Source: Terriglobia bacterium (GTDB taxonomy: Bacteria; Acidobacteriota; Terriglobia; Bryobacterales; UBA6623). Taken from it: a stretch of DNA of 64,000 nucleotides. Positions within the stretch are counted from its first letter, which is position 1. Each line of letters begins with the position of its first letter. Below, one piece after another: positions 1 to 64,000 of the stretch. The notes below the pieces were generated by a model. The model had not been told where the DNA came from. It saw only the letters and a list, made by a program, of their open reading frames with translations, and made no database searches. The stretch spans positions 143,763 to 207,762 of the forward strand of contig VXMF01000008.1 in NCBI GenBank assembly GCA_009841225.1, written 5' to 3'. The position numbers were made by a program, and so were the translations under genes.

Positions 1-1
1 G

Positions 2-343
2 GTCGAGGCGTTGATCAACAGCCAGAACGAGCGGCCAGCCCTGCTAGCCCAGCAAGGCAGCGTCGCGGGCAATTGGATCGTGCTGCACCTCGAGGGCAGC
101 GTCTCGAACCGCAGCGCGATCGGCGCGACGGTGCGCGTCATTGCCGGCGCCACGATACAGCGGGGCGAAGTCAGGGGCGGCGGCAGCTACCTGTCGCAGC
201 ACGACTTGCGGCTTCACTTCGGACTGGGCTCTGCCACAGAGGTCGACCTCGAACTGCGCTGGCCGAGCGGTACGGACCAGCGCTTGGAAGGCTTGGCCGC
301 GGGTCAAGTCCACGCAATCCGCGAGCCGTCTCCGCAGGACTGA
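2..343 (+). CDS. ASPIC/UnbV domain protein, C-terminal fragment
   Basis: Open from the window edge and ending at TGA 341-343, so only the last 113 residues are visible. They match the ASPIC/UnbV domain that closes CRTAC1-like FG-GAP/VCBS repeat proteins: NWIVLHLEG, then IGATVRV, then the SGGSYLSQ-like GGGSYLSQHD and HFGLGSA, then ELRWPSG. Such proteins are usually secreted or surface-associated beta-propellers and are abundant in Acidobacteriota and Planctomycetota. The propeller part lies outside the window. Its substrate is unknown. It converges with the aminotransferase gene across a 26-base gap. Confidence 0.85.
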   Translation, partial: VEALINSQNERPALLAQQGSVAGNWIVLHLEGSVSNRSAIGATVRVIAGATIQRGEVRGGGSYLSQHDLRLHFGLGSATEVDLELRWPSGTDQRLEGLAAGQVHAIREPSPQD

Positions 344-369
344 GACAAGCGTCCAGCGCGCGCTGGCGG

Positions 370-1584
370 TCACACGGCCGGCGACCCGTTCGTCTTGTCC
401 GATCCGCTGCGCTTGTATGCTTCGTGGACCTTGGCCATGGCCCGAGCGGCGTCGGCCGCATCGTCCCGGGTGCCCATGAATATGTTCATTGGCAGCCAAA
501 ACGAATCGCGGGTCCCGGCTTCTGCGACCGGACAGGGCAGCACGCGGTGCGGCTGCCGGTCAAACAGCGGGTTCGCATACAAGGCATGGGGGTAGAACGG
601 CCGCACGGGCACGCCCTCGGCCTGCACGGCGGCGACAAAGCGGTCGCGGTCCGTGCCGAACTCGCTTTCCGAGATACGGCCGGGAACGATATACCGTGTC
701 TGCACGGTGGCACCGGGCGGCGCTTGCTGGAAGTCAATGCCCGGAACTCCTTCCAGTTCTCGCTGAAAGCGGCCGAAGTTGGTCGCCCTGAGGCGGATCT
801 GATCCTGCAAGCGCTCGAGTTGCGAGCCCAGCAACACCGCTTGCATTGCGGTCATCCTCAGGTTGGTCCCGACCTCGAAGTGCTCGAACCACCCCTTATC
901 CGGCAGGCGCCCGGCGTCCGCGATCGAGCGCGCCTTGCCGGCCAAGCCCTCGTCGCTGGTGATGAAGATACCGCCCTCTCCGGCCGTCATGGCCTTCGAG
1001 TTTTGGAAGCTGAAGGTGCCGATCATCCCCAGACCGCCGGCGCGCGTGCCGAACCACTCCGCGCCATGGGCGTGGGCCGCGTCTTCGATTACGACCGTGC
1101 CGCTGTCAGTTGCAACGCTGCCGAGACGGTCCATGTCCGCCATCACCCCGCCGAAATGCACGGGAATCATTGCCTTGGTGGCACTGGAAAGCCCTTCTGC
1201 GACCCTCACGGGGTCGATGTTGTAGGTGTCCGCTTCGATATCGACGAAGACGGGCACGCCGCCGACGCGACAGACGGCAGTGGCCGTGGCGATAAAGCTG
1301 TGCGCCGGCACGATGACTTCGTCGCCCTTGCCAATCCCAAGGGCGTGCATGGCCAGTTCCAGTGCCATCGTGCCGCTCGAGACGGCGACCCCGAAGGCCG
1401 CGTCGTGATACTGGGCGAAGAGGCTCTCGAAGCTTGCGACCGGCGGACTGCTGCCACCCCAGCCAGGGGTTTCGAGCACCTTGCGAACCCGCTCGAAGTC
1501 GCCGCCGCTTATGGTCGGCCACGCCGGGTACGGCGCTTTGCGTAGGGCGTCTCCGCCTGCCACTGCCAAGGCTGGCACCGCCAT
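370..1584 (-). CDS. DegT/DnrJ/EryC1/StrS-family PLP aminotransferase
   Basis: A 404-residue PLP-dependent sugar or cyclitol aminotransferase of the DegT/AHBA-synthase family. The cofactor-binding stretch SSGTMALELAMHALGIGKGD, the IEDAAHAHGA aspartate motif and the internal-aldimine lysine in SFQNSKAMTAGEGG (Lys197) are all present. The frame stays open 49 codons further upstream, but that extension overlaps the divergent aldolase and is low in complexity, so I start at the ATG at 1584, giving the family's usual length. Neighbours (KDPG aldolase, glycosyltransferase 9) suggest sugar metabolism or surface glycan synthesis. The substrate cannot be assigned. Confidence 0.9.
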   Translation of the reverse strand: MAVPALAVAGGDALRKAPYPAWPTISGGDFERVRKVLETPGWGGSSPPVASFESLFAQYHDAAFGVAVSSGTMALELAMHALGIGKGDEVIVPAHSFIATATAVCRVGGVPVFVDIEADTYNIDPVRVAEGLSSATKAMIPVHFGGVMADMDRLGSVATDSGTVVIEDAAHAHGAEWFGTRAGGLGMIGTFSFQNSKAMTAGEGGIFITSDEGLAGKARSIADAGRLPDKGWFEHFEVGTNLRMTAMQAVLLGSQLERLQDQIRLRATNFGRFQRELEGVPGIDFQQAPPGATVQTRYIVPGRISESEFGTDRDRFVAAVQAEGVPVRPFYPHALYANPLFDRQPHRVLPCPVAEAGTRDSFWLPMNIFMGTRDDAADAARAMAKVHEAYKRSGSDKTNGSPAV

Positions 1585-1733
1585 GGTCTCCCAGTGTAAT
1601 TCGCCTAGCTGGCCTACAGCGGCGACCGCGCCAACGGCGTTACGCGGCCACGAGGCATGCGGCGCAATGGGAACGGAGCCGTTGCCGGAGGATCGGCCGC
1701 TCTGGTACTGTATCGGCTTAGGATTTGGCACTC

Positions 1734-2384
1734 ATGGCCAAGCAGGACATTCTGAACACGATCTTGGATGTGGGAATCATCCCGATCGTTCGCACCGATG
1801 ACGCCGGGCACGCGCTGTACGCCGTCGAGGCGATTTACAACGCGGGCATCCCGGTTCTGGAGGTCACCATGACCGTCCCGGGGGCAATCAAGACGCTAGA
1901 AGCGGCATGCGACCGCTTCGGCGACAGCCTCGTGCTCGGTGCCGGGACCGTCCTAGATGCCACTACAGCGCGCACTTGCATGCTGGCCGGCGCCCAGTTC
2001 TGCGTCACCCCGTCGCTCGACCTAGCGACCATCGAAATCTGCAATCGCTACTCGAAATGCGTGATTCCCGGCGCTCTAACACCCACCGAGATCATGACCG
2101 CGTGGGATGCCGGGGCGTCCATGGTCAAGGTGTTCCCCGTAGGCGCGGTCGGCGGTGCGAGCTACATCAAGGCCGTCAAAGCCCCGCTGCCCCAAGTGCT
2201 GCTCGTGCCGACCGGGGGCGTGACTCTAGCCAACGCCGGAGACTTCTTCCGGGCCGGCGCCAGCGCGGTCGCAGTTGGCTCCGAACTGGTTAACAAGCGC
2301 TGGCTGATGAACGAAGACTTCGGGCGCATCGAGACCGCCGCGAGGGGGTTTCTCGATACAGTGGCCGAATCGCGCGCGGCCTGA
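1734..2384 (+). CDS. eda: KDPG/KHG aldolase (Eda family)
   Basis: A 216-residue class I aldolase cleaving 2-keto-3-deoxy-6-phosphogluconate (or the 2-keto-4-hydroxyglutarate analogue) to pyruvate and a small aldehyde, the last step of Entner-Doudoroff-type pathways. The catalytic glutamate in VLEVTMT (Glu43) and the Schiff-base lysine in SMVKVFPVG (Lys132) sit where Eda has them, and the phosphate-binding PTGGV and AVGSEL segments follow. The ATG at 1734 has AGGA about 10 bases upstream; a TTG nine bases earlier is also open. The glycosyltransferase starts 10 bases after the stop, so the two are probably co-transcribed. No edd or kdgK is nearby, so the exact keto-sugar is uncertain. Confidence 0.9.
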   Translation: MAKQDILNTILDVGIIPIVRTDDAGHALYAVEAIYNAGIPVLEVTMTVPGAIKTLEAACDRFGDSLVLGAGTVLDATTARTCMLAGAQFCVTPSLDLATIEICNRYSKCVIPGALTPTEIMTAWDAGASMVKVFPVGAVGGASYIKAVKAPLPQVLLVPTGGVTLANAGDFFRAGASAVAVGSELVNKRWLMNEDFGRIETAARGFLDTVAESRAA

Positions 2385-2393
2385 GCTGCCTGC

Positions 2394-3416
2394 GTGAGCG
2401 ATCCGATCCTCTCCCGACTCTCGCCCGAAGCCTCGATCGTCTTGGTGCGGTTGCGGTCTCTCGGCGACACGGTGTTGGTGACTCCCGCCTTTTCTTTGCT
2501 GCGCCGGGCGATGCCGCGCGCCAGTATCCATGTCGCGATGGAAGAGCGCTTCGCGGACGTGCTAGCGAGACAGCCGGACATCGACGGAGTCGTGCGCCTC
2601 GCGACGGGTGCCGGAACCCTGGGCAAGGCGCGCTTGCTGCGGGATCTCCGCGCGCTGCAGCCGAGCCTGTGCCTTGACATGCACGGCGGAACGACGGCGG
2701 CTTGGTGCACGGCCCTGTCCGGCGCGCGCTGGCGGGCTGGGTTTGCCCACTTCCGCCAGCGCTGGGCCTATAACGTTCGCATCCCGCGTCCCCAAGAGGT
2801 GCTCGGACGCGAAGAGGACGAAAGCGTACATACCGCCGAGCACCACGCCGCGGCCGTCATGCATCTGGCCGGAACGCTAGAGCCGATCCCGAGCGCCCGC
2901 CTGGCAGCGGCACCGCCGGATGCAGACCAGCCGTATGCGATCCTGCACGCCGGCGCGACTTACGCCACCAAGACTTGGCAGCTCTCGCATTTCCGAGCGT
3001 TGGCCGACCGGCTGCGGAAGCGGTACGGACTGGAGCCGGTCTTCGTTGCCGGTCCAGAAGAGGCAGACCTTGCCGCCAAGCTTACAGACTTTCAGGTCCG
3101 TCAAGGACTGCCCTTATCCGACCTGATGTCGCTATTGGCCGGTGCACGGCTCTTCGTTGGCAACGATTCCGGCCCGGCCCACATTGCGGCGGCGTTCGAC
3201 GTCCCCTGCGTGACGATCTTTGGGTCTTCAAACTCAAAGATCTGGCACCCGTGGAAGACCCGGCACAGGGTTGTCGAGACGGACTGGGACTGCAAGCCGT
3301 GCCCAGGCGACCGCTGCTACGCCTTCGACGAGCCCCGCTGCATTTTGTCGGTGACACCGGAGGCTGTCGCGCAAGCCGTCGACGAACTGCTGGCGGAAGG
3401 CCAGGTCGCTAGCTGA
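2394..3416 (+). CDS. Glycosyltransferase family 9 (heptosyltransferase-like)
   Basis: 340 residues in the GT9 family (ADP-heptose:LPS heptosyltransferase fold). The N-terminal LVRLRSLGDTVLVTPAF and the C-terminal donor-site signature VGNDSGPAHIAAAFDVP followed by TIFGSS are characteristic. HAGATYATKTW marks the interdomain region. The GTG start at 2394 is 10 bases past eda. It probably builds the inner core of a lipopolysaccharide-like glycan on the cytoplasmic face, which fits a diderm cell. Its stop overlaps the convergent metW 3' end by eight bases. Confidence 0.9.
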   Translation: MSDPILSRLSPEASIVLVRLRSLGDTVLVTPAFSLLRRAMPRASIHVAMEERFADVLARQPDIDGVVRLATGAGTLGKARLLRDLRALQPSLCLDMHGGTTAAWCTALSGARWRAGFAHFRQRWAYNVRIPRPQEVLGREEDESVHTAEHHAAAVMHLAGTLEPIPSARLAAAPPDADQPYAILHAGATYATKTWQLSHFRALADRLRKRYGLEPVFVAGPEEADLAAKLTDFQVRQGLPLSDLMSLLAGARLFVGNDSGPAHIAAAFDVPCVTIFGSSNSKIWHPWKTRHRVVETDWDCKPCPGDRCYAFDEPRCILSVTPEAVAQAVDELLAEGQVAS

Positions 3417-4032
3417 GCAGGTAGATCGCCGAATCGGCTAGGAGATTTGGCTGGCTGGCCACCCGTCGGCCGCGCCGCAGGAAGCACGACTGCTCGGCAC
3501 GGAGCCCCTCCTGGCGCAACAGGTGCTCGAAGTCGAGGATCGTCAGCACGCGGATGTTCGGCGAATCGTACCACTGGTACGGAAGGTGCCCCGTGCGAGG
3601 AGCCCTGCCGGTGCATAGCAGCGATAGGCGCACGCTCCAGTGACCGAAGTTGGGAAAGGCCACGACGATCCGCCGGCCCACCCGCCGCATTTCCCGCATC
3701 AGCTCGAGGGGGTGCTGCACGACCTGCAGTGTCTGGCTGAGAATCACGTAGTCGAAACAGGCGTCCGGGTAGTCGGCCAAGCCCTGGTTGATGTCGCCCT
3801 GATAGACGGACAGGCCCAGTTCGACACAGCGCCGGACTTTTTCCGGAGCGATCTCCACCCCGCGCGCCTCGACATGCTTATGCCGCGCCAGCCAAGCGAG
3901 CAGATCGCCTTCGCCGCAGCCCAAATCCAACACTGTCGAGGTCTCGCCGATCATGTCGGCGATGATGCGGTGATCCTCGCGCGCCAGCAAATCTGGCACG
4001 GTCGATACCTCTGACGCCTCCAAGACTGGCAT
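3409..4032 (-). CDS. metW: MetW-like methyltransferase-fold protein
   Basis: A 207-residue Rossmann methyltransferase-fold protein of the MetW family. It has the SAM-site motif LDLGCGEGDLLAWL, GVEIAP, QGDINQGLADYPD, YVILSQTLQ and the typical FPNFGHWSVRL and DSPNIRVLT stretches. MetW works with MetX in homoserine acylation for methionine synthesis in many bacteria. Here no metX is adjacent, which is unusual. The gene is divergent from the S51 peptidase across a 256-base intergenic region and overlaps the glycosyltransferase end by eight bases. Confidence 0.88.
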   Translation of the reverse strand: MPVLEASEVSTVPDLLAREDHRIIADMIGETSTVLDLGCGEGDLLAWLARHKHVEARGVEIAPEKVRRCVELGLSVYQGDINQGLADYPDACFDYVILSQTLQVVQHPLELMREMRRVGRRIVVAFPNFGHWSVRLSLLCTGRAPRTGHLPYQWYDSPNIRVLTILDFEHLLRQEGLRAEQSCFLRRGRRVASQPNLLADSAIYLLS

Positions 4033-4288
4033 GGGCCGTTCTCCAAATTATAGGCGGTGAGGTTCTTACCCATGCGCCGACTCAAGGCGCAGCCGATGGC
4101 CCCTTCCAAAGCGCATCCCCGATGCCACGTCTCGTTTGTAAGCGAACCCTCTATTCCACTTAGGGGGCCGGCCGGAGAGGCCTGAACGATGTTCTGCCGC
4201 ACAAGGCCTTGGCCGAGCCGCATCGAAAAAGCCGCGTATGACTGCGATTCGTTGACCGCCGGATTGTCCCAGAGGTAAACTCGGCGAG

Positions 4289-5194
4289 TTGCACGGAGAA
4301 GGCCTGCAGTCCAAACGCTGGGTCGCCCTAGTCGCGACCGCACTGCTGCTCGCAGCAGCGCCCGTTGGTGCACAAGATCCCCCTGCAGCCGAAAGCCCCC
4401 AGGTCGGGCCCGCACGTGGATCTCTAGTGATCATCGGCGGCGCGATGCGGGACCCGGCGATCATCGAGCGAATCATCGACCTCGCCGGGGGCCCTGACGC
4501 CCCGCTGGTGGCTATCCCGACCGCCGGAGGAGCCCCGCACTACGACCAGTACTGGAAGGGCCAGCGCCCGTTCAAGGAGGCAGGCGCGACTGACATTACC
4601 GTTCTGCACACGTACGACCCAAAGGTGGCCGATACGGACGAATTCGTCGCTCCGCTGCGGCGCGCCCGCGCCGTGTTCTTCGGCGGGGGCCGACAGTGGC
4701 GCTTGGCCGACGCGTACCTGAATACCCTCACCCACAGGGAACTGCTCGCGCTATTGGATCGGGGCGGCGTGATCAGCGGGTCTTCTGCCGGGGCGTCGAT
4801 CATGGGCTCGTTCTTGGTCCGCGGGGACACCAAGACGAACACCGTGATGATGGGAGATCACATCGAAGGATTCGGACTGTTGAAGAATGTCGGGATAGAC
4901 CAGCATCTGCTCCGGCGAAACCGCCAATTCGACCTTCTCGAAGTGATCGAGTCCCACCCCGGACTGCTGGGAATCGGAATCGACGAAAACACGGCGATCG
5001 TCGTGCAGGGGGACCGGTTCGAAGTCATCGGGCAGAGCTATGCCGTCATCTACGACAACCAGCGAAAGATCCCACCCGACGGCAGGTTCTACTTCCTCGC
5101 GCCTGGCGACCGCTACGACATGGGATCTCGCGAGCCTTCGCGGCCCGAGATGACAGACAAGCCGTTGGACAGAGTCCAGAAGGCCCCGTGGTAG
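4289..5194 (+). CDS. Cyanophycinase-like peptidase, S51 family, exported
   Basis: 301 residues. An N-terminal signal peptide (VALVATALLLAAAPVGAQ) is followed by a cyanophycinase/S51 fold. The nucleophile elbow GSSAGA (Ser166), the FFGGGRQWRLA segment, DENTAI and the Arg/His-rich DQHLLRRNRQ region are typical of cyanophycinase-like enzymes that cut acidic peptide bonds. TTG at 4289 is the best start, preceded by AGAGG; no ATG is in range before the signal peptide. No cyanophycin synthetase is in view, so a general exported aspartyl/isoaspartyl dipeptidase role is as likely as cyanophycin breakdown. Confidence 0.87.
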   Translation: MHGEGLQSKRWVALVATALLLAAAPVGAQDPPAAESPQVGPARGSLVIIGGAMRDPAIIERIIDLAGGPDAPLVAIPTAGGAPHYDQYWKGQRPFKEAGATDITVLHTYDPKVADTDEFVAPLRRARAVFFGGGRQWRLADAYLNTLTHRELLALLDRGGVISGSSAGASIMGSFLVRGDTKTNTVMMGDHIEGFGLLKNVGIDQHLLRRNRQFDLLEVIESHPGLLGIGIDENTAIVVQGDRFEVIGQSYAVIYDNQRKIPPDGRFYFLAPGDRYDMGSREPSRPEMTDKPLDRVQKAPW

Positions 5195-5208
5195 CGATCA
5201 GAGATCGC
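5194..5208. terminator. Short hairpin between convergent genes
   Basis: A perfect inverted repeat, GCGATC then AGA then GATCGC, overlaps the stop of the S51 gene and lies before the end of the convergent EEP gene. No T-tract follows on either strand, so it is at best a weak bidirectional transcription end or mRNA 3' stabiliser. Confidence 0.3.
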
Positions 5209-5229
5209 GGTGCGAGCCGAGGCGGGCAG

Positions 5230-6462
5230 CTATCTCGCCGTGCGAGCAGGAACCGGTAGATCGAGGCCGATCACATCGTGGTCGGACAGCGGCGGCACGC
5301 GGTTTTCGCGAAACTCGTGCAACACGATCGGATCCTTCGGTGACAAGCCCCGCGTGGCGAACCAGTCGATCTTCAGCGGGCACTTGCCGTCGAAATCCCG
5401 CAAGGCCCAGCGGACGAAGTCGAAGCACCACTCCGGCACCCATTCGCGCAGGTTCTTGTGTGTCTTGGCATCTTCGACATCGTAGGAAGTGGTCCGCTCC
5501 TCCAGCACATTCGGCGAGCGCCAGTCGAACCCGCGCCGCTCCAGCAGCCGGAACAGATCGCGCTCGAACAGGGCGTACGGCCGCAGGAAGTGGCCCTTGA
5601 TCATGTTGTTGACACCGAACATCAGCCGCACGAAATACCCGATGATCACTGAGCGGGCGCTCGAAGAGTCGAACGTGGTCGTATTCCAGTCGCCGGCGAT
5701 CACGGCTGGTCCGCCAGGCGGCAGTCCGTCGATCACCAACTTCATCTGGTCTCGCCGGTGGCGCTGGCGGGACTGCGCGTCCAAATGAACCGAGCAAGCC
5801 GTTAGAGGCAGCCCCGGCAACTCAACCTCGGCGGCGATGGCTGCCTGCTGGCCCAGCCGCTTTTCCCGGCCGCGCATCTTGTCGCGGCCGTTCCCCAATG
5901 TGATGCGGCGCGGATTGCGCAGGGGGTAACGGCTGAGCAGCGCATTGCCGTGCAGGCCCACGTCGTTCTCCCCTGCCGATTCGCTCTCGACGCCAGCGCC
6001 CTTGGACAGGTTCAAGTAGCAAGGCGCGAAGGCGTAGTTCAGCCCCAGCTCGCGGGCCAAGTCGCGGGCAATGTTGCGATTTCCCGACCGAGCCATGCCC
6101 ACGTCAGTCTCGGTGAGCAGCAGGACATCCGCCGAACGCAGATAGCCATGGTCCCTGAACGCCGCCACCTGAGCCTCGAACTCTATGCCGCGCTCGATAT
6201 TCCAAGCCAGCAAGCGATACGACGACTTGGCCGGAGCACCTGGAGCCGCGAATGTGCCGTTTTCGGTCGTGGCCAGCACGCGATCCGCTACAGGCTGGAT
6301 CTGCCGGTACAGGCGGTGACCCAACAGTTCGGGTGTCGACCCGCACTGCGCCAGCTCCGCAAAGTGCGGGCGCAGCTGATCTCTCACCACCCGCGCTGTC
6401 TCGTCAGCAGTGAGCGAGTACCCCCCGCCGGATTCGACCGGCGTTCCGATTCGCAGGCCCAT
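5230..6462 (-). CDS. Endonuclease/exonuclease/phosphatase (EEP) family protein
   Basis: 410 residues. The EEP (DNase I-like/inositol phosphatase) active-site set is complete: LLAWNIERG, LLTETDVG (metal-binding Glu), the SVHLDAQSR histidine, IAGDWNTTTFD (Asp-Trp-Asn), KIDWFATRG and the terminal SDHDVIGLDL histidine. There is no clear signal peptide, and the first ~60 residues resemble none I know. Such proteins cleave phosphodiesters or phosphomonoesters in nucleic acids, lipids or inositol phosphates; the substrate is not evident. The long insertion between the DWN motif and KIDWF (about 90 residues) is larger than in compact family members. Confidence 0.85.
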   Translation of the reverse strand: MGLRIGTPVESGGGYSLTADETARVVRDQLRPHFAELAQCGSTPELLGHRLYRQIQPVADRVLATTENGTFAAPGAPAKSSYRLLAWNIERGIEFEAQVAAFRDHGYLRSADVLLLTETDVGMARSGNRNIARDLARELGLNYAFAPCYLNLSKGAGVESESAGENDVGLHGNALLSRYPLRNPRRITLGNGRDKMRGREKRLGQQAAIAAEVELPGLPLTACSVHLDAQSRQRHRRDQMKLVIDGLPPGGPAVIAGDWNTTTFDSSSARSVIIGYFVRLMFGVNNMIKGHFLRPYALFERDLFRLLERRGFDWRSPNVLEERTTSYDVEDAKTHKNLREWVPEWCFDFVRWALRDFDGKCPLKIDWFATRGLSPKDPIVLHEFRENRVPPLSDHDVIGLDLPVPARTAR

Positions 6463-6561
6463 GCTCCAGTCTACAGATCGAAGGATGCCGCCAATCGCGC
6501 GGGGCGGGCAATCGCCGCCACGCGGAAGCTATCTGAATTCGAAGCGATAAGCTGGTTGGAG

Positions 6562-7278
6562 ATGGCGCTGCGGCGCGTGTTCGTGGACGTAATCGAAGGC
6601 GGCGCGGCAGTCGCTCGCGGCGCCCAAGCACATCACCTTGCGCGGGTGGCGCGCCTGCAGGCGGGGGAACAGGTCGAGGTCTCCGACCAAGTAACGGCCT
6701 ATCGGGCTCTGACCGAGAGCTGCACGCCAGCAGAAGTGCGCTTCCGCATCGAAGACGCACTGCCTGCTGAGCCCGAATTTCCGCGCCTGAGCGTAGCGCT
6801 GGCGATCGTCAAGTTCGCCCGCTTCGAGTGGGCTGTCGAGAAGCTGACCGAACTCGGTGTGCATTCGATTACACCTCTGATCGCCGCTCGCAGCGACGCC
6901 AAGCTAGTACAGTCGGCCGAGAAGCGAGCTGAGCGTTGGCGGCGAATCGCACTCGAGGCCGCCCAGCAGTCCCGGCGGCTGGCCGCTCCGACCGTGGCAG
7001 CGCCGATGGCCTTCACGGACGCTGTCCAAGACTGTGGCAGCGGCACGAAGCTATTCGCTGAACCGGATGGCCCGTCCGTGGCCAGCGTCTGCTGCGGCCA
7101 CGAGACGACCCTCTTTGTCGGCCCGGAGGGCGGTTGGACGCCGCAAGAGTCGCGATTGGCGTACGAGAGCGGCTTCCAGGCCGCGGGCCTCGGGCGCAAC
7201 GTTTTGAGGGCCGAGACAGCGGCCGTCGCGCTCGCCGCGATCTGTGCCAGCCGCTCCGGCGTCGAGAGTGGAAGATGA
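6562..7278 (+). CDS. rsmE: 16S rRNA (uracil1498-N3)-methyltransferase RsmE
   Basis: 238 residues of the SPOUT-class RsmE family, which methylates N3 of U1498 in 16S rRNA. The N-terminal PUA-like part contains HHLARVARLQAGE. The C-terminal knot has VEKLTELGV, GPEGGWTPQE and LGRNVLRAETAA, the SAM-binding trefoil signature. The frame extends far upstream inside the opposite gene, but homology begins at the ATG at 6562. Its TGA overlaps the ATG of the DUF4202 gene (ATGA), implying translational coupling. Confidence 0.93.
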   Translation: MALRRVFVDVIEGGAAVARGAQAHHLARVARLQAGEQVEVSDQVTAYRALTESCTPAEVRFRIEDALPAEPEFPRLSVALAIVKFARFEWAVEKLTELGVHSITPLIAARSDAKLVQSAEKRAERWRRIALEAAQQSRRLAAPTVAAPMAFTDAVQDCGSGTKLFAEPDGPSVASVCCGHETTLFVGPEGGWTPQESRLAYESGFQAAGLGRNVLRAETAAVALAAICASRSGVESGR

Positions 7279-7865
7279 GCGATCTGGACGAAGCGCGCGT
7301 GCGCCGCTGCATGGAAATGTTCGACGCGGCGAACTCGGAGGACCCCAATCTCGACCCCAGCGGCGAGCCCAAGGAACTGTCGTACGCGAAGCGCATGTCT
7401 GCCTGGCTCGACCGGCTCGAGCCGAACGCCCCGGACGAAGTGCGGCTGGCGGTGCGAGCCCAACACATCCGCCGCTGGGAGATCCCGCGCGACAGCTACC
7501 CTGCGGGAAGGCATGCCTATCTCGCCTGGCGCAGAGAGCTCGGCCGCTTCCACGCCGACACCGCCGGCGCGATCATGCGCGAGTGCGGTTTCGACGACAG
7601 TAGCGTGCTGCGGGTCCAATCCATCATTCGCAAGGAGCGCTTCAAGACCGACCGCCTAGCGCAGCTGTTGGAGGACGTAGCGTGCTTGGTGTTCTTGGAC
7701 CACTATTTCGCGCCCTTTGCCAGAGACCAAACCGAGGAGAGCATGGCCAACATCCTGCGCAAGACATGGAAGAAGATGTCCGAGGCGGGCCGCTCGGCGG
7801 CGCTGGAGATCGAATACTCGCCCGAGTGCCGAGAACTGCTCGACAAGGCGCTGGGGGACGCATGA
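7275..7865 (+). CDS. DUF4202 family protein
   Basis: 196 residues matching the DUF4202 family, a predominantly helical soluble protein of unknown function. The recognisable core is RAQHIRRWEIPRDSYP followed by YLAWRRELGRFHA, with several conserved His and Asp residues (LVFLDHYF) that could form an HD-like metal site; that last point is inference. It is translationally coupled to rsmE by a four-base overlap. No signal or membrane segment is present. Confidence 0.8.
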   Translation: MSDLDEARVRRCMEMFDAANSEDPNLDPSGEPKELSYAKRMSAWLDRLEPNAPDEVRLAVRAQHIRRWEIPRDSYPAGRHAYLAWRRELGRFHADTAGAIMRECGFDDSSVLRVQSIIRKERFKTDRLAQLLEDVACLVFLDHYFAPFARDQTEESMANILRKTWKKMSEAGRSAALEIEYSPECRELLDKALGDA

Positions 7866-7951
7866 AGGGAAGACCTGCTTCCCGCGCGATACGACTGGGG
7901 CCTGCATTCGCGCCTAAGTTATCCTGTACATCCGTTTAGGGCGAATTCCTC

Positions 7952-8425
7952 GTGTCCCTTGCGATGCTCTCTGCCTTGCTGCTTCTGGTCGTTCAGACCG
8001 CGTCGGCAGCGGAACAGCCGATCGGTTTTTCGCATACCGCCCACATCGAGAAGGCCAGCATGCAATGTACCGACTGCCACGAGGGCGCGACATCGCGCGA
8101 CTCGGCCGGCCTGCCGTCAATTCGCAAGTGCATGCTGTGCCACCAGTTCATCGCGACGGACTTACCCGAGGTGGTGCGCCTGAGCAAATACTGGGAGCGC
8201 AAGCACGAGGTGCCCTGGGAGCGCATCTACGGATTTGCCAAGACGGCCGCGGTACAGTTCCGCCACGCGCCGCACGCCAGGGCGGAAATCGCTTGCTCTC
8301 AGTGCCACGGCGACGTGGCGTCCATGACGGTCGCGGTCGAGGCGGTGACGCACACTATGGGCTCCTGCATTCAGTGCCACCGCGACAATTCCGCGACCGA
8401 CGACTGCCTTGCATGCCACTTCTAG
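7952..8425 (+). CDS. Pentaheme cytochrome c, ActA-like
   Basis: 157 residues: a signal peptide (residues 1-20, ending TASAAE) and five CXXCH heme c motifs (CTDCH, CMLCH, CSQCH, CIQCH, CLACH), with additional histidines such as FSHTAH and FRHAPH that can supply distal ligands as in cytochrome c7-type folds. It starts with GTG at 7952 and is the first gene of the operon that continues with a molybdopterin-fold protein, iron-sulfur protein, NrfD and DUF3341. In alternative complex III the pentaheme ActA accepts electrons from the iron-sulfur subunit and passes them to a soluble cytochrome or oxidase. It would be periplasmic. Confidence 0.88.
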   Translation: MSLAMLSALLLLVVQTASAAEQPIGFSHTAHIEKASMQCTDCHEGATSRDSAGLPSIRKCMLCHQFIATDLPEVVRLSKYWERKHEVPWERIYGFAKTAAVQFRHAPHARAEIACSQCHGDVASMTVAVEAVTHTMGSCIQCHRDNSATDDCLACHF

Positions 8426-8539
8426 GCCAGCCATTGATGCAACCGACCGTGCGAGCGAGAACGCGCCGGGACATCCCGGCGGCTGCGCCGTGTACGCTGC
8501 GCAGGCCCAGGCGAAGCGCTTGCGCGGAGGCGGGCTAGC

Positions 8540-10681
8540 ATGGATCGGCGCAACTTCGTCAAGTTGGTCGGGACCGCTTCTGGCGGCGCGGTTACCGGCG
8601 CGTGTGGCCGCCAAGCAGAGGAAATCATCCCCCTGCTCGTGCCGGAGGAGAGCGTCCCGGTCGGCGTCGAGCAATGGCACCCAAGCGTGTGCAGCGAGTG
8701 CTCGGCGGCCTGCGGCACGCTGGCCCGAGTGATGGCTTCCGAACGCGAGATCGAGGTTGGCGGGGAACTTGTCCGCCAGAAGATCGCCGCTGTCAAGAAA
8801 ATCGAAGGCAACCCCCTCGATCCGGTCAGCGGCGGGCGGCTGTGCGCCCGCGGCCACGCTTCCCTGCAGTCCCTGTACAATCCGGACCGACTGCGCAGCC
8901 CGCTGAAGCGGGTCGGCCCACGCGCCTCCGGCCAGTTCGAAGCCATTTCATGGGATGACGCGATCGCCGAAGCCGCCGGGGCCTTGGTCGCCGCCGATCC
9001 CGGCCGGATCCTTTTCTTGGCAAGAGCCCGCGAAGGCGTTCGGTCGGAGAATATCGCCCGCTTTCTGGACGCCATCGGTGCCCCGCCTGCCACCAGCATC
9101 GGCGTCGGTGACTTCGCGGCCGAGCGGGAGGCGTCCGAAAGCGTGTTCGGACGAAGCGGCCTGCCGCTCTATGAGATCCAAGACTCCACCCTGGTGCTGT
9201 CGATAGGAGCAGACTTGCTTGGCGGGTGGGTGTCGCCGGTTCTGTATTCGAGGCGCTACGGGCACATGCGCCAGGGCCGCCGCGAGTTGCGCGGACGCCT
9301 GATCCACGCAGAATCCAGATTCTCGCTCACGGCTTGGAACGCCGATCGCTGGCTGCCAGTCTGGCCTGGCGGAGAACTCGCCCTAGCTCTGGCTATCGGA
9401 CACGAGCTCCTTGGCGAGCAAGGCGCCGACGCTCCGGCGAGCGTTGTATCGATCTTCGCTGATGTCGATCTCGAACAGGCCGCGGCGGAGGCCGGCGTTC
9501 CCGTCGAAGCGATCCGGCAGACGGCGTCCGAACTGGCCCAGGCGTCCGCACCCGTGGTAGTGGCCGGCGCTTCGATGGTGCGCCAGAATTCTGCCGACGC
9601 GGTCGCGGCCGCGGCAGCTCTGAACTGGCTGCTCGGCTGCGTGGGCAAGCCTGGCGGCGTGATTCCACCGGCCGAACCTCTCGGCGTGCTCGGCCGGCGA
9701 CGCCGCTTCTCCGGGGATTGGTCCGAGCGCTTGGAGCAAGCCGCCGTTGTGCTGGTCGATGGCGTGAATCCGGCCTACAACGCCCCGGCTAGCCAGAGAG
9801 CTCTGGCCGACGCGGAGACCGTGATTAGCTTCTCGCCCTTCTTGGACGACACGTCCGCATTCGCGGACCTCATTTTGCCCGACCACGATCCCCTTGAGCA
9901 GTCGCTGCTCGAAGTGCCTCCCGTATCGCCGACCCCATCGTTTGTAGCGGCTGGGGAGTTTGTCGCGCCGCTCTACGATTCGCGACCGATCGCGACCGTG
10001 TTGTCTGAGCTGGCGGAGGCCGCGGAACAGCCGTTCGAGGAACTTACCGTAGGCCAGGCGGTGAGCACGCTGTACTCCGCGCTTGGATCTGCCGGTTCGG
10101 AAACTTCAGCGTCGGACTTCGAGGCAAGGACGCTCAGAGTGGGAGGCTGGCGGGGACAGCCGTCCGGGAAGCCGCCCGCGACGCCCGGCACCTTGGGTCC
10201 GTTCGAGATGGCCCCCAAGCAGGAGGGCATCGTACTTCAAGCGTACGAGTCGCCGCAGTTCGGCTCTGGAAGCGGTGCCAACCGCCCGTGGCTGCAAGAA
10301 TTGCCCGATCCGACATCGAGCGCGCTGTGGGGGCTGCCGGTAGAGGTGGATCCGGAAACCGCTGCAAGGCTCGGCCTCGTCAACGGCGACAACGTGCGGA
10401 TCCGATCCGAGCACGGCTCCCTGGAAGCCCCTGTTTATGTCAACCCCGCGGCCATCCCCGGCGTCGTCTCCATGGCCGTGGGCCAAGGGCACGCATCCTA
10501 CGGGCGCTACGCCTCAGGGCGGGGTGCAAACCCCATGGTCATCGTGGGCGATGGACGTGACGAAACGACCGGTTGCCCGACTATGGGGCCGACGCCGATC
10601 AGCATCGAGAAGATTGCTGGAGGCGCGCGGCTTGTGCAGTTCTCGCGGCAGGATCGGGACTTGCCACCACACAGGGTCTAG
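8540..10681 (+). CDS. Molybdopterin-oxidoreductase-fold protein, ActB1-like, Tat/lipoprotein
   Basis: 713 residues. A Tat signal (DRRNFVK) runs into a possible lipobox (VTGAC), placing it outside the cytoplasmic membrane. The FS0 [4Fe-4S] motif is intact: CSECSAACG, then GNPLDPVSGGRLCARGH. The rest has the MopB fold ending in a C-terminal molydopterin-dinucleotide-binding domain (NGDNVRIRSEHGSLEAPV). In the region where the molybdenum ligand (Cys, Sec or Ser) is expected, around residues 170-215, there is no Cys, as in the non-catalytic B1 part of ActB. The ATG at 8540 has GGAGG 9 bases upstream. In ACIII, B1 and B2 are one chain; here they are separate genes. Confidence 0.85.
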   Translation: MDRRNFVKLVGTASGGAVTGACGRQAEEIIPLLVPEESVPVGVEQWHPSVCSECSAACGTLARVMASEREIEVGGELVRQKIAAVKKIEGNPLDPVSGGRLCARGHASLQSLYNPDRLRSPLKRVGPRASGQFEAISWDDAIAEAAGALVAADPGRILFLARAREGVRSENIARFLDAIGAPPATSIGVGDFAAEREASESVFGRSGLPLYEIQDSTLVLSIGADLLGGWVSPVLYSRRYGHMRQGRRELRGRLIHAESRFSLTAWNADRWLPVWPGGELALALAIGHELLGEQGADAPASVVSIFADVDLEQAAAEAGVPVEAIRQTASELAQASAPVVVAGASMVRQNSADAVAAAAALNWLLGCVGKPGGVIPPAEPLGVLGRRRRFSGDWSERLEQAAVVLVDGVNPAYNAPASQRALADAETVISFSPFLDDTSAFADLILPDHDPLEQSLLEVPPVSPTPSFVAAGEFVAPLYDSRPIATVLSELAEAAEQPFEELTVGQAVSTLYSALGSAGSETSASDFEARTLRVGGWRGQPSGKPPATPGTLGPFEMAPKQEGIVLQAYESPQFGSGSGANRPWLQELPDPTSSALWGLPVEVDPETAARLGLVNGDNVRIRSEHGSLEAPVYVNPAAIPGVVSMAVGQGHASYGRYASGRGANPMVIVGDGRDETTGCPTMGPTPISIEKIAGGARLVQFSRQDRDLPPHRV

Positions 10682-10695
10682 AACGGAGGAACTCG

Positions 10696-11424
10696 ATGGC
10701 CAAGGAAGCCACTCAGCAAGCCGAGGGAGGGACCGAGCGGACGCCTCAGTGGGCGATGGCGATCGACCTAGACCGCTGCACGGGCTGCGAGGCGTGTGTC
10801 TTGGCATGCGCATCGGAGAATAACGTCCCGACCGCCGGCGAGGACCAAGCGGCTATGGGCCGCACGAAGCACTGGATTCGCATCGACCGCTACTACGAGG
10901 GCGAGTTCCCGGACATTAAGGTCAAGTACCGGCCTGTGATGTGCCAGCAGTGCGACGAGGCCCCCTGCGAGCCGGTCTGCCCGGTCAACGCCACCTATCA
11001 GAACGCCGAGGGCCTCAACGTCCAGATCTACAACCGCTGTATCGGCACGCGCTATTGCGCGAACAACTGCCCCTACACGGTTCGCTTCTTCAACTGGTTC
11101 GCGCCGGAATGGGCCGAGCCGTTGAATCTGCAGCTCAACCCCGACGTTTCCATCCGCCCGGCCGGGGTCATGGAGAAATGCACGTTCTGCGCCCACAAGA
11201 TCAAGCGCGCCAAGCTCGATGCGGACGCCGAAGGGCGCGAGCTGGCCGATGGCGACGTACAGCCGGCCTGCGTGCAGTCCTGCCCGGCCGAGGCCATGGT
11301 GTTCGGCGACATGACCGATCCCGACAGCAAGGTCGCCAGGCAGCTCGGCAGCGGGCGGTCCGGACAGCTGCTCGAGAGTCTCGGCACTAAGCCGCGCGTG
11401 TTTTATCTAGAGAAGGCCGACTAG
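10696..11424 (+). CDS. Iron-sulfur protein with four clusters, ActB2/PsrB-like
   Basis: 242 residues. Four ferredoxin-type cysteine groups are visible: CTGCEACVLAC, CQQCDEAPCEPVC, CIGTRYCANNC and CTFC with ACVQSCP. The third group has Thr in place of the second Cys, giving 15 cysteines. That is the pattern that yields three [4Fe-4S] and one [3Fe-4S] cluster in the B2 domain of alternative complex III. It has no signal peptide of its own, so it would need to ride on the Tat-exported partner. The ATG at 10696 follows GGAGGA. It links the molybdopterin-fold subunit to the NrfD membrane protein. Confidence 0.9.
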   Translation: MAKEATQQAEGGTERTPQWAMAIDLDRCTGCEACVLACASENNVPTAGEDQAAMGRTKHWIRIDRYYEGEFPDIKVKYRPVMCQQCDEAPCEPVCPVNATYQNAEGLNVQIYNRCIGTRYCANNCPYTVRFFNWFAPEWAEPLNLQLNPDVSIRPAGVMEKCTFCAHKIKRAKLDADAEGRELADGDVQPACVQSCPAEAMVFGDMTDPDSKVARQLGSGRSGQLLESLGTKPRVFYLEKAD

Positions 11425-11457
11425 CGCCACAACCCTGCTAGCGGCGAATTTGCAGCG

Positions 11458-12786
11458 ATGGACGCGATCCCGAGCACAACACCGATTCCGGTCTCGGGCC
11501 ACGGAAGCGTCCGCGACGACCTGCTCGGGCGCATGCGCGGCGCCAGCGGGCCGTACCTGGCGGGTGTGGCCGTCTGCGGCATGATCGTGGCCTGGGCTCT
11601 GTTCGCATGGGGCTACCAGATCGTTAACGGATTCGGCAACACAGGTGTCCGGCGGCCGGTCTACTGGGGCTTCTACATCGTCAATTTCGTCTTCTGGATC
11701 GGCATTTCGCATGCCGGCACGCTGATCTCCGCAATCCTGCGATTGACCGGGGCGGAATGGCGCAAGCCCGTCACGCGCGCCGCCGAGGCGATCACGGTCT
11801 TCTGCCTGATGATCGGCGGCCTGTTTCCCCTGATCCACATCAGCCGCCCGTGGTTCTTTTACTGGATGCTGCCCTACCCCAACGAGCGCCTGCTGTGGCC
11901 GAACTTTCGCTCTCCGCTGTTCTGGGACTTGACTGCGATCCTGACGTACCTGTCAGGCAGCGTCATCTACCTTTACCTGCCCCTGATCCCGGACCTGGCC
12001 GAGCTGGCAAACCACAGCAAGGGACCGAAGCGTCGCATCTACCGGGCTCTGTCGCTCGGATGGACCGGGTCGGACCGGCAGTGGCAGGCCTTGGAGCGGT
12101 CCATGAAGCTGATGGCGGTTGTGATCCTCGCGATCGCGGTCTCGGTGCATTCGGTGGTCGCCTATGACTTCTCGATGTCGGTCATGCCGACCTGGCACAA
12201 CACGATCTTCGCGCCCTATTTCGTGGTCGGCGCGATCTTCAGCGGCATCGCCGCGCTGGTGCTGGTGATGGCGGCGTTGCGCAAGCTGATGGGCTTGGAG
12301 CGGTACCTTCGCGAAGTCCATTTCGTGAACCTGAGCAAGCTCCTGCTGTTGATGAGCCTGATCTGGGGGTACTTCACGTTCTCGGAGCACCTCACCACTT
12401 GGTATGGCAACTTGCCTTCGGAGATCCGTGTGTTCCAAATCCGAGAACACGGCCTCTACGGCATGCTCTTTTGGACGATGGTGGCCTGCAACTTCGTCGT
12501 CCCGTTCGTGCTGGTGGGGATCTCGAGATTGCGCAGCATCCCAACCATAGCCCTTAGCAGCGCGGCAGTGCTCGTAGGGATGTGGCTCGAACGGTTCCTG
12601 ATCGTGTTCCCGCCGCTGTCAACCCCGCCGCTAGCCGCAGCCTGGGGCAGCTATGCGCCGAGCTGGATCGAACTCTCGATCACAGCGGGGACGTTCGCAG
12701 CGATGGTGCTGCTGTACCTGCTATTCATCAAGGCGTTTCCGATCATCGCCATCTGGGAGTACGACGATGGAGTACGTTCACGCTGA
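11458..12786 (+). CDS. NrfD/PsrC-family polysulfide-reductase-like membrane subunit, ActC-like
   Basis: 442 residues with about ten hydrophobic membrane segments, consistent with the double four-helix-bundle NrfD fold of ActC. Recognisable parts are GVRRPVYWGFYIVNFVFWIGISHAGTLISA, split around the conserved His in ISHAGT, HISRPWFFYW, VHSVVAYDFSMS and the late GMWLERFLIV. In complex III analogues ActC binds quinol near the periplasmic side and may form a proton pathway. The GTG/ATG choice is simple: ATG at 11458. The last 20 bases overlap the DUF3341 gene. Confidence 0.92.
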   Translation: MDAIPSTTPIPVSGHGSVRDDLLGRMRGASGPYLAGVAVCGMIVAWALFAWGYQIVNGFGNTGVRRPVYWGFYIVNFVFWIGISHAGTLISAILRLTGAEWRKPVTRAAEAITVFCLMIGGLFPLIHISRPWFFYWMLPYPNERLLWPNFRSPLFWDLTAILTYLSGSVIYLYLPLIPDLAELANHSKGPKRRIYRALSLGWTGSDRQWQALERSMKLMAVVILAIAVSVHSVVAYDFSMSVMPTWHNTIFAPYFVVGAIFSGIAALVLVMAALRKLMGLERYLREVHFVNLSKLLLLMSLIWGYFTFSEHLTTWYGNLPSEIRVFQIREHGLYGMLFWTMVACNFVVPFVLVGISRLRSIPTIALSSAAVLVGMWLERFLIVFPPLSTPPLAAAWGSYAPSWIELSITAGTFAAMVLLYLLFIKAFPIIAIWEYDDGVRSR

Positions 12787-13273
12787 GTTTTCGCGAGGCG
12801 AGGACGCCGCGGCGGCGATCGGCGATTTGACCGCACAGGGAGTCCCCGCGAGCGCAATGGAGCTTTACTCGTTGCGGCCGGTCGAGTTGGACCCCGCTCC
12901 GCTGGCCAGGCGCAGCCGGATGTCGCTGATCGCCGTGCTCTCAGCGATCACTGTCGGCGGCGGGGCCACCGCGCTGGTCTACTGGGCGCAGCGCGACTAC
13001 CCGCTGATTACTGGCGGAATGCCGATCAACTCGGGCTGGGCCACCGGCGTGGTCACGTTCGAGACAACCATGGCTGGCGCTGTCATGGGGATTTTCGCCG
13101 CCCTGCTCTGGGAGTCTGGATTGATCCGCAGGCGCAAGGACGTTCCCGTGCCAAGCGTGCCGGACGAAGGCGTCGTGCTTCAAGTCGCGGGGGTACGAGA
13201 CGTGGCAGGAATCCAAGAGTCGCTCCACACTGCCGGTGCCATTGCGGTAGAGGTCGTCGGAAACCAGCGCTGA
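12767..13273 (+). CDS. DUF3341 membrane protein, ActD-like
   Basis: 168 residues. DUF3341 proteins are the ActD subunits of alternative complex III: an N-terminal soluble alpha/beta part (EYVHAEFSRGEDAAAAIGDL) followed by two membrane spans (about residues 52-72 and 92-113) with a short amphipathic C-terminus. The ATG at 12767 lies inside the end of the NrfD gene, a 20-base overlap. It is the last gene of the operon: no ActE (monoheme lipoprotein) or ActF (second NrfD) follows. Confidence 0.88.
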   Translation: MEYVHAEFSRGEDAAAAIGDLTAQGVPASAMELYSLRPVELDPAPLARRSRMSLIAVLSAITVGGGATALVYWAQRDYPLITGGMPINSGWATGVVTFETTMAGAVMGIFAALLWESGLIRRRKDVPVPSVPDEGVVLQVAGVRDVAGIQESLHTAGAIAVEVVGNQR

Positions 13274-13813
13274 ATCCGCGGGAGCGTATTCCTGAAGCTC
13301 CAACCATGTACTTGTGTCTTTATCGATTTCCGATTCGTCGACATTGCCCACGAGATTCACGGTCCTGTAGCTGAGCTATGGATTGAGCCGTCGATCTCCG
13401 GCAAGTTCGGCGGCGAACAGCAAGACGGGCTCGTTGCAAGCAAGGTTGGCGGCGGCGAGGCGACGCCGCCAATCAATACGATGCAAGGGCGGACCTCGCA
13501 GTCCGAGGGTTAGGGTGGGCAGGCAGGCACGCCAGACATTGCCGAGCGCGCGACCCTGACAGGCCGGGGCGACAAGCTCGGCCAGAACTGAAGATTGTTC
13601 GACGTGGCCGGCCCTACGCGAGCGGATCGGTCTAGCAGCCTCGCTGGTGCCCCTCGATGCCCGGCATGGCTGGAGTAGTTGTTCTACCCTAGGTCAGCCG
13701 GCGTAAGTCCGAAGCGACGAAATGGATCGTTGCGAGACGGGCATTGCGAATAGATTCCATTTGCCGCATAATTTGCGGCGATTAAGCGCTATAATCTCCG
13801 CAGGAGCCCGGGA
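13274..13813. other. Gene-free stretch between the Act-like operon and the Fic gene
   Basis: About 540 bases with no convincing reading frame. It holds a GGCGGCG...CGCCGCC inverted repeat near 13450-13472 that could act as a stable mRNA end without a T-tract. The last 60 bases are markedly AT-richer than the surroundings and contain the operator-like palindrome and TATAAT box described separately. Confidence 0.5.
13763..13795 (+). promoter_or_regulatory. Operator-like palindrome and -10 box upstream of the Fic gene
   Basis: A perfect inverted repeat GCCGCA-TAATT-TGCGGC occupies 13763-13779. A consensus TATAAT sits at 13790-13795, 18 bases before the Fic start codon region's ribosome site (CAGGAG, 13801-13806). 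No good -35 box stands at 16-18 bases from the TATAAT; the palindrome covers that region, so a repressor or activator bound there would control the promoter. Binding is inferred, not shown. Confidence 0.5.
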
Positions 13814-14938
13814 GTGGCCTCGTTCAGCTACATTCACGAACACCCGGACTGGCCTCGTTTCAGATGGCGAGATGAGGCTATTCTCCAGCTCTTGTCCGCG
13901 GTTCGGCATAAACAGGGGCGCCTAATGGGCCAGATGGAGTCGCTCGGCTTCGGCCTCAGGCAGGAGGCGATTGTGCGCACTCTCACACAGGATGTCGTGA
14001 AGACGAGCGAAATCGAAGGCGAGCGGCTCGACGAGGAACCAGTCCGTTCGTCGATTGCGCGACGCCTTGGAATGAAGATCGCTGGGCTGACAGAACCCGA
14101 CCTGCGGGTTGAGGGCGTTGTCGAGATGATGATCGACGCGACCGGAAACTACGATCAGGCGCTCACTCCGGAAAGGATCTTCTCGTGGCAGGCCGCGCTC
14201 TTTCCCACAGGTCGTAGCGGCATGAGGCGCATCCGGGTCGGCTCTTGGCGGGACGACGTTAACGGACCAATGCAGGTCGTCTCGGGCCCGATCGGGCGTG
14301 AACGAGTTCACTTCGAAGCGCCGAAGGCGGACCGGATCGAATCTGAGATGCGACTGTTTCTGGACTGGTTCAACGCTCCCTCAAGAACCGACGAGCTGCT
14401 AAAGGCCGCGCTGTCCCACCTTTGGTTTGTGACGGTTCACCCGCTGGATGACGGAAATGGGCGGGTGGCTCGGGCCGTCGCCGACATGCTGCTAGCTCGG
14501 TCCGAGCGGACTTCGCAGCGGTTCTACAGCATGTCAGGCCAGATCCTGCGGGAACGCGCCGACTATTACAGCGTGCTGGAGCGGACCCAGAAGGGCCCGT
14601 TAGACGTGACGATGTGGATGCAGTGGTTTCTGCGATGCCTTGACAGGGCGATCGAAGGAGCACAAGAAACACTTGGGGCCGTCCTGGCGAAGGCCCGCTT
14701 CTGGGATTCTGTGCGTGATGTGTCGCTCAATGCACGCCAGCGCAACATGCTGAATCGGCTGCTTGACGGCTTTCAAGGGAAGCTCACGACGTCGAAATGG
14801 GCCAAGATCTGCAAGACCTCGGATGACTCAGCACTTCGCGACATCACCGAGCTTCTTGAACTCGGGATCCTCGTACGAAGCACGGCGGGTGGGCGGAGCA
14901 CCAGTTACACGCTTAGGGGAGTGGCCTCCACCAGCTAG
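13814..14938 (+). CDS. Fic-family AMP-transferase (class II, DUF4172 N-terminal)
   Basis: 374 residues. The Fic catalytic loop HPLDDGNGR (His209-Arg217) is complete for AMP (or other NMP) transfer to protein hydroxyls. The N-terminal ~70 residues match DUF4172 (IHEHPDWPRFRW) and end with the class II auto-inhibitory motif TSEIEG (Thr64 to Glu68-Gly69), whose Glu blocks productive ATP binding. The C-terminal ~75 residues look like a winged helix (ISELL-type TELLELGILVRS), suggesting DNA binding or autoregulation. GTG at 13814 follows CAGGAG. It stands alone between two gene-free stretches, consistent with an accessory gene. Likely role is stress or toxin-like modification of a host target. Confidence 0.9.
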   Translation: MASFSYIHEHPDWPRFRWRDEAILQLLSAVRHKQGRLMGQMESLGFGLRQEAIVRTLTQDVVKTSEIEGERLDEEPVRSSIARRLGMKIAGLTEPDLRVEGVVEMMIDATGNYDQALTPERIFSWQAALFPTGRSGMRRIRVGSWRDDVNGPMQVVSGPIGRERVHFEAPKADRIESEMRLFLDWFNAPSRTDELLKAALSHLWFVTVHPLDDGNGRVARAVADMLLARSERTSQRFYSMSGQILRERADYYSVLERTQKGPLDVTMWMQWFLRCLDRAIEGAQETLGAVLAKARFWDSVRDVSLNARQRNMLNRLLDGFQGKLTTSKWAKICKTSDDSALRDITELLELGILVRSTAGGRSTSYTLRGVASTS

Positions 14939-15377
14939 GCTTGGCTGCGATGCCATTCGCTTGCGCCGAACCGCCTTCCGCCGCCCGCGGACCGGAAGCC
15001 TCCATTCAGAACGTTGCGCCGGAACTCCACTCAAGGCGCACAGCTCGCTCGAGGGCGCTGTCAGCCGAATCATGTCCGGGTGTCGGAACAGAAAAACTCA
15101 CACGCTGTTGGATCCTTGCTGCGACCAGTGCGGCAGCCAACTGGATTGCGCAGGCGCTCCGCTGGAGATGGACGCGCGACGGAGGGACCTTGCCTTCCTA
15201 CGTGACGACGCAAGAATCCTGCGCAAGAATGTCGACTTTCCTTGGAGTGTTTTCCTCTTGGAAGGGCAGTCCTCAAGGACTGTTGTGCTCCGGAACCCCT
15301 TGGCAATTAAGGTTGGGATGCCGGGCCGTGCTACGGTAGCCGATACCATCGTCACGCACACTAAACGAGAAGACTCC
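14939..15377. other. Gene-free stretch downstream of the Fic gene
   Basis: About 440 bases without a recognisable gene. The sugar-isomerase frame is open through part of it but has no homology there. A perfect inverted repeat CAGTCCT-CA-AGGACTG at 15267-15282 could form a hairpin; it lacks a following T-run. Otherwise I see nothing specific. Confidence 0.4.
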
Positions 15378-16334
15378 ATGCACCGCCGTCGCTTCTTACA
15401 GATCTCACTTGGCGCAGCAGCACTCAAGGCCCGAGCGCAGAAGCGCGGCCTCGATCCCGCCATCATCGGAGCAAACCCCTACTTCCCGGGATATGGACTG
15501 TTTCGGTCGATCGGGATCTTGCGCGATCTCGGCTTCCAGACGATCGAGCTGCACCCGATGGGCCCGGTGGCGGCTCGCCCGGGGGTGCCCCCCGGCTTTG
15601 AATTCAGGGACCTAGGCGCTGAGGGCCGAGATCGGCTCAAGGCGGCACTGGAGCCATTCCGCTACATCTCGACGCACCTGCCATGGGTCGACACGCCCTA
15701 CTTCTCGCCGTTCGGGCCGTCCCATGCGTTCGGAGTCGAGCGGATTGACGTCGCTCTCGAAGCCACGGCCTTCGTCGGCGCCGAACTGGCCAACATCCAC
15801 GTGCAGCGCTCCGCGCACCTGTCCCTGCAAGACGCCTGGCCGATGATGCTCAGCAATTTTCGCCGCTGGGGGGACATGGCGCGCGACTTCGGGTTCCGAC
15901 TGGCGATCGAGACCGGCTATCCCGAATCCGTGGTCGACTTCACGAGGCTGGTTCGCGAAGTCGACCACGACCACGTCGGCGCGACCGTCGACGTGGGCCA
16001 TCAGAAGAACTTCGCCGAACTGCTCGCCCGCGTGCCTCCGGACGAGAAAGGCACGCCCGCTGGGATCAAAGCCTACAACGACGTCACACTCGAGATCATT
16101 GACGCGCTGGGACCCAAGATCTTCCATATGCACGTCCACGACATCGAGCCGGACACGTGGGCCGAGCACAAGCCGCTAGTCCACGGCTTCGTCGACTACC
16201 CGCGCCTGATAGCGAAGCTCCGCCAGATCGAATACGAGGGTCTGCTCGTGTTCGAAATCGGCGGCGCCGTGGAAGACTTGCCGGATTATTTCAGCGACGC
16301 AAAGGCCAAGCTGGAAGCATTTCTCGGCGAGTGA
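15378..16334 (+). CDS. Tat-exported sugar phosphate isomerase/epimerase-fold protein
   Basis: 318 residues with an RRRFLQISLG Tat signal at residues 2-15 followed by a xylose-isomerase-like TIM barrel (AP_endonuc_2 family). Metal-site candidates are Glu in LAIETGYPE, the Asp/His in VDVGHQKN, the HMHVHD cluster and Glu in LLVFEIGG. The family includes sugar epimerases, hydroxypyruvate isomerases and inositol-pathway enzymes; the substrate is unclear. I start at the ATG at 15378 because the Tat motif begins there, although the frame is open 205 codons further upstream. It may work with the exported oxidoreductases elsewhere in the window. Confidence 0.85.
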   Translation: MHRRRFLQISLGAAALKARAQKRGLDPAIIGANPYFPGYGLFRSIGILRDLGFQTIELHPMGPVAARPGVPPGFEFRDLGAEGRDRLKAALEPFRYISTHLPWVDTPYFSPFGPSHAFGVERIDVALEATAFVGAELANIHVQRSAHLSLQDAWPMMLSNFRRWGDMARDFGFRLAIETGYPESVVDFTRLVREVDHDHVGATVDVGHQKNFAELLARVPPDEKGTPAGIKAYNDVTLEIIDALGPKIFHMHVHDIEPDTWAEHKPLVHGFVDYPRLIAKLRQIEYEGLLVFEIGGAVEDLPDYFSDAKAKLEAFLGE

Positions 16335-16436
16335 ACAACGACTCGGCGGCCGCAGTCAGCGGATTGCGCCCGCCCATACGGGAGCAGCCATTCCGGCGGG
16401 TCTGCCGCAAGCGCGTCCCGCCCCGCGCCCCGAGCG

Positions 16437-17768
16437 TTACAGGTCGGCAATCGTGCCGGTACTCGTATTGAAGCTGTCGGCCTCGACCCCCATGTGCTGC
16501 GCCAGCGTCAAATGGAGATTCGTGATCGGCGTCTCGTCCGGCAGCACGATCCTGCGCCCGGGATTGAGCCTGCCGCCACCGCGCCCAGCCAGCAGGATGG
16601 GCAGGTTCTGCGTGGTGTGACCGTTGCCGTTCTTCAGTGCCGAACCGTACAAGATCATTGTGTTGTCCAACAGCGTGCGGCCCTCGCCCTCGTCGATGGC
16701 GCCCATCTTCTCGACCAAGTAGACCAGTTGCGAGACGTACCAGCGGCTCACGATGGTGTAGGGCTCGGTCAGCTCGGGATTCTCCTTGTGGTGCGAGATC
16801 GAGTGGTGGTCTCCGCTGACACCATCCAAGAAGGTGAAGTTCTGGCGGCTGAAGCCGTGCGCCATCATGAAGGTCGCCACCCGCGTGGTGTCGGTCTGGA
16901 AGGCCAGCACCATCAGATCCAGCATCTGCCGCAGATGCTCGTCTCGCGTCTGCGGGATACCGGCCTCGGGCCTGAACAGCTCGGGCTCGATCACGGGCTT
17001 CCATTCGGCCTCGGTGTCGGCCGGATTCAGATTGCGCTCGATGCGGCCCTCCACGTCGCGTACGGAAGTGAGAAACTCGTCCAGCTTGCGCCGGTCGGCG
17101 GCACTGCCGCGGGCACGCAGAGTCTTGGCATCGTCTAGCACGTGGTCGATGATGCTGGCCTCGTCAGCAAGCTGCCGCCGAGTCTTCTTGCTCACTCCGA
17201 ACAGCCGGTCAAAGACCGCCTGCGGCTCGATCTCGGGATCGACCTTGGTGTTGTCGGAGCGCCACGAGACGGTGTTGGCGTACGAGATCGCCAGTCCGTT
17301 CTCTCCGCCCGAACGCGGCGGTTCCGCCCCGATCTCCAGCGAAGGCATGCCGGTTCTGCCGCCGATCCGCTCGGCGACGAACTGGTCCAGCGAGGTGCCC
17401 ATGTTGGGCGTGTTGATCCGTCCCGCCGCCTTCTTGTGCAGCGGTGTGCCGGTCAGGAAGGCGGACGTGGCGCCGACATGGCCCTGCGCCCCAGTGCCGA
17501 GGTTTGAGATCACGCTCACGTGCTCCCGAACCGGCGCCAGCGGCTCGAGGATGCGGGACAGCTTGTATTCGCGTCCGTCCCCGTCCGGATCCCAGTTCTG
17601 CGGGTACACGCCATTGGGGTGGAACAGCGTGGCCAAACGCACCGGGGCACTCCCGGTAGTGACGCGCGCCGCCCCCTGCGCCCGTTCCATCACTTCGAGA
17701 AACGGAAGCGCCATCGTCACGCCTGCGCCGCGCAGTACCTCGCGCCGGGAAATTCTCTTGAGTGCCAT
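16437..17768 (-). CDS. DUF1552 domain protein with Tat signal
   Basis: 443 residues. An N-terminal Tat-like motif (SRREVLRGAG) is followed by the DUF1552 family, secreted proteins of unknown function common in Acidobacteriota, Planctomycetota and Myxococcota. Typical segments are LFHPNGVYPQNWDPD, the VSVISNL and GHVGATSAFLTG region, and GDHHSISHH. The family is distantly related to DUF1501/sulfatase-like folds. The ATG at 17768 overlaps the stop of the DUF1592 gene (TGATG), so the two are translated as a pair, as in most genomes carrying them. Confidence 0.9.
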   Translation of the reverse strand: MALKRISRREVLRGAGVTMALPFLEVMERAQGAARVTTGSAPVRLATLFHPNGVYPQNWDPDGDGREYKLSRILEPLAPVREHVSVISNLGTGAQGHVGATSAFLTGTPLHKKAAGRINTPNMGTSLDQFVAERIGGRTGMPSLEIGAEPPRSGGENGLAISYANTVSWRSDNTKVDPEIEPQAVFDRLFGVSKKTRRQLADEASIIDHVLDDAKTLRARGSAADRRKLDEFLTSVRDVEGRIERNLNPADTEAEWKPVIEPELFRPEAGIPQTRDEHLRQMLDLMVLAFQTDTTRVATFMMAHGFSRQNFTFLDGVSGDHHSISHHKENPELTEPYTIVSRWYVSQLVYLVEKMGAIDEGEGRTLLDNTMILYGSALKNGNGHTTQNLPILLAGRGGGRLNPGRRIVLPDETPITNLHLTLAQHMGVEADSFNTSTGTIADL

Positions 17769-20149
17769 CACTCGCTCTCCTCGCGGCTGTCCGCTGCGCC
17801 CCGCCGGAAGCGGAACGGATAGCTAGCCACAATCTCGGTGATCAGCGCTTGCGCGCTGTACTCGCTGCGGATCACAGCGCGGCTGATCTCCTCGACGGCC
17901 GGCTGGTCATAGTATTCCAGATTTCGGCCCAAAGCGAAACCCAGCATCCGCTCACTGATCATTTCGGAGAATTCTTCGCTCCGCCTTAGCAGGATCTGCT
18001 TCAATTCCACCGGGCCTGCGAAGCTCTCGCCGCTCGGCAGCGTCCCGGTGGCATCGATCGGCTGTCCGCTATCGGTGTCGCGCCAGCGGCCGATGGCATC
18101 GAAGTTCTCCAGCCCGAAGCCGATCGGATCGATCTCGTCGTGGCATACGGCACAGCGCTGCTCGTCGCGGTGCATTTCGTACATCTGCCGCATGGTCATG
18201 CCCGCAGAGCTCTCGCCGGGCTCGGCCAGTTCTCCCGCGTCGGGCGGAGGCGGCGGCAATTCCTCGCCCAGCATCGTTTCGAGAACCCATTTGCCGCGCA
18301 CGACCGGGCTTGTCCGCGTGGGCAGCGAGGTCGCGGTCAGGATCGCCCCCATGCCGAGCACGCCGCCCCTGCGAGCGTCCTCAAACTCGACCAAGCGCTG
18401 CTGGCGGCCGACCACTCCCTCCAGCCCGTAGTGCTTGGCGAGATCCTCGTTGAGGAAACTGTAGCCGGAATCCAGGATCTCCAGCAGGCTGCGATCCTCG
18501 CGCACGATCCTGCCGAAGAAGCTCGTGGCCTCCTGCACCATGGCTTCGCCCAATGCCGGCGTGAACTCGGGAAACGCGACGTCGTCGGGCTTGAGCGTGC
18601 CGCCGAGATCGGCGAAGCCCAGCCACTGTCCGAAAAAGGCCGCGATGAAGGCCTCGGACTTGGGATCGGCGATCATTCTCGAGACCTGCCGTGCAAGGGT
18701 TCGCTGATCGCCCAAAGACCCCGCTCGGGCCAGATCCATCAGCTCCGCGTCGGGCATCGACATCCAGAGGAAGTAGGAGAGGCGGGAGGCAAGCTCGAAG
18801 TCGTTCAGCCGGTAGTCGTTGGACGCAGCGCCGCCACTCTCGGGCCGGAACAGGAACTTCGGCGAGACCAGCGCGGCGCGCAAAGCCAATCCAACGGACT
18901 GCTCGAATGATTCTCCCCGCGCGGCGGCGCGGCCATAGAACGCCAGCAGTGCGTCAACCTCGTCCCCGCTGACCGGTCGTCGATACGCGCGCCGCGCGAA
19001 GTTCGCCATGATGAGCCGCGCCGCCTCTCGATCGTCAAGGCTGTCGCCGGGCGCGGCGATCCAGACCAGCGAGCCGTCCTGTCCAGCCTCCAGCGCTTCC
19101 TTGACCTCGACCCAGTCCAAGGACAAGAGCACGACGGCTGCCGGTGGTTTCCGGCCCTCGGCCTTGGCCAGCTGCCGCGCCCGCTGATGCTCCTCTGCCA
19201 AGCGGCGGTTGTGCTCGTTCGTGAGGGCAGTCGGGGATTTGAACCAGTGAAGTGAGACGCGATGGCTGCCCCGCGGGATGTTCGCTTCGAATTCGTAGAC
19301 GGCGGGAGATTGCGGATCAGCGGCGACATGCGACTGGCCCACCATGCGCCCTCCGACGCGCAGCGTGACACCGGGCAGTTGGCCCTCGGCGGGTGACTCG
19401 CCCCACGCCCGGATACGGAAGCGGTACCGGCCAAACCGGGGAAACGTGACGTAGCGGTAGACGGTCTGCTGGTAGTTGCGCAGGTCGAGGCCGTAGGGAG
19501 TGAACTCGTGATTCGTCTCGGTGCGGAAGAAATCCTCGATTTCCAGACGGACGTTGAGCGGATCGTTTGCGGTCTTGGCAGCGATCAGCTCGTCCACGAC
19601 CACACCTGCGGCTTGCAGGTACTTCTCGGCCAAGACCGGGGCCACGAACAGCCCGTCGCGGTCGTTGCGGAACCCGCTCTCCCCGTGCCCGTCCGCGGGG
19701 AATGCGTCTCCCGGTTGCAGGTCAAGCCCGGTCAAGTCGCGGATCGTGTTGTTGTACTCCTGCTGATTGAGGCGAGGGATCGTGACCGACCCCGGCTGGC
19801 GGTGCTCGCTCCAATCGAGATTGTTGACGGCATCGTCGATCCACGCCACCATCCGCCGGCGTTCCTCAGTGGTCGGCTGCGCCCCGGCCGGGGGCATTTC
19901 GTTCTCGCGCAGCACGCGCAGGGCGCGCAGCCACAGCGGGCGGGAGCGAAGGACCGAGCCGTGATCGTCAAAGACGCTGAAGTCGATCCCGACGGTCTGC
20001 ACCTCGGGGCCGTGGCAACGGATGCAATACGTGGCAAGCAGCGGCCGGATATCGTTGTCGAGCGCCTGTTCCACTCGCTCGCGGCTCGCGCCCGAAGACA
20101 GCGCGGAGCCCACCAGAAACAGCGCTCCGAATCGCAAGCATGCGTTCAT
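17768..20149 (-). CDS. DUF1592/DUF1588/DUF1585 planctomycete-type cytochrome protein
   Basis: 793 residues with a signal peptide (CLRFGALFLVGSALSSGAS). A c-type heme motif CIRCHG near residue 44 opens a planctomycete cytochrome C-like domain. Then come DUF1587 (RLNQQEYNNTIRDLTGLDL), a carbohydrate-binding-like central part, DUF1595/DUF1592 (FARRAYRRPVSGDEVDALL, FLFRPE), DUF1588 (LTATSLPTRTSPVVRGKWV, then CAVCHDEIDPIGFGLENFD, a second CXXCH) and DUF1585 at the end. The ATG at 20149 is chosen over one 34 codons upstream because the signal peptide starts there. Paired with DUF1552. Proposed roles in the literature are polymer degradation or extracellular redox; the reaction is unknown. Confidence 0.9.
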   Translation of the reverse strand: MNACLRFGALFLVGSALSSGASRERVEQALDNDIRPLLATYCIRCHGPEVQTVGIDFSVFDDHGSVLRSRPLWLRALRVLRENEMPPAGAQPTTEERRRMVAWIDDAVNNLDWSEHRQPGSVTIPRLNQQEYNNTIRDLTGLDLQPGDAFPADGHGESGFRNDRDGLFVAPVLAEKYLQAAGVVVDELIAAKTANDPLNVRLEIEDFFRTETNHEFTPYGLDLRNYQQTVYRYVTFPRFGRYRFRIRAWGESPAEGQLPGVTLRVGGRMVGQSHVAADPQSPAVYEFEANIPRGSHRVSLHWFKSPTALTNEHNRRLAEEHQRARQLAKAEGRKPPAAVVLLSLDWVEVKEALEAGQDGSLVWIAAPGDSLDDREAARLIMANFARRAYRRPVSGDEVDALLAFYGRAAARGESFEQSVGLALRAALVSPKFLFRPESGGAASNDYRLNDFELASRLSYFLWMSMPDAELMDLARAGSLGDQRTLARQVSRMIADPKSEAFIAAFFGQWLGFADLGGTLKPDDVAFPEFTPALGEAMVQEATSFFGRIVREDRSLLEILDSGYSFLNEDLAKHYGLEGVVGRQQRLVEFEDARRGGVLGMGAILTATSLPTRTSPVVRGKWVLETMLGEELPPPPPDAGELAEPGESSAGMTMRQMYEMHRDEQRCAVCHDEIDPIGFGLENFDAIGRWRDTDSGQPIDATGTLPSGESFAGPVELKQILLRRSEEFSEMISERMLGFALGRNLEYYDQPAVEEISRAVIRSEYSAQALITEIVASYPFRFRRGAADSREESE

Positions 20150-20471
20150 CGCGGGCTTCCAATGGGAAGCAGGCCAACTATGGACAACGGTGCCGGCCCG
20201 ACGGCCGGCGACACCTGCGCCACAGCGCCTCCCCGTGATGGAGACTAGCACACTCGAGGGGGTGTAGGGCGCTTACCCAAGGCGGCGCTACACGACTCTG
20301 ACCGAGCGGAGCGGCCGAGGTGCTGCGTTCGAGCAACCGTAGCCTCGACCGGCTCCCGTCTGTGCCCCTAGAGCGACAAGCGACCGCTAGACCTCGCCGC
20401 GCCGGAATCTCTCCGGCTGGCTCATCAAGACCTTACGCAATAATGGGGCAGGCTGGAACTTGCCACCCGCG
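20150..20471. other. Intergenic region between divergent DUF1592 and M23 genes
   Basis: About 320 bases that must hold promoters for both divergent genes. The stretch CCTTACGCAATAATGGGG near 20431-20448 is the least GC-rich part and may include a -10 element for the peptidase; I cannot identify matching -35 boxes with confidence. Confidence 0.35.
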
Positions 20472-21449
20472 ATGGCGGACTGGGGTCCATCAATCCTACG
20501 CCGGTTACGAACCGTCTTGGCGCGATGCTGGCCAATCTTGCGCTGGTGCCTGCCCGGTACGTTGGCCTTGGTGCTCGTTTCCGCGTGGGCAGCGTACCTG
20601 TCGGGCGGCATGGCTGCCGTCGTAGGTTGGCTGGCGCTGGTGACGGCGGGCCAGACGCTCGCTCCTGTTTCGCTCATGGCGCTGCTCGCGCATGCCTTGC
20701 GCAAGCGGCGCTTCAGCCGCCCGATGCAAGTGACGTTCGGACTGGCGGCAGTGGCCTTTTGGCCCGCGTTGTGGGGGTTCGGAATCCTCACCATTACGTT
20801 CCCTTTCAGCCTGGAGACTTCCTCGCCCGCCGCAACCGTTCGCTTGCCCTCCAACGAAGAGCTGCGTGTCGGTTGGGGCGGCGACAGCCTCGCCACGAAC
20901 TATCACGCCGCCTACCCCGACCAGCGCTGGGCCTACGACCTGCTGGTCGAACCGGCCGCGCACGGCGGCGGGGATCTCGCCGACTACGGCTGCTTCGGCA
21001 CGCCCGTTGTCGCGCCGGCTGCAGCGACCGTGGTGATGGCAGTAGACGGGCTGCCGGATCACGTACCCGGCAAAGCGAGCATGGACATCAAGAACCCGGC
21101 CGGCAATTCAGTGGCGGTCAAGCTCCATACCGGCACGTACCTGCTGATCGCGCATCTGCAACAGGGGAGTGTGCTGGTGGAGCGTGGCGACCAAGTCGAA
21201 GAGGGCCAGCCCATCGGCGCCTGCGGAAACTCCGGCAATACCAGCGAGCCCCACATTCATATCCATCACCAGCGCCAGAATCCTCGAGCCCGCCCGCTCA
21301 ACTTTTCCGAAGGCCTGCCGCTGTATTTCCGGGATCACGACGGGCCGCCGATGCCAGAAGGCGGCTTGGAAGTCCGGGACGACGAGATCGTACTGACGGG
21401 AGCGCAAGTCCGCCATGTAGGGCGAGCGGGAGAGCTGGCCGCTCCGTAG
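20472..21449 (+). CDS. Membrane-anchored M23 peptidase
   Basis: 325 residues. Three hydrophobic segments (about residues 25-45, 48-72 and 86-112) precede an M23/LytM zinc-peptidase domain. Zinc-site elements are the NYHAAYPDQRWAYDLL region (His...Asp), LIAHLQ and the HIHIHH motif. The domain would face the periplasm and cut peptidoglycan cross-links or glycine-rich peptides. A TTG twelve bases earlier is also in frame; I prefer the ATG at 20472. Multi-span anchors before M23 are less common than single anchors or signal peptides. Confidence 0.83.
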   Translation: MADWGPSILRRLRTVLARCWPILRWCLPGTLALVLVSAWAAYLSGGMAAVVGWLALVTAGQTLAPVSLMALLAHALRKRRFSRPMQVTFGLAAVAFWPALWGFGILTITFPFSLETSSPAATVRLPSNEELRVGWGGDSLATNYHAAYPDQRWAYDLLVEPAAHGGGDLADYGCFGTPVVAPAAATVVMAVDGLPDHVPGKASMDIKNPAGNSVAVKLHTGTYLLIAHLQQGSVLVERGDQVEEGQPIGACGNSGNTSEPHIHIHHQRQNPRARPLNFSEGLPLYFRDHDGPPMPEGGLEVRDDEIVLTGAQVRHVGRAGELAAP

Positions 21450-22079
21450 CGATGCCCCCCGTTGACGCTGCCCGCGACTGGGTAGTCTTCGAAGCTTAAG
21501 ACCGGATCGGACGCTTCTGGAGCTGAAGCAGCGAACGTCAGACGAAGCGGCACAGGGGCGTGTCGAGCAGGGTCGGCTTCCAACGTGGTTACGACACAAC
21601 TGCACCAAGTCAACAACATCCCGCTTGCCTTCGTGCATGTTTCGCCGTAGACGAGGGCCCTCGAGCCGAGACGTGCCGCGAGCGTCCGTGGCTTCGCCAT
21701 GTAGACTCCCTCCTGCTCTTGCGAAGTCCCCCCAATGCACCGTTCGATGGACGCCTGCCACCCCAAGAATTCGGGTACGCAGCCCGAGCAATTGGCCGCG
21801 AGGAAGCCTGGCTCGCCCGTCGCGCCTCGGGTGAGCCCCGAGCCCCACATTTTGCCACGATCGGCGGCCGCGAGGCTGTGTCTATCCTTGCGCTTGAGCA
21901 CGAAAGACACGAGAAGTTTGTACTGGCCTCCTGTTGCAACTGCTCAGCGATGGACTTCGCGACTGCGGCTGCGAGTGGGTCCGTAAGGCTCCAGATGTAA
22001 ACCCTGAGCAAATAGCCGCCTGGTTTGGATGCAGAAGGGTATCAACGTGGTCAAACTGTGAGAAAGGGATTGATGGCGT
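21450..22079. other. Long gene-poor stretch
   Basis: About 630 bases without a gene I can recognise. On the minus strand a frame starting at the ATG at 21700 has a strong GGAGGGAG ribosome site, but its translation runs into the M23 gene with no family resemblance. Several overlapping short frames exist on both strands. This could be decayed coding sequence; I cannot name the source. Confidence 0.4.
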
Positions 22080-23615
22080 ATGCTTCACATGCTGTTGCGC
22101 GGGCATACGCCCGGCACATGTTCATTGCATGATCATGGTGGACTCGATGCAGTTCGCAGCTTGGCGGCGGCCCTAAGGTGTCTCGTCACGCGTTGCTCTT
22201 CCCTGCTCTTGGCCGGATCCTTGCTCCATTTCGGTCTGGGACCTCTCTGGGCGGAGCAGGCTGAAACGAGCTTGATCGCGGCGCAAGCTCCCAGACGTGA
22301 CGATAGTGTCGACAGACGGTCGCGCCGCGCACGTGCGGGCGAGGATGAATTTCGAACCCAGACGCCCCGTCGCCTGTATGACATTGTCCTCGGCAACCCG
22401 ACGGGCGACTCTGTAACGGCGAGCATCCTCGCGTATTCGCCTATTGAGGGCTACTTTGAATACGGCCTTCGCCCAGGTGCCTACAGTAGCCGGTCGGACC
22501 TCGTTCGACTCGAGTCTGGACGGCCCGCCGAAGTGCTGCTCGGCGGCCTCGCTCAGAACTCCCAATACTTCTACCGCTGGGTCACCACGGCCGGGCCGGC
22601 GGATGCGCTGCAGCCGTCTAACGAATTCCACTTCCGAACGGGCCGAGCGCCGGGCGCCGTCTTCGTGTTCACCGTGCAGGCCGATTCCCATCTCGATGGG
22701 CGGACGAACACGCGCTTGTACGAGGCGTCCCTACGCAACGCAATGGCGGCGGGGCCGGACTTTCATGTTGACCTCGGCGACACGTTCATGACGGACAAGC
22801 GTTCAGACTACCGGGACGCCCTGCCGCAGTACCTTGCCCAACGCTATTACTTCGGCTTGATCGGAGCTGTGGCGCCTGTGTTCCTCGTGTCGGGCAATCA
22901 CGATGGCGAAGACGCCAGGAGACACGTAATGAGGAGTTGGGCTCGCGAGCAACGCGACGCCTACTTCGCAACGCCGTCAGACGGCGCGCCGGAACGGGGA
23001 AACTACTACGCGTGGGATTGGGGAGATGCGCTGTTCGTCACGCTGGATCCATTCTGGGAGACTGGGCGCAGCAGAAACCGGGAAGACTACTGGCACCGAA
23101 CGCTCGGCGAGGATCAGTTCCGCTGGCTGGCAGAGACGCTGCACTCGAGCGACGCCAAGTTCAAGTTCGTCTTCATACACCATTTGGTCGGCGGCGTGAA
23201 CCAAGCGGCGCGGGGAGGTATCGACGCCGCACCCTTGTTCGAGTGGGGAGGGCGAGGCTTCGACGGCACCTACGAGTTCGACAAGCGTCGTCCAGGCTGG
23301 GGCCAGCCGATTCACCAGTTGCTTGTTGAGACAGGCGTGACTGTCGTTTTCCATGGTCACGATCATATGTTCGCGAAGGAAGACCTCGATGGCGTCGTGT
23401 ATCTGCTGGTTCCGCAGCCGGGGCTGGATCGCGATGGACCGCCGCGCGATGCAGCGATTCACTACAAGAGGGGTGAGGTAGTCGGCGGGCCGGGGCACGT
23501 GCGTGTGACCGTCTCCCCAGAGACAGCATTGGTCGAACTCGTTCAGAGCCGCATAGCGGGACGCGCGGATCAGAACGGGCGGACAGCCTACTCGTTCCGA
23601 GCGCGTCCCCGCTGA
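22080..23615 (+). CDS. Exported metallophosphoesterase (calcineurin-like)
   Basis: Up to 511 residues. After an N-terminal hydrophobic export signal (SSLLLAGSLLHFGLG) comes a fibronectin-like region (residues ~95-190; EVLLGGLAQNSQYFYRW) typical of PhoD/purple-acid-phosphatase-like enzymes. The dimetal site follows: QADSHLD, DLGDTFMTD, SGNHDGE, FIHHLVGG and FHGHDHMF. ATG 22080 has GAGAAAGGGA upstream; TTG at 22161 would place the signal closer to the start. The sulfatase begins 20 bases downstream, so an ester-scavenging operon is likely. Substrate not evident. Confidence 0.87.
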   Translation: MLHMLLRGHTPGTCSLHDHGGLDAVRSLAAALRCLVTRCSSLLLAGSLLHFGLGPLWAEQAETSLIAAQAPRRDDSVDRRSRRARAGEDEFRTQTPRRLYDIVLGNPTGDSVTASILAYSPIEGYFEYGLRPGAYSSRSDLVRLESGRPAEVLLGGLAQNSQYFYRWVTTAGPADALQPSNEFHFRTGRAPGAVFVFTVQADSHLDGRTNTRLYEASLRNAMAAGPDFHVDLGDTFMTDKRSDYRDALPQYLAQRYYFGLIGAVAPVFLVSGNHDGEDARRHVMRSWAREQRDAYFATPSDGAPERGNYYAWDWGDALFVTLDPFWETGRSRNREDYWHRTLGEDQFRWLAETLHSSDAKFKFVFIHHLVGGVNQAARGGIDAAPLFEWGGRGFDGTYEFDKRRPGWGQPIHQLLVETGVTVVFHGHDHMFAKEDLDGVVYLLVPQPGLDRDGPPRDAAIHYKRGEVVGGPGHVRVTVSPETALVELVQSRIAGRADQNGRTAYSFRARPR

Positions 23616-23635
23616 TTCGGAGAATCCCGGTAGCA

Positions 23636-25018
23636 ATGCGGTTTGTTCTGTTCTTGGCAATCGCCGTTTCGGCTGGCTCCGCCGCACCGCCCAACTTCGT
23701 CTTCATCTTTGCCGACGATCAAGCATGGAACGGCCTGTCGAGGCGGATGATCCGGGATCTGCCTGAATCGGGCAGCGACTATCACCGGACGCCGAACATT
23801 GACAGTTTGGGCCTCGAGGGAATGACGTTTTCGCGCGCCTATGCGGCAGCGCCGAAGTGTGAGCCGTCTAGGTACGCGATCACGTTCGGCATGACAACCA
23901 CAAGCTTGAACGCACCCGACAAGCGCACCGCTGCGAACCTTCGCGCTGACTCCCGCCACTCGCTCGCCAACGCGCTCAAGGAGGCGAACTCTTCCTACCG
24001 AGCAGCGACTTTCGGCAAGTGGCAACTCGTTCGGCCACAGCGTGAACTGGGATTCGACAGCGATGATGGCAAGATCACCCAGAATCAGGACGGCCAGCCC
24101 ACCGATCCCCGAAATCCGAAACGCATGTTGGAGCTGACGGACAAAGGGAACCGATTCATGGAAGACAGCGTTGCCGCCGGCCATCCCTTCTACCTGCAGC
24201 TGTGGCATTACGCTGTGCACGGCCCCAACCAGTCTCTTCCCGAGAGCCTCGATCGGTGGCGGGCTCGCCCGCCCGGCCGACTGCACCGTGACCCGACTCG
24301 AGCCGCCATGGCCGACGACTTCGACCGGGCTGTCGGTATTACCCTGGCCAAGATCAACGAACTCGGCATCAGGGACAGCACGTACGTCTTCTATATGTCC
24401 GACAACGGCGGACCCACGCGCTACCTGCGTGGAGGCAAGACGAACGTGACAGAGGGCGGGCTGCGGGTGCCCCTCGTGGTGCGCGGGCCGGGAGTCAAAG
24501 CGGACGCTTACTGTGATACCCCGGTCGTAGCGTATGACCTGCTACCCACGATCCTTGATCTCGCCGATCCAGGCGTCGCTCCGCCTCCAGGGATCGAAGG
24601 AGGAAGCTGGAAGCCCTTGCTCCTCAGCGGCTGCGCTGAGGACGTCGCACGCGTGAAAGACCCGATGGTGTTCTTCTTCGCGGAAGCCCGCGGCCGCGAT
24701 GCGGGCCCCCAGGCGGCGATCATGTCCGGAAAGTTCAAGCTGTTCTATTCCTGGGGTCAGGCTGGCGGTGCCTCCCTCTACGATGTGAGCACGGACATCC
24801 GGGAGACGCAGGATATCGCGGCGCAGCAACCCGACCTGACCGCTGAGCTGCAGCGCCAACTGATGGACCACCTCCGGGACGGGCTGGGAGCGTCTGCCTT
24901 GGCTGGGATCGAGACTGGGCGGGTCGCAATCAGTCCGGCCCGCCGAGACCGAGCTCGGACTCGTCCAAGACAGAGGACCGACCGTCGCGATCGGTCCCCA
25001 GCACGCAACCCGCAATGA
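23636..25018 (+). CDS. Exported sulfatase (formylglycine type)
   Basis: 460 residues: signal peptide (FVLFLAIAVSAGSAA), metal ligands in IFADDQ (Asp27-Asp28), the formylglycine motif C-E-P-S-R at Cys75, FGKWQL, HGPN, SDNGGP and GGKTNVTEGGLRVP. Cys75 must be oxidised to formylglycine by a maturation enzyme (FGE or anSME) not present in this window. It hydrolyses an organic sulfate ester, perhaps of an algal or animal glycan, which fits a marine or host-associated habitat (inference). The last ~30 residues are an Arg-rich tail. Stop overlaps the YHYH gene start by four bases. Confidence 0.92.
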   Translation: MRFVLFLAIAVSAGSAAPPNFVFIFADDQAWNGLSRRMIRDLPESGSDYHRTPNIDSLGLEGMTFSRAYAAAPKCEPSRYAITFGMTTTSLNAPDKRTAANLRADSRHSLANALKEANSSYRAATFGKWQLVRPQRELGFDSDDGKITQNQDGQPTDPRNPKRMLELTDKGNRFMEDSVAAGHPFYLQLWHYAVHGPNQSLPESLDRWRARPPGRLHRDPTRAAMADDFDRAVGITLAKINELGIRDSTYVFYMSDNGGPTRYLRGGKTNVTEGGLRVPLVVRGPGVKADAYCDTPVVAYDLLPTILDLADPGVAPPPGIEGGSWKPLLLSGCAEDVARVKDPMVFFFAEARGRDAGPQAAIMSGKFKLFYSWGQAGGASLYDVSTDIRETQDIAAQQPDLTAELQRQLMDHLRDGLGASALAGIETGRVAISPARRDRARTRPRQRTDRRDRSPARNPQ

Positions 25019-26007
25019 TCCGCACCGCGATCGCCGCGCTTTTTGCGCTCGCCCTGATAGTGGCGGGCGCCGCAGAGCGGCGCCCTGACGGATTCGACTT
25101 CGATCCGGAATTCGTAGCGCAGTCATTCCAAGGTTTTTCAGCTGACGTGAGCGTCCGTTGGGACGAAGACTACTTCTATATCGAGTCGAACGCCATGCCT
25201 CGCCACAGAATGATGGTCGGGATCCGGTCTTGGAACCGCCAAGTCCCGCTTCCGCAGCCATATTTCGGAGACAACGCGTTCCGATTGCCGCTACGCCCTC
25301 GTTTTGCCGAAGAGCCGGTTTCGGCAAGGCACACCCTGTTTCGCGGAGCGATCGCCGTTGCAGCGAACGGTGTGCCCATCTTCAATCCGATCAAGCAGGA
25401 CGGTCGCACGGATACGTATCTTGCGGGGGAACTCGACGAGTTCGGGGGCCATGCGGGCAGGGCCGACGACTACCACTACCATGTGGCCCCGGTGCATCTG
25501 GCCGACCGAATCGGCGGGGATGTGCCCATCGCATGGGCCCTCGACGGCTTTCCGATCTTCGGCTATGACGAGCCCGACGGTTCGCAAGTGCGGGGATTGG
25601 ACTGGTTGAACGGCCACTCCCCGCCAGGCGGTCCATATCACTACCACGCGACCCCCGAGTACCCTCGCGTCAACGGCGGCTTCCGTGGACAGCTCGAATT
25701 GCGGAACGGAGAAGTCGCGATCCAACCGCGAGCGCGCGGCGTACGACCGTTCACGAGGCCGCTTCGGGGGGCCACCGTGACTGGCTTCGAGATCCGCTCG
25801 GAGCGCTCCTATCACCTGGAGTTCGAACACGGCGGGCAGAGCCATGGCATCACCTATGCACTCCTTCCTGATGGAGGCGCTGAGTTTGTCTTTACGGACG
25901 GAGCCGGCAGGAGCCATACCGAAGCCTATTCCGCACGCAGAGCCCGAACTGGCGGGGCAACAAGGACACGCCAGCGTCAGAATCCAAGACCAGAAAGGCG
26001 GGATTGA
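25015..26007 (+). CDS. YHYH-domain exported protein
   Basis: 330 residues with a signal peptide (AIAALFALALIVAGAAE). The YHYH domain (PF14240 type) occupies the middle, with the name-giving motif in DDYHYHVAP and again in GPYHYHATPEYP, plus AWALDGFPIFGYDEPDG. Function of the family is unknown; the paired His-Tyr motifs suggest metal binding. It overlaps the sulfatase stop (ATGA), so co-translation is expected. The C-terminal 25 residues are Arg-rich and may be disordered. Confidence 0.85.
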   Translation: MIRTAIAALFALALIVAGAAERRPDGFDFDPEFVAQSFQGFSADVSVRWDEDYFYIESNAMPRHRMMVGIRSWNRQVPLPQPYFGDNAFRLPLRPRFAEEPVSARHTLFRGAIAVAANGVPIFNPIKQDGRTDTYLAGELDEFGGHAGRADDYHYHVAPVHLADRIGGDVPIAWALDGFPIFGYDEPDGSQVRGLDWLNGHSPPGGPYHYHATPEYPRVNGGFRGQLELRNGEVAIQPRARGVRPFTRPLRGATVTGFEIRSERSYHLEFEHGGQSHGITYALLPDGGAEFVFTDGAGRSHTEAYSARRARTGGATRTRQRQNPRPERRD

Positions 26008-26179
26008 ACATCCCTGAGGCGGACCCGGCAATGATTCAACAGGCTCTACTCCAACGTCTCGCGTTCGTGCGATGACGCGAGATGAGCGGTTTGCGCAAGC
26101 TTGGCGAACCGGTCCGACTCCCACTGCCGAGTGGCCGGAAGCTCGCCAAAGAGACGCGCTGATACGCCCGCTCTCGCGC

Positions 26180-26488
26180 TCAGCCAATCAAGTAGAAATG
26201 AGCGACGGAGCCTAGCACCCCCAAGAGCGCGGCGACGCATACCCAAGGCGTCGCCCACATCGATTCGCCCCTGCCCCAACGGGAGATTAGCGCTGCGGTG
26301 ACGCGCCGCTTTGCCAGAAGGCCCAGGGCTTGGGATGCCAACAGATAGCAAGCCATGATCTCGTTCGCCCGATACCAAGCTTCCGGCGTACTCATGGAAC
26401 GCGGCGTGCGGAAGCCGTAGTACGGGTTCGGCGGCACCCATCCGAACAGCAGCGGAAGCGCAGTCGCCGCAATGATCGCCGCTACCAT
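26180..26488 (-). CDS. SdpI-like small membrane protein
   Basis: 102 residues from the ATG at 26488, which has GGGAGAAG upstream; the frame is open 54 codons more without homology. Three membrane spans are visible. The segment VPPNPYYGFRTPRSMSTPEA followed by WYRANE is the SdpI/YhfL family signature (PNxxYGxRT). SdpI of Bacillus is an immunity and signalling protein against the SDP toxin, but most family members are orphans of unknown role. No toxin gene is beside it here. Confidence 0.75.
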   Translation of the reverse strand: MVAAIIAATALPLLFGWVPPNPYYGFRTPRSMSTPEAWYRANEIMACYLLASQALGLLAKRRVTAALISRWGRGESMWATPWVCVAALLGVLGSVAHFYLIG

Positions 26489-26658
26489 CTCGGCCCGGTA
26501 CTTCTCCCACACCAAGCGCAGGAAAGCCGCTCCGATTCCGGATGGCACGACGAACCGACGCACGCAACGTAACCCGCTAGTCGACGCGGTGCGCGGGCGC
26601 GAGCCCGGCTTCATCGAGTCGACGCGGCGGCGAACCCCAGCGCCGCGCACGGACCCGC

Positions 26659-27363
26659 TCAGCGGGCCAGCAGGATGTCGGCCAGTTCATTGAAGTCCCG
26701 GACCTCGAAGTCCGGCAACAGCGGCGAGTCCTCGTAGGGCAGCCCGTAGCGGTTGACATAGGCGCCGCGGTAGCCGCACGCCCTCGCCCCCAAGATGTCG
26801 AACGCGTGTGCCGCCACCATCATGATCTCCCCCGGCTCGCACTGCAGCTCGGCCGCAGCCATCCGGTACACCGAAGGGTGCGGCTTGAAACGCCCGACGC
26901 GATCAACCGACAGGCTGCGCTCGAATTTTGCTTCCACGTTGTTGGCCGCCAAGTGCTCGACCAAGCCGCGGTCACCGTTGGATAGCGCCACCAGCCGATA
27001 GCGCTCGCCCAGCCGCAACAGACCCGCCTGCGCGTCGTCGAATGGACGCAGACGCTCGAACACCTGCAACAAGTCGCGCACGGCGTCCTGGGTATACGCC
27101 ACGCGGTGGCGCTGGAGCGTGTGCTGCAGGGCTCGGCGGGCGGAGTCTAGGTAGCCTCTGTGCCCCAGCATCAAGATCGTGTCCTGATGCTGCTCGAGCC
27201 GCTGGCGCGTCCGCCAGTCAGCCCAGACCGCCGATGCGTCGGCCTCCACTCCCGCCGCTGCCAGGAAATCGCGCACCGCCGGAACGATTGAGCCCGACAA
27301 GTCCAGCACTGTGCCGAACATGTCGAAAGTCAGGGTGCTGACGCGCTCGAGCGGCCGTTGCAT
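26659..27363 (-). CDS. Haloacid dehalogenase, type II (HAD family)
   Basis: 234 residues of the HAD superfamily, type II haloacid dehalogenase subfamily. The nucleophile Asp is in TFDMFGT (motif I), Ser/Asn in ALSNGD (motif II), Lys in GRFKPHPSVY (motif III) and the acidic loop is VAAHAFDILGA (motif IV), where AAH-x-FD is typical of L-2-haloacid dehalogenases. It would hydrolyse C-Cl bonds of small haloacids or act as a phosphatase. It is cytoplasmic and stands alone. Confidence 0.88.
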   Translation of the reverse strand: MQRPLERVSTLTFDMFGTVLDLSGSIVPAVRDFLAAAGVEADASAVWADWRTRQRLEQHQDTILMLGHRGYLDSARRALQHTLQRHRVAYTQDAVRDLLQVFERLRPFDDAQAGLLRLGERYRLVALSNGDRGLVEHLAANNVEAKFERSLSVDRVGRFKPHPSVYRMAAAELQCEPGEIMMVAAHAFDILGARACGYRGAYVNRYGLPYEDSPLLPDFEVRDFNELADILLAR

Positions 27364-27396
27364 GAATCCCCGATAGTACCGAACCGCAGGCGACGA

Positions 27397-28344
27397 CTAT
27401 TCTTGTGCGCCGTCGAACGGCTTGCGGAACGTGGTCCCGACGGGCTGGGGGCCGCCCTTGTCGGGCTCGCGCAACCGTCGCAACTTGAGGCGCGCGATCT
27501 TCGCCCAGGGACTGGACGAATCGAACTGGAGGTAGGCGCTCCAGTGCCGTGCCGCCTCGGCCAAGCGCTCGAGGCGCTCTTCGACCAGCGCAAGGTTATA
27601 GTGCGCGTCGGCATAGTCGGGGCAGTAGCGCAGGGCGTCGGAGTAGTGCTGAACGGCTTCTTCCAGCCTGCCCGAGGCATCGCAGATGTTCGCAAGGTTG
27701 TAGTGCGCCAACGCATAGTTCGGGTAAAGCCGCAGCGCGTCGCGGTAGTGTTGTTCGGCTTGGGCGGTCTCGCCCTGCCGGAATTGCAGCGTGCCGAGAT
27801 TCACCAATGCGCCGGCCGCCGCGGGATCGCGTTCGAGCACCTTGCGGTAGAGGCCGACAAGCTCGGGCACGGGCGCGCCGCTGCTCTCCAACTCGAGAGC
27901 GCGCTGGAACAGCGCCTCGCCGTCCAATGCGGGCTCGGCAGACTGCGCCGGGCGGCTCTCAATCTCGACGACGGACGCCTGGCGCAACTGCTCGACATCG
28001 AACTTGAGCAACAACTGGCCGGTCAGCGCCTCGATCTTCTCCCCCGGCAGCTCGAAGGCGATGCGGCGGCCGTCCAAGACGATCTTGAGTTCGCTCAGCG
28101 GCTCTTGGACGGAAGCGAGACGGTGTCGCAAATGCTGGAGCGCCTGCTGGATGCGCTTTGTCGGGATCCGCTCGGCGCGCAGCCCCTGCAGCGTCCTGAG
28201 CGAGATCAGATCGGCGAAACTATAGCTCTCCTTGACCTCGGTCAGCCCGGCGCGCTCCCACGCGCGCAACCGGTTCTCGTTGATCCCTAGGATCCGCCGA
28301 ATGCCAGACCGCGTGTAGCATTCCGAAGCCTTGCCAGACTTCAC
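27397..28344 (-). CDS. MerR-family HTH fused to TPR repeats
   Basis: 315 residues. Residues ~8-75 form a MerR-type winged helix (YTRSGIRRILGINENRLRAW, FADLISLRTLQGL) but the usual effector-binding domain is replaced. Residues ~145-300 contain about four tetratricopeptide repeats (for example YRDALRLYPNYALAHYNLAN and YSDALRYCPDYADAHYNLAL). This architecture recurs in Acidobacteriota. It probably couples DNA binding to a protein-protein interaction instead of a small ligand. It lies between the dehalogenase and a membrane protein with no obvious target. Confidence 0.85.
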   Translation of the reverse strand: MKSGKASECYTRSGIRRILGINENRLRAWERAGLTEVKESYSFADLISLRTLQGLRAERIPTKRIQQALQHLRHRLASVQEPLSELKIVLDGRRIAFELPGEKIEALTGQLLLKFDVEQLRQASVVEIESRPAQSAEPALDGEALFQRALELESSGAPVPELVGLYRKVLERDPAAAGALVNLGTLQFRQGETAQAEQHYRDALRLYPNYALAHYNLANICDASGRLEEAVQHYSDALRYCPDYADAHYNLALVEERLERLAEAARHWSAYLQFDSSSPWAKIARLKLRRLREPDKGGPQPVGTTFRKPFDGAQE

Positions 28345-28405
28345 GCTGCGAGTATAACGCAGGGCGCTCCTGCTCCCGATTTCCCGGGAGGCGCGGCCGA
28401 GTCCG

Positions 28406-29035
28406 CTAGCGCTCGTTGATCACGGTCTTTGCGGCCAGCGCTCCGAACCCGCCTGCCCCGGCCACGAGCACCGTGGCCTCGACGAGGATGGTCAAGACCA
28501 TCGCGCCCCAGAACACGGTCGGATCCTCGAGTGCGGTAGCCGCTCCGGCGATGATGGGCGAATCCTGTGCCTGCTCGCGCATTGCCTCCAGAAACGCCTC
28601 TTGACCCGGCCCCCCTAAGACCGCCAGTTGCGTGACGAGCGTCGGAAGGTAGCACAGCAGGCCCGTGAGCGTTCCCAGCCCGAATCCGTGCCACCAGCCC
28701 GAGACCGGCGCGACTCTCTGCTCAAAGCGCCTGACCGCGTAGTACGCCACCAGCCAGACGACCCCGATGCCCAGCATCGCCGCGACCAAGCCCAGGCCAA
28801 ACAGCGAGACCAGCGCGCTGAGAAGAAAGCGCAGGGACATGCCCACAATGGCCGGCGGGCCGATGGCTCTGAGGTAGTCCTTTGCGGTCAGCTTTGGCGG
28901 CAGCGACTCAGGTTGCGCGGGCAGTTCGAATGGAACTTCGGGCTCACCGATGCCGGGCGCCAGCGGCCGCCCGCAGCGTGGGCAGAACGAAGCGTCGCGA
29001 GGCAGCGGGCTGCCACAGGTGCAATGGGTGGCCAT
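28406..29035 (-). CDS. Zinc-ribbon membrane protein
   Basis: 209 residues from the ATG at 29035. An N-terminal double CxxC zinc ribbon (CTCGSPLPRDASFCPRCG) is followed by a linker and about four membrane segments (residues ~60-110, 130-150 and 180-205). No enzymatic motif. Zinc-ribbon-plus-helices proteins are common and uncharacterised. Confidence 0.75.
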   Translation of the reverse strand: MATHCTCGSPLPRDASFCPRCGRPLAPGIGEPEVPFELPAQPESLPPKLTAKDYLRAIGPPAIVGMSLRFLLSALVSLFGLGLVAAMLGIGVVWLVAYYAVRRFEQRVAPVSGWWHGFGLGTLTGLLCYLPTLVTQLAVLGGPGQEAFLEAMREQAQDSPIIAGAATALEDPTVFWGAMVLTILVEATVLVAGAGGFGALAAKTVINER

Positions 29036-29165
29036 CTTGCCGCTAGCGCCTTCGGCCGCAGGGCTCCGCGCACGGCACCGTGCCGGACCTGCCGCCCGTG
29101 ATCTCAATTGTAGGCCCGGCCGCGACTAGGCAGAATGGTCGGCGGTCTCCGCCGCACACCGTCCC

Positions 29166-32100
29166 TCAGGCGCCGGAACTGCGGATGACCCGGAGCAACT
29201 GCTCCCCGTACTTTTTCGCGAGCGTAGGCCCGACGCCGCGCACGTCCAGCAGCTCGGCTTCGTTCGAAGGCTTGTGATCGACCAAGGCGTTCAAGGTGCG
29301 ATCGGGAAACACGCGAAACGGGGGCATCCGGCGTCTTCCCGCCTCGGACTTTCGCCACGCCCGCAGCGCGGAGGAGATCAGCTCGTCAGCGTCGTCGCGA
29401 GACGGGGCCTCTCCCAAGCCAAACTGCTTCGTGGAGGGCCTACCGTTGCGCTTTCCGCCGGGGCCCGCCTTAGCGCCCTTTCTTGACCGCGATGCCCGCT
29501 TTGCGGGCTTCAAGCCAGCGCCTTCCTCGGGTAGCCTGATGCGGCTGCCGAGGCTGACCGCACTGCGCCCTTCCGGCGTAAGCCAAATACGGCGGAACTC
29601 GATCGACTCACCCTTTGCGTTGACAAAGGAATCGTGGTCGACGCGTGCCAGATCCGCCCGCGCCAGACCGTCCACCAGCCGCTCGAATGTCTTTCGATCC
29701 ACTTTGCTCGGCTCCACGCTATCGCGAAATACCTTGCCGACCGACTGCCCGTCGCGCTCGCGCAGGGTTTGTCGGATCGTGTCCAACACCGCCGATTCCT
29801 GCGGCGTGGGCGGCCGGAAGGTCTTGACCGTGCAGGTCTCGGCGTCGCAGTTGTCGCAATGCTGGCAGGGCTTGAGCGAGTCCTCCAAGTCGTCGAAGTG
29901 CCGCACCAGGTCGAGCATGCGGCACTGGTTGGACCGGGTGAGTTCGATCACCTGATCCAGCTGCCGGATCTTGTAGGCGCGCTGCTGGTCATAGCTCGCC
30001 CGCCACCTGCCGTCGCCCTTGGTGGCCTGATCGTCCGCGTCGATTCTCACGCCACCGTGCATCCACAGCTTTTCGAGCGCCTTCTCGAACTGCTCGGAGT
30101 CGCCGGGAAAGTCCGCGGCCAAGTCGCCGATCGGCAGCTTGGCCGAACTGAGGCGGTTGAACATGGCTTCGAGCTTCGGCGGCTCGGGATAATCCCGGTC
30201 CAAGAAGAACTCGTGCGTCTTGCGGTCCGCCCACGAGTGCAACAGGACTGCCTTCGAGGGCAGACCGTCGCGGCCCGCTCGGCCGATCTCTTGGTAGTAG
30301 CTCTCGATCGAACCGGGCAGCCCGGTGTGGACAACCGTGCGCACGTCCGGCTTGTCGATGCCCATGCCGAACGCGATCGTGGCGACGATGACTTCAAGGT
30401 CGCCCCGCAGGAACGCGGCCTGCACGCGGTCGCGGTCCTCTGTAGGCATGCCGGCGTGATAGGCAGCTGCGGGCATGCTCGACTGCAACAGCTCGGCCTG
30501 CGCCTCGGCGGCCTTGCGGGTCGGGGCGTAGACAATCGCCGGCCGCCGCGAGTCGTCAAGCATCAGCCTTGCCAAGGCGCCGGGCCGGAGCGACGGCACG
30601 AGCTCCACGAGCTCGATCTGCAGGTTCTCGCGCCGAAACCCATGAATCGAGCGCTTGCAATCCCCCAGGCCCAATTGGTCGATCACGTCGCGCTGGACGA
30701 TGGGGGTGGCGGTCGCCGTCAGCGCGATCACCGGGGCCGGGCGCAGGGACGGCAAGCGCTCGCGCAAGCGCCTGTATTCCGGGCGGAAGTCATGGCCCCA
30801 CATAGAGATGCAGTGCGCCTCGTCAATGGCGACCAAACCCGGCGTGCGCCTGGCCAAGAATTCGGGAAAGCCTGGCACGGCCAGGCGCTCGGGAGCGATG
30901 TAGAGAAAATCCAACTCGCCTGCGACATACTCCTTGCACACGCGCCGAGATTCGAGCCGGTCGCGTCCCGAATGGATCCGCTCGGCCTTGAACCCCTGCT
31001 GGCGCAGCTTGTCCGTCTGGTCCTCCATCAGCGCGATTAGCGGGCTGATCACGATGGTCGTGTCGCCGCGGGCGATTCCGGGCAGCTGGTAGCAGAGCGA
31101 CTTGCCCGCTCCAGTCGGCATGACGAGCAGCACGTCCCGGCCGGCTACGACATCCCGACAGACCGCCTCCTGATTGGGGCGGAAGGAGGCGTGCCCGAAG
31201 CGCGACCGCAGCAGTTCGTTCAGCCGCTCGGGGGAGACGGAAACCGGCTGTGGCCCGGCTTGCGAAGGGGTCGGCCGATCGGGCGGCGGCGAGCCGAAAC
31301 CCCGCCGCTGGAGTATCGGCGTCCCAGCGGCGGGCGCTCTTTCCTCGGAGCGTCCGCTGGGCGCGCTCACCTCCGGATCGGGCGCGCCCGCGGGCCTTTT
31401 AGATTGGTGGGCTGCGAACTCTTCCCGCTGCTTCGGCTGCGAGCGCTGCTGGGTGCCGGCTGCGGGTTGCTGCGGGCTCGGCGGCTGAGGGCGGGACGCG
31501 TCGCGGTCGCTTGCGGTGGCGGAACCGTTGGGGGAGTTGCCGACAACATCGCGCACGAACTCCTCGATGCCCCGCATGAACTTGGCGTAGCCGCCATCGC
31601 CCCGCTCGATGCTGCGCAGCTTGGCCTCCCACTCTCCGGTCATTTCGGGGCTGCGGACCTTGGGATGAACGAGGTCGAGCAGGCGGATCCCCTTTTCGGT
31701 GGCCCGCAGGGTCTTTTTCTCGCGCTCGATGTAGGCACGCTTCAGGAGCGTCTCGATGATCGAGGCTCGCGTTGCTGGCGTGCCGATACCGCGCTCCTTC
31801 ATGGCGTCCGAGAGCGCTTGGCTGTCGAGTGTCTTGCCCGCCGACTCCATGGCCGTCAGCAAGGTTGCATCCGTGAAGCGCGGCGGCGGCTTGGTCCTCT
31901 TCTTGACTGCCTCGGCCGTTTGCACATCCACCCTCTGGCCCTGACGCAAGCCGCTCGGCAGGTCCGGCTCGGACTTGGGTTCGCGCTTGCTCGCCGGCGC
32001 GACGTCGAGCAGCTTCCAGCCGGGGTCGTCAATGGCCTTGCCGCTCGACAGGTACTGATCCTCATCGGCCTTGTGCACGACACGGGTGATCAAGGTCGTG

Positions 32101-33359
32101 GACGAATAGCGGTGCTCCGAGTGCCACGCCTGCAGGAAGCGGCGATTGATCAGGTCAAGCACCTTGGCTTCGGCCGACCCGTCGCGCACGCCGCTGGCCG
32201 AACCGGTCGGGATGATGGCGTGGTGATCGGTGACCTTGGCATCGTTCACGAACCGCCCGGGCAGCGGTTCGGTGCCGGTGCCGGACGCAAGCAAGGATTC
32301 GTCATAGCCGCGCGCCACGCGCGATGCGACCTGCGGCGCTTGGCTGGCAACATCGTTGGATAAGAAGCGGCTATCGGTGCGGGGATATGTGATCGCCTTG
32401 TGCTTCTCGTACAGCGCCTGCGCTATGCCGAGAGTGCGCTCGGCGCTGAAGCCGTACAAGCGGTTGGCGTGCCGCTGGAGCTCTGTGAGGTCATACAGGT
32501 GTGGAGGAGGCTGGCGATGCCGGGTCCGCTTGACCGAGACGATGTCGGCACGTCCGGCCCGGGCCCGCGCAACGATCTCCGCCGCTTCCTTGCCGTCGGC
32601 CGGTAGCCTCTGCTGCCGCTTGCCCTTCTCGAGCCGGAAGAAAACGCCGCGGTAGCGCCTTCCCTCGCCCGCATCGAATTGGGCGTGGACCTCCAAGTAG
32701 TCCTCGGGCACGAAGTCCCGAATGGCGATCTCTCGCTCCACCAGCATGGCCAGTGTCGGCGTCTGCACCCGCCCGACCGAGAGCACCTCGCGCTCGGCGT
32801 GGTCCAGCGTGTAGGCCCGCGTGAGATTCATGCCGACGAGCCAGTCGGCGCGGCTTCGCGCACGCGCCGCCGCCGCCAAATCGTCGAAGCCGCTGGCCGG
32901 TTGCAAGTTCTGGAAGCCGCGCCGGATCGCATCTTGCGTCAGCGACGAAATCCAGAGCCGGTCCACGGGCTTGGACGAGCCCGCCGCCGCGTATATCTGG
33001 CGGAAGATCAGCTCGCCCTCGCGACCGGCGTCGGTGGCGCAGACCACCCGATCGATCTTCGAGCTGTTGAGGATCTTCTTGACGACGCCGAACTGGTCTG
33101 CCCGCTCCTCGTCGACGATCAGCGGCCATTCGTCCGGGAGCATGGGCAGCAGCCCGCGCCGCCACTCCTTCCATGCCGGATCGATCTGGTGCGGCTCGGC
33201 CAGATGGACCAAGTGGCCGATTGCCCACGTCACCACCACGCCGTTGCCGTGGAAGAATCCGCTGCCCCTCCCGGTCGCTCCCAGCACCCTTGAAATGTCG
33301 CGCGCGACCGAGGGCTTTTCGGCAAGCACAGCGCATTTCTGAGGCACCCATTCTGGCAC
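29166..33359 (-). CDS. Topoisomerase III-RecQ helicase fusion
   Basis: 1397 residues. The N-terminal ~610 residues are a type IA topoisomerase of the TopB class: Toprim (AVLAEKPSVARDI; ATDAGREGELIF) and the catalytic tyrosine in AITYPRTDS (Tyr325). A Pro/Gln/Ser-rich linker of about 95 residues leads to a full RecQ: Walker A MPTGAGKS (Lys753), DEAH in AIDEAHCISMWGHD, motif VI QEIGRAGRDG, the RecQ zinc site (CRMLDL...CQHCDNC) and a C-terminal HRDC (last ~75 residues, PPFRVFPDRTL, VRGVGPTLAKKYG). The GTG at 33359 is preceded by GAGG at 9 bases; the frame is open 40 codons further. It covalently unites the two enzymes that act as the RecQ-Top3 dissolution pair. I see no zinc fingers behind the topoisomerase part. 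Confidence 0.93.
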   Translation of the reverse strand: MPEWVPQKCAVLAEKPSVARDISRVLGATGRGSGFFHGNGVVVTWAIGHLVHLAEPHQIDPAWKEWRRGLLPMLPDEWPLIVDEERADQFGVVKKILNSSKIDRVVCATDAGREGELIFRQIYAAAGSSKPVDRLWISSLTQDAIRRGFQNLQPASGFDDLAAAARARSRADWLVGMNLTRAYTLDHAEREVLSVGRVQTPTLAMLVEREIAIRDFVPEDYLEVHAQFDAGEGRRYRGVFFRLEKGKRQQRLPADGKEAAEIVARARAGRADIVSVKRTRHRQPPPHLYDLTELQRHANRLYGFSAERTLGIAQALYEKHKAITYPRTDSRFLSNDVASQAPQVASRVARGYDESLLASGTGTEPLPGRFVNDAKVTDHHAIIPTGSASGVRDGSAEAKVLDLINRRFLQAWHSEHRYSSTTLITRVVHKADEDQYLSSGKAIDDPGWKLLDVAPASKREPKSEPDLPSGLRQGQRVDVQTAEAVKKRTKPPPRFTDATLLTAMESAGKTLDSQALSDAMKERGIGTPATRASIIETLLKRAYIEREKKTLRATEKGIRLLDLVHPKVRSPEMTGEWEAKLRSIERGDGGYAKFMRGIEEFVRDVVGNSPNGSATASDRDASRPQPPSPQQPAAGTQQRSQPKQREEFAAHQSKRPAGAPDPEVSAPSGRSEERAPAAGTPILQRRGFGSPPPDRPTPSQAGPQPVSVSPERLNELLRSRFGHASFRPNQEAVCRDVVAGRDVLLVMPTGAGKSLCYQLPGIARGDTTIVISPLIALMEDQTDKLRQQGFKAERIHSGRDRLESRRVCKEYVAGELDFLYIAPERLAVPGFPEFLARRTPGLVAIDEAHCISMWGHDFRPEYRRLRERLPSLRPAPVIALTATATPIVQRDVIDQLGLGDCKRSIHGFRRENLQIELVELVPSLRPGALARLMLDDSRRPAIVYAPTRKAAEAQAELLQSSMPAAAYHAGMPTEDRDRVQAAFLRGDLEVIVATIAFGMGIDKPDVRTVVHTGLPGSIESYYQEIGRAGRDGLPSKAVLLHSWADRKTHEFFLDRDYPEPPKLEAMFNRLSSAKLPIGDLAADFPGDSEQFEKALEKLWMHGGVRIDADDQATKGDGRWRASYDQQRAYKIRQLDQVIELTRSNQCRMLDLVRHFDDLEDSLKPCQHCDNCDAETCTVKTFRPPTPQESAVLDTIRQTLRERDGQSVGKVFRDSVEPSKVDRKTFERLVDGLARADLARVDHDSFVNAKGESIEFRRIWLTPEGRSAVSLGSRIRLPEEGAGLKPAKRASRSRKGAKAGPGGKRNGRPSTKQFGLGEAPSRDDADELISSALRAWRKSEAGRRRMPPFRVFPDRTLNALVDHKPSNEAELLDVRGVGPTLAKKYGEQLLRVIRSSGA

Positions 33360-33530
33360 TGGAACTAACCTCAGTGTAGCGCCCCGCCAGGGGGCGAGAA
33401 CCTGTCCAGAGCGATCCTCTGCGCGGGGGCGGCACCGGGGTCGATGCGTCTCCCGGATACAATCGGATTCGGCCCGCATGATGGGGCAAGTCTGTACACA
33501 GGAGCGGTCGCCGGCAGGGGGCGGACTGCA

Positions 33531-34457
33531 GTGAAACTACTGGCCGATCGCATCCGGCGAGGCGACCCGCGCGCACTGGCTCGCGCGCTCAGCGCGGTCG
33601 AAAACCGCTCCGCCGGCACCGATGAACTGCTGGCCGATCTGCACGATCCCAAGACCGCGGCCCAGCGCTTCGGGATCACCGGCCCGCCCGGTGCCGGCAA
33701 GAGCACTCTGGTCGATTGCATCGCGCGCCACCTGCGCAGCGAAGGCGTGTCAGTCGGGATTCTAGCGGTCGATCCGAGCAGCCCCTTCAGTGGCGGCGCA
33801 ATTCTCGGCGATCGAGTCCGCATGCAGCGCCATCACGGCGATTCCGGCGTCTTTATCCGCTCAATGGCGGCCCGGGGGGAGCTGGGGGGACTGGCACCAG
33901 CGGTCGGAGATGCGCTGGCCCTGCTGGAAGCAGCGGGTCGCGATGCGGTCTTGATCGAAACGGCGGGCGTCGGCCAGAGCGAGGTCGATGTGGTGCACCT
34001 CGCAGCTACGGTGGCAGTGGTGCTGACCCCCGCTTCTGGCGACGATATCCAAGCAGCCAAGGCCGGGATCATGGAGATCGCTGACGTCTTTGTCATTAAC
34101 AAGGCCGACCAGCCGGGCGCGGACGAGCTAGAGCGCCAGATCCTTGCCATGACCTCGTTGATCCCCCCTGGAAAGCCCAAGCCGCCCGTCTTGCGCACGT
34201 CGGCCAGCCGCTGCGACGGTATCGAAGAATTGGTCAAGGCTTTGCGACAGACCGCCCGCGCTCCGTCCGATCCGGCCTATTGGAAGCGGCAGCTGCTCAA
34301 GCGCCTCGGCGGCGATCTGCAAGCGATGCTGCTGGACAGCGCGGGCCTCGAGCCGGATCTGGACAAGGCCGCCGAAGCCATCGCGGCGGGCAAGCTTAAC
34401 CCATACGCGTACGCTCAAGCGGTCGTGGGCCGCTTCAAGCAACAATGGAAGCGATGA
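33531..34457 (+). CDS. meaB: Methylmalonyl-CoA mutase-associated GTPase MeaB
   Basis: 308 residues of the MeaB/ArgK G3E GTPase family. P-loop GPPGAGKSTLVD, switch region with VDPSSPFSGGAILGDRVRM, ETAGVGQSEVDV and the guanine-specificity NKAD are present, with a C-terminal dimerisation arm. It protects and reloads the adenosylcobalamin of methylmalonyl-CoA mutase. GTG at 33531 has CAGGGGG upstream; the frame is open 29 codons earlier without homology. Its TGA overlaps the epimerase ATG. The mutase genes themselves are not in the window. Confidence 0.93.
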   Translation: MKLLADRIRRGDPRALARALSAVENRSAGTDELLADLHDPKTAAQRFGITGPPGAGKSTLVDCIARHLRSEGVSVGILAVDPSSPFSGGAILGDRVRMQRHHGDSGVFIRSMAARGELGGLAPAVGDALALLEAAGRDAVLIETAGVGQSEVDVVHLAATVAVVLTPASGDDIQAAKAGIMEIADVFVINKADQPGADELERQILAMTSLIPPGKPKPPVLRTSASRCDGIEELVKALRQTARAPSDPAYWKRQLLKRLGGDLQAMLLDSAGLEPDLDKAAEAIAAGKLNPYAYAQAVVGRFKQQWKR

Positions 34458-34849
34458 CTGTCGACCACATCGGCATCGCGGTGCGCTCGATCGATCGGGC
34501 GCTGGAGTTTTACCGCGACGCCTTGGGCGTCGAACCCACGCACCGCAGCGTGGTCGCCCACGAAAAGGTGGAAGCAGCGCTGCTGCCGACCGGCGAGAGC
34601 CGGATCGAGCTGCTACAGCCCACCGCCGAAGACTCGGTCATCGCCCGCTTTCTCGAGCGCCGCGGCGAGGGCCTGCATCACCTCGCGCTGCAGGTCGCCG
34701 ACATCGAAGCCGCGGCGGAAGCGATCCGCCAGTCGGGGCACCGCTTGGTGACGGACCGCGTCCAGATCGGCGCCGAAGGCTACAGGTACGTGTTCGTGCA
34801 CCCGAGCGAGACTGGCGGCGTGCTGCTGGAACTCGTGGAGCGCAGTTGA
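34454..34849 (+). CDS. mce: Methylmalonyl-CoA epimerase
   Basis: 131 residues of the vicinal-oxygen-chelate fold. Metal ligands are consistent with MCE: VDHIGIAV, RIELLQP (Glu), GLHHLALQV and LLELVE. It interconverts (2R)- and (2S)-methylmalonyl-CoA in propionyl-CoA/succinyl-CoA conversion. The ATG at 34454 overlaps the meaB stop (ATGA); another ATG three codons upstream is possible. Together with meaB it indicates a B12-dependent propionate route. Confidence 0.92.
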   Translation: MTVDHIGIAVRSIDRALEFYRDALGVEPTHRSVVAHEKVEAALLPTGESRIELLQPTAEDSVIARFLERRGEGLHHLALQVADIEAAAEAIRQSGHRLVTDRVQIGAEGYRYVFVHPSETGGVLLELVERS

Positions 34850-34898
34850 AATCCGCTAGGATCAAGCCGCTGTTGCAGCGCTAGCCACCGGCCCAGCC

Positions 34899-36197
34899 AT
34901 GGACCCAGCCAGACGCATCTCACGCCTCGAGGACGAAAACCGCCGCCTGCGGGCGGCGGTGGAGGAACTCTCGATCCTCAACGAGGTCTCTACTGCCGTG
35001 TCGTCGACCTCCTCGCTCGATGCCACCGTGGACTTGATCGTGCAGAAGTGCGTCAAGCATCTGCGGGTCGAGCAGGGCGCCGTCCTGCTGTTCGACAGCC
35101 GCGAGCAGGGCGTGAGCCTCAAGACGATGGTCCGCAAGATTGATCAGGACGACTCCCAGATCATCCCCATGCGCCTGGGCGATCAGATCACGGGCTGGAT
35201 GCTGAAGAACCGCAAGCCGCTGGTAATTAACGATTTCGAGTCGGAGACGCGCTTTCGCGGCGCTGCGGACGGCAACAACATTCAATCGCTGCTGTGCGTG
35301 CCGATGATGCTCAAGGGCCGCCTGATCGGAGTCGTGAACGTATTCAACAAGCAAGGCTCGAGCGACTTCAGCGAGGGTGACCAGCGGCTGCTGAGCATCA
35401 TCGCTACGCAGTCGGCCCAAGTGGTCGAGAACGCCCGGCTGGCCGAAGAAGAGAAGGCTCTGGTCGTGCTCCAGGAGGAGCTCCGGCTGGCCCGAGAAAT
35501 CCAGAAGAACCTGCTGCCGCAAGAGCCGCCGCAAGTGCCGGGCTACGTCATCGCCGGAATCTCGGAGCCCGCCAAGCGGGTCGGCGGGGACTATTTCGAC
35601 TTCTTGGAACTGGGCGAAGACCGTCTCGGCCTGTGCCTGGCGGACGTTTCGGGCAAGGGCATCACAGCCGCGATGCTGATGTCCAACGTGCAGGCGACCA
35701 TCCGCAGCCAGGGTCGCTCCTCGCCCGATGTCGCCAGCTGCGTGTCGCGCTCCAACGACATGCTGCACGCCAGCACTGACTCCGACAAGTTCGTCACGAT
35801 GTTCTACGGCGTGCTCGACACGGGCACGCATCGGCTCGAGTACTGCAACGCGGGCCACAATCCGCCGCTCGTGCTGCCCGGAGGGGGTCGCCCCGAACAG
35901 CTTCGGACGGGCGGGCCCGTCCTCGGCGTGCTACCGGGTTTCCCCTACGAGCGCGGTGAGGCGGAACTGAGGCCGGGCGAGACTCTGCTGGTCTACAGCG
36001 ACGGGTTCAGCGAGGCCATGAACGACCGTTTCCAGGAGTTCGGCGACGACCGCCTGCGCACCTCGGCTCGAGCGCACGCCGCGCTGCAGCCTGAGCAGCT
36101 CTTGGAGACCCTGCTGCAAGAGGTCAATGATTTCTGCGGGGAAGCGCCGCAGGCAGATGACATGACCATCATGGCGGTCCAGCGGCTGGGGCCGTGA
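34899..36197 (+). CDS. GAF-domain SpoIIE/RsbU-type serine phosphatase
   Basis: 432 residues. A short N-terminal coiled coil (RISRLEDENRRLRAAVEEL) leads to a GAF domain (~35-185), a signalling helix and a PP2C-type SpoIIE domain (~205-430) with the metal-site aspartates in VGGDYFDF, LADVSGKG, YSDGFSEA and DDMTIMAV. It probably dephosphorylates an anti-sigma-factor antagonist in a partner-switching pathway, gated by a small ligand or redox state at GAF. No cognate kinase or STAS protein is adjacent. The 3' end overlaps the convergent hemG by 29 bases. Confidence 0.9.
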   Translation: MDPARRISRLEDENRRLRAAVEELSILNEVSTAVSSTSSLDATVDLIVQKCVKHLRVEQGAVLLFDSREQGVSLKTMVRKIDQDDSQIIPMRLGDQITGWMLKNRKPLVINDFESETRFRGAADGNNIQSLLCVPMMLKGRLIGVVNVFNKQGSSDFSEGDQRLLSIIATQSAQVVENARLAEEEKALVVLQEELRLAREIQKNLLPQEPPQVPGYVIAGISEPAKRVGGDYFDFLELGEDRLGLCLADVSGKGITAAMLMSNVQATIRSQGRSSPDVASCVSRSNDMLHASTDSDKFVTMFYGVLDTGTHRLEYCNAGHNPPLVLPGGGRPEQLRTGGPVLGVLPGFPYERGEAELRPGETLLVYSDGFSEAMNDRFQEFGDDRLRTSARAHAALQPEQLLETLLQEVNDFCGEAPQADDMTIMAVQRLGP

Positions 36198-37560
36198 CGG
36201 GCGCCTCTCCGGACGCTATCGCCCTCGCGATGCGCTCGCTGCGGCGGATGCAGTCGGGGATGCCGAGCCCGGCGTAGCCGTTTCCCGCCAAGTGCAGCCC
36301 CGGGAAGCGGAGCAGCCGCTCTTCGATCTGGCTCACCCGCGCCGCATGACCCACCGAGTACTGGGGCATGGCCGCGGGCCAGCGGTAGGCCCGCGACACC
36401 TCCGGGGCAGACCGAAAGCCCATCCGCTGCCGCAACTCCGCGTCCGCTAGCCCCGCCACCGACTCGTCGCTCGACTCCAGCGCCCGCTCGGCGTCCGCAC
36501 CTGCCAGAAAGGCCCGCAGCAAGACTTTGCCCGGCCCGGCCCGCTCTGCGAACTTCGTATTCGTCCACGTGCAGGCGGCCAGCGTCCCGCGCTCGGCCCG
36601 CGGGATCAAGAGGCCGAAGCCGTCCAGTGGATGGCCGAAGCCGCGCTGCGGGTACACCAGAGCGACTACGACCGAGGAGGTATAGACGATGCCTCCGAGG
36701 CGCTCGGCCAAAGCGCCGTCGACGCCAGCGAGCAACCTGCCGGCTTCGGGAGCGGGAGTCGCGACGATCACGCTGCTGGCGTCCCATTCGCCGCGCTCGG
36801 CGCGGACTCGCCAGCCAGCAGCGCTCTGGCGCACTTCCAGTACGTCGTCCGTGACGACTTCACAGGTTCCGGGAAGGTGCTGCCGCAGCGCATCGGTCAG
36901 GGAACCCATGCCCTCTCGCAACGTCAGGAACAGCGTCCCCTCCCGATGTTGCTTGCGGTTCTTCCACACGCCGCGCAGCAGGCTGCCGTATTGGCGCTCG
37001 TATTCCACGAAGCGCGGAATCACGCTGTCTGCTGATAGGTCCTCGGGGGGAGAGCCGTACACGCCCGCCAGCAGCGGCTGCGCAAGGTACTCGACCGCCT
37101 CGCGCCCGAAGTGGTCCTCCACGAACTCGGCAACGGACCGCTCGGGCAGCGTCTGGGGCCGGCGAAACCACTCGCCGGCCATGCGAGCCTTGGAGGCCAA
37201 GCCAAACAGGCCGCTGGTGGCCGCTTGCCATGGCTTGGACGGCGCGAGCAGCCGCATGCTCTGGGGGAGCGGCCGGGGGCGGCCGCGGCGGACGACATAG
37301 GTGCGACGCCTGTCGTCATTGGAGCCGATCACCTGGTCGCCGAGTCCCAGTTCCCGGACCAGATCCAGCATCCAAGCCTTCTCGGCCAGCCAGCTGTCGG
37401 GCCCGGCTTCGACCAAGCAGTCGCCGAAGCGCTCGGTACGGACGACGCCGCCGAGCCTTTGCTCGCGCTCGATCAGAGTGCACGCAATGCCGTGCCGCCC
37501 CAAGTAGTAGGCCGCTGACAGGCCTGAGACCCCGCAGCCAACGATGGCTACCCGGGACAT
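36169..37560 (-). CDS. hemG: Protoporphyrinogen oxidase (HemG/HemY type)
   Basis: 463 residues, FAD-dependent oxygenic-type protoporphyrinogen/coproporphyrinogen oxidase. The dinucleotide-binding start VAIVGCGVSGLSAAYYLGRHG, the GGVVRTERFG and EAGPDSWL substrate-channel stretch, and the C-terminal LHLAGNGYAGLGIPDCIRRS match the family. ATG at 37560 overlaps the hemE 3' end by 13 bases, so hemE-hemG form one unit. Ferrochelatase (hemH) is not beside it. It could be coproporphyrinogen oxidase of the Gram-positive-like route; sequence alone does not decide. Confidence 0.9.
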   Translation of the reverse strand: MSRVAIVGCGVSGLSAAYYLGRHGIACTLIEREQRLGGVVRTERFGDCLVEAGPDSWLAEKAWMLDLVRELGLGDQVIGSNDDRRRTYVVRRGRPRPLPQSMRLLAPSKPWQAATSGLFGLASKARMAGEWFRRPQTLPERSVAEFVEDHFGREAVEYLAQPLLAGVYGSPPEDLSADSVIPRFVEYERQYGSLLRGVWKNRKQHREGTLFLTLREGMGSLTDALRQHLPGTCEVVTDDVLEVRQSAAGWRVRAERGEWDASSVIVATPAPEAGRLLAGVDGALAERLGGIVYTSSVVVALVYPQRGFGHPLDGFGLLIPRAERGTLAACTWTNTKFAERAGPGKVLLRAFLAGADAERALESSDESVAGLADAELRQRMGFRSAPEVSRAYRWPAAMPQYSVGHAARVSQIEERLLRFPGLHLAGNGYAGLGIPDCIRRSERIARAIASGEAPVTAPAAGPP

Positions 37561-38591
37561 GCCTGTCGCTCGGCGCAGTACTCGCGGACCATGCTCACGG
37601 CGGCGCGGACATGTTCGACGGGTGTTTCGGGGATGATGCCGTGACCCAAATTGAAGATGTGGCCGGGCCGTCCGTCCGTCGCGGCCAAGACGGCCCGCAC
37701 CTTGCGGCGCAGCTCGGGCAGCGGCGCCAGCAAGGCGACCGGGTCCAAGTTCCCCTGAACAGGCGTATCGTGGCCGACGCGCTCCCACGCCGCGGCCAGG
37801 TCAACGCGCCAGTCCAAGCCCAGCACGTCGCCGCCGGCTCGACAGAACAGCTCCAAGAAGCCCGCGTTGCCGGTGCCGAAGTGAATCACCGGCACGCCCG
37901 AGGATTGGACGCGCCGCACCAGCTCCCGCGAGTGCGGCAGTACAAAGCGCTCGTAGTCGGACGGGGACAGCGCGCCAACCCAGCTGTCGAAGACCTGGAT
38001 GGCGCTGGCCCCGGCGGCGACTTGGCTGGCAGCGTACGGTGCCAGCACGGCGACGATGCGCTCCATCAGTTCCCGCCATCCGGACGGGTCGCCCCACATC
38101 AAGCCCTTGGTGGCGGAGTAATGGCGCGAGCCCCCTCCCTCGATCATGTAGCTCGCCAGAGTGAACGGCGCGCCGACGAATCCGATCACGGGGACGCGGT
38201 CGTCCAAGTGGCGACGCGCCAGGGCGATGGACTCGCCGACATAGTCCAGATCCGCAGCGCACCCGGTCTCGAGCCGATCGATATCGGCGCGGGAGCGGAT
38301 CGGCCGCTCGATTCGCGGGCCGTCGCCGGCGACGAACTCCAGCCCGAGGCCCATAGGCTCCAGCGGCAGCAGGAGATCGGCGAAGATGATCGCCGCGTCC
38401 ACGTCCAAGGCGTCGACAGGCTGCCGCGTGACCTCTGCGGCAAGGCGCGGCGTCTTGCAGATTTCCAAGATCGTGTGGTCGCGCCGCAAGGCGCGGTACT
38501 CGGCCATGTAGCGCCCCGCCTGGCGCATGAACCACACCGGAGTGCAATCCGCAGCCTCGCCGGCACATGCGCGGAGGAATCGCAGGCGCAT
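37548..38591 (-). CDS. hemE: Uroporphyrinogen decarboxylase
   Basis: 347 residues, the usual HemE length. Both family signatures are clear: PVWFMRQAGRYMAEYRALR and GFVGAPFTLASYMIEGG, with the active-site Asp in FADLLLP. It removes four carboxyls of uroporphyrinogen III to give coproporphyrinogen III in heme synthesis. It is the first gene of the hemE-hemG pair, behind the promoter at 38623-38650. The heme demand fits the many cytochromes in the window. Confidence 0.95.
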   Translation of the reverse strand: MRLRFLRACAGEAADCTPVWFMRQAGRYMAEYRALRRDHTILEICKTPRLAAEVTRQPVDALDVDAAIIFADLLLPLEPMGLGLEFVAGDGPRIERPIRSRADIDRLETGCAADLDYVGESIALARRHLDDRVPVIGFVGAPFTLASYMIEGGGSRHYSATKGLMWGDPSGWRELMERIVAVLAPYAASQVAAGASAIQVFDSWVGALSPSDYERFVLPHSRELVRRVQSSGVPVIHFGTGNAGFLELFCRAGGDVLGLDWRVDLAAAWERVGHDTPVQGNLDPVALLAPLPELRRKVRAVLAATDGRPGHIFNLGHGIIPETPVEHVRAAVSMVREYCAERQACPG

Positions 38592-38622
38592 CGCTCTACT
38601 ATACCAAGGATTCTCGTAAGGT

Positions 38623-38650
38623 ATTGTAATATCAACACTTACACGCTCAA
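38623..38650 (-). promoter_or_regulatory. Predicted promoter of hemE
   Basis: Reading on the minus strand, TTGAGC (38650-38645) and TACAAT (38628-38623) are separated by 16 bases in a locally AT-rich stretch, placing transcription start about 25 bases before the hemE ATG. Similarity to the sigma-70 consensus is 4/6 and 5/6. Confidence 0.5.
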
Positions 38651-38788
38651 ACAGCGATAGCGCGACGTTTGCGGGCGCGCTCCATCAGACATGGCGCTCG
38701 ACGCGCTGACTCGCTGGCGCTACCGTGCCCTGATCGTCGTCTATGATCGCGTGGTAGCGTTGCGGCCATGCGCGCGGAGGAGTCCATC

Positions 38789-38986
38789 ATGTGCGGGGAT
38801 TGCCGCGGCCCGCTGCGCCGCGAGCTGGCCTTTCCCGACGAACCCGCCCCGGGCGATCCAGAGAGCTATTGTCCGCGCTGCGGGAGAGGCGCAGTGCGGG
38901 TGGCCATCTGCCCGCGCTGCACCAGCCAAGTATGCGCCACCTGTGGCTCGATCCTCGAGAGCGCGAACGACCTAGGAATCGGTTAA
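38789..38986 (+). CDS. Small zinc-ribbon protein
   Basis: 65 residues with four CxxC pairs (CGDC, CPRC, CPRC, CATC), enough for two treble-clef zinc sites. The start at 38789 is chosen because GGAGGAG lies six bases upstream; an ATG seven codons earlier exists. Cytoplasmic and uncharacterised; could be a nucleic-acid- or protein-binding adaptor. Confidence 0.65.
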   Translation: MCGDCRGPLRRELAFPDEPAPGDPESYCPRCGRGAVRVAICPRCTSQVCATCGSILESANDLGIG

Positions 38987-39041
38987 TTCCGCCCTGTGCG
39001 GTAACCAATTTCATGCGTGGTTGGCCTATTTACTTGTTGTT

Positions 39042-39058
39042 GCCGCCGTACAGGCGGC
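39042..39058 (+). terminator. Possible weak terminator hairpin
   Basis: GCCGCC-GTACA-GGCGGC forms a perfect six-base stem after the zinc-ribbon gene. The nearest T-run (TTTT) begins about ten bases beyond the stem, further than usual for intrinsic termination. Confidence 0.3.
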
Positions 39059-39139
39059 GATCGGAGTTTTGATGGCCTGTGAACGGGACGATCGCAGGGA
39101 TTTCCCGACGCTGGCCAGTGTTCCAATCTGGAGGTTGCG

Positions 39140-39673
39140 ATGAATGTGAGAAGTTGGCTCGCGACGCTGTTCTGCGGGCTCGCGATTCTATTGGCACCGG
39201 TAGCGCTAGTGGCCGGCGAGGGGTTTGTCGGAGAGGCCGAAGGCCGCTTGGCCGAACTCGAGGAGAAGTTCACGGGGTTGTGCGACGTCATGGTTGGAGA
39301 CAAGCAGACTTACCGGCCCGGCGAGGACGTGCGCTCAATGTCGGAGGTCTTGCTTCACGTCGCGTCCGCGAACTATTTCGTAGCGCGGGCGTTCGGCACG
39401 AATCCGCCCGAAGGGCTTGACGTGAGAGGCTTGCAGGATTCGACGACCGATGCAGCCGAGATCAAGTCCGCCCTCGAGAAATCGTTCGCCCATCTCCAAG
39501 GCGCGGTCGGCAAGCTATCGGCGAGCGAAGCCGACAGCGCGATGAAGATGTTCGGCCAAGACACCACCAAACGCGGCGCGATGTTGATGGCCCTCAACCA
39601 CCTTAGCGAGCATCTCGGCCAGATGATCGCCTACACTCGCGTCAACGGGGTGACTCCTCCATGGAGCGAGTAG
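39140..39673 (+). CDS. DinB-like protein with signal peptide
   Basis: 177 residues: a signal peptide (residues 1-26, ending VALVAGEG) and a DinB/YfiT-like four-helix bundle. Histidines in LLHVASANYF and NHLSEHLGQMIAY match the metal-site triad of the family. DinB-like proteins act as thiol-dependent metalloenzymes or glutathione/bacillithiol-type transferases, normally in the cytoplasm; an exported version is less common but frequent in Acidobacteriota. Its 3' end overlaps the next gene by 13 bases. Confidence 0.82.
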   Translation: MNVRSWLATLFCGLAILLAPVALVAGEGFVGEAEGRLAELEEKFTGLCDVMVGDKQTYRPGEDVRSMSEVLLHVASANYFVARAFGTNPPEGLDVRGLQDSTTDAAEIKSALEKSFAHLQGAVGKLSASEADSAMKMFGQDTTKRGAMLMALNHLSEHLGQMIAYTRVNGVTPPWSE

Positions 39674-40464
39674 CACCTATCCCGACCCCAGGCACGGCCG
39701 GGCGCGCCAATCCGCTCCTCTGGGCGCTGTGCCTGGCCGTCCTGTCGCTGCCCCTGGCCGCACAGGAGCTCGCCCTGGATTCCGCAGAAGGGCTGGAGCT
39801 GGTCAACGTCCTAGCGACGCCCGACTCACTCGACGGCCAGCGAGGCCTCAAGGTGAGCGCTGATCCCGAGGTCCTGCAAGCGACCCGAGAGAGGCGGGCG
39901 GAAATGATGGCTGCCATGCGAGCGCGCGGCGAGCAGCCGCGGGGCCCCGGTACATTCGAGGCGCTGCGCACCAATCATCTCGCTATCGTCAAGGATTCGG
40001 AATTCGGAAACGGCACCATCGAGGTCGAGGTTTCCGGCCAGCCCGCTCCGGGGGCGCAGGGCGGCGCGCGGGGATTCGTCGGCATCGCCTGGCGGCTGCA
40101 GGAAGACCGCAAGACCTACGACTGCTTCTACCTGCGGCCGACCAACGGGCGGGCCGACGACCAAGAGCGTCGCAACCACACGGTCCAGTACATCTCGCAT
40201 CCGGAATGGACGTGGTTCAAGTTCCGCAACGAGACGCCCAGCCGCTACGAGACGTACGCCGATATCGTGCCGGGCGAATGGATCAAGGTCAAGATCACCG
40301 TGGACGGCGAGAAGGCCCGCATCCACGTCAATGGCGCCGAGCAGCCGACCCTGTTGGTGAACGACGTCAAATCCGGCGCGAATGCGTCCGGCAAGGTCGC
40401 GCTCTGGCTGGAAGGCTCGACCGTCGCGCACTTCCGCAACCTGAAGATCACCCCCGCTCCCTGA
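39661..40464 (+). CDS. Exported DUF1080/LamG-like beta-sandwich protein
   Basis: 267 residues with a signal sequence (LLWALCLAVLSLPLAAQ). The body is all-beta and resembles the DUF1080 (3-keto-disaccharide hydrolase-like) concanavalin fold: NGTIEVEVSGQ, GFVGIAWRLQEDRKTYDCFYLRP, GEWIKVKITVDGEKARIHVNG and VALWLEGSTVAHFRNLKI. The catalytic assignment is uncertain. It starts inside the end of the DinB gene, suggesting one operon running on to the aldo/keto reductase 75 bases later. Confidence 0.78.
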   Translation: MERVAPIPTPGTAGRANPLLWALCLAVLSLPLAAQELALDSAEGLELVNVLATPDSLDGQRGLKVSADPEVLQATRERRAEMMAAMRARGEQPRGPGTFEALRTNHLAIVKDSEFGNGTIEVEVSGQPAPGAQGGARGFVGIAWRLQEDRKTYDCFYLRPTNGRADDQERRNHTVQYISHPEWTWFKFRNETPSRYETYADIVPGEWIKVKITVDGEKARIHVNGAEQPTLLVNDVKSGANASGKVALWLEGSTVAHFRNLKITPAP

Positions 40465-40539
40465 CTCCGGGTCCGGGAACGCGGGGTGCGGTCTTCGCGG
40501 ACCGCGGCGCTGTGGTAGCCTTACGCTGGAATTCACATC

Positions 40540-41433
40540 ATGAGAAGACGAGACTTCGTCCGCCACTCCCTATTGGCAGGGGCTCCGCTAGCGGCGCTGC
40601 AGCACAATCTCTTCGGGGCAGTCACCGGCTACTCGGAGAACCCGGCGCGTCGCTATGCCTACGACACCGTGCCGCTGGGTCCGGACGGCCTGAAGCCGTC
40701 GCGGCTAGCCATGGGCACCGGCACCAGTGGATTCCGCGGCGCGTCCAACCAAACCCGCAAGCTGGGCGTGGAGGGCTTGGCGGACCTGTACCGCTTCGGC
40801 TTCGATAGCGGGCTGAACTTCTGGGACACCGCCGATGCCTACGGCAGCCACCCGCACCTCAGGCGGGCCCTGGAAGACATCCCTCGCGAGAAGGTCGTGA
40901 TTATGACCAAGTCCACCACCAAGACCGCGAAGGGCATGCGCGAGGACATCGAGCGCTTCCGCAGGGAACTCAAGACCGACTACATCGACCTGCTGCTGTT
41001 GCACGCGGTGCGCGAGGAAGACTGGCCGGTCCAGCGCCAAGGCGCCATGGACGTGATCAACGAGTACAAGCAGAAGGGCATCGTCAAGTCACGCGGGATC
41101 TCCTGCCATTCGCTGCCCGCGCTGCGGCAAGTCCACAAGCAGGAGTTCATCGACGTAGACCTGGCCCGGGTCAACGCAGTTGGCGCCCGCATGGACGCCG
41201 ACCCGGCCACCGTCATCGAAGAGCTTTGCAAGATCAAGGCGGCGGGCAAGGGCGTCATCGGCATGAAGATTCTCGGCGAGGGCGTCCTGCGCGACCGCGT
41301 GGGCGAGGCCCTGCAGCATGCGCTGGCTCTGGATTGCATCGACTGCTTCACGATCGGAGCGGAAGACCGTTACGAGTTGGCGGACCTAGTCCAGCGAATA
41401 CCCGAGGCGTCCACGCTCGGCTGGCACGCCTAA
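40540..41433 (+). CDS. Aldo/keto reductase with Tat signal
   Basis: 297 residues. RRRDFVRHSLLAGAPLAAL is a Tat signal. The AKR catalytic tetrad is placed as expected: Asp and Tyr in DTADAYG, Lys in VIMTKSTTKT and His in LLLHAV. NADPH-dependent AKRs are normally cytoplasmic, so an exported member needs either a bound cofactor or a different electron partner. The selenium-candidate rhodanese follows 12 bases later. Confidence 0.85.
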   Translation: MRRRDFVRHSLLAGAPLAALQHNLFGAVTGYSENPARRYAYDTVPLGPDGLKPSRLAMGTGTSGFRGASNQTRKLGVEGLADLYRFGFDSGLNFWDTADAYGSHPHLRRALEDIPREKVVIMTKSTTKTAKGMREDIERFRRELKTDYIDLLLLHAVREEDWPVQRQGAMDVINEYKQKGIVKSRGISCHSLPALRQVHKQEFIDVDLARVNAVGARMDADPATVIEELCKIKAAGKGVIGMKILGEGVLRDRVGEALQHALALDCIDCFTIGAEDRYELADLVQRIPEASTLGWHA

Positions 41434-41445
41434 CAGGAGGACGAG

Positions 41446-41892
41446 ATGACAAGAGCACTAGCATGTGGGGCTTTCTCGGCCGCCCTGGCCCTGGCGGCCT
41501 GCGGCGGAGGCGAGAGCCCCGACACAGCCACTTCATCGGAAAGCGAGGCGATGGCGACCGAGGTCGCCGCTCCGACCGAACTTGACGTCGAGAACGTCGC
41601 GACGCGGCTGGCAGGCGGAGAAGACATCTTCTTGCTCGACGTCCGCACGCCCGAGGAACTGGTGCAGGACGGGGCGATCGAGGGCTACACCCACATCCCG
41701 ATCGACGAACTCGAGGGCCGTTTGGCGGAAGTGCCCCGCGACAAGCCCATCGTGGCCTATTGACGGCGCGGTGGAAGGGCCTCCCGTGCGGCGGCCATGT
41801 TGAGAGAAAACGGCTACGAGAACGAGATCCAGTTCGGAGGGATCGAGGGCTGGGTCGAAGGCGGCCAAGAGCTCACGCAAGTGTCGGAGTAG
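41446..41892 (+). CDS. Rhodanese-like lipoprotein, probable selenoprotein (in-frame UGA)
   Basis: 148 codons if UGA at 41761-41763 is read through. Residues 1-19 are a lipoprotein signal (LALAAC, Cys19). A rhodanese domain follows: IFLLDVRTPEEL, YTHIPIDELEGRL, KPIVAY. The next codon is TGA, exactly at the catalytic Cys of the CxxGxR loop; the same frame then continues RRGGRASRAAAMLRENGY, FGGIEGWVEGG and ends at TAG 41890-41892. So Sec106 would replace Cys. AGGAGG precedes the ATG. Downstream of UGA an imperfect hairpin (41767-41790) with a GGG-containing loop and a bulged U resembles a bacterial SECIS, though the loop is closer to UGA than usual. Alternative: a nonsense mutation or sequencing error, in which case the gene is broken. 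Confidence 0.75.
41767..41796 (+). promoter_or_regulatory. Candidate SECIS-like hairpin region
   Basis: Two mutually exclusive folds are possible just after UGA. Fold A: CGCG-G-(U bulge)-GGA pairing with UCC-C-(G bulge)-UGCG, apical loop AGGGCC at 41776-41781. Fold B: GGCC-UC pairing with GG-(C bulge)-GGCC, loop CCGUGC at 41784-41789, 20 bases from UGA. Fold A has the GG loop and bulged U known from SelB-binding elements but only 12 bases of spacing. Done by hand, not with an energy model. Confidence 0.35.
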
Positions 41893-41988
41893 CCGCCAGT
41901 CGAAGATCGGACCTATTGGAGCCGTCGGCCGGAACTCGGCCTGACGTCTCGCTGACCCGCGTCATCGCCCGATTGATATAGTCAGGCC

Positions 41989-43152
41989 ATGCAGCGCAGG
42001 CATTTCCTCGCGACCGCACTCGCGGTCCCACTCCGCGCCCAGGTCCGCTACCGAGTCGGAGTCATCGGCCACACCGGCCGGGGCAACTATGGCCACGGCA
42101 TCGGGGACGTCTGGCCCGTGTTCCCCCAGACCCAGGTCGTCGCAGTCGCCGACCCCGACGAGGACGGCCGAATCAAGGCGCAAGAGCGGACCGGCGCCGC
42201 GCACGCTTACGCCGACTACCGGGAGCTGCTCGCGACGGAGAAGCCCGATATCGTCAGCATCTGCCCGCGCCACACCGACCAGAGGCGCGCCATGGTGACT
42301 GCGGCCGCCCAAGCGGGCTGCCACATGTATCTCGAGAAGCCCTTCGCCGCCACGCTGGAAGACGCCGATCAAATGGTGGATGCCATCCGCAAGGCCGGCG
42401 TCAAGGTCCAGCTGGCGCACCAGATGCGGCGGTCTCCCTTCACGCTCAAGGCCCTGGAAATGATTCAAGCCGGCGAGATCGGCGAGATCCACGAGGTGCG
42501 GGGACGGGGCAAGGAGGATTACCGCGCGGGCGGCGAGGACTTGGTCGTGCTCGGATCGCACATCTTCGACATGATGCGCGCCGTGCTGGGAGATCCGGAA
42601 TGGGTCTTCTCCCACATCACTTCCAAGGGCGAGGAACTCAGCTTCGACCACTTGCGCAAGCCCAACGAGCCCATCGGACCCATCGCCGGCCGCCAGATGT
42701 CCGCGATGTTCTCGTTCGGGCAAGGCCGCCACGGCTACTTCGCCTCGAACGAGTCCAGCCAGACCCATCCGTGGCGCTTCGGAACGCGCGTTTTCGGCGC
42801 CAAGGGCTGTATCTTCCTTCCCAACGAGGTCTACGACGAGAGCTCGGAGGCCTACATCCTGCGATCTCCCGCGTGGGTGCCGCGACGCGACCGGAAGTGG
42901 GAGCTGATCGAGCCGGAGCACCGCAGTTTCGGCAGCGAGCGCCACCTCACCGCCAACGCCCTGATGGTGGAAGACCTGCTGCGGGCGATCGAGACCGGCG
43001 GCGAGCCCGCCTGCAGCGAGCGTGCCGGACGCTGGACGGTCGAAATGACACAAGGCATGTACGCCTCGCAACTCCAGCGCAAAGTGATCGACTTCCCGCT
43101 AAAGGACCGCGTGCATCCGCTCGAGGGCCTGCGCGCGGACGGCCGGGCCTAG
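41989..43152 (+). CDS. Gfo/Idh/MocA oxidoreductase, exported
   Basis: 387 residues. A short Tat-like export sequence (QRRHFLATALAVPLRAQ) is followed by the NAD(P)-binding fold (YRVGVIGHTGRGNYG, VVAVADPDE, EKPFAATLEDAD) and the Gfo/Idh/MocA C-terminal domain. The Lys of EKPFA is the conserved substrate-site residue. Exported relatives such as glucose-fructose oxidoreductase keep their cofactor bound. Likely acts on a sugar or cyclitol. Ends four bases into the convergent hypothetical gene. Confidence 0.88.
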   Translation: MQRRHFLATALAVPLRAQVRYRVGVIGHTGRGNYGHGIGDVWPVFPQTQVVAVADPDEDGRIKAQERTGAAHAYADYRELLATEKPDIVSICPRHTDQRRAMVTAAAQAGCHMYLEKPFAATLEDADQMVDAIRKAGVKVQLAHQMRRSPFTLKALEMIQAGEIGEIHEVRGRGKEDYRAGGEDLVVLGSHIFDMMRAVLGDPEWVFSHITSKGEELSFDHLRKPNEPIGPIAGRQMSAMFSFGQGRHGYFASNESSQTHPWRFGTRVFGAKGCIFLPNEVYDESSEAYILRSPAWVPRRDRKWELIEPEHRSFGSERHLTANALMVEDLLRAIETGGEPACSERAGRWTVEMTQGMYASQLQRKVIDFPLKDRVHPLEGLRADGRA

Positions 43153-43889
43153 ATCACGCCGCGACGGCCACCGCTGCCCACGAAGCGGGGATCGCTGGTG
43201 GTGCGCCTGTCTTTCTGGAACATCCGCGCATTGTCGTAAACGACTTCGCCCACATAGTAGGCATCCCGATACGGGCTGTGCGCCTGCGGCAGTTCGGAGT
43301 GGTCGGCCGGATTGCGCAGCTTCGGGCCCAGCACGAAGTCCATGTAGGTGAACGCCTTGAAGTTCTGGCCGAAAAAGGCCACCTCTGACATGATGCTCGG
43401 AACCTCGCGACGCATGATCGCGGCGGCCTGTTCGGCGTCCGGGTCGTCCGGCAAGTCATGCATGACCCGGGAGACGGCTGCCAGCTCGTTGGCGACAGCC
43501 TCCCGGCAGCCTCGGCGCCAGAGCTTCCAGCGGCCCAGGAACGCGGAAATCCAAGTACTGCTGACGAAAATAACGACCAGCAACACCGCGGGGGCCAAGT
43601 ACCGTGAGACGAATCCCAGCTCGCCCCAGCCTCGCAGCGCGGAATGGATCCAAACGCCGAACAGGGCAAGCCCACCTAGCCACATCAAGAGGCCAGGCAG
43701 CATCCGCCTCGTAGCCACGTAGCGCCGAAAGAAAGAGACCAGACACTGGCGCGCCTCGCCGATGGCCTCGCGCGCGCGGGCGGCCGCGAAGGTCGACTTC
43801 TCCCAAGTCTCGTGGGCCGCATCGGGGGGGTAGTAGAGCAGAAAGAGCTTGTCGGTCGGAACGGATTCGCCGGTGAAACTGCACTTCAT
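43149..43889 (-). CDS. Hypothetical membrane protein
   Basis: 246 residues from the ATG at 43889 (the frame is open 88 codons more, into the divergent cyclase promoter). Two adjacent membrane spans at roughly residues 65-84 and 97-117 separate a short N-terminal part (MKCSFTGESVPTDKLFLL) from a charged C-terminal part. I do not recognise a family. The CSFTGE start with a possible half zinc knuckle is the only motif seen. Confidence 0.65.
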   Translation of the reverse strand: MKCSFTGESVPTDKLFLLYYPPDAAHETWEKSTFAAARAREAIGEARQCLVSFFRRYVATRRMLPGLLMWLGGLALFGVWIHSALRGWGELGFVSRYLAPAVLLVVIFVSSTWISAFLGRWKLWRRGCREAVANELAAVSRVMHDLPDDPDAEQAAAIMRREVPSIMSEVAFFGQNFKAFTYMDFVLGPKLRNPADHSELPQAHSPYRDAYYVGEVVYDNARMFQKDRRTTSDPRFVGSGGRRGVI

Positions 43890-44112
43890 GGAAGCTGCCG
43901 GGGAGACTGCGGCGGCGGCCCGCCCAACCGGAGGCGTGCCGCCGCGAAACCCTGAGAGTATCACGAATTCGGCCGCTAGCGCCTCCCTCCGCGCTGCCCG
44001 AAGGACGTTCGGCGGCGGCCCCTCTCCCGGCCTCGACGGCAGCCGCTGCTTCGCGTGCTGGCGCGGCCGACGACACCGGGTAGCTTCGTAATAAACGTTA
44101 GAATGCGCTGCT

Positions 44113-44904
44113 ATGCAGGACTTGCTGCAACGCCTCGACGAGTCGCGCGTCATCGATTTGGCACAGCCGTACTACCCCGGCATGCCGCACCACCCGAACC
44201 ATCCGCCGTTCCTGTACGGTCTCAACAAGGCTCACGGGGAGACAACGCGGGACGGAGTCAGCGCGGCTGCGGATGCGCTCGCGCTCGGCGGGCATGTTGG
44301 AACGCACATCGACGCGTTGTGCCACTTTTCCCTGGATGGAAAACTCTTCGGCGGAGCCGATGCCGTCGGTTGTCAGTCGTACACGACCGGCCTGTCAGTG
44401 CACCATGTCGATACCATTGCACCGATCTTTCGCCGCGGCGTCCTGCTCGACGTCGCCTCTACCGAGGGCTTCTCAGTGCTGCCCGATGACTTCGTCGTAG
44501 ACGCCGACCACCTCGAGCGGGCGGCGGATCGCGCTGGCATCACGGTCTCCTCCGGGGACATCGTCCTGGTGCGCACCGGCTGGGCCCGCTACTGGCACGA
44601 TGCTGGCCGGTATATCAATGGCCTGCACTGCCCTGGCGTCAACCGGGAGGCCGCGGGCTGGCTGAGCGCCAAGGGCGCGTTCGCCGGCGGTTCCGACACG
44701 ATCGCGTTCGAGTTCGTGCCCGCCCCGAGCATGCCCGTGCACGTCCACCTGTTGGTCGAGAGCGGCATTCACATCATCGAAGCGCTCGATCTCGAGAGCC
44801 TTTCCTCAGAAGGCGTCTGCGAGTTCGTCTTCGCAGCTTCACCGCTGCGCATACGGGGCGCCACGGGCTCGCCAATACGCCCCGTAGCGCTTGCATTGCG
44901 CTAA
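44113..44904 (+). CDS. Cyclase family / kynurenine formamidase-like hydrolase
   Basis: 263 residues of the cyclase (PF04199-type) metal hydrolase family. The signature HVGTHIDALCHF (HxGTHxDxxxH) provides the metal ligands. N-terminal VIDLAQPYYPGMPHHP and VLVRTGWARYW are also typical. Members include arylformamidase and isatin hydrolase; the substrate here is not evident. Downstream is the AT-rich region and RNA at 45061. Confidence 0.88.
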   Translation: MQDLLQRLDESRVIDLAQPYYPGMPHHPNHPPFLYGLNKAHGETTRDGVSAAADALALGGHVGTHIDALCHFSLDGKLFGGADAVGCQSYTTGLSVHHVDTIAPIFRRGVLLDVASTEGFSVLPDDFVVDADHLERAADRAGITVSSGDIVLVRTGWARYWHDAGRYINGLHCPGVNREAAGWLSAKGAFAGGSDTIAFEFVPAPSMPVHVHLLVESGIHIIEALDLESLSSEGVCEFVFAASPLRIRGATGSPIRPVALALR

Positions 44905-45060
44905 ATCCCTATTCACGGATTCTTTGCGGCGACCTCGGAGCGCGTTGGAATCTTTAGCAACATGCTTGTTTTCAATATGTTATGAACAAACCTGAAAAAT
45001 ATTCTACAAAAATCCGTAAATTCGCTTGCAACAGCCTATGGAATCCAGTAGAGTAATGAG
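44905..45060 (+). promoter_or_regulatory. AT-rich region with predicted promoter
   Basis: An AT-rich island, sharply different from its neighbours, covers about 44950-45055. At its end TTGCAA (45026-45031) and TAGAGT (45049-45054) are exactly 17 bases apart, a good sigma-70-like promoter. Predicted start of transcription is at 45061-45062, the first bases of the structured RNA. Confidence 0.6.
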
Positions 45061-45181
45061 TGCCGGGGGGGACAACCCCACCAACGCAAGCTAATCCTCA
45101 ACCAAAGACCCCTGACTTACCCCTCCGGCACCCTTTCGAAGACGCTCTGAGGCCACTGCCTCGAAGCGTCTTTCGTTTTTT
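45061..45181 (+). ncRNA. Candidate structured small RNA or leader, ~120 nt
   Basis: Starts right after the promoter. Bases 45060-45071 pair with 45120-45131 in a 12-base-pair stem with one G-U pair. It encloses a ~48-nt loop nearly free of G and rich in A and C, with exposed CCCC, UCCUC and CCCCU. A strong terminator hairpin follows directly. The C-rich unpaired loop resembles anti-Shine-Dalgarno-type small RNAs. An alternative fold GGGG-ACAA-CCCC could compete with the stem. I cannot match it to a known RNA class by eye. It ends 28 bases before the cytochrome gene, so a termination-controlled leader is the other option. Confidence 0.6.
45137..45181 (+). terminator. Strong Rho-independent terminator
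   Basis: AAGACGCT (45139-45146) pairs with AGCGTCTT (45165-45172); after one mismatch TGAGGC (45148-45153) pairs with GCCTCG (45158-45163) around a CACT loop. The stem is followed by TTTCGTTTTTT ending at 45181. This is the clearest intrinsic terminator in the window. Confidence 0.88.
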
Positions 45182-45208
45182 CCCCGAACTTGGCAGCGCA
45201 AGCCTTGA

Positions 45209-45676
45209 GTGGCTATGCTGTCTGTGCGAATGGTTGGGCGAATCCGCACTAGTCTCACGCGAACCAATGCGCGAGCGGCCTTGTGCGGCCTCGCCTGCGG
45301 GGCCGTTCTGGCGGTCGCTCCTGGCGCGTCCGCGGAGCGCATGCCGGCCGAGCAGGCCAAGGCCCTGCAGAACCCAGTCGCTTACGCACCCGAGGCCGTC
45401 AAGGCCGGCCGCAACGCCTATCTGCGGCTGTGTCAGTACTGCCACGGCGCCGACGGCAGGGCCCAGGCGAATCCGGACTTCGAGGCGCCGAGCCTGCGCG
45501 ATCCGGACGAGTGGCGTTACGGAGCAACGGACGGCGAAATCTTTGTGTCGATCCGGGACGGCGCCGGCCACGAGATGCCACCATTTGGAAAGCAGCTGCA
45601 AGATGACGAGATCTGGCGGGTCGTGCTATTCATCCGCAGCATCGGACCGAAGGAGCTCCGCCCACAGACGCCCTGA
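45209..45676 (+). CDS. Monoheme cytochrome c, exported
   Basis: 155 residues from GTG 45209; ATGs at 45215 and 45230 are alternatives that still keep the signal peptide ([20 protein letters not shown]). One c-type heme motif CQYCHGADG and a distal Met candidate in [10 protein letters not shown] give a small class I cytochrome. The ThDP-enzyme gene begins 47 bases later, so the cytochrome is a plausible electron acceptor for it. Starts just after the terminator at 45181. Confidence 0.87.
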
Positions 45677-45723
45677 AGAACACGGCGTGGTGGCGACCAC
45701 ACGGCAACCAAAGGAGACAGACC

Positions 45724-47676
45724 ATGGCGAGCAAGCACAGCAAGGCTGAGCACACCGTGTCGAGGCGCGGATTCGTGACCAAGGGGGCGGTGGCGGCAGC
45801 GGTCGCGGCCGGCGCTGACGCGGCGGCATCGACCACCGAGCGACACGACAGCAACATCAAACTCCCGAGCGAGGTGCCGGCGAGCCTGGCGGAGGACTCC
45901 AAGCCTCCCGACTTCCCGATGACAGGCGCACAGATCTTCGCCAAGGCCTGCAAGGCCGAGGGACTGGCCGCGCTGTTCTGCGCCCCGGGCAACTATGTCG
46001 TGATCAACGCCATCGCGTCGGAGGGCATTCCCAGCTACGGCGGCCGCACGGAAGGCATGATGTGCGCCGCTGCGGACGGGTTCGCCCGCGTGACCGGCGA
46101 GGTCGTGGCCGCATCGGGCACCGAGGGCCCCGGCTTCACGAACATGATCATGAACATCGCCGCCGCCAACTCGGCGCGCTCGCCGCTGCTGGTGCTGGCG
46201 AGCAACATGACTGTGGGGCTCGAGGACACCGAGCACGGCATCCAGCGGGTCTACCAGCAGCCGACCACCGAAGGCATGAAGAAGTACGGCAAGCGCCTCA
46301 TCAATCCCGAGCGCGTGCACGAATATGCCGGCTACGCCTTCCGCCAGCTCAAGACCGGCGTTCCGCGACCGGTTCATCTGGACTTTCCCGGCGAAGTGGC
46401 GCGCGAGCGCTTCGACAGCGCCGAGGATCTGCGCTTCTTCTACGACAAGTCGAAGTACCGCACCGAATCGCGTCCGCATCCGTCGCCCAAGGAAATTGCC
46501 AAAGCGGCAAGCATGATCGCCAAGGCGGAACGCCCGATCATCGTGGCCAGCGCCGGCGTCTTCTACAGCAAGGCTTGGGACGCGCTCAAGGCCGTTGCCG
46601 AAAAGGCCGACATCGCGGTCGTGGAATCGGGCCCCAGCCGAGGCCACTTCGGTGACGAGCACCCCCTCTCAGCCAATGCAGCCCCCGACGCCCTGTTGAG
46701 CGCCGACCTCGTGGTCTTGATCGGACAGTACTGCATGCCCAACATCGGCGAATACTCGTTCGATCCGGACGTCGCCTACATCCGCATCGACCCCGACGCG
46801 GCCGATATCGGGCGCAACCTGCCGATCGACCTCGGCATCGTGAGCTGCGAAAAGGCCGCCTTGGAGGCCCTTGCCGAGGCCGTGCCCAAGAAGAGGCGCC
46901 CGGCTTGGCGCGACGAGCTGGCGGCGGCCCGCGCGGCGTTCGAAGCCGAGAACGACGAGCACTACAAGCTCGGCCTCAAGTACAGCGCCCAGGCCGGGTG
47001 CGTCCATCCGGCCGTGATCGCTGCGGAGATCGAGAACCTGCTCTACAAGGGAGATATCCCGAAGGAGCAAACCACCGTGGTGTCCGGCGGCTACGGCATC
47101 GGGCGCTACACGCGCCGACGGCTGAGAGCGTTCCGCCCAGGCCAGATCTGCAACGGGGCTTACCAGTACGGAGCGATCGGGCCAGACGTCGGCTACACGG
47201 TCGGCGCCGGCGCAGCTGTGCAGCAGGGCACGGGCCCGCAAGCCCCCTACAAGGGCGCGCCTGTGCTCGCCGTAACGGGCGATGCTGGATTCGCCTACTC
47301 AGGCATGGAGATGGAGACTCTGAGCAAGTACCGGATTCCCACGATCATGGTGGTGTACAACAACAACGCTTGGGGAGTCTGGCGCAGCGGCGCCAGCGGC
47401 GGGCGCAGCGAGACGGCCCGCGCCCAGCACATGTACCTGTTCCAAGAGAATCTGCGCTACGAGAAGATCGGCGAAGCCCTCGGGGCGCGCGGGGAATACG
47501 TGACGAAGGCCGAGGACCTAGCGCCGGCCCTGGCACGCAGTTACAAGGCGGCGTCGGACGAGCGGCTCTCGACGGTCATCAACTGCCAGGCGATCAAGGA
47601 GTTCTGGAGCGCTCGGGACTATCCCCCGGGCCTGCTGCAGAAGGTCGAGCCGGGCTGCATGGCCTACTACCACTGA
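45724..47676 (+). CDS. Tat-exported thiamine-diphosphate-dependent enzyme
   Basis: 650 residues. [18 protein letters not shown] (residues 13-30) is a strong Tat signal. The mature part is a three-domain ThDP enzyme of the acetolactate synthase/pyruvate oxidase/benzoylformate decarboxylase class: catalytic Glu in [18 protein letters not shown] (Glu110), central nucleotide-fold domain and the ThDP/Mg motif [15 protein letters not shown] to VVYNNN (about 519-549). ThDP enzymes are normally cytoplasmic; export as a folded holoenzyme by Tat is logical. Reaction unknown; decarboxylation or oxidation of a 2-oxoacid is the family default. AAAGGAGA precedes the ATG. The next gene overlaps its stop. 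Confidence 0.87.
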
Positions 47677-48155
47677 TGCCGGAGTCGCCGGACCCGTTGG
47701 ACCGTGTTGACGCGCTTCTGCGCTCGCGCGCCGACCGAGGCGTCTTCCGCTCCTTCGCGGCTGCACGGCGGCGGAACCGCTTGGAATGCTCCTTCGTCTG
47801 GCTGCGCGAGAGGCCTATCCGCCTGATCTTCGATCCGCGCCGCGGCACGCTCGAGTTTCGCGACCTGCTGCCCAACCTAGCGCCGACGACCCCGCTCTAC
47901 AAGGATCTCCGGAGCTTCCTGCGCAGGCTGAGCGGCGAAACGCTCCCGAGGCACAGACGCATCGACTCGCAACGCGCCAAGGTGCAGAGCAGGAATCGCA
48001 AGGGATCGGTGTCGGTATTGCTGCAGAGCCTGGACGGCGACTGGGACTATGCCGTCAGCAAGGCGCTCAAGCTGGTCAACGAAATCTTCCTCGGATTCCT
48101 GCGCGGGCCGTACTACGAGTACACAGTCGAGAACTTCCAGGAGCCACAAGACTGA
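47676..48155 (+). CDS. Conserved-looking hypothetical protein
   Basis: 159 residues, starting within TGATG that also ends the ThDP gene, so co-translated with it. It is soluble and Arg-rich (SFAAARRRNRLECSFVWLRER; FRDLLPNL; DWDYAVSKALKLVNEIFLGFL). No known domain recognised. Because its partner is exported and it has no signal, it could be a cytoplasmic maturation factor, but this is a guess. Confidence 0.65.
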   Translation: MPESPDPLDRVDALLRSRADRGVFRSFAAARRRNRLECSFVWLRERPIRLIFDPRRGTLEFRDLLPNLAPTTPLYKDLRSFLRRLSGETLPRHRRIDSQRAKVQSRNRKGSVSVLLQSLDGDWDYAVSKALKLVNEIFLGFLRGPYYEYTVENFQEPQD

Positions 48156-48222
48156 TTCCGGGCGTTAAGATTGCAGCGGGCCAACAAGCGTGGCGGCAAG
48201 TGCATCCGAAGGAGCAGGAGTC

Positions 48223-49581
48223 ATGAGCGTGAGGAATCTTGCGGCACTGTCCGCGTTTCTGCTGGGGCTGGGCTGCCAGAGCGCCCCCGAGGGAACAGTA
48301 GCCTTCGTTAACGCCAGTGTCGTGCCGATGGACAACGAACGCGTCTTGCACGACCAGACCGTCGTCACCTCGCTGGGCAAGATCAGCGAGCTTGGGCCCA
48401 CGTCTGAGATCAAGGTCCCAAGGGGAGCGTTGGTCGTGGACGGGAGCGGCAAGTACCTCGTTCCCGGCCTCACCGAGATGCACGCACACCTGCCCGGTGC
48501 CAACACCCCGCCCGAAGAGGTGGACCGGATCCTCTTCCTGTTCCTCTCCAACGGCGTGACAACCGTGCGTGGCATGCTCGGCAACGCGTCGCACCTAGAG
48601 CTTCGCCAGCAGATCGCGGACGGCGCGCGGCTGGGGCCAACGATCTATGCAGCCGGTCCAGCTTTTCGCGCAACCGAGGGGTTGACGGTAGACGTTGCCC
48701 GGCAACGTGTCCTGGAGCAGCACCAAGCCGGCTTCGACCTGCTCAAGATTCTCGAAGGGCTCAGCATGGATGTCTACGATGCCATCGCAGACGAGGCGAC
48801 CCAAGCGGGAATCCCCTTCGGCGGGCATGTCCCCAATCCGGTCGGGCTGCTGCACGCGCTGGCAGCAGGCCAAGGCAGCATCGACCACTTGGACAATTAC
48901 CTGGATGCGCTGGAAGCCGACGATTCGCCGATCAAGGACGCAGACGCCGCCACGCGCAGCCGCGAGATGGGGCTGCACGCCGACGAGGAGAAGATTCCGG
49001 CCCTGGTTGCAGCGACCAAGCTCTCCGACGCTTCGGTCGTGCCAACGATGGCTTTGTGGGAGACCTTCAACGCCGATGTGCCGACGGAACACTATGCCGG
49101 CTTCGACGAGTTAAAGTATCTGCCCCGCGCGACAGTAAATGCCTGGATCGAATCGCAGAACAGCCGCCAGCAGCGCCTGAACGCCGAATCCGGCGCGCGC
49201 GTGATCGAGATTCGCAAGAAGATCCTCAAGGCCCTACAGGACGAGGGAGCACGGATCGCGTTCGGTACCGACGCGCCGCAGATCTTCAACGTGCCGGGCT
49301 TTTCGATCCACCGGGAGATCAGCATCATGGCGTCCGCCGGCCTGACGCCCTATGAAATCCTAGCGTCCGCTACGAAGAACGCGGCCGAGCATTTCGGGTC
49401 CGACGCGTTCGGGCGAGTCGCAGTCGGTGCCCGCGCCGACTTGGTGCTGCTCGAGGCCAATCCGCTGGATGACGCAGCCAACGTAGCCGAACGCGCTGGC
49501 GTCATGGTGCGCGGCCAGTGGCTGCCAGAGGCGGACATCCAGGTCAAGCTCGAGGAACTGGCTGCGACCGCAGCTCTTTGA
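48223..49581 (+). CDS. Amidohydrolase-family lipoprotein
   Basis: 452 residues. Lipoprotein signal (LLGLGC, Cys18) then an amidohydrolase/imidazolonepropionase-like barrel. Metal ligands: MHAHL (His87, His89), GGHVPNP, GSIDHLDNY and the catalytic Asp in FGTDAP. The N-terminal beta domain (VAFVNASVVPMDNERVL) and C-terminal SADL-like ARADLVLLEANPLDD are typical. It hydrolyses an amide or related bond outside the cytoplasm, perhaps of peptides or xenobiotics. GGAGCAGGAG precedes the ATG. Confidence 0.9.
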   Translation: MSVRNLAALSAFLLGLGCQSAPEGTVAFVNASVVPMDNERVLHDQTVVTSLGKISELGPTSEIKVPRGALVVDGSGKYLVPGLTEMHAHLPGANTPPEEVDRILFLFLSNGVTTVRGMLGNASHLELRQQIADGARLGPTIYAAGPAFRATEGLTVDVARQRVLEQHQAGFDLLKILEGLSMDVYDAIADEATQAGIPFGGHVPNPVGLLHALAAGQGSIDHLDNYLDALEADDSPIKDADAATRSREMGLHADEEKIPALVAATKLSDASVVPTMALWETFNADVPTEHYAGFDELKYLPRATVNAWIESQNSRQQRLNAESGARVIEIRKKILKALQDEGARIAFGTDAPQIFNVPGFSIHREISIMASAGLTPYEILASATKNAAEHFGSDAFGRVAVGARADLVLLEANPLDDAANVAERAGVMVRGQWLPEADIQVKLEELAATAAL

Positions 49582-49622
49582 CCCCGCCGCGCGCGCGGGC
49601 AACGGCCCGTTATCGGACGGCG

Positions 49623-50819
49623 CTAGCGCAGCCCGCGAAAGAACTTGACCACGTCCTCAACGTAGAGTTCCGGTTCCTCCATCGCTGCGAAATGCCCTCC
49701 CCGGGGCATTTCGGTCCACTGCACCACGTTGTAACGGGTCTCGACCCATTTTCGGGGCGAGAAGAAGATCTCGCCCGGAAAGACAGCAATCGCCGTCGGC
49801 ACTTCGGTGCGCGCCTGCCGGCGGCCGCTGCGACGGGACTCGTAGTACAGCCGGACAGCTGAAGGCATGCTCTCGGTCAGCCAGTAAAGCATGATGTTGG
49901 TCAAGAGCTGGTCCTTGGTGAAGCGGCTCTCCACATCGCCGCCACAGTCGCTCCAAGCGCGGAATTTCTCCACCACCCACGCCGCTAGGCCGGCCGGGGA
50001 GTCATTGAGACCGTACGCCAGCGTCAGGGGCTTGGAGCCCTGTATATTCCCGTAGGCATTCTCGCCTTGCCACCACTCGGCGCGCTCACGGTAGCGCTTG
50101 AGTTCCCAGGCAGGGATGCCTTTTTCCGGATCCTGCATGCCCGCGGGAGGACCGCCGCCGACCATGTTCAGGTGGATTCCGATCAAGCGGTCGGGATAAT
50201 CGCGGGCCAGCCAAGACGAGACACCCGAGCCCCAATCCCCGCCTTGAGCCGCGTAGCGCTCATAGCCGAGGCGGTCCATGAGCTTGGCGACCACGCCGGC
50301 CACGCTGTCAACGCTCATGCCCCGCTGGTGGGCCGGCCCTGAAAAACCGTACCCGGGCATCGACGGCAAGACCAAGTGGAACGCATCCTCAGCCCTGCCC
50401 CCGTGGCCGACCGGATCGGTTAGCGGACCGATCACGTCCATGAACTCGTACACCGACCCCGGCCAGCCGTGCGTGATCACCAAGGGCATCGCCGAGTCTT
50501 CCTGCGAGCGAACATGCACGAAATGCATGTCGATGCCATCGATGGACGTCTTGAAGTGCGGCAACTCGTTCAGTTGAGCTTCGTGCTTGCGCCAGTCATA
50601 CTCGGTTCGCCAATACTCCAGCAACTCTTGCATGTACGCCCGGTCCGATCCATAGTCCCAGCCAGAGCTTGGGATCTGATCCGGCAGCCGCGTCCGCTCC
50701 AGACGCGCCCTGAGGTCAACGAGAGCGGCATCCTCGACTCGGATGGTAAATTCCGTCACTTGCGCGATCCCTCCTATCGCCGATAGCGCCAGCAGCGTGG
50801 TCAGTAGCAGTCCCTTCAC
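49623..50819 (-). CDS. Epoxide hydrolase (EHN + alpha/beta hydrolase), exported
   Basis: 398 residues with signal peptide (KGLLLTTLLALSAIGGIAQ). An EHN domain (about 25-130) precedes the alpha/beta hydrolase: oxyanion HGWPGS, nucleophile Asp in GGDWGS, and the catalytic His in PRGGHFAAMEEPE. It matches microsomal-type epoxide hydrolases. The cap-domain Tyr residues are plausible in RLYYESRRSG. Exported epoxide hydrolases are unusual but occur in Acidobacteriota. Confidence 0.9.
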   Translation of the reverse strand: MKGLLLTTLLALSAIGGIAQVTEFTIRVEDAALVDLRARLERTRLPDQIPSSGWDYGSDRAYMQELLEYWRTEYDWRKHEAQLNELPHFKTSIDGIDMHFVHVRSQEDSAMPLVITHGWPGSVYEFMDVIGPLTDPVGHGGRAEDAFHLVLPSMPGYGFSGPAHQRGMSVDSVAGVVAKLMDRLGYERYAAQGGDWGSGVSSWLARDYPDRLIGIHLNMVGGGPPAGMQDPEKGIPAWELKRYRERAEWWQGENAYGNIQGSKPLTLAYGLNDSPAGLAAWVVEKFRAWSDCGGDVESRFTKDQLLTNIMLYWLTESMPSAVRLYYESRRSGRRQARTEVPTAIAVFPGEIFFSPRKWVETRYNVVQWTEMPRGGHFAAMEEPELYVEDVVKFFRGLR

Positions 50820-50975
50820 GGCACCATTGTAGAGAAGGAACGCCGGGCCCTAGTGAGTGCGGCGAGAAAGCCGATTCAAGTCTCCCGGGGGCGTGAATAA
50901 GCGACGCATGCTACAAGATCATTCCGGGCTGGAGGTGCCGAAATCTCGCTTTGGGACCGAGCAACGAGCCAGCAA

Positions 50976-51863
50976 TCACTTGCGCCCGGATGCGCGGTAT
51001 GTTCGGAGCGATTCCCCCAGATAGTCCTGAGCAGCCGTGGGCGGGCTGCCGGTCAATAGACGGATGTCGTCGCTTACGTGCTCGAACTCTCCGTGATCTG
51101 CGGCCCGGTACAAGGACGTGAGGATCGCAATGTCAGGCTCCGGGACATGGTCCGCACGGCAGATCTCGGCGAACTGCTCCTCCGTCACCTCGTCGAACAC
51201 AATGGTCTTCCCGGTCGCGTAGGTCAGAGCGGACGCAAGGTCCGGCATGGACAAGGCTCGCGGACCAGTCAGTTCGTAGACTTGGCCGGCATGCTGGTCA
51301 AGCGCGCAAGCTGCCGCGCATGCTCGCGCAAGATCGTCCCGAGACACGTATGCGATCCGGCCCCGGCTAACCGGATACGGGAGGCGACCCATCGCAGCGA
51401 GTGCAGGTGCCCATTCGACAAGGGGATCCAGATAGATGCCGTTTCGCAGGATGGTCCAGCCCAGGCCGCTCGTCCGAAGCCTTGACTCCGCATAGACCAG
51501 ATATGGAGCGATCAGGAATTCCGAATCCGTTCGCGCAGCGCTAGAGCTGGTCAGCACCACCCGCTTCACGCCCTCTGAGCGGGCCGCGTCCAAGATGTTG
51601 GAGTGCTGGACGATTCGGGGCTCCACATCGGTGGCGCTCGGGATCAGCATCAGCACGTCGGTGCCCTCCAGAGCGCCCGCAAGCGTTCCCGGCACGTCGT
51701 AGTCGGCCTGGCGGATATCGATTCCTAGGTGCTCGTATCGTCGGATCTTATCCGGACTACGGGAACAGGCGATCAAGTCCTCAGGGGAAACGCCACGGTC
51801 AAGCAGCGCGTCGACGACGCGAGATCCCAGACCGCCCGTGGCGCCAAGCACGTTGATTTTCAC
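50976..51863 (-). CDS. NmrA-like NAD(P)-binding protein
   Basis: 295 residues of the atypical SDR, NmrA/azoreductase-like subfamily. VLGATGGLGSRVVDAL is the nucleotide-binding loop, ending the VVLTSSSAART strand; Tyr-Lys of classical SDRs is absent, as in regulators or quinone oxidoreductases of this group. GTG 51863 is chosen because GGAGGG lies 10 bases upstream; a longer frame exists. Confidence 0.87.
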   Translation of the reverse strand: MKINVLGATGGLGSRVVDALLDRGVSPEDLIACSRSPDKIRRYEHLGIDIRQADYDVPGTLAGALEGTDVLMLIPSATDVEPRIVQHSNILDAARSEGVKRVVLTSSSAARTDSEFLIAPYLVYAESRLRTSGLGWTILRNGIYLDPLVEWAPALAAMGRLPYPVSRGRIAYVSRDDLARACAAACALDQHAGQVYELTGPRALSMPDLASALTYATGKTIVFDEVTEEQFAEICRADHVPEPDIAILTSLYRAADHGEFEHVSDDIRLLTGSPPTAAQDYLGESLRTYRASGRK

Positions 51864-52262
51864 CGCTCGAAACCCTCCCGGCAATCCTATCACCGCTCCG
51901 CTCGGCGCTCGGATCAAGCGGCGCTAGGAGGGCTGGTCGCCTGGCTTGGCTATCTGTCGGCACGTCCGAGAATCCGGGGTCTCGACAAGTAGGGTCCCGA
52001 CAGGTCGCGTCGCCTTGCGAGGGGAGCGACGCCACAGCCTCTGGGTTGCCACCAGTGCGTCATGGCATCACGCGCAGCATCCAGGTGCGACCGCCAAGCG
52101 ACTGGCGAATCGCATTCGAGAGGCCGAACTGCTCGCTTCCGGTAACGACGAAAGGACTGCGCGCCACCACTCGCGGACCCCGGTATCACGGTTCCAGCCA
52201 TGCGCCCACGCCCGCAAACGTGCTAGACCTTATAGTGGAAATAGCCTACGCTGGACAGACCA
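51864..52262. other. Gene-free stretch upstream of a zinc-finger gene
   Basis: About 400 bases. An imperfect tandem repeat, two ~15-base units related to CTTGTCGAGACCC on the minus strand, lies at about 51981-52011. TATAGT at 52231-52236 could be the -10 element for the small zinc protein. Nothing else recognised. Confidence 0.4.
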
Positions 52263-52493
52263 ATGGCCAAGACGAGCAAAGCGGGCGGGGGCGAGGTTCC
52301 CATAGTTAACCCTCAGCTGATTGACGGCGCGAAGGACTTCGTGCTCAGGTCCAAGCCCGTCAGGCGAGTGCCTTGCCGAGTCTGCGGCGTACACGGCGCA
52401 ACAGAACGCTCCGACAGGCTTTGCTGGATTTGCCAGCACCTCAAGATCAGCGCTTGGCGCGATTCCGGGGCGCAGGAATCCGCCAGCGAGTAG
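52263..52493 (+). CDS. Small CxxC zinc-finger protein
   Basis: 76 residues. Two CxxC pairs (CRVCGVHG and CWICQHLK) 14 residues apart indicate one zinc finger. The N-terminal half is basic (KTSKAGGGEVP, RSKPVRRVP), suggesting nucleic-acid binding. ATG 52263 lacks a strong ribosome site. No named family. Located just before asd with a 63-base gap. Confidence 0.55.
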   Translation: MAKTSKAGGGEVPIVNPQLIDGAKDFVLRSKPVRRVPCRVCGVHGATERSDRLCWICQHLKISAWRDSGAQESASE

Positions 52494-52556
52494 GTGGGTC
52501 GCGGCGTTGGGCCGCAGCTGCGCCGCGCGTAGAGCGGCGCCTTGGGGGATCTCGGT

Positions 52557-53660
52557 GTGTTGAAGGTAGGATTCGTCGGCTGGCGCGGCATGGTCGGGAG
52601 CGTGCTCCTCGACAGAATGCGGTCGGAAGGGGACTTGGACAGCTTGGCAGTCCGTTTCTTCTCGACGTCAAATCCCGGCGGTCGCGCGCCGCATGGCGGT
52701 GCCAGCGCTGTCCTGCAGGACGCGCGGGACATCGATGCGCTTCGACGCTGCGAAGCCGTGCTGTCGTGTCAAGGCGGTGGCTACACCTCCGAAGTCTTCG
52801 AAGCCCTGAGAGCATCAGGTTGGAATGGCTACTGGATCGATGCGGCGTCCACGCTGAGGCTCCGCGAGGATGCCGCGCTCGTGCTCGATCCGATCAATGC
52901 GGACCAGATCCAGAAGCGACTCGACGAGGGCTGCCGCAACTTTATCGGGGCCAACTGCACGGTCAGCCTGTTGCTGATGGCGATCGGCGGGCTTCTGCGC
53001 GAGGGACTGGTCGAATGGGTCAGCACCATGACCTATCAAGCGGTGTCCGGCGCCGGCGCTAGGAAGCTGACCGAGCTCGCTAGCCAAGTGGGCGCTCTCG
53101 GCGCCGCCAGGACGGACCTGCAGGACAGTTCCGCCATCGAGGTCGAGCAGGCCTTCACTCGTGTCCAATCAGGCGCGGCCTTTCCCGTGGATGAAATCGG
53201 AGCGCCCTTGGCCTGCAACGTGCTGCCATGGATCGACCGCGCCATGGACAGCGGCCAGACCCGCGAGGAATGGAAGGCCAGCGTTGAGGCCAGCAAGATC
53301 CTGGGCGCCGATCCGCCCGTGGTAATCGATGGAATTTGCGCGCGAGTAGACGCCCTGCGCTGTCACAGCCAAGCACTGTGCATCAAGCTCTCCCGCGCCG
53401 TGCCGCTGCCAGAGGTGCGGGACCTGCTCAGTGCCGGAAATGCCTGGGTCAGGCTAGTCGACAACTCCCAGGAGGCCACGCTCCGCCAATTGACCCCTGC
53501 CGCCGTAGCCGGCAAGCTGGATGTCCACATAGGCAGGCTCCGGCATCTGAGCATGGGGCCGGAGTACCTGGGTGCCTTCACGGTAGGCGACCAGCTCCTC
53601 TGGGGCGCGGCCGAGCCGTTGCGCAGAATGCTGGGCTTCCTCCGCAACTCTCGAAACTAG
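52557..53660 (+). CDS. asd: Aspartate-semialdehyde dehydrogenase
   Basis: 367 residues. KVGFVGWRGMVGSVL is the NADP-binding start of the proteobacterial-type enzyme; the catalytic Cys is in GANCTVSL (Cys134) and the active-site His near VDALRCHSQAL. It reduces aspartyl phosphate to the semialdehyde for Lys, Met, Thr and diaminopimelate. GTG 52557 follows GGGGGA; TTG at 52560 and 52542 are alternatives. No lysC beside it. Confidence 0.93.
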   Translation: MLKVGFVGWRGMVGSVLLDRMRSEGDLDSLAVRFFSTSNPGGRAPHGGASAVLQDARDIDALRRCEAVLSCQGGGYTSEVFEALRASGWNGYWIDAASTLRLREDAALVLDPINADQIQKRLDEGCRNFIGANCTVSLLLMAIGGLLREGLVEWVSTMTYQAVSGAGARKLTELASQVGALGAARTDLQDSSAIEVEQAFTRVQSGAAFPVDEIGAPLACNVLPWIDRAMDSGQTREEWKASVEASKILGADPPVVIDGICARVDALRCHSQALCIKLSRAVPLPEVRDLLSAGNAWVRLVDNSQEATLRQLTPAAVAGKLDVHIGRLRHLSMGPEYLGAFTVGDQLLWGAAEPLRRMLGFLRNSRN

Positions 53661-53808
53661 CGGCGAGACCCCGCAGGGCAGCGCTCTTTGCTTGTCTCCG
53701 CGAAACCGTCGCAAGCGCGGTGGCGCGATCGCTGGCAGCCGTGTCGGGCGCTTTCGTTGATTCGGCGGCAAGAATCGGACTCAATTCGCGAATCCTTACG
53801 GAAATAAT

Positions 53809-53851
53809 AGTGAAATCACTTGACTATACACAAACAAAAAGCGAATATTAA
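53809..53851 (+). promoter_or_regulatory. Palindrome and promoter before the radical SAM gene
   Basis: An AT-rich block. AGTGA-AA-TCACT (53809-53820) is an inverted repeat touching a TTGACT -35 box (53820-53825). An AATATT -10 candidate begins 18 bases later (53844). The ATG follows at 53855, so the message would be nearly leaderless. The palindrome could be a repressor site, for instance for DNA-damage control; no such regulator is seen here. Confidence 0.5.
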
Positions 53852-53854
53852 AGC

Positions 53855-54850
53855 ATGGCACAGCAAATCCTCTCTGGCATCGCCGCTCAGGCCGCCGACG
53901 GCAGGATCCTCGGCACGAAACAGCGGGTCGAGTACCGCAGCCTGCCGTCGAAGAGCATTCTGAACCGCTGCTCGAATCCCGAGATGCCGTTCCAGTGGAC
54001 GGTGAACCCTTACCGCGGCTGCGAGATCGGCTGCCACTACTGCTATGCGGTCTACACCCACCAGTACTTGGGCGTCGACGACCCGTCCCAGTTCGCCTCT
54101 CTGGTGTTCTCCAAGGAGAACGCCAAGAACCTGCTCCGCCGGGAACTCGCCAAGGGGGTCAGCGGAGCGATCGCGGTCGGAACCGGCACCGATCCCTACC
54201 AGCCAGCCGAGCGCAGGTTCGAGACCACCCGCGGCGTCTTGGAGGCCTTCGCCGAATTCTCCGGGAACGTGATCGGAATCACGACCAAGTCCGACCTAGT
54301 ACTTCGCGACCTCGACCTGCTCGGAAAGATCGCCATGCGAAACGAGCTTCATGTCACCGTCACTATCACGACCATGGACAACACCCTCGCCAGGGCCTTG
54401 GAACCGCGCGCGGTGCGTCCCGACAAGCGCATCGAAGCGGTGCGCGAGTTGCGCTGGCGAGGCATCGAGGCGGGCGTCTTCAGCGCCCCTGTCCTGCCGC
54501 TGTTGACGGATTCCACCGAGCTGCTCGAGAGCGTCGCGCAATCCGCCAAGCGAGCGGACGCGTCTTATTGGCACGCCCATCCGCTGTTTCTGAGGGCGGA
54601 GGCCCGCCGACGAATGGTGTCCTTCCTCGAGGAACAGTTCCCGCACCTGACAGCCCGCTACAAGGCTCACTACCGCCGAGGCGCTTACGTGAAGCCCGGC
54701 TACCGTGACTGGCTGTCCGAAAAGATCTGCCGGATCCGGCAGAAGCACGGACTGTCCGGGCAGATTCGCGCTCGCGAGCCCAAGCCCGTCGCGAGCGCGC
54801 TGGCTCCCCAGCCAGTGCAGGGCAGCCTCTTCGAGGGCATGGCCGCCTAG
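53855..54850 (+). CDS. SPL-family radical SAM protein (PA0069/Rv2578c type)
   Basis: 331 residues of the spore-photoproduct-lyase-like radical SAM family. The [4Fe-4S] motif CEIGCHYCYA (CxxxCxxC) follows NPYRG, with GTGTDPYQPAE and TKSDLVLRDLDLL typical of the group. Family members in non-sporulating bacteria are uncharacterised and may repair DNA. The AT-rich upstream promoter and palindrome fit stress control. Starts at ATG 53855. Confidence 0.88.
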   Translation: MAQQILSGIAAQAADGRILGTKQRVEYRSLPSKSILNRCSNPEMPFQWTVNPYRGCEIGCHYCYAVYTHQYLGVDDPSQFASLVFSKENAKNLLRRELAKGVSGAIAVGTGTDPYQPAERRFETTRGVLEAFAEFSGNVIGITTKSDLVLRDLDLLGKIAMRNELHVTVTITTMDNTLARALEPRAVRPDKRIEAVRELRWRGIEAGVFSAPVLPLLTDSTELLESVAQSAKRADASYWHAHPLFLRAEARRRMVSFLEEQFPHLTARYKAHYRRGAYVKPGYRDWLSEKICRIRQKHGLSGQIRAREPKPVASALAPQPVQGSLFEGMAA

Positions 54851-54995
54851 TACGGCGCCATGGCGATCGGGTCGAGCCGCGCTTGGGATCGCCCTCGGCT
54901 CGGGCGCTTGGCGAGCGCGCGAGATTGAGGCTTCGCGGGCGGAATGGCTATCATCGAAACATTGCGCGCGCTCTTTGGATTGAGCGTTGCCTCGA

Positions 54996-55832
54996 ATGCC
55001 CATATTTCGCAAGAAGGACGACGAGGACAAGCGAGTCCATACCGAAGGCCTCTGGATCAAGTGCGACGCCTGCTCGGAGCCGATCTGGAAAAAGGATCTG
55101 GAAGCGCAGGGAATGGTCTGCGCCAAGTGCGGGTTCCACTTCAAGATCTCGGCACGCCAACGCCTCGAGATGCTGTTCGACGATGGCGCGTGGGAGGAGT
55201 TCGGCGGCAATCTCCGCTCCACGAACGCCCTTCGATTCACAGATCGCAAGTCGTACGAGGAGCGCCTGCAGGACGCCAAGGAAAAGACTGGCTTGAGCGA
55301 TGCGGTGATCTGCGCCGCCGGAGAGCTGGAGGGCCACAAGGTGGTGATCTGCGCGATGGAGTACCGTTTCATCGGCGGCAGCATGGGCGCCGTGGTCGGC
55401 GAGAAGCTCACGCGGGCGGCGGAACGCGCCGAGAGTGACGGCCGCGCCTTGGTGTTCGTTTCGGCCTCCGGCGGGGCACGCATGATGGAGGGAATGGTGA
55501 GTCTGGTGCAGATGGCCAAGGTCTCGGCGGCCCTCAAGAAACTCGATCGCGCCAAGGTTCCCTACATCAGCGTGCTGACGGACCCGACCACCGGCGGCGT
55601 GACGGCCAGCTTCGCCATGCTGGGCGACCTGAACATCGCCGAGCCCGGTGCGTTAATCGGCTTTGCCGGCCCGCGGGTAATTGAGCAGACCATTCGCCAA
55701 AAGCTCCCCAAGGGCTTCCAGCGCTCGGAGTTCCTGCTTCGGCACGGGATGTTGGACGCGGTGGTGCCAAGACCGCAGCTGAAGCAGTACATCGGGAACG
55801 CGCTCAAGTTCCTAGGCGGTCCGGACGCCTAG
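54996..55832 (+). CDS. accD: Acetyl-CoA carboxylase carboxyltransferase beta subunit
   Basis: 278 residues. Zinc ribbon CDAC...CAKC (residues ~22-47) and the crotonase-like carboxyltransferase body with GGSMGAVVGEKLTRA, SASGGARMMEG, YISVLTDPTTGGVTASFA and GFAGPRVIEQT. It forms the alpha2beta2 transferase with AccA for malonyl-CoA. ATG 54996 is chosen (MPIFRKKDDED); TTG nine bases earlier is open. folC starts six bases past the stop, the classic accD-folC order. Confidence 0.96.
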   Translation: MPIFRKKDDEDKRVHTEGLWIKCDACSEPIWKKDLEAQGMVCAKCGFHFKISARQRLEMLFDDGAWEEFGGNLRSTNALRFTDRKSYEERLQDAKEKTGLSDAVICAAGELEGHKVVICAMEYRFIGGSMGAVVGEKLTRAAERAESDGRALVFVSASGGARMMEGMVSLVQMAKVSAALKKLDRAKVPYISVLTDPTTGGVTASFAMLGDLNIAEPGALIGFAGPRVIEQTIRQKLPKGFQRSEFLLRHGMLDAVVPRPQLKQYIGNALKFLGGPDA

Positions 55833-55837
55833 CCCGG

Positions 55838-57121
55838 ATGGCCGCGACCCACCCGTCCGTTCGCTACCTGCAGTCCCTGCTGGGCTCGATTCGCAAGGAG
55901 AGCTTCGGCTTGGAGCGCATGCGCCTCTTGGTAGCCGAACTGGGCCATCCCGAGAAGTCGCCCGGCATCGTCCACATTGCCGGCACGAACGGCAAGGGCT
56001 CCACGGCCGCAATGATCGAGAGTGGCCTGCAGGCAGACGGACGGACCGTCGGCCTGTACACCTCACCGCACCTGTCGCGAATCAATGAGCGCTTTCGAAT
56101 CGGCGGGCGAGAGGTCCCCGACGAAACACTTGCCGAAGCGATCGAGCCAGTCCGCCGGGCGAACGAGCGGGTGGTGGCGAAGTATGGCCGTTCGGCCCAC
56201 CCGACGTTTTTCGAATCCGTGACGGCAGTGGCCTTGGTCCTGTTTCGTCAGGCCGGGCTAGAGCACATGATCATCGAGACCGGCCTCGGCGGTCGGCTCG
56301 ATGCCAGCAACGTAGTCCGCTCGGAGCTAGCGGTCATCACACGGGTGAACCGTGACCACGAGCAATACCTAGGTCTGGACCTAGCCGCAATCGCGGCCGA
56401 GAAGGCTGCCATTGCGAAGCGTGGCAGCTGCGCGGTCATGGGACCGCAAGCCACCCCAGCCCGCACAGTTCTGCTGCGATGCTTCGAGCGGGCCAAGGTC
56501 GACGTGATCGATGTCGAGGCCGAATGGAAGCCTAAAAACGCTTCCAGCGAAGCTGGCCGCTGGCGTTTCGAGGCGACTGGCCGTGACATGGTGGCCAACA
56601 TCGAACTCGCCATGGCGGGAAAGCACCAAATCGAAAATGCCCTAACCGCCGTGGCATCCCTCCACGCATTGCGGGTGCCGTTCACCCGGATCGCGGAAGG
56701 CGTGAGCCGAGCGAAATGGCCCGGACGGCTGGAGTTCGCCAGCACCGACCCCCCAGTGCTGCTGGACGCTGCGCACAATCCCGACGGCGCACGGGCATTG
56801 GCCGAATTCTTGGAGCGCGAGGCGCGCGGGCGGAGGGTGACGTTGATCTACGGCTCGTCACGCGACAAGGCGGTTGACGAAGTGGCAGCTTGGCTGTTTC
56901 CCGCGGCTGATCGCGTCCTGCTGACACGCTCGAGCGTGGCACGGGCCGCCAGCCCCGAAGCGCTGATGCAGACAGCGGGCCATCACCATGCCCATGTCGA
57001 AACGGCGGACGACATCGGCGAAGCGCTCAGGTTGGCATCCGCAGCGGCGACGAGCAACGACTGGATTGTCGTTGCCGGTTCGATCTTTTTGGTCGGCGAG
57101 GCCCGAGAACTGCTCGGATAG
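55838..57121 (+). CDS. folC: Folylpolyglutamate/dihydrofolate synthase
   Basis: 427 residues of the Mur-ligase-like FolC family. P-loop HIAGTNGKGSTAAM, SPHLSRINERF, the carbamyl-Lys region with IIETGLGGRLDASN, VINRDHEQYLG-like TRVNRDHEQYLG and the C-terminal LLDAAHNPDGARAL. It adds glutamates to folates. Six bases after accD and ten before plsC. Confidence 0.95.
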   Translation: MAATHPSVRYLQSLLGSIRKESFGLERMRLLVAELGHPEKSPGIVHIAGTNGKGSTAAMIESGLQADGRTVGLYTSPHLSRINERFRIGGREVPDETLAEAIEPVRRANERVVAKYGRSAHPTFFESVTAVALVLFRQAGLEHMIIETGLGGRLDASNVVRSELAVITRVNRDHEQYLGLDLAAIAAEKAAIAKRGSCAVMGPQATPARTVLLRCFERAKVDVIDVEAEWKPKNASSEAGRWRFEATGRDMVANIELAMAGKHQIENALTAVASLHALRVPFTRIAEGVSRAKWPGRLEFASTDPPVLLDAAHNPDGARALAEFLEREARGRRVTLIYGSSRDKAVDEVAAWLFPAADRVLLTRSSVARAASPEALMQTAGHHHAHVETADDIGEALRLASAAATSNDWIVVAGSIFLVGEARELLG

Positions 57122-57130
57122 AATCGAAAG

Positions 57131-57907
57131 TTGCACCGGGTGAGGGAAGCGCTGAGCCTGCTCCGCTCAGTGTGCTGGATGATCCCCATGCTGGTGGGGA
57201 TCACCAGCGTCATGGGATTCCTATCGCTGCTGTCGTCGTTGTTTGACAGCACCGGCCGGCTCCAGCACCGCGTCGCCAGCAACTGGGGACGCATGCTGAT
57301 GGCGGTCTTCATGGTCAAGGTCCGCCTTACGGGAGCCGAGAACCTCGACGCCGATCGCGCGTACGTGTTCGCCTCCAACCACTTCAGCCTGATCGACACC
57401 CCTTTGATGTTCGGCTTCATGCCGCGGCCGTTCCGGATTCTTGCTCGATCGGGCCTGTGGAAGATCCCGTTCATCGGCTGGCACCTCAACCGTGCGGGAC
57501 ATCTTCCCGTCCATCGGGAGAACCCGCGATTGGCCGTGCGCAACATTGCATACGCCGCGGAGAAGGTGCGGGGCGGCCGTTCCATCCTAGTCTTCCCCGA
57601 GGGCGGCCGCCGCCGTGGCATGAGCATGCGAAAGCTCAAGACGGGCGCGGCACACATCGCCATCCAATCGGGAGCTTCGCTGGTGCCGGTGGCGATCTCC
57701 GGAACGGCGCACGTGCTGCCCCCCGGCTCGCTGCATCTGCGGCCTGGCCGAGTGGATGTGCGCTTCGGCAGGCCGCTGCGGACTGGGAGTTCCGTCCCGT
57801 GGACCGCGCGTGATCTGACAGACCGCTTGCGGAGAGAAATCGAACAGCTCGCGGCTGCACAGCCGCCGCGGGATGGCGAGAATCGGGAGAGCGAGGCAAC
57901 GAGATGA
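57131..57907 (+). CDS. plsC: 1-acyl-sn-glycerol-3-phosphate acyltransferase
   Basis: 258 residues. One or two N-terminal membrane segments (WMIPMLVGITSVMGFLSLL) then PlsC motifs: NHFSLID (NHxxxxD), the FRILARSGLWKIPFIGW stretch, and FPEGGRRR. It makes phosphatidic acid from lysophosphatidate. TTG start at 57131. Stop overlaps the xylB ATG by four bases. Confidence 0.92.
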   Translation: MHRVREALSLLRSVCWMIPMLVGITSVMGFLSLLSSLFDSTGRLQHRVASNWGRMLMAVFMVKVRLTGAENLDADRAYVFASNHFSLIDTPLMFGFMPRPFRILARSGLWKIPFIGWHLNRAGHLPVHRENPRLAVRNIAYAAEKVRGGRSILVFPEGGRRRGMSMRKLKTGAAHIAIQSGASLVPVAISGTAHVLPPGSLHLRPGRVDVRFGRPLRTGSSVPWTARDLTDRLRREIEQLAAAQPPRDGENRESEATR

Positions 57908-59421
57908 AGCATTGGCTAGGTATTGACGTCGGCACGGGTGGCTCCCGAGCGCTGCTCGTGCGAGCGGACGGTGCCGTAGTGAGCGGCGTAACAGCCGCCC
58001 ACGAGGACATCCTCATGCTCAAACCGCTGTGGGCCGAACAGCGCCCGCAAGACTGGTGGAACGCTTCCCGGCAAGCGGTGCGGCAGCTCCTCGCGGAGAC
58101 AGGCGTGCGCGGAGAGCAGATCGCCGGCGTGGGGCTTTCGGGCCAGATGCACGGGCTGACCCTGCTGGATGCCGCGGACCAAGTCATCCGGCCCGCGCTG
58201 ATCTGGTGCGACCAGCGCAGCCAAGAACAGGTGGACTGGATCAACGCCAAGGCGGGCCAAGACATGGTGCTGGAACAGACGGCCAATCCGGTGCTGACAG
58301 GGTTCACGGCGCCGAAGCTGCTCTGGGTGCGCGACCACGACCCGGCCAGCTACGAGCGCGTGCGCAGGATGTTGCTGCCAAAGGATTACATCCGATTCTG
58401 TCTGACCGGGCAATACGCCAGCGAGGTTTCCGACGCGTCGGGCACCGCCCTCTTCAACGTCGTGCGGCGGAGCTGGGCAAGACCCCTTATCGACAAGCTC
58501 GGGATCGATTCCGCCATCCTGCCCGAGGTCGTGGAATCGCCGCAAACCACAGGACAGATTACGCAAGCAGCAGCTGAGGAAACCGGCCTGCAAGCGGGCA
58601 CACCAGTGGTCGGCGGTGGCGGAGACCAGGCAGCGAGCGCGGTGGGAAACGGGATCGTGAAGCCGGGATTGGTCTCCTGCACGGTCGGCACATCGGGAGT
58701 GGTGTTCTCGCACCTAGAAGAGGCTGCCTACGATCCGGAGGGAAGAGTGCATACCTTCTGCCACGCCGTGCCTGGCAAGTGGCACATCATGGGCGTCACG
58801 CAGGGGGCGGGCCTGAGCTTGCAGTGGTTCCGCAACCAGCTAGCGACCGGGCTGGCTGATCAAGCGGCGCGGCAAGGCGTTGAGATTTACGACCTGTTGA
58901 CCGAAGAGGCAGCGGCCGTTCCAGCGGGAGCAGAGGGTCTGTACTGGCTGCCCTACTTGATGGGCGAGCGCACGCCGCACCTAGACGCCAATGCCCGCGG
59001 CGGCTGGGTCGGCCTCACCGCAAAGCACACCCGAGCACACTTGGTCAGGGCCATCCTCGAGGGGGTCGCGTACAGCCTCAACGACTGCCTCGGCATCATC
59101 GAGTCTCTCGGGGCGAGAGTCGAGGCAGTGCGGGCCTCGGGCGGAGGGGCCAAGTCGCCCTTGTGGCGGAGCATCTTGGCCGGGGTGTTCTCCAAGCCGA
59201 TCGCCACACTGCAGACACAGGAGGGCTCGGCCTACGGCGCGGCCCTGCTGGCGATGGTCGGCACAGGTGCGTTCGGATCGGTCGAAGAGGCTTGCGAGAG
59301 CGCGATCGTCGAGCAACGGCGCGACCTGCCAGAGCCGGCGCTGACGGCCGCGTATGGCCGCGGCTATGCGACGTTCCGAGATCTATATCCGGCGCTGCGG
59401 GATCTCTTTCCCAAGATGTAG
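57904..59421 (+). CDS. xylB: Xylulokinase
   Basis: 505 residues of the FGGY kinase family. GIDVGTGGSRALLV (phosphate 1), GLSGQMHGLTLLD, WCDQRSQEQ, PKDYIRFCLTG, GGGGDQAASAVGNGIV with the catalytic Asp, CTVGTSGVVF and GERTPHLDANARGG. It phosphorylates D-xylulose (or a close ketose). Coupled to plsC by ATGA, an unexpected partner. Xylose isomerase is not in view. Confidence 0.92.
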   Translation: MKHWLGIDVGTGGSRALLVRADGAVVSGVTAAHEDILMLKPLWAEQRPQDWWNASRQAVRQLLAETGVRGEQIAGVGLSGQMHGLTLLDAADQVIRPALIWCDQRSQEQVDWINAKAGQDMVLEQTANPVLTGFTAPKLLWVRDHDPASYERVRRMLLPKDYIRFCLTGQYASEVSDASGTALFNVVRRSWARPLIDKLGIDSAILPEVVESPQTTGQITQAAAEETGLQAGTPVVGGGGDQAASAVGNGIVKPGLVSCTVGTSGVVFSHLEEAAYDPEGRVHTFCHAVPGKWHIMGVTQGAGLSLQWFRNQLATGLADQAARQGVEIYDLLTEEAAAVPAGAEGLYWLPYLMGERTPHLDANARGGWVGLTAKHTRAHLVRAILEGVAYSLNDCLGIIESLGARVEAVRASGGGAKSPLWRSILAGVFSKPIATLQTQEGSAYGAALLAMVGTGAFGSVEEACESAIVEQRRDLPEPALTAAYGRGYATFRDLYPALRDLFPKM

Positions 59422-59527
59422 CTAGCTCCTGATGCTGTGACGGCCGACCGTGATTGAATGGTGCCGAACCGCGATTGCACCGCTAACCTATTGGGTCAGC
59501 CGCTCCATTGGCAGGAAGGAAGCCGCG

Positions 59528-60748
59528 ATGAGGATCGACCGATCGAAGAACATCAACTCTTCTTCAATAACGAGAGTGCTCGTGGCGGAGATCGTCGTAC
59601 TCGCATTCTCTGCCGCTAGCTCTGCACAGGTACCTCGGCAAGTCCGTCCGACTCTTGATGACGACAGCGGCGGCGCGATCAGCAAGGGTGAAGCGAGTGA
59701 TGAAATGAGCCTGAACTTCTCAATAATCGATGCCAACCGCGACGGAGCCCTCAATCTTGATGAGCTCGAGCGAGCCCTCGAGCTGGTACGGTCGCAGCAA
59801 GGCGAGAGCAGTCCCGGCAACAAGAGTACGGAAGCAATCACGGAAACACCTGCTGGCACAGGTGTATTCGAGCGGGTCGAGCATCATGAAACCGACAACG
59901 ACGGCGTACCGCTCCACTACGTCACGCTGGGCAAGGGTCCCGTGATTCTATTCGTGCATGGATTTCCCGATTTCTGGTTCACCTGGCGCCAACAGATGGC
60001 CGCTCTTTCCGGCGAATACAAGACAGTTGCAATGGACATGCGCGCTTACAACAAGAGTGGCAAGCCCGAAGGCGTGGAGCACTACACCATGCCCCACCTC
60101 TTGGCGGATGTCGAGGCCGTGATCAAGGACCTACAGGTCGACTCGGTCACGCTCGTTGGGCACGATTGGGGCGGCGCAATTTCCTGGCAGTTCGCCATGC
60201 GCTATCCACACCGTGTCAACAAGCTGGTTATCTGCAATCTGACGCATCCGAGGGGTTACGCCACCGTGCGGCGCAATGCAACCGCTGAGCAAAAGGCGAA
60301 TACCCAGTACATCAACGACTTCCAAACGCCGGGATTCGAAAAGCGGTTCACACCCGAGACTCTTGCGCGCATCTCTTTGGGCGATGTCTCGGGCGTAGTT
60401 TGGGAACACTATGTCGATGCATTCGCGCAGTCCTCGATCAAGGGTATGCTGGACTACTATAGGGCCGCCTACCCAGGACTGAATAGTGAGGCCGGGTGGG
60501 GTGCGAATTTGCCGATCCTCACAATGCCCGTATTGCAATTCCACGGTTTGAAAGACAAGGCCGTCGACAAGGACGGCCTACGCGACACATGGAATTGGAT
60601 CGATGAGAATTACACGCTGGTCACGATACCGACTAGTGGTCATTGGGTGCAACGAGACGCAGCCGACATCGTTAGCGACACGATGCGCTGGTGGCTGAAG
60701 AGCCGCCCGTCGCATCCCGTATCTGCCGAAGCCCCGTCCGCTCCCTAG
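59528..60748 (+). CDS. Exported EF-hand plus alpha/beta hydrolase (epoxide hydrolase/dehalogenase-like)
   Basis: 406 residues from ATG 59528, which follows AGGAAGGA; the frame is open 26 codons earlier. A signal peptide (VLVAEIVVLAFSAASSAQ) leads to a segment with two EF-hand-like loops: DDDSGGAISKGE and DANRDGALNLDE. Then an alpha/beta hydrolase: LFVHGFPDF, nucleophile Asp in VGHDWGGA, a distal FHGLKDKA Asp and SGHWVQRDA His. Calcium binding could stabilise or gate the enzyme. It is closest to epoxide hydrolases and haloalkane dehalogenases; the halide-Trp pair cannot be confirmed. Confidence 0.88.
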   Translation: MRIDRSKNINSSSITRVLVAEIVVLAFSAASSAQVPRQVRPTLDDDSGGAISKGEASDEMSLNFSIIDANRDGALNLDELERALELVRSQQGESSPGNKSTEAITETPAGTGVFERVEHHETDNDGVPLHYVTLGKGPVILFVHGFPDFWFTWRQQMAALSGEYKTVAMDMRAYNKSGKPEGVEHYTMPHLLADVEAVIKDLQVDSVTLVGHDWGGAISWQFAMRYPHRVNKLVICNLTHPRGYATVRRNATAEQKANTQYINDFQTPGFEKRFTPETLARISLGDVSGVVWEHYVDAFAQSSIKGMLDYYRAAYPGLNSEAGWGANLPILTMPVLQFHGLKDKAVDKDGLRDTWNWIDENYTLVTIPTSGHWVQRDAADIVSDTMRWWLKSRPSHPVSAEAPSAP

Positions 60749-61196
60749 ACGGCGCCCTCTTCCCGAAACAGCGCTGGCCAGTCTCCTTGCCCTGGATGCC
60801 GATCGGGACAGCAAGACAAGCTGGGAAGAAGCACCCGATCGCATGGGTCGGAGAACCTCGACGATCGACGCCACGTATCACGCCCGCTCGCCACGCTACT
60901 CGGGGCACTACCTAGCCGAATTCGGCTACCGCTTCAACCGGCGCTAGCAGCTGGTCGATCTCGTGCCGCGTCTCGCCTACGCGGCCGTGCGCACTCCTCC
61001 GCCGCCCTACCAGCTGCCAACTCTGGCTGGAACTGCTGGGTAATCGGGTATCCTCATGGTCTGCCCAACCAGCTAGCGTTGCGGCCCTAGTCAGGAACGT
61101 TAACGCGCTGCGGCGAAGGCGCGAGCCCGAGTTTGGATGCGCGCCGATCCCGAACCGCAGCACGACTGCGTTCCGGGGGATACTTGTACCCAGCCC
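60749..61196. other. Gene-free stretch upstream of the PSCyt gene
   Basis: About 450 bases. Only shadows of the following gene and a short minus-strand frame run through it; neither shows homology. It may hold the promoter of the PSCyt gene; no clear boxes. Confidence 0.4.
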
Positions 61197-63911
61197 ATGC
61201 GCCGCATACCGAACCCGCCGGTCATCGCTGCTCTCAGCGTGCTGCTGCTCGGCGGTCCGCTGCCCGCCGAAACCGGGGACGAGTACTTCGAGAAGCGCGT
61301 CCGCCCGCTGCTGTTCCAGCACTGCAGCCAATGTCACGGCGAGAAGCTTCAGACAGCGGGTATCGATTTCCGCAGTCCGGACACCGTGATCGGCGGCGCC
61401 GTCGTAAGCGGGGACGAATCCAGCCCGCTCATACGAGCCGTCCGCTACGAGAGTTCGATCAAGATGCCGCCAGGCTCGAAGCTGCCGCAAGAAGCGATTG
61501 GAACGCTGGTCGACTGGGTTCGCATGGGCGCTCCGTGGCCAGGTTACGAGCCGGCCGAAATAGCCGAGGCAGACGTTGACGAAGAAGCGCCCCAAAGCAG
61601 CCATTGGGCATTCCAGCCAATCTCGGACCCGCTAGTGCCCGATATCGGCGAGTCCGCTTGGGTACGGAACGATATCGATAGATTCGTCTTGGCAAGTCTG
61701 CGCCAAGCAGGCCTCGAGCCTGCGCCTCCGGTTGCAAAGCTGGCGCTGCTACGGCGGGCCAAGTTCGACCTGCAAGGCCTGCCGCCCGACAAAGAGGAGG
61801 TCCGGCGCTTCGCCGATGACATTTCCCCGGATGCGTTCCGAAACGTGGTGGACGACTTTCTGAACTCTCCGCACTACGGGGAGCGCTGGGGACGGCACTG
61901 GCTGGATGTCGCCCGCTACGCGGATTCGACGGGCGTTGACGAGGACCACCCCTTCGGAGACTCGTGGCGCTACCGCGACTACGTGGTGGCCGCCTTCAAC
62001 GACGACCTGCCTTTCGATCAGTTCGTGCGGGAACAGATCGCGGGAGACCTGCTGGCCGCCCCGGAGGGTGCCCCAGTCAACACGCGAGGAGTGGTGGCCA
62101 CTGGCTTCCTCGCTCTCGGGCCTATGGCGTTGGCGCAGCGCGACCCGATTCAGAAAAAGTACGACGTGGTGGACGAGCAGATCGACACCACATCCAAGGC
62201 GTTCCTAGGCCTCACGGTCGCCTGCGCGCGGTGCCACGACCACAAGTTCGATCCCATCCTCACGAGCGACTACTACGCCCTGGCCGGCATATTCGCCAGC
62301 ACGCGGACGTTCGACGACTGGCGCCGGAACGGCTCTCGCTACCACAAAGAGCCCTTGGTCGCGCCGGACGTGTACCGGCGCTACAAGCAGGCCGCCGATG
62401 CGCTGGAGCGCCTTGAGCGCATCCGCAGGATCGCTCTCCAAGCCGCCAAGCTGCGCTACGTTGCAACCGGTCCCGCGACCCGGATCGCAGACCACATGCG
62501 CGCCTCAGCCGGTGACCTGCCCGAGAACGGACTGCACGCTGAAACCATCGAATGGTTCCGCGCCTATCTAGAGCCACGTCCGAGCCCGCGAAAACACCTT
62601 GCCCCGTGGCGCGAAGACTCAGCAGACAGGTCGGCCGTAGCCGCCGCGCTCCAAACGGCGCTGATCCAGACCCTGCAGGCCCGTCTGACGCTATACGAAG
62701 CCTGGGTCGAGGAGGCGCTGGAAGCGGCTCGAGGCGAGGGCGACCGAGAGCTGCCGGAATTGCCCACCGGCCTGCCCACGTCCCCCTTCTTCGGCGACTT
62801 GTTCGACGATGGCGGACCGTTCGATCTCGACACGGACGACATCAAGGACCGTTTCGCTGCCCAGGATAGCCAACGGGTCGCGACACTCGACACAGAGATC
62901 GCGCAAGGCCGCGCGGCGCTGCCGGAAGGGCCTCCGATGGCGAACAGCGTGGCCGAAGGCGAGCCGGTGCGACAGCGCATTTTCCGCCGAGGGCAGCACA
63001 AGAACCCCGGGCCGCTCGTCCCCAAGCGCTTTCCGCTCGTGCTGGCAGGCGACGACCAGCCCGAAGTGCCGGCCGGCAGCGGTCGCTTGGAACTCGCCAG
63101 CTGGATCTCCTCCGCGCAGAATCCGCTGACGGCGAGAGTGATCGTGAACCGAGTCTGGCTCTGGCACTTTGGCGAAGGGTTGGTACGCACGCCCAACAAC
63201 TACGGCCTCCGTGGCGAGTCCCCGACGCACCCGCAGTTGCTCGACTGGCTCGCTCGCCGCTTCGTCGCCAGCGGCTGGTCGATCAAGGCTCTGCACCGCC
63301 TGATCATGGACTCGGCCACCTACCGCATGAGCAGCGCTATCTCCGATGAGGCGTTCCGGCTGGATCCCGAGAACGGGCTGTGGTCCCGTTTCGAGCGGAG
63401 ACGGCTGACCATCGAAGAGCTGCGCGACAGCTATTTGCAGATCAGCGGCCGACTCGATCCTGCGGTCGGGGGTAACACGGACCTCGACGCTGGCGGTCTG
63501 GTCGAATTCGACCGCAACAACCGTCGCATCGACCCGGACGACTACACGCGCCGGAGTCTGTATCTGCCGCTAATGCGCAACAAGCTGCCCAACCTGCTGG
63601 GACTGTTCGATTTCGGCGATGCCACCACCGCCAACGGGAAGCGGTCCGTGACCAATGTCGCGCCACAGGCGCTATATCTGATGAACAGCGATTTCGCACA
63701 GAGCGCGGCGCAGGGTGTTGCGAGCCGGTTGAACGGATCGGACGCGGACCGCATCCGCCAAGCGTACCGCTCAGTGTTGGCTCGCCCGCCCTCAGAACAG
63801 GAGAGCGATGGAGCACTGCAATACGTCCAGGCCCGCGCGGGCCAAGAGGCTGCTTGGACGAGCCTGTGCAAGGTCCTGCTGGCGTCCAACGAGTTTCACT
63901 ACGTCGAATAG
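61197..63911 (+). CDS. Planctomycete cytochrome PSCyt1-DUF1549-DUF1553 protein
   Basis: 904 residues with signal peptide (VIAALSVLLLGGPLPAET). PSCyt1 heme motif CSQCHGEKLQT near residue 45, DUF1549 (WAFQPI, RNDIDRFVLASL, RRAKFDLQGLPP, HYGERWGRHWLDVARYADS, second heme CARCHDHKFDPI) and DUF1553 (ASWISSAQNPLTARVIVNRVW, TPNNYGLRGESPTHPQLLDW). Such proteins usually pair with a DUF1501 partner downstream, here probably beyond the edge. ATG 61197 is 20 codons into the open frame, at the signal. Role in polymer use or extracellular redox is unproven. Confidence 0.92.
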   Translation: MRRIPNPPVIAALSVLLLGGPLPAETGDEYFEKRVRPLLFQHCSQCHGEKLQTAGIDFRSPDTVIGGAVVSGDESSPLIRAVRYESSIKMPPGSKLPQEAIGTLVDWVRMGAPWPGYEPAEIAEADVDEEAPQSSHWAFQPISDPLVPDIGESAWVRNDIDRFVLASLRQAGLEPAPPVAKLALLRRAKFDLQGLPPDKEEVRRFADDISPDAFRNVVDDFLNSPHYGERWGRHWLDVARYADSTGVDEDHPFGDSWRYRDYVVAAFNDDLPFDQFVREQIAGDLLAAPEGAPVNTRGVVATGFLALGPMALAQRDPIQKKYDVVDEQIDTTSKAFLGLTVACARCHDHKFDPILTSDYYALAGIFASTRTFDDWRRNGSRYHKEPLVAPDVYRRYKQAADALERLERIRRIALQAAKLRYVATGPATRIADHMRASAGDLPENGLHAETIEWFRAYLEPRPSPRKHLAPWREDSADRSAVAAALQTALIQTLQARLTLYEAWVEEALEAARGEGDRELPELPTGLPTSPFFGDLFDDGGPFDLDTDDIKDRFAAQDSQRVATLDTEIAQGRAALPEGPPMANSVAEGEPVRQRIFRRGQHKNPGPLVPKRFPLVLAGDDQPEVPAGSGRLELASWISSAQNPLTARVIVNRVWLWHFGEGLVRTPNNYGLRGESPTHPQLLDWLARRFVASGWSIKALHRLIMDSATYRMSSAISDEAFRLDPENGLWSRFERRRLTIEELRDSYLQISGRLDPAVGGNTDLDAGGLVEFDRNNRRIDPDDYTRRSLYLPLMRNKLPNLLGLFDFGDATTANGKRSVTNVAPQALYLMNSDFAQSAAQGVASRLNGSDADRIRQAYRSVLARPPSEQESDGALQYVQARAGQEAAWTSLCKVLLASNEFHYVE

Positions 63912-64000
63912 GATGAGACCTGCCAGTGGTCGCTGGGGCAGCCCCCCGGCAGGCCATCAGTGCTAGCCTGTTGAAGGCATGTCGGGCCGCGTACCGCTTT

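Follow-up and report, generated by a model that had tools for sequence, protein, structure and literature searches.

Does the single TGA within the gene of a small rhodanese-like lipoprotein end the protein or encode selenocysteine (Sec), and what would a Sec at that position do? The question was raised by a locus in the window, the whole stretch of 64,000 nucleotides that was analyzed, for which a preliminary description had proposed a selenoprotein. From the comparative sequence evidence, the gene very probably encodes a bona fide bacterial selenoprotein with SECIS-guided UGA decoding at the rhodanese catalytic position. Selenoprotein status itself appears near certain on these grounds, and Sec decoding together with the catalytic position of residue 106 is strongly supported. 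For function, a periplasmic sulfurtransferase with Sec as the sulfur carrier is the most likely reading and is held with fair assurance; we infer its location, chemistry, and substrate.

Reading frame and protein features

The following features of the gene were recognized.

41435 to 41440, plus strand: Shine-Dalgarno sequence AGGAGG, read from the sequence and also present in close relatives.
41446 to 41892, plus strand: predicted Sec-rhodanese lipoprotein coding sequence, ATG to TAG (41890 to 41892), 148 amino acids, supported by translation, PF00581, and orthologues.
41446 to 41502, plus strand: predicted signal peptide with lipobox LAAC, Cys19 codon at 41500 to 41502, read from the sequence.
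41599 to 41856, plus strand: rhodanese domain, residues 52 to 137, supported by PF00581, the AlphaFold model, and PDB rhodanese matches.
41761 to 41763, plus strand: predicted UGA selenocysteine codon at the catalytic position of the loop U-R-R-G-G-R, aligned with Cys orthologues.

The frame 41446-41892 reads MTRALACGAFSAALALAAC...KPIVAY-[TGA]-RRGGRASRAAAMLRENGYENEIQFGGIEGWVEGGQELTQVSE-TAG, and its sole interruption in translation is the one TGA at 41761-41763, corresponding to residue 106. The Rhodanese profile PF00581 spans residues 52-137 unbroken through the TGA read as Cys or Sec (E 2.8e-14, 53.8 bits, against a gathering cut-off of 22.2 bits), and a six-frame, genome-wide search recovered one rhodanese match containing a single TGA (48.9 bits). 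In the alignment with the Cys homologues, the TGA falls on their invariant catalytic Cys (loop C-x-x-G-x-R). An intact frame on either side of the TGA and its location at the catalytic Cys of CxxGxR, both put forward in the preliminary description, were therefore confirmed, as was a normal rhodanese end leading to an in-frame TAG. A Cys at residues 17-20 is present in 16 of 16 family members, both Sec and Cys forms.

Conservation of the UGA codon and selection

Within the same family, TGA was found at this codon in 11 genomes, namely, the genome holding the window, nine others of the same genus, and G014, and TGC in five (G012, G013, and G015 to G017). Loci read from many genera of the order carried TGA (71), TGC (24), or TGT (1); they were chosen as Sec or Cys homologues, and the ratio is no estimate of frequency. 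Many genera across the order had short rhodanese genes whose only TGA was at this codon, and the single-stop members of this short rhodanese family had TGA and never TAA or TAG, apart from the decayed-looking G159:C19, which has TGA plus TAA. The relatives thus share TGA at exactly the same codon in place of the random stops that had been named as a counterargument, and a misread TGC or TGT at 41761-41763, another objection anticipated, is ruled out, since dozens of independent genomes carry TGA there.

Rhodanese genes with one in-frame TGA were also observed in other families of the phylum (G300, G336, G346, G396, G468, G473, G489, G521, G609, G333, and G351). The occurrence in other families of the phylum indicates that the Sec form is distributed more widely than the order. 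Nine changes between Sec and Cys were counted on the best tree of these short proteins, at least two of them on well-supported branches. Adjoining rhodanese copies were seen at two loci, with TGA in both copies at L090 (G138) and with one TGA and one TGC in the tandem at L109 (G179), the latter possibly a snapshot of Sec/Cys exchange. Plasmid records held only distant rhodanese matches, all below 60% identity.

In six close relatives, pN/pS was 0.039 before the TGA within the domain and 0.126 over the 42 codons after it, the latter value indicating that the downstream part is translated and constrained. Synonymous divergence in the Sec genes was lower after the TGA (pS 0.29) than before it (0.59), with no such drop in the Cys genes (0.67 after the codon versus 0.59 before). 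In 67 of the 71 Sec loci, but in 4 of the 25 Cys loci, the base immediately 5' of the UGA (window position 41760) was T; the preference is synonymous and may be part of the decoding context.

A covarying SECIS hairpin downstream of the UGA

A putative SECIS element follows the codon.

41778 to 41796, plus strand: predicted SECIS hairpin, stem 41778-41784/41790-41796, apical loop CGUGC at 41785-41789, supported by covariation, RNAalifold, a covariance model, and energy.

With the U of the UGA numbered 1, the hairpin occupies positions 18-36 and its loop 25-29, starting 15 bases after the UGA. Pairs 24-30 and 21-33 connect third codon positions. Among 68 distinct Sec sequences, pair 24-30 was C-G in 31, G-C in 29, G-U in 3, and another combination in 5 (63 of 68 formed), and pair 21-33 was formed in 66. 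The pairing was not kept in the Cys orthologues, where 24-30 was formed in 6 of 25 and 21-33 in 8 of 25. Shuffling of synonymous codons between sequences, a null that ignores their relatedness, gave maxima of 50 (24-30) and 61 (21-33), and the observed counts were reached in 0 of 2000 shuffles. About five changes of pair type at 24-30 were needed on the tree, so that independent events were few, yet more than one. The loop Arg codon was CGT in 60 of the 68 sequences.

Given 32 sequences that all came from other families than that of the window, RNAalifold predicted the same hairpin unprompted. A pair counter gave 99.4% paired cells, compared to at most 79% for every slid version. A covariance model built from these 32 sequences matched the window at 41761-41805 with 37.8 bits (E 7e-9, runner-up 11.4), part of this score being coding similarity. 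In the genome-wide scan with the model, the window site was by far the best, and the next match (L138, 23.5 bits) was rejected as a second SECIS site, having no TGA at a suitable place. The published bSECIS model requires a loop of 3 to 9 nt that has a G within its first two bases, a stem of 4 to 16 bp, a distance of 16 to 37 nt from the UGA, and an energy of ≤ -7.5 kcal/mol (PMC13188914). The window hairpin agrees with it on all four counts (loop of 5, CGUGC, G in the right place, spacing 21); in isolation it has six pairs plus one mismatch, with -8.7 to -10.1 kcal/mol. Pair 22-32 is a U.C mismatch in the window's genus.

What chiefly weakens the RNA evidence is that longer pieces of the window favor another fold. 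A different structure was preferred when 40 or 58 to 60 bases were folded alone, and the hairpin's own energy was not unusual against dinucleotide shuffles. Because the single-sequence fold of the 58 bases from the TGA gave z +0.65 with the other structure, such folding was set aside in favor of covariation. An Rfam search of 41400-42000 gave no SECIS family above chance. In a subgroup of genus g16 (L043, L044, L045, L080, L096, and L112), the apical hairpin was GCCC-GGA-GGGC or GCCC-GGC-GGGC, and the loop Arg codon was AGG or CGG, not CGT; this hairpin represents a divergent SECIS in the same position. The covarying hairpin, as a predicted element, is the strongest evidence for Sec decoding, and its third-position covariation supports the proposed selenoprotein with evidence beyond that of the preliminary description.

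Selenocysteine-decoding machinery

A search for the Sec-decoding genes had been set beforehand as a test of the proposal, and all four were present in the genome holding the window (5.7 Mb, 98.6% complete): selA (409 bits, cut-off 22.8), selB (368 bits, cut-off 242), selC for tRNA-Sec (71 bits, gathering score 47, called tRNA-SeC(tca) by ARAGORN), and selD (304 bits, cut-off 125), the last on a different contig from the Sec-rhodanese gene. Among relatives, selB was above the cut-off in 34 of 36 Sec-bearing genomes versus 50 of 64 others (p 0.045, kinship ignored). In Sec-bearing G020, selB is split across two contigs, and in Sec-bearing G069 (610 contigs) no selB was found above the cut-off, which reflects either an assembly gap or a recent loss of Sec decoding. 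The Sec-rhodanese of G069 (L081) nevertheless has an intact hairpin. In the window, TGA is the ordinary stop of neighboring genes, e.g., 39661-40464 and 45724-47676, which argues that it has not been reassigned.

Protein fold, active-site loop, and gene neighborhood

The AlphaFold model has a block mean pLDDT of at least 95 across the rhodanese domain. Residue 106 closes the strand 102-106 and is followed by a loop and the helix 110-121, so that the arrangement typical of the rhodanese fold (catalytic residue at the strand end, six-residue loop, and helix) is present in the model. Both sequence and fold matched rhodaneses and persulfide enzymes in the PDB, namely, CoA-disulfide/persulfide reductases, a fusion of persulfide dioxygenase and rhodanese, PspE, and the Wolinella polysulfide-sulfur transferase. 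A six-residue rhodanese loop is the sulfurtransferase form, while Cdc25- and arsenate-type rhodaneses have seven residues. The loop U-R-R-G-G-R has six and, judged from the model, is of the sulfurtransferase type. The mature protein in the window's family has only Cys19, which is predicted to be lipidated, and Sec106 as thiol or selenol; there is thus no internal resolving Cys, and this composition would suit a single-residue sulfur carrier. Many homologues from outside the window's family have a second Cys about 24 residues past the Sec (53 of the 71 Sec loci), and in them the Sec may be resolved in another way.

Two oxidoreductase genes flank the Sec gene.

40540 to 41433, plus strand: aldo/keto reductase with N-terminal RRRDF motif, PF00248, ending 12 bases before the Sec-rhodanese start.
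41989 to 43152, plus strand: GFO/IDH/MocA-type oxidoreductase, PF01408, downstream.

The aldo/keto reductase gene precedes the Sec gene in 10 of 10 genus members and in G014 (82 to 100% identity), and the MocA-type gene follows it in 10 of 11 Sec-bearing family members. Neither adjoins the Cys orthologues of the family. The aldo/keto reductase is a probable operon partner, presumably co-transcribed and sharing a function with the rhodanese. The neighbors of the Sec-rhodanese gene are these two oxidoreductases, and no sulfur-oxidation gene cluster was found beside it. Further downstream, inspection of the open reading frame list by eye showed a probable c-type cytochrome gene (45209-45676) and then a large gene (45724-47676) that resembles a thiamine-diphosphate enzyme and has a twin-arginine-like start (SRRGF).

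Alternative explanations

Three readings without Sec were considered for the TGA. Several neighboring genes stop normally at TGA, as expected if the gene were truncated or a pseudogene with a true stop and a dead 3' part; this is highly improbable and was refuted by the selection after the TGA (pN/pS 0.13), the covarying SECIS, the Sec machinery, and the conservation of the same TGA, almost never TAA or TAG, in dozens of genomes. Recoding of UGA as another amino acid, by near-cognate read-through or a code change, would equally account for a frame that runs on past the UGA and has the same slight probability; it was rejected since neighboring genes stop at TGA, tRNA-Sec and SelB are present, and the closest non-TGA orthologues have Cys at this position, not Trp, Gly, or Arg. 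Although TGA is one base away from TGC and TGT, a sequencing or assembly error is the least credible reading of all, being refuted by the same TGA in dozens of independent genomes, including ten others of the family and many genera, and disfavored by the T that precedes the codon in Sec but rarely in Cys loci.

Two further readings accept the selenoprotein and differ in function. The Sec could serve redox chemistry, i.e., the reduction of peroxide, disulfide, or oxyanion, and not sulfur transfer, a reading that is unlikely but carries real weight. Most uncharacterized selenoproteins are expected to be redox proteins by the authors of PMC9312934, and the second Cys of most Sec loci could resolve a selenenyl sulfide. 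The mature protein of the window's family, however, offers no second Cys beyond the lipidated one, its loop is of the sulfurtransferase form, and its nearest relatives among solved structures are sulfurtransferases and persulfide enzymes. A selenium-carrier function has been suggested for rhodaneses, which favors a role in which the Sec binds selenium as perselenide or brings outside selenium compounds for selenophosphate synthesis. Selenium transport is mentioned in PMC9369223. Such a role is nonetheless improbable here, as the neighborhood has no sign of selenium uptake and selD is on a different contig; the "selenium transferase" suggested in the preliminary description is speculation.

Relationship to known rhodaneses and selenoproteins

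The single-domain thiosulfate sulfurtransferases PspE, which is periplasmic, and GlpE share fold, size, and single-domain organization with the window protein; they are Cys catalysts, whereas the window protein has Sec and a lipobox. Its identity with either was rejected, the scores being below both cut-offs (PspE, 35.2 versus 102; GlpE, 24.2 versus 102).

Predictions of rhodanese-like selenoproteins date back to 2005-2008 (PMC1088965, PMC2398784). Those from the Sargasso Sea (COG2897) and GOS (COG0607, COG2897) are, like the window protein, predicted and have bacterial SECIS-like hairpins, but they come from marine metagenomes, whereas the window gene encodes an Acidobacteriota lipoprotein beside an aldo/keto reductase gene and has a covarying SECIS. 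A 2026 review distinguishes five rhodanese-like selenoprotein forms, two of them with UxxG (PMC13188914). These are forms 2 and 4, assigned to PF00581, with the exemplars MBM9537886.1 and MCY3690685.1 (PMC13188914). With its PF00581 domain and UxxG (U-R-R-G), the window protein answers to their description and likewise has Sec-x-x-G in the rhodanese domain, a likeness by motif description. Neither lipoproteins nor Acidobacteriota are mentioned for these forms in the text of PMC13188914, in contrast to the Acidobacteriota lipoprotein of the window. Forms 3 and 5 (NF041203 rhodanese_LYCAU and NF045694 TsoB) are also rhodanese-like selenoproteins, but their motifs, CxU and UxxxxU, are unlike that of the window protein. 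Identity with NF041203 was rejected (26.7 versus a cut-off of 115 bits, CxU motif absent), and NF045694 was not among the profile matches of the window protein.

Rhodanese selenoproteins, the UxxG class included, are thus already known, and the novelty implied by the preliminary description was too high, such proteins having been catalogued (PMC13188914). New here are the lipoprotein context, the SECIS third-position covariation, and the finding that the Sec form extends across the order and into further families of the phylum. A literature search of incomplete coverage found no experimental activity study of a natural Sec-rhodanese.

Proposed mechanism and implications

In the preferred reading of a Sec-dependent sulfurtransferase, SelB and tRNA-Sec(UCA), guided by the in-frame SECIS 15 to 33 bases past the UGA, would insert Sec at residue 106. 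The chain would then be exported and lipidated at Cys19, and the protein would act either on the outer face of the cytoplasmic membrane or within the periplasm. There, Sec106 would accept sulfane sulfur from a donor such as thiosulfate, polysulfide, or persulfide, forming a selenenyl-sulfide intermediate, and would hand it to a thiol or similar acceptor. When selenium or Sec factors are lacking, translation would stop at the UGA and give a 105-residue product without the active-site loop. A bolder version, in which a lipid-anchored extracytoplasmic selenopersulfide carrier is partnered with a co-transcribed, exported aldo/keto reductase, is rather unlikely; if true, it would represent a selenium-dependent relay of sulfur (or selenium) in the Acidobacteriota envelope that has not been described so far, with Sec kept by selection and repeatedly swapped with Cys.

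Standard annotation would stop the gene at the UGA and report a truncated rhodanese. The finding corrects this reading in many Acidobacteriota genomes and enlarges the selenoproteome known for that phylum. With their many Sec/Cys orthologue pairs and a SECIS covariation confined to the Sec forms, these genes provide a clean natural data set in which to ask why selenium would be used in a sulfur carrier and how SECIS elements originate or decay.
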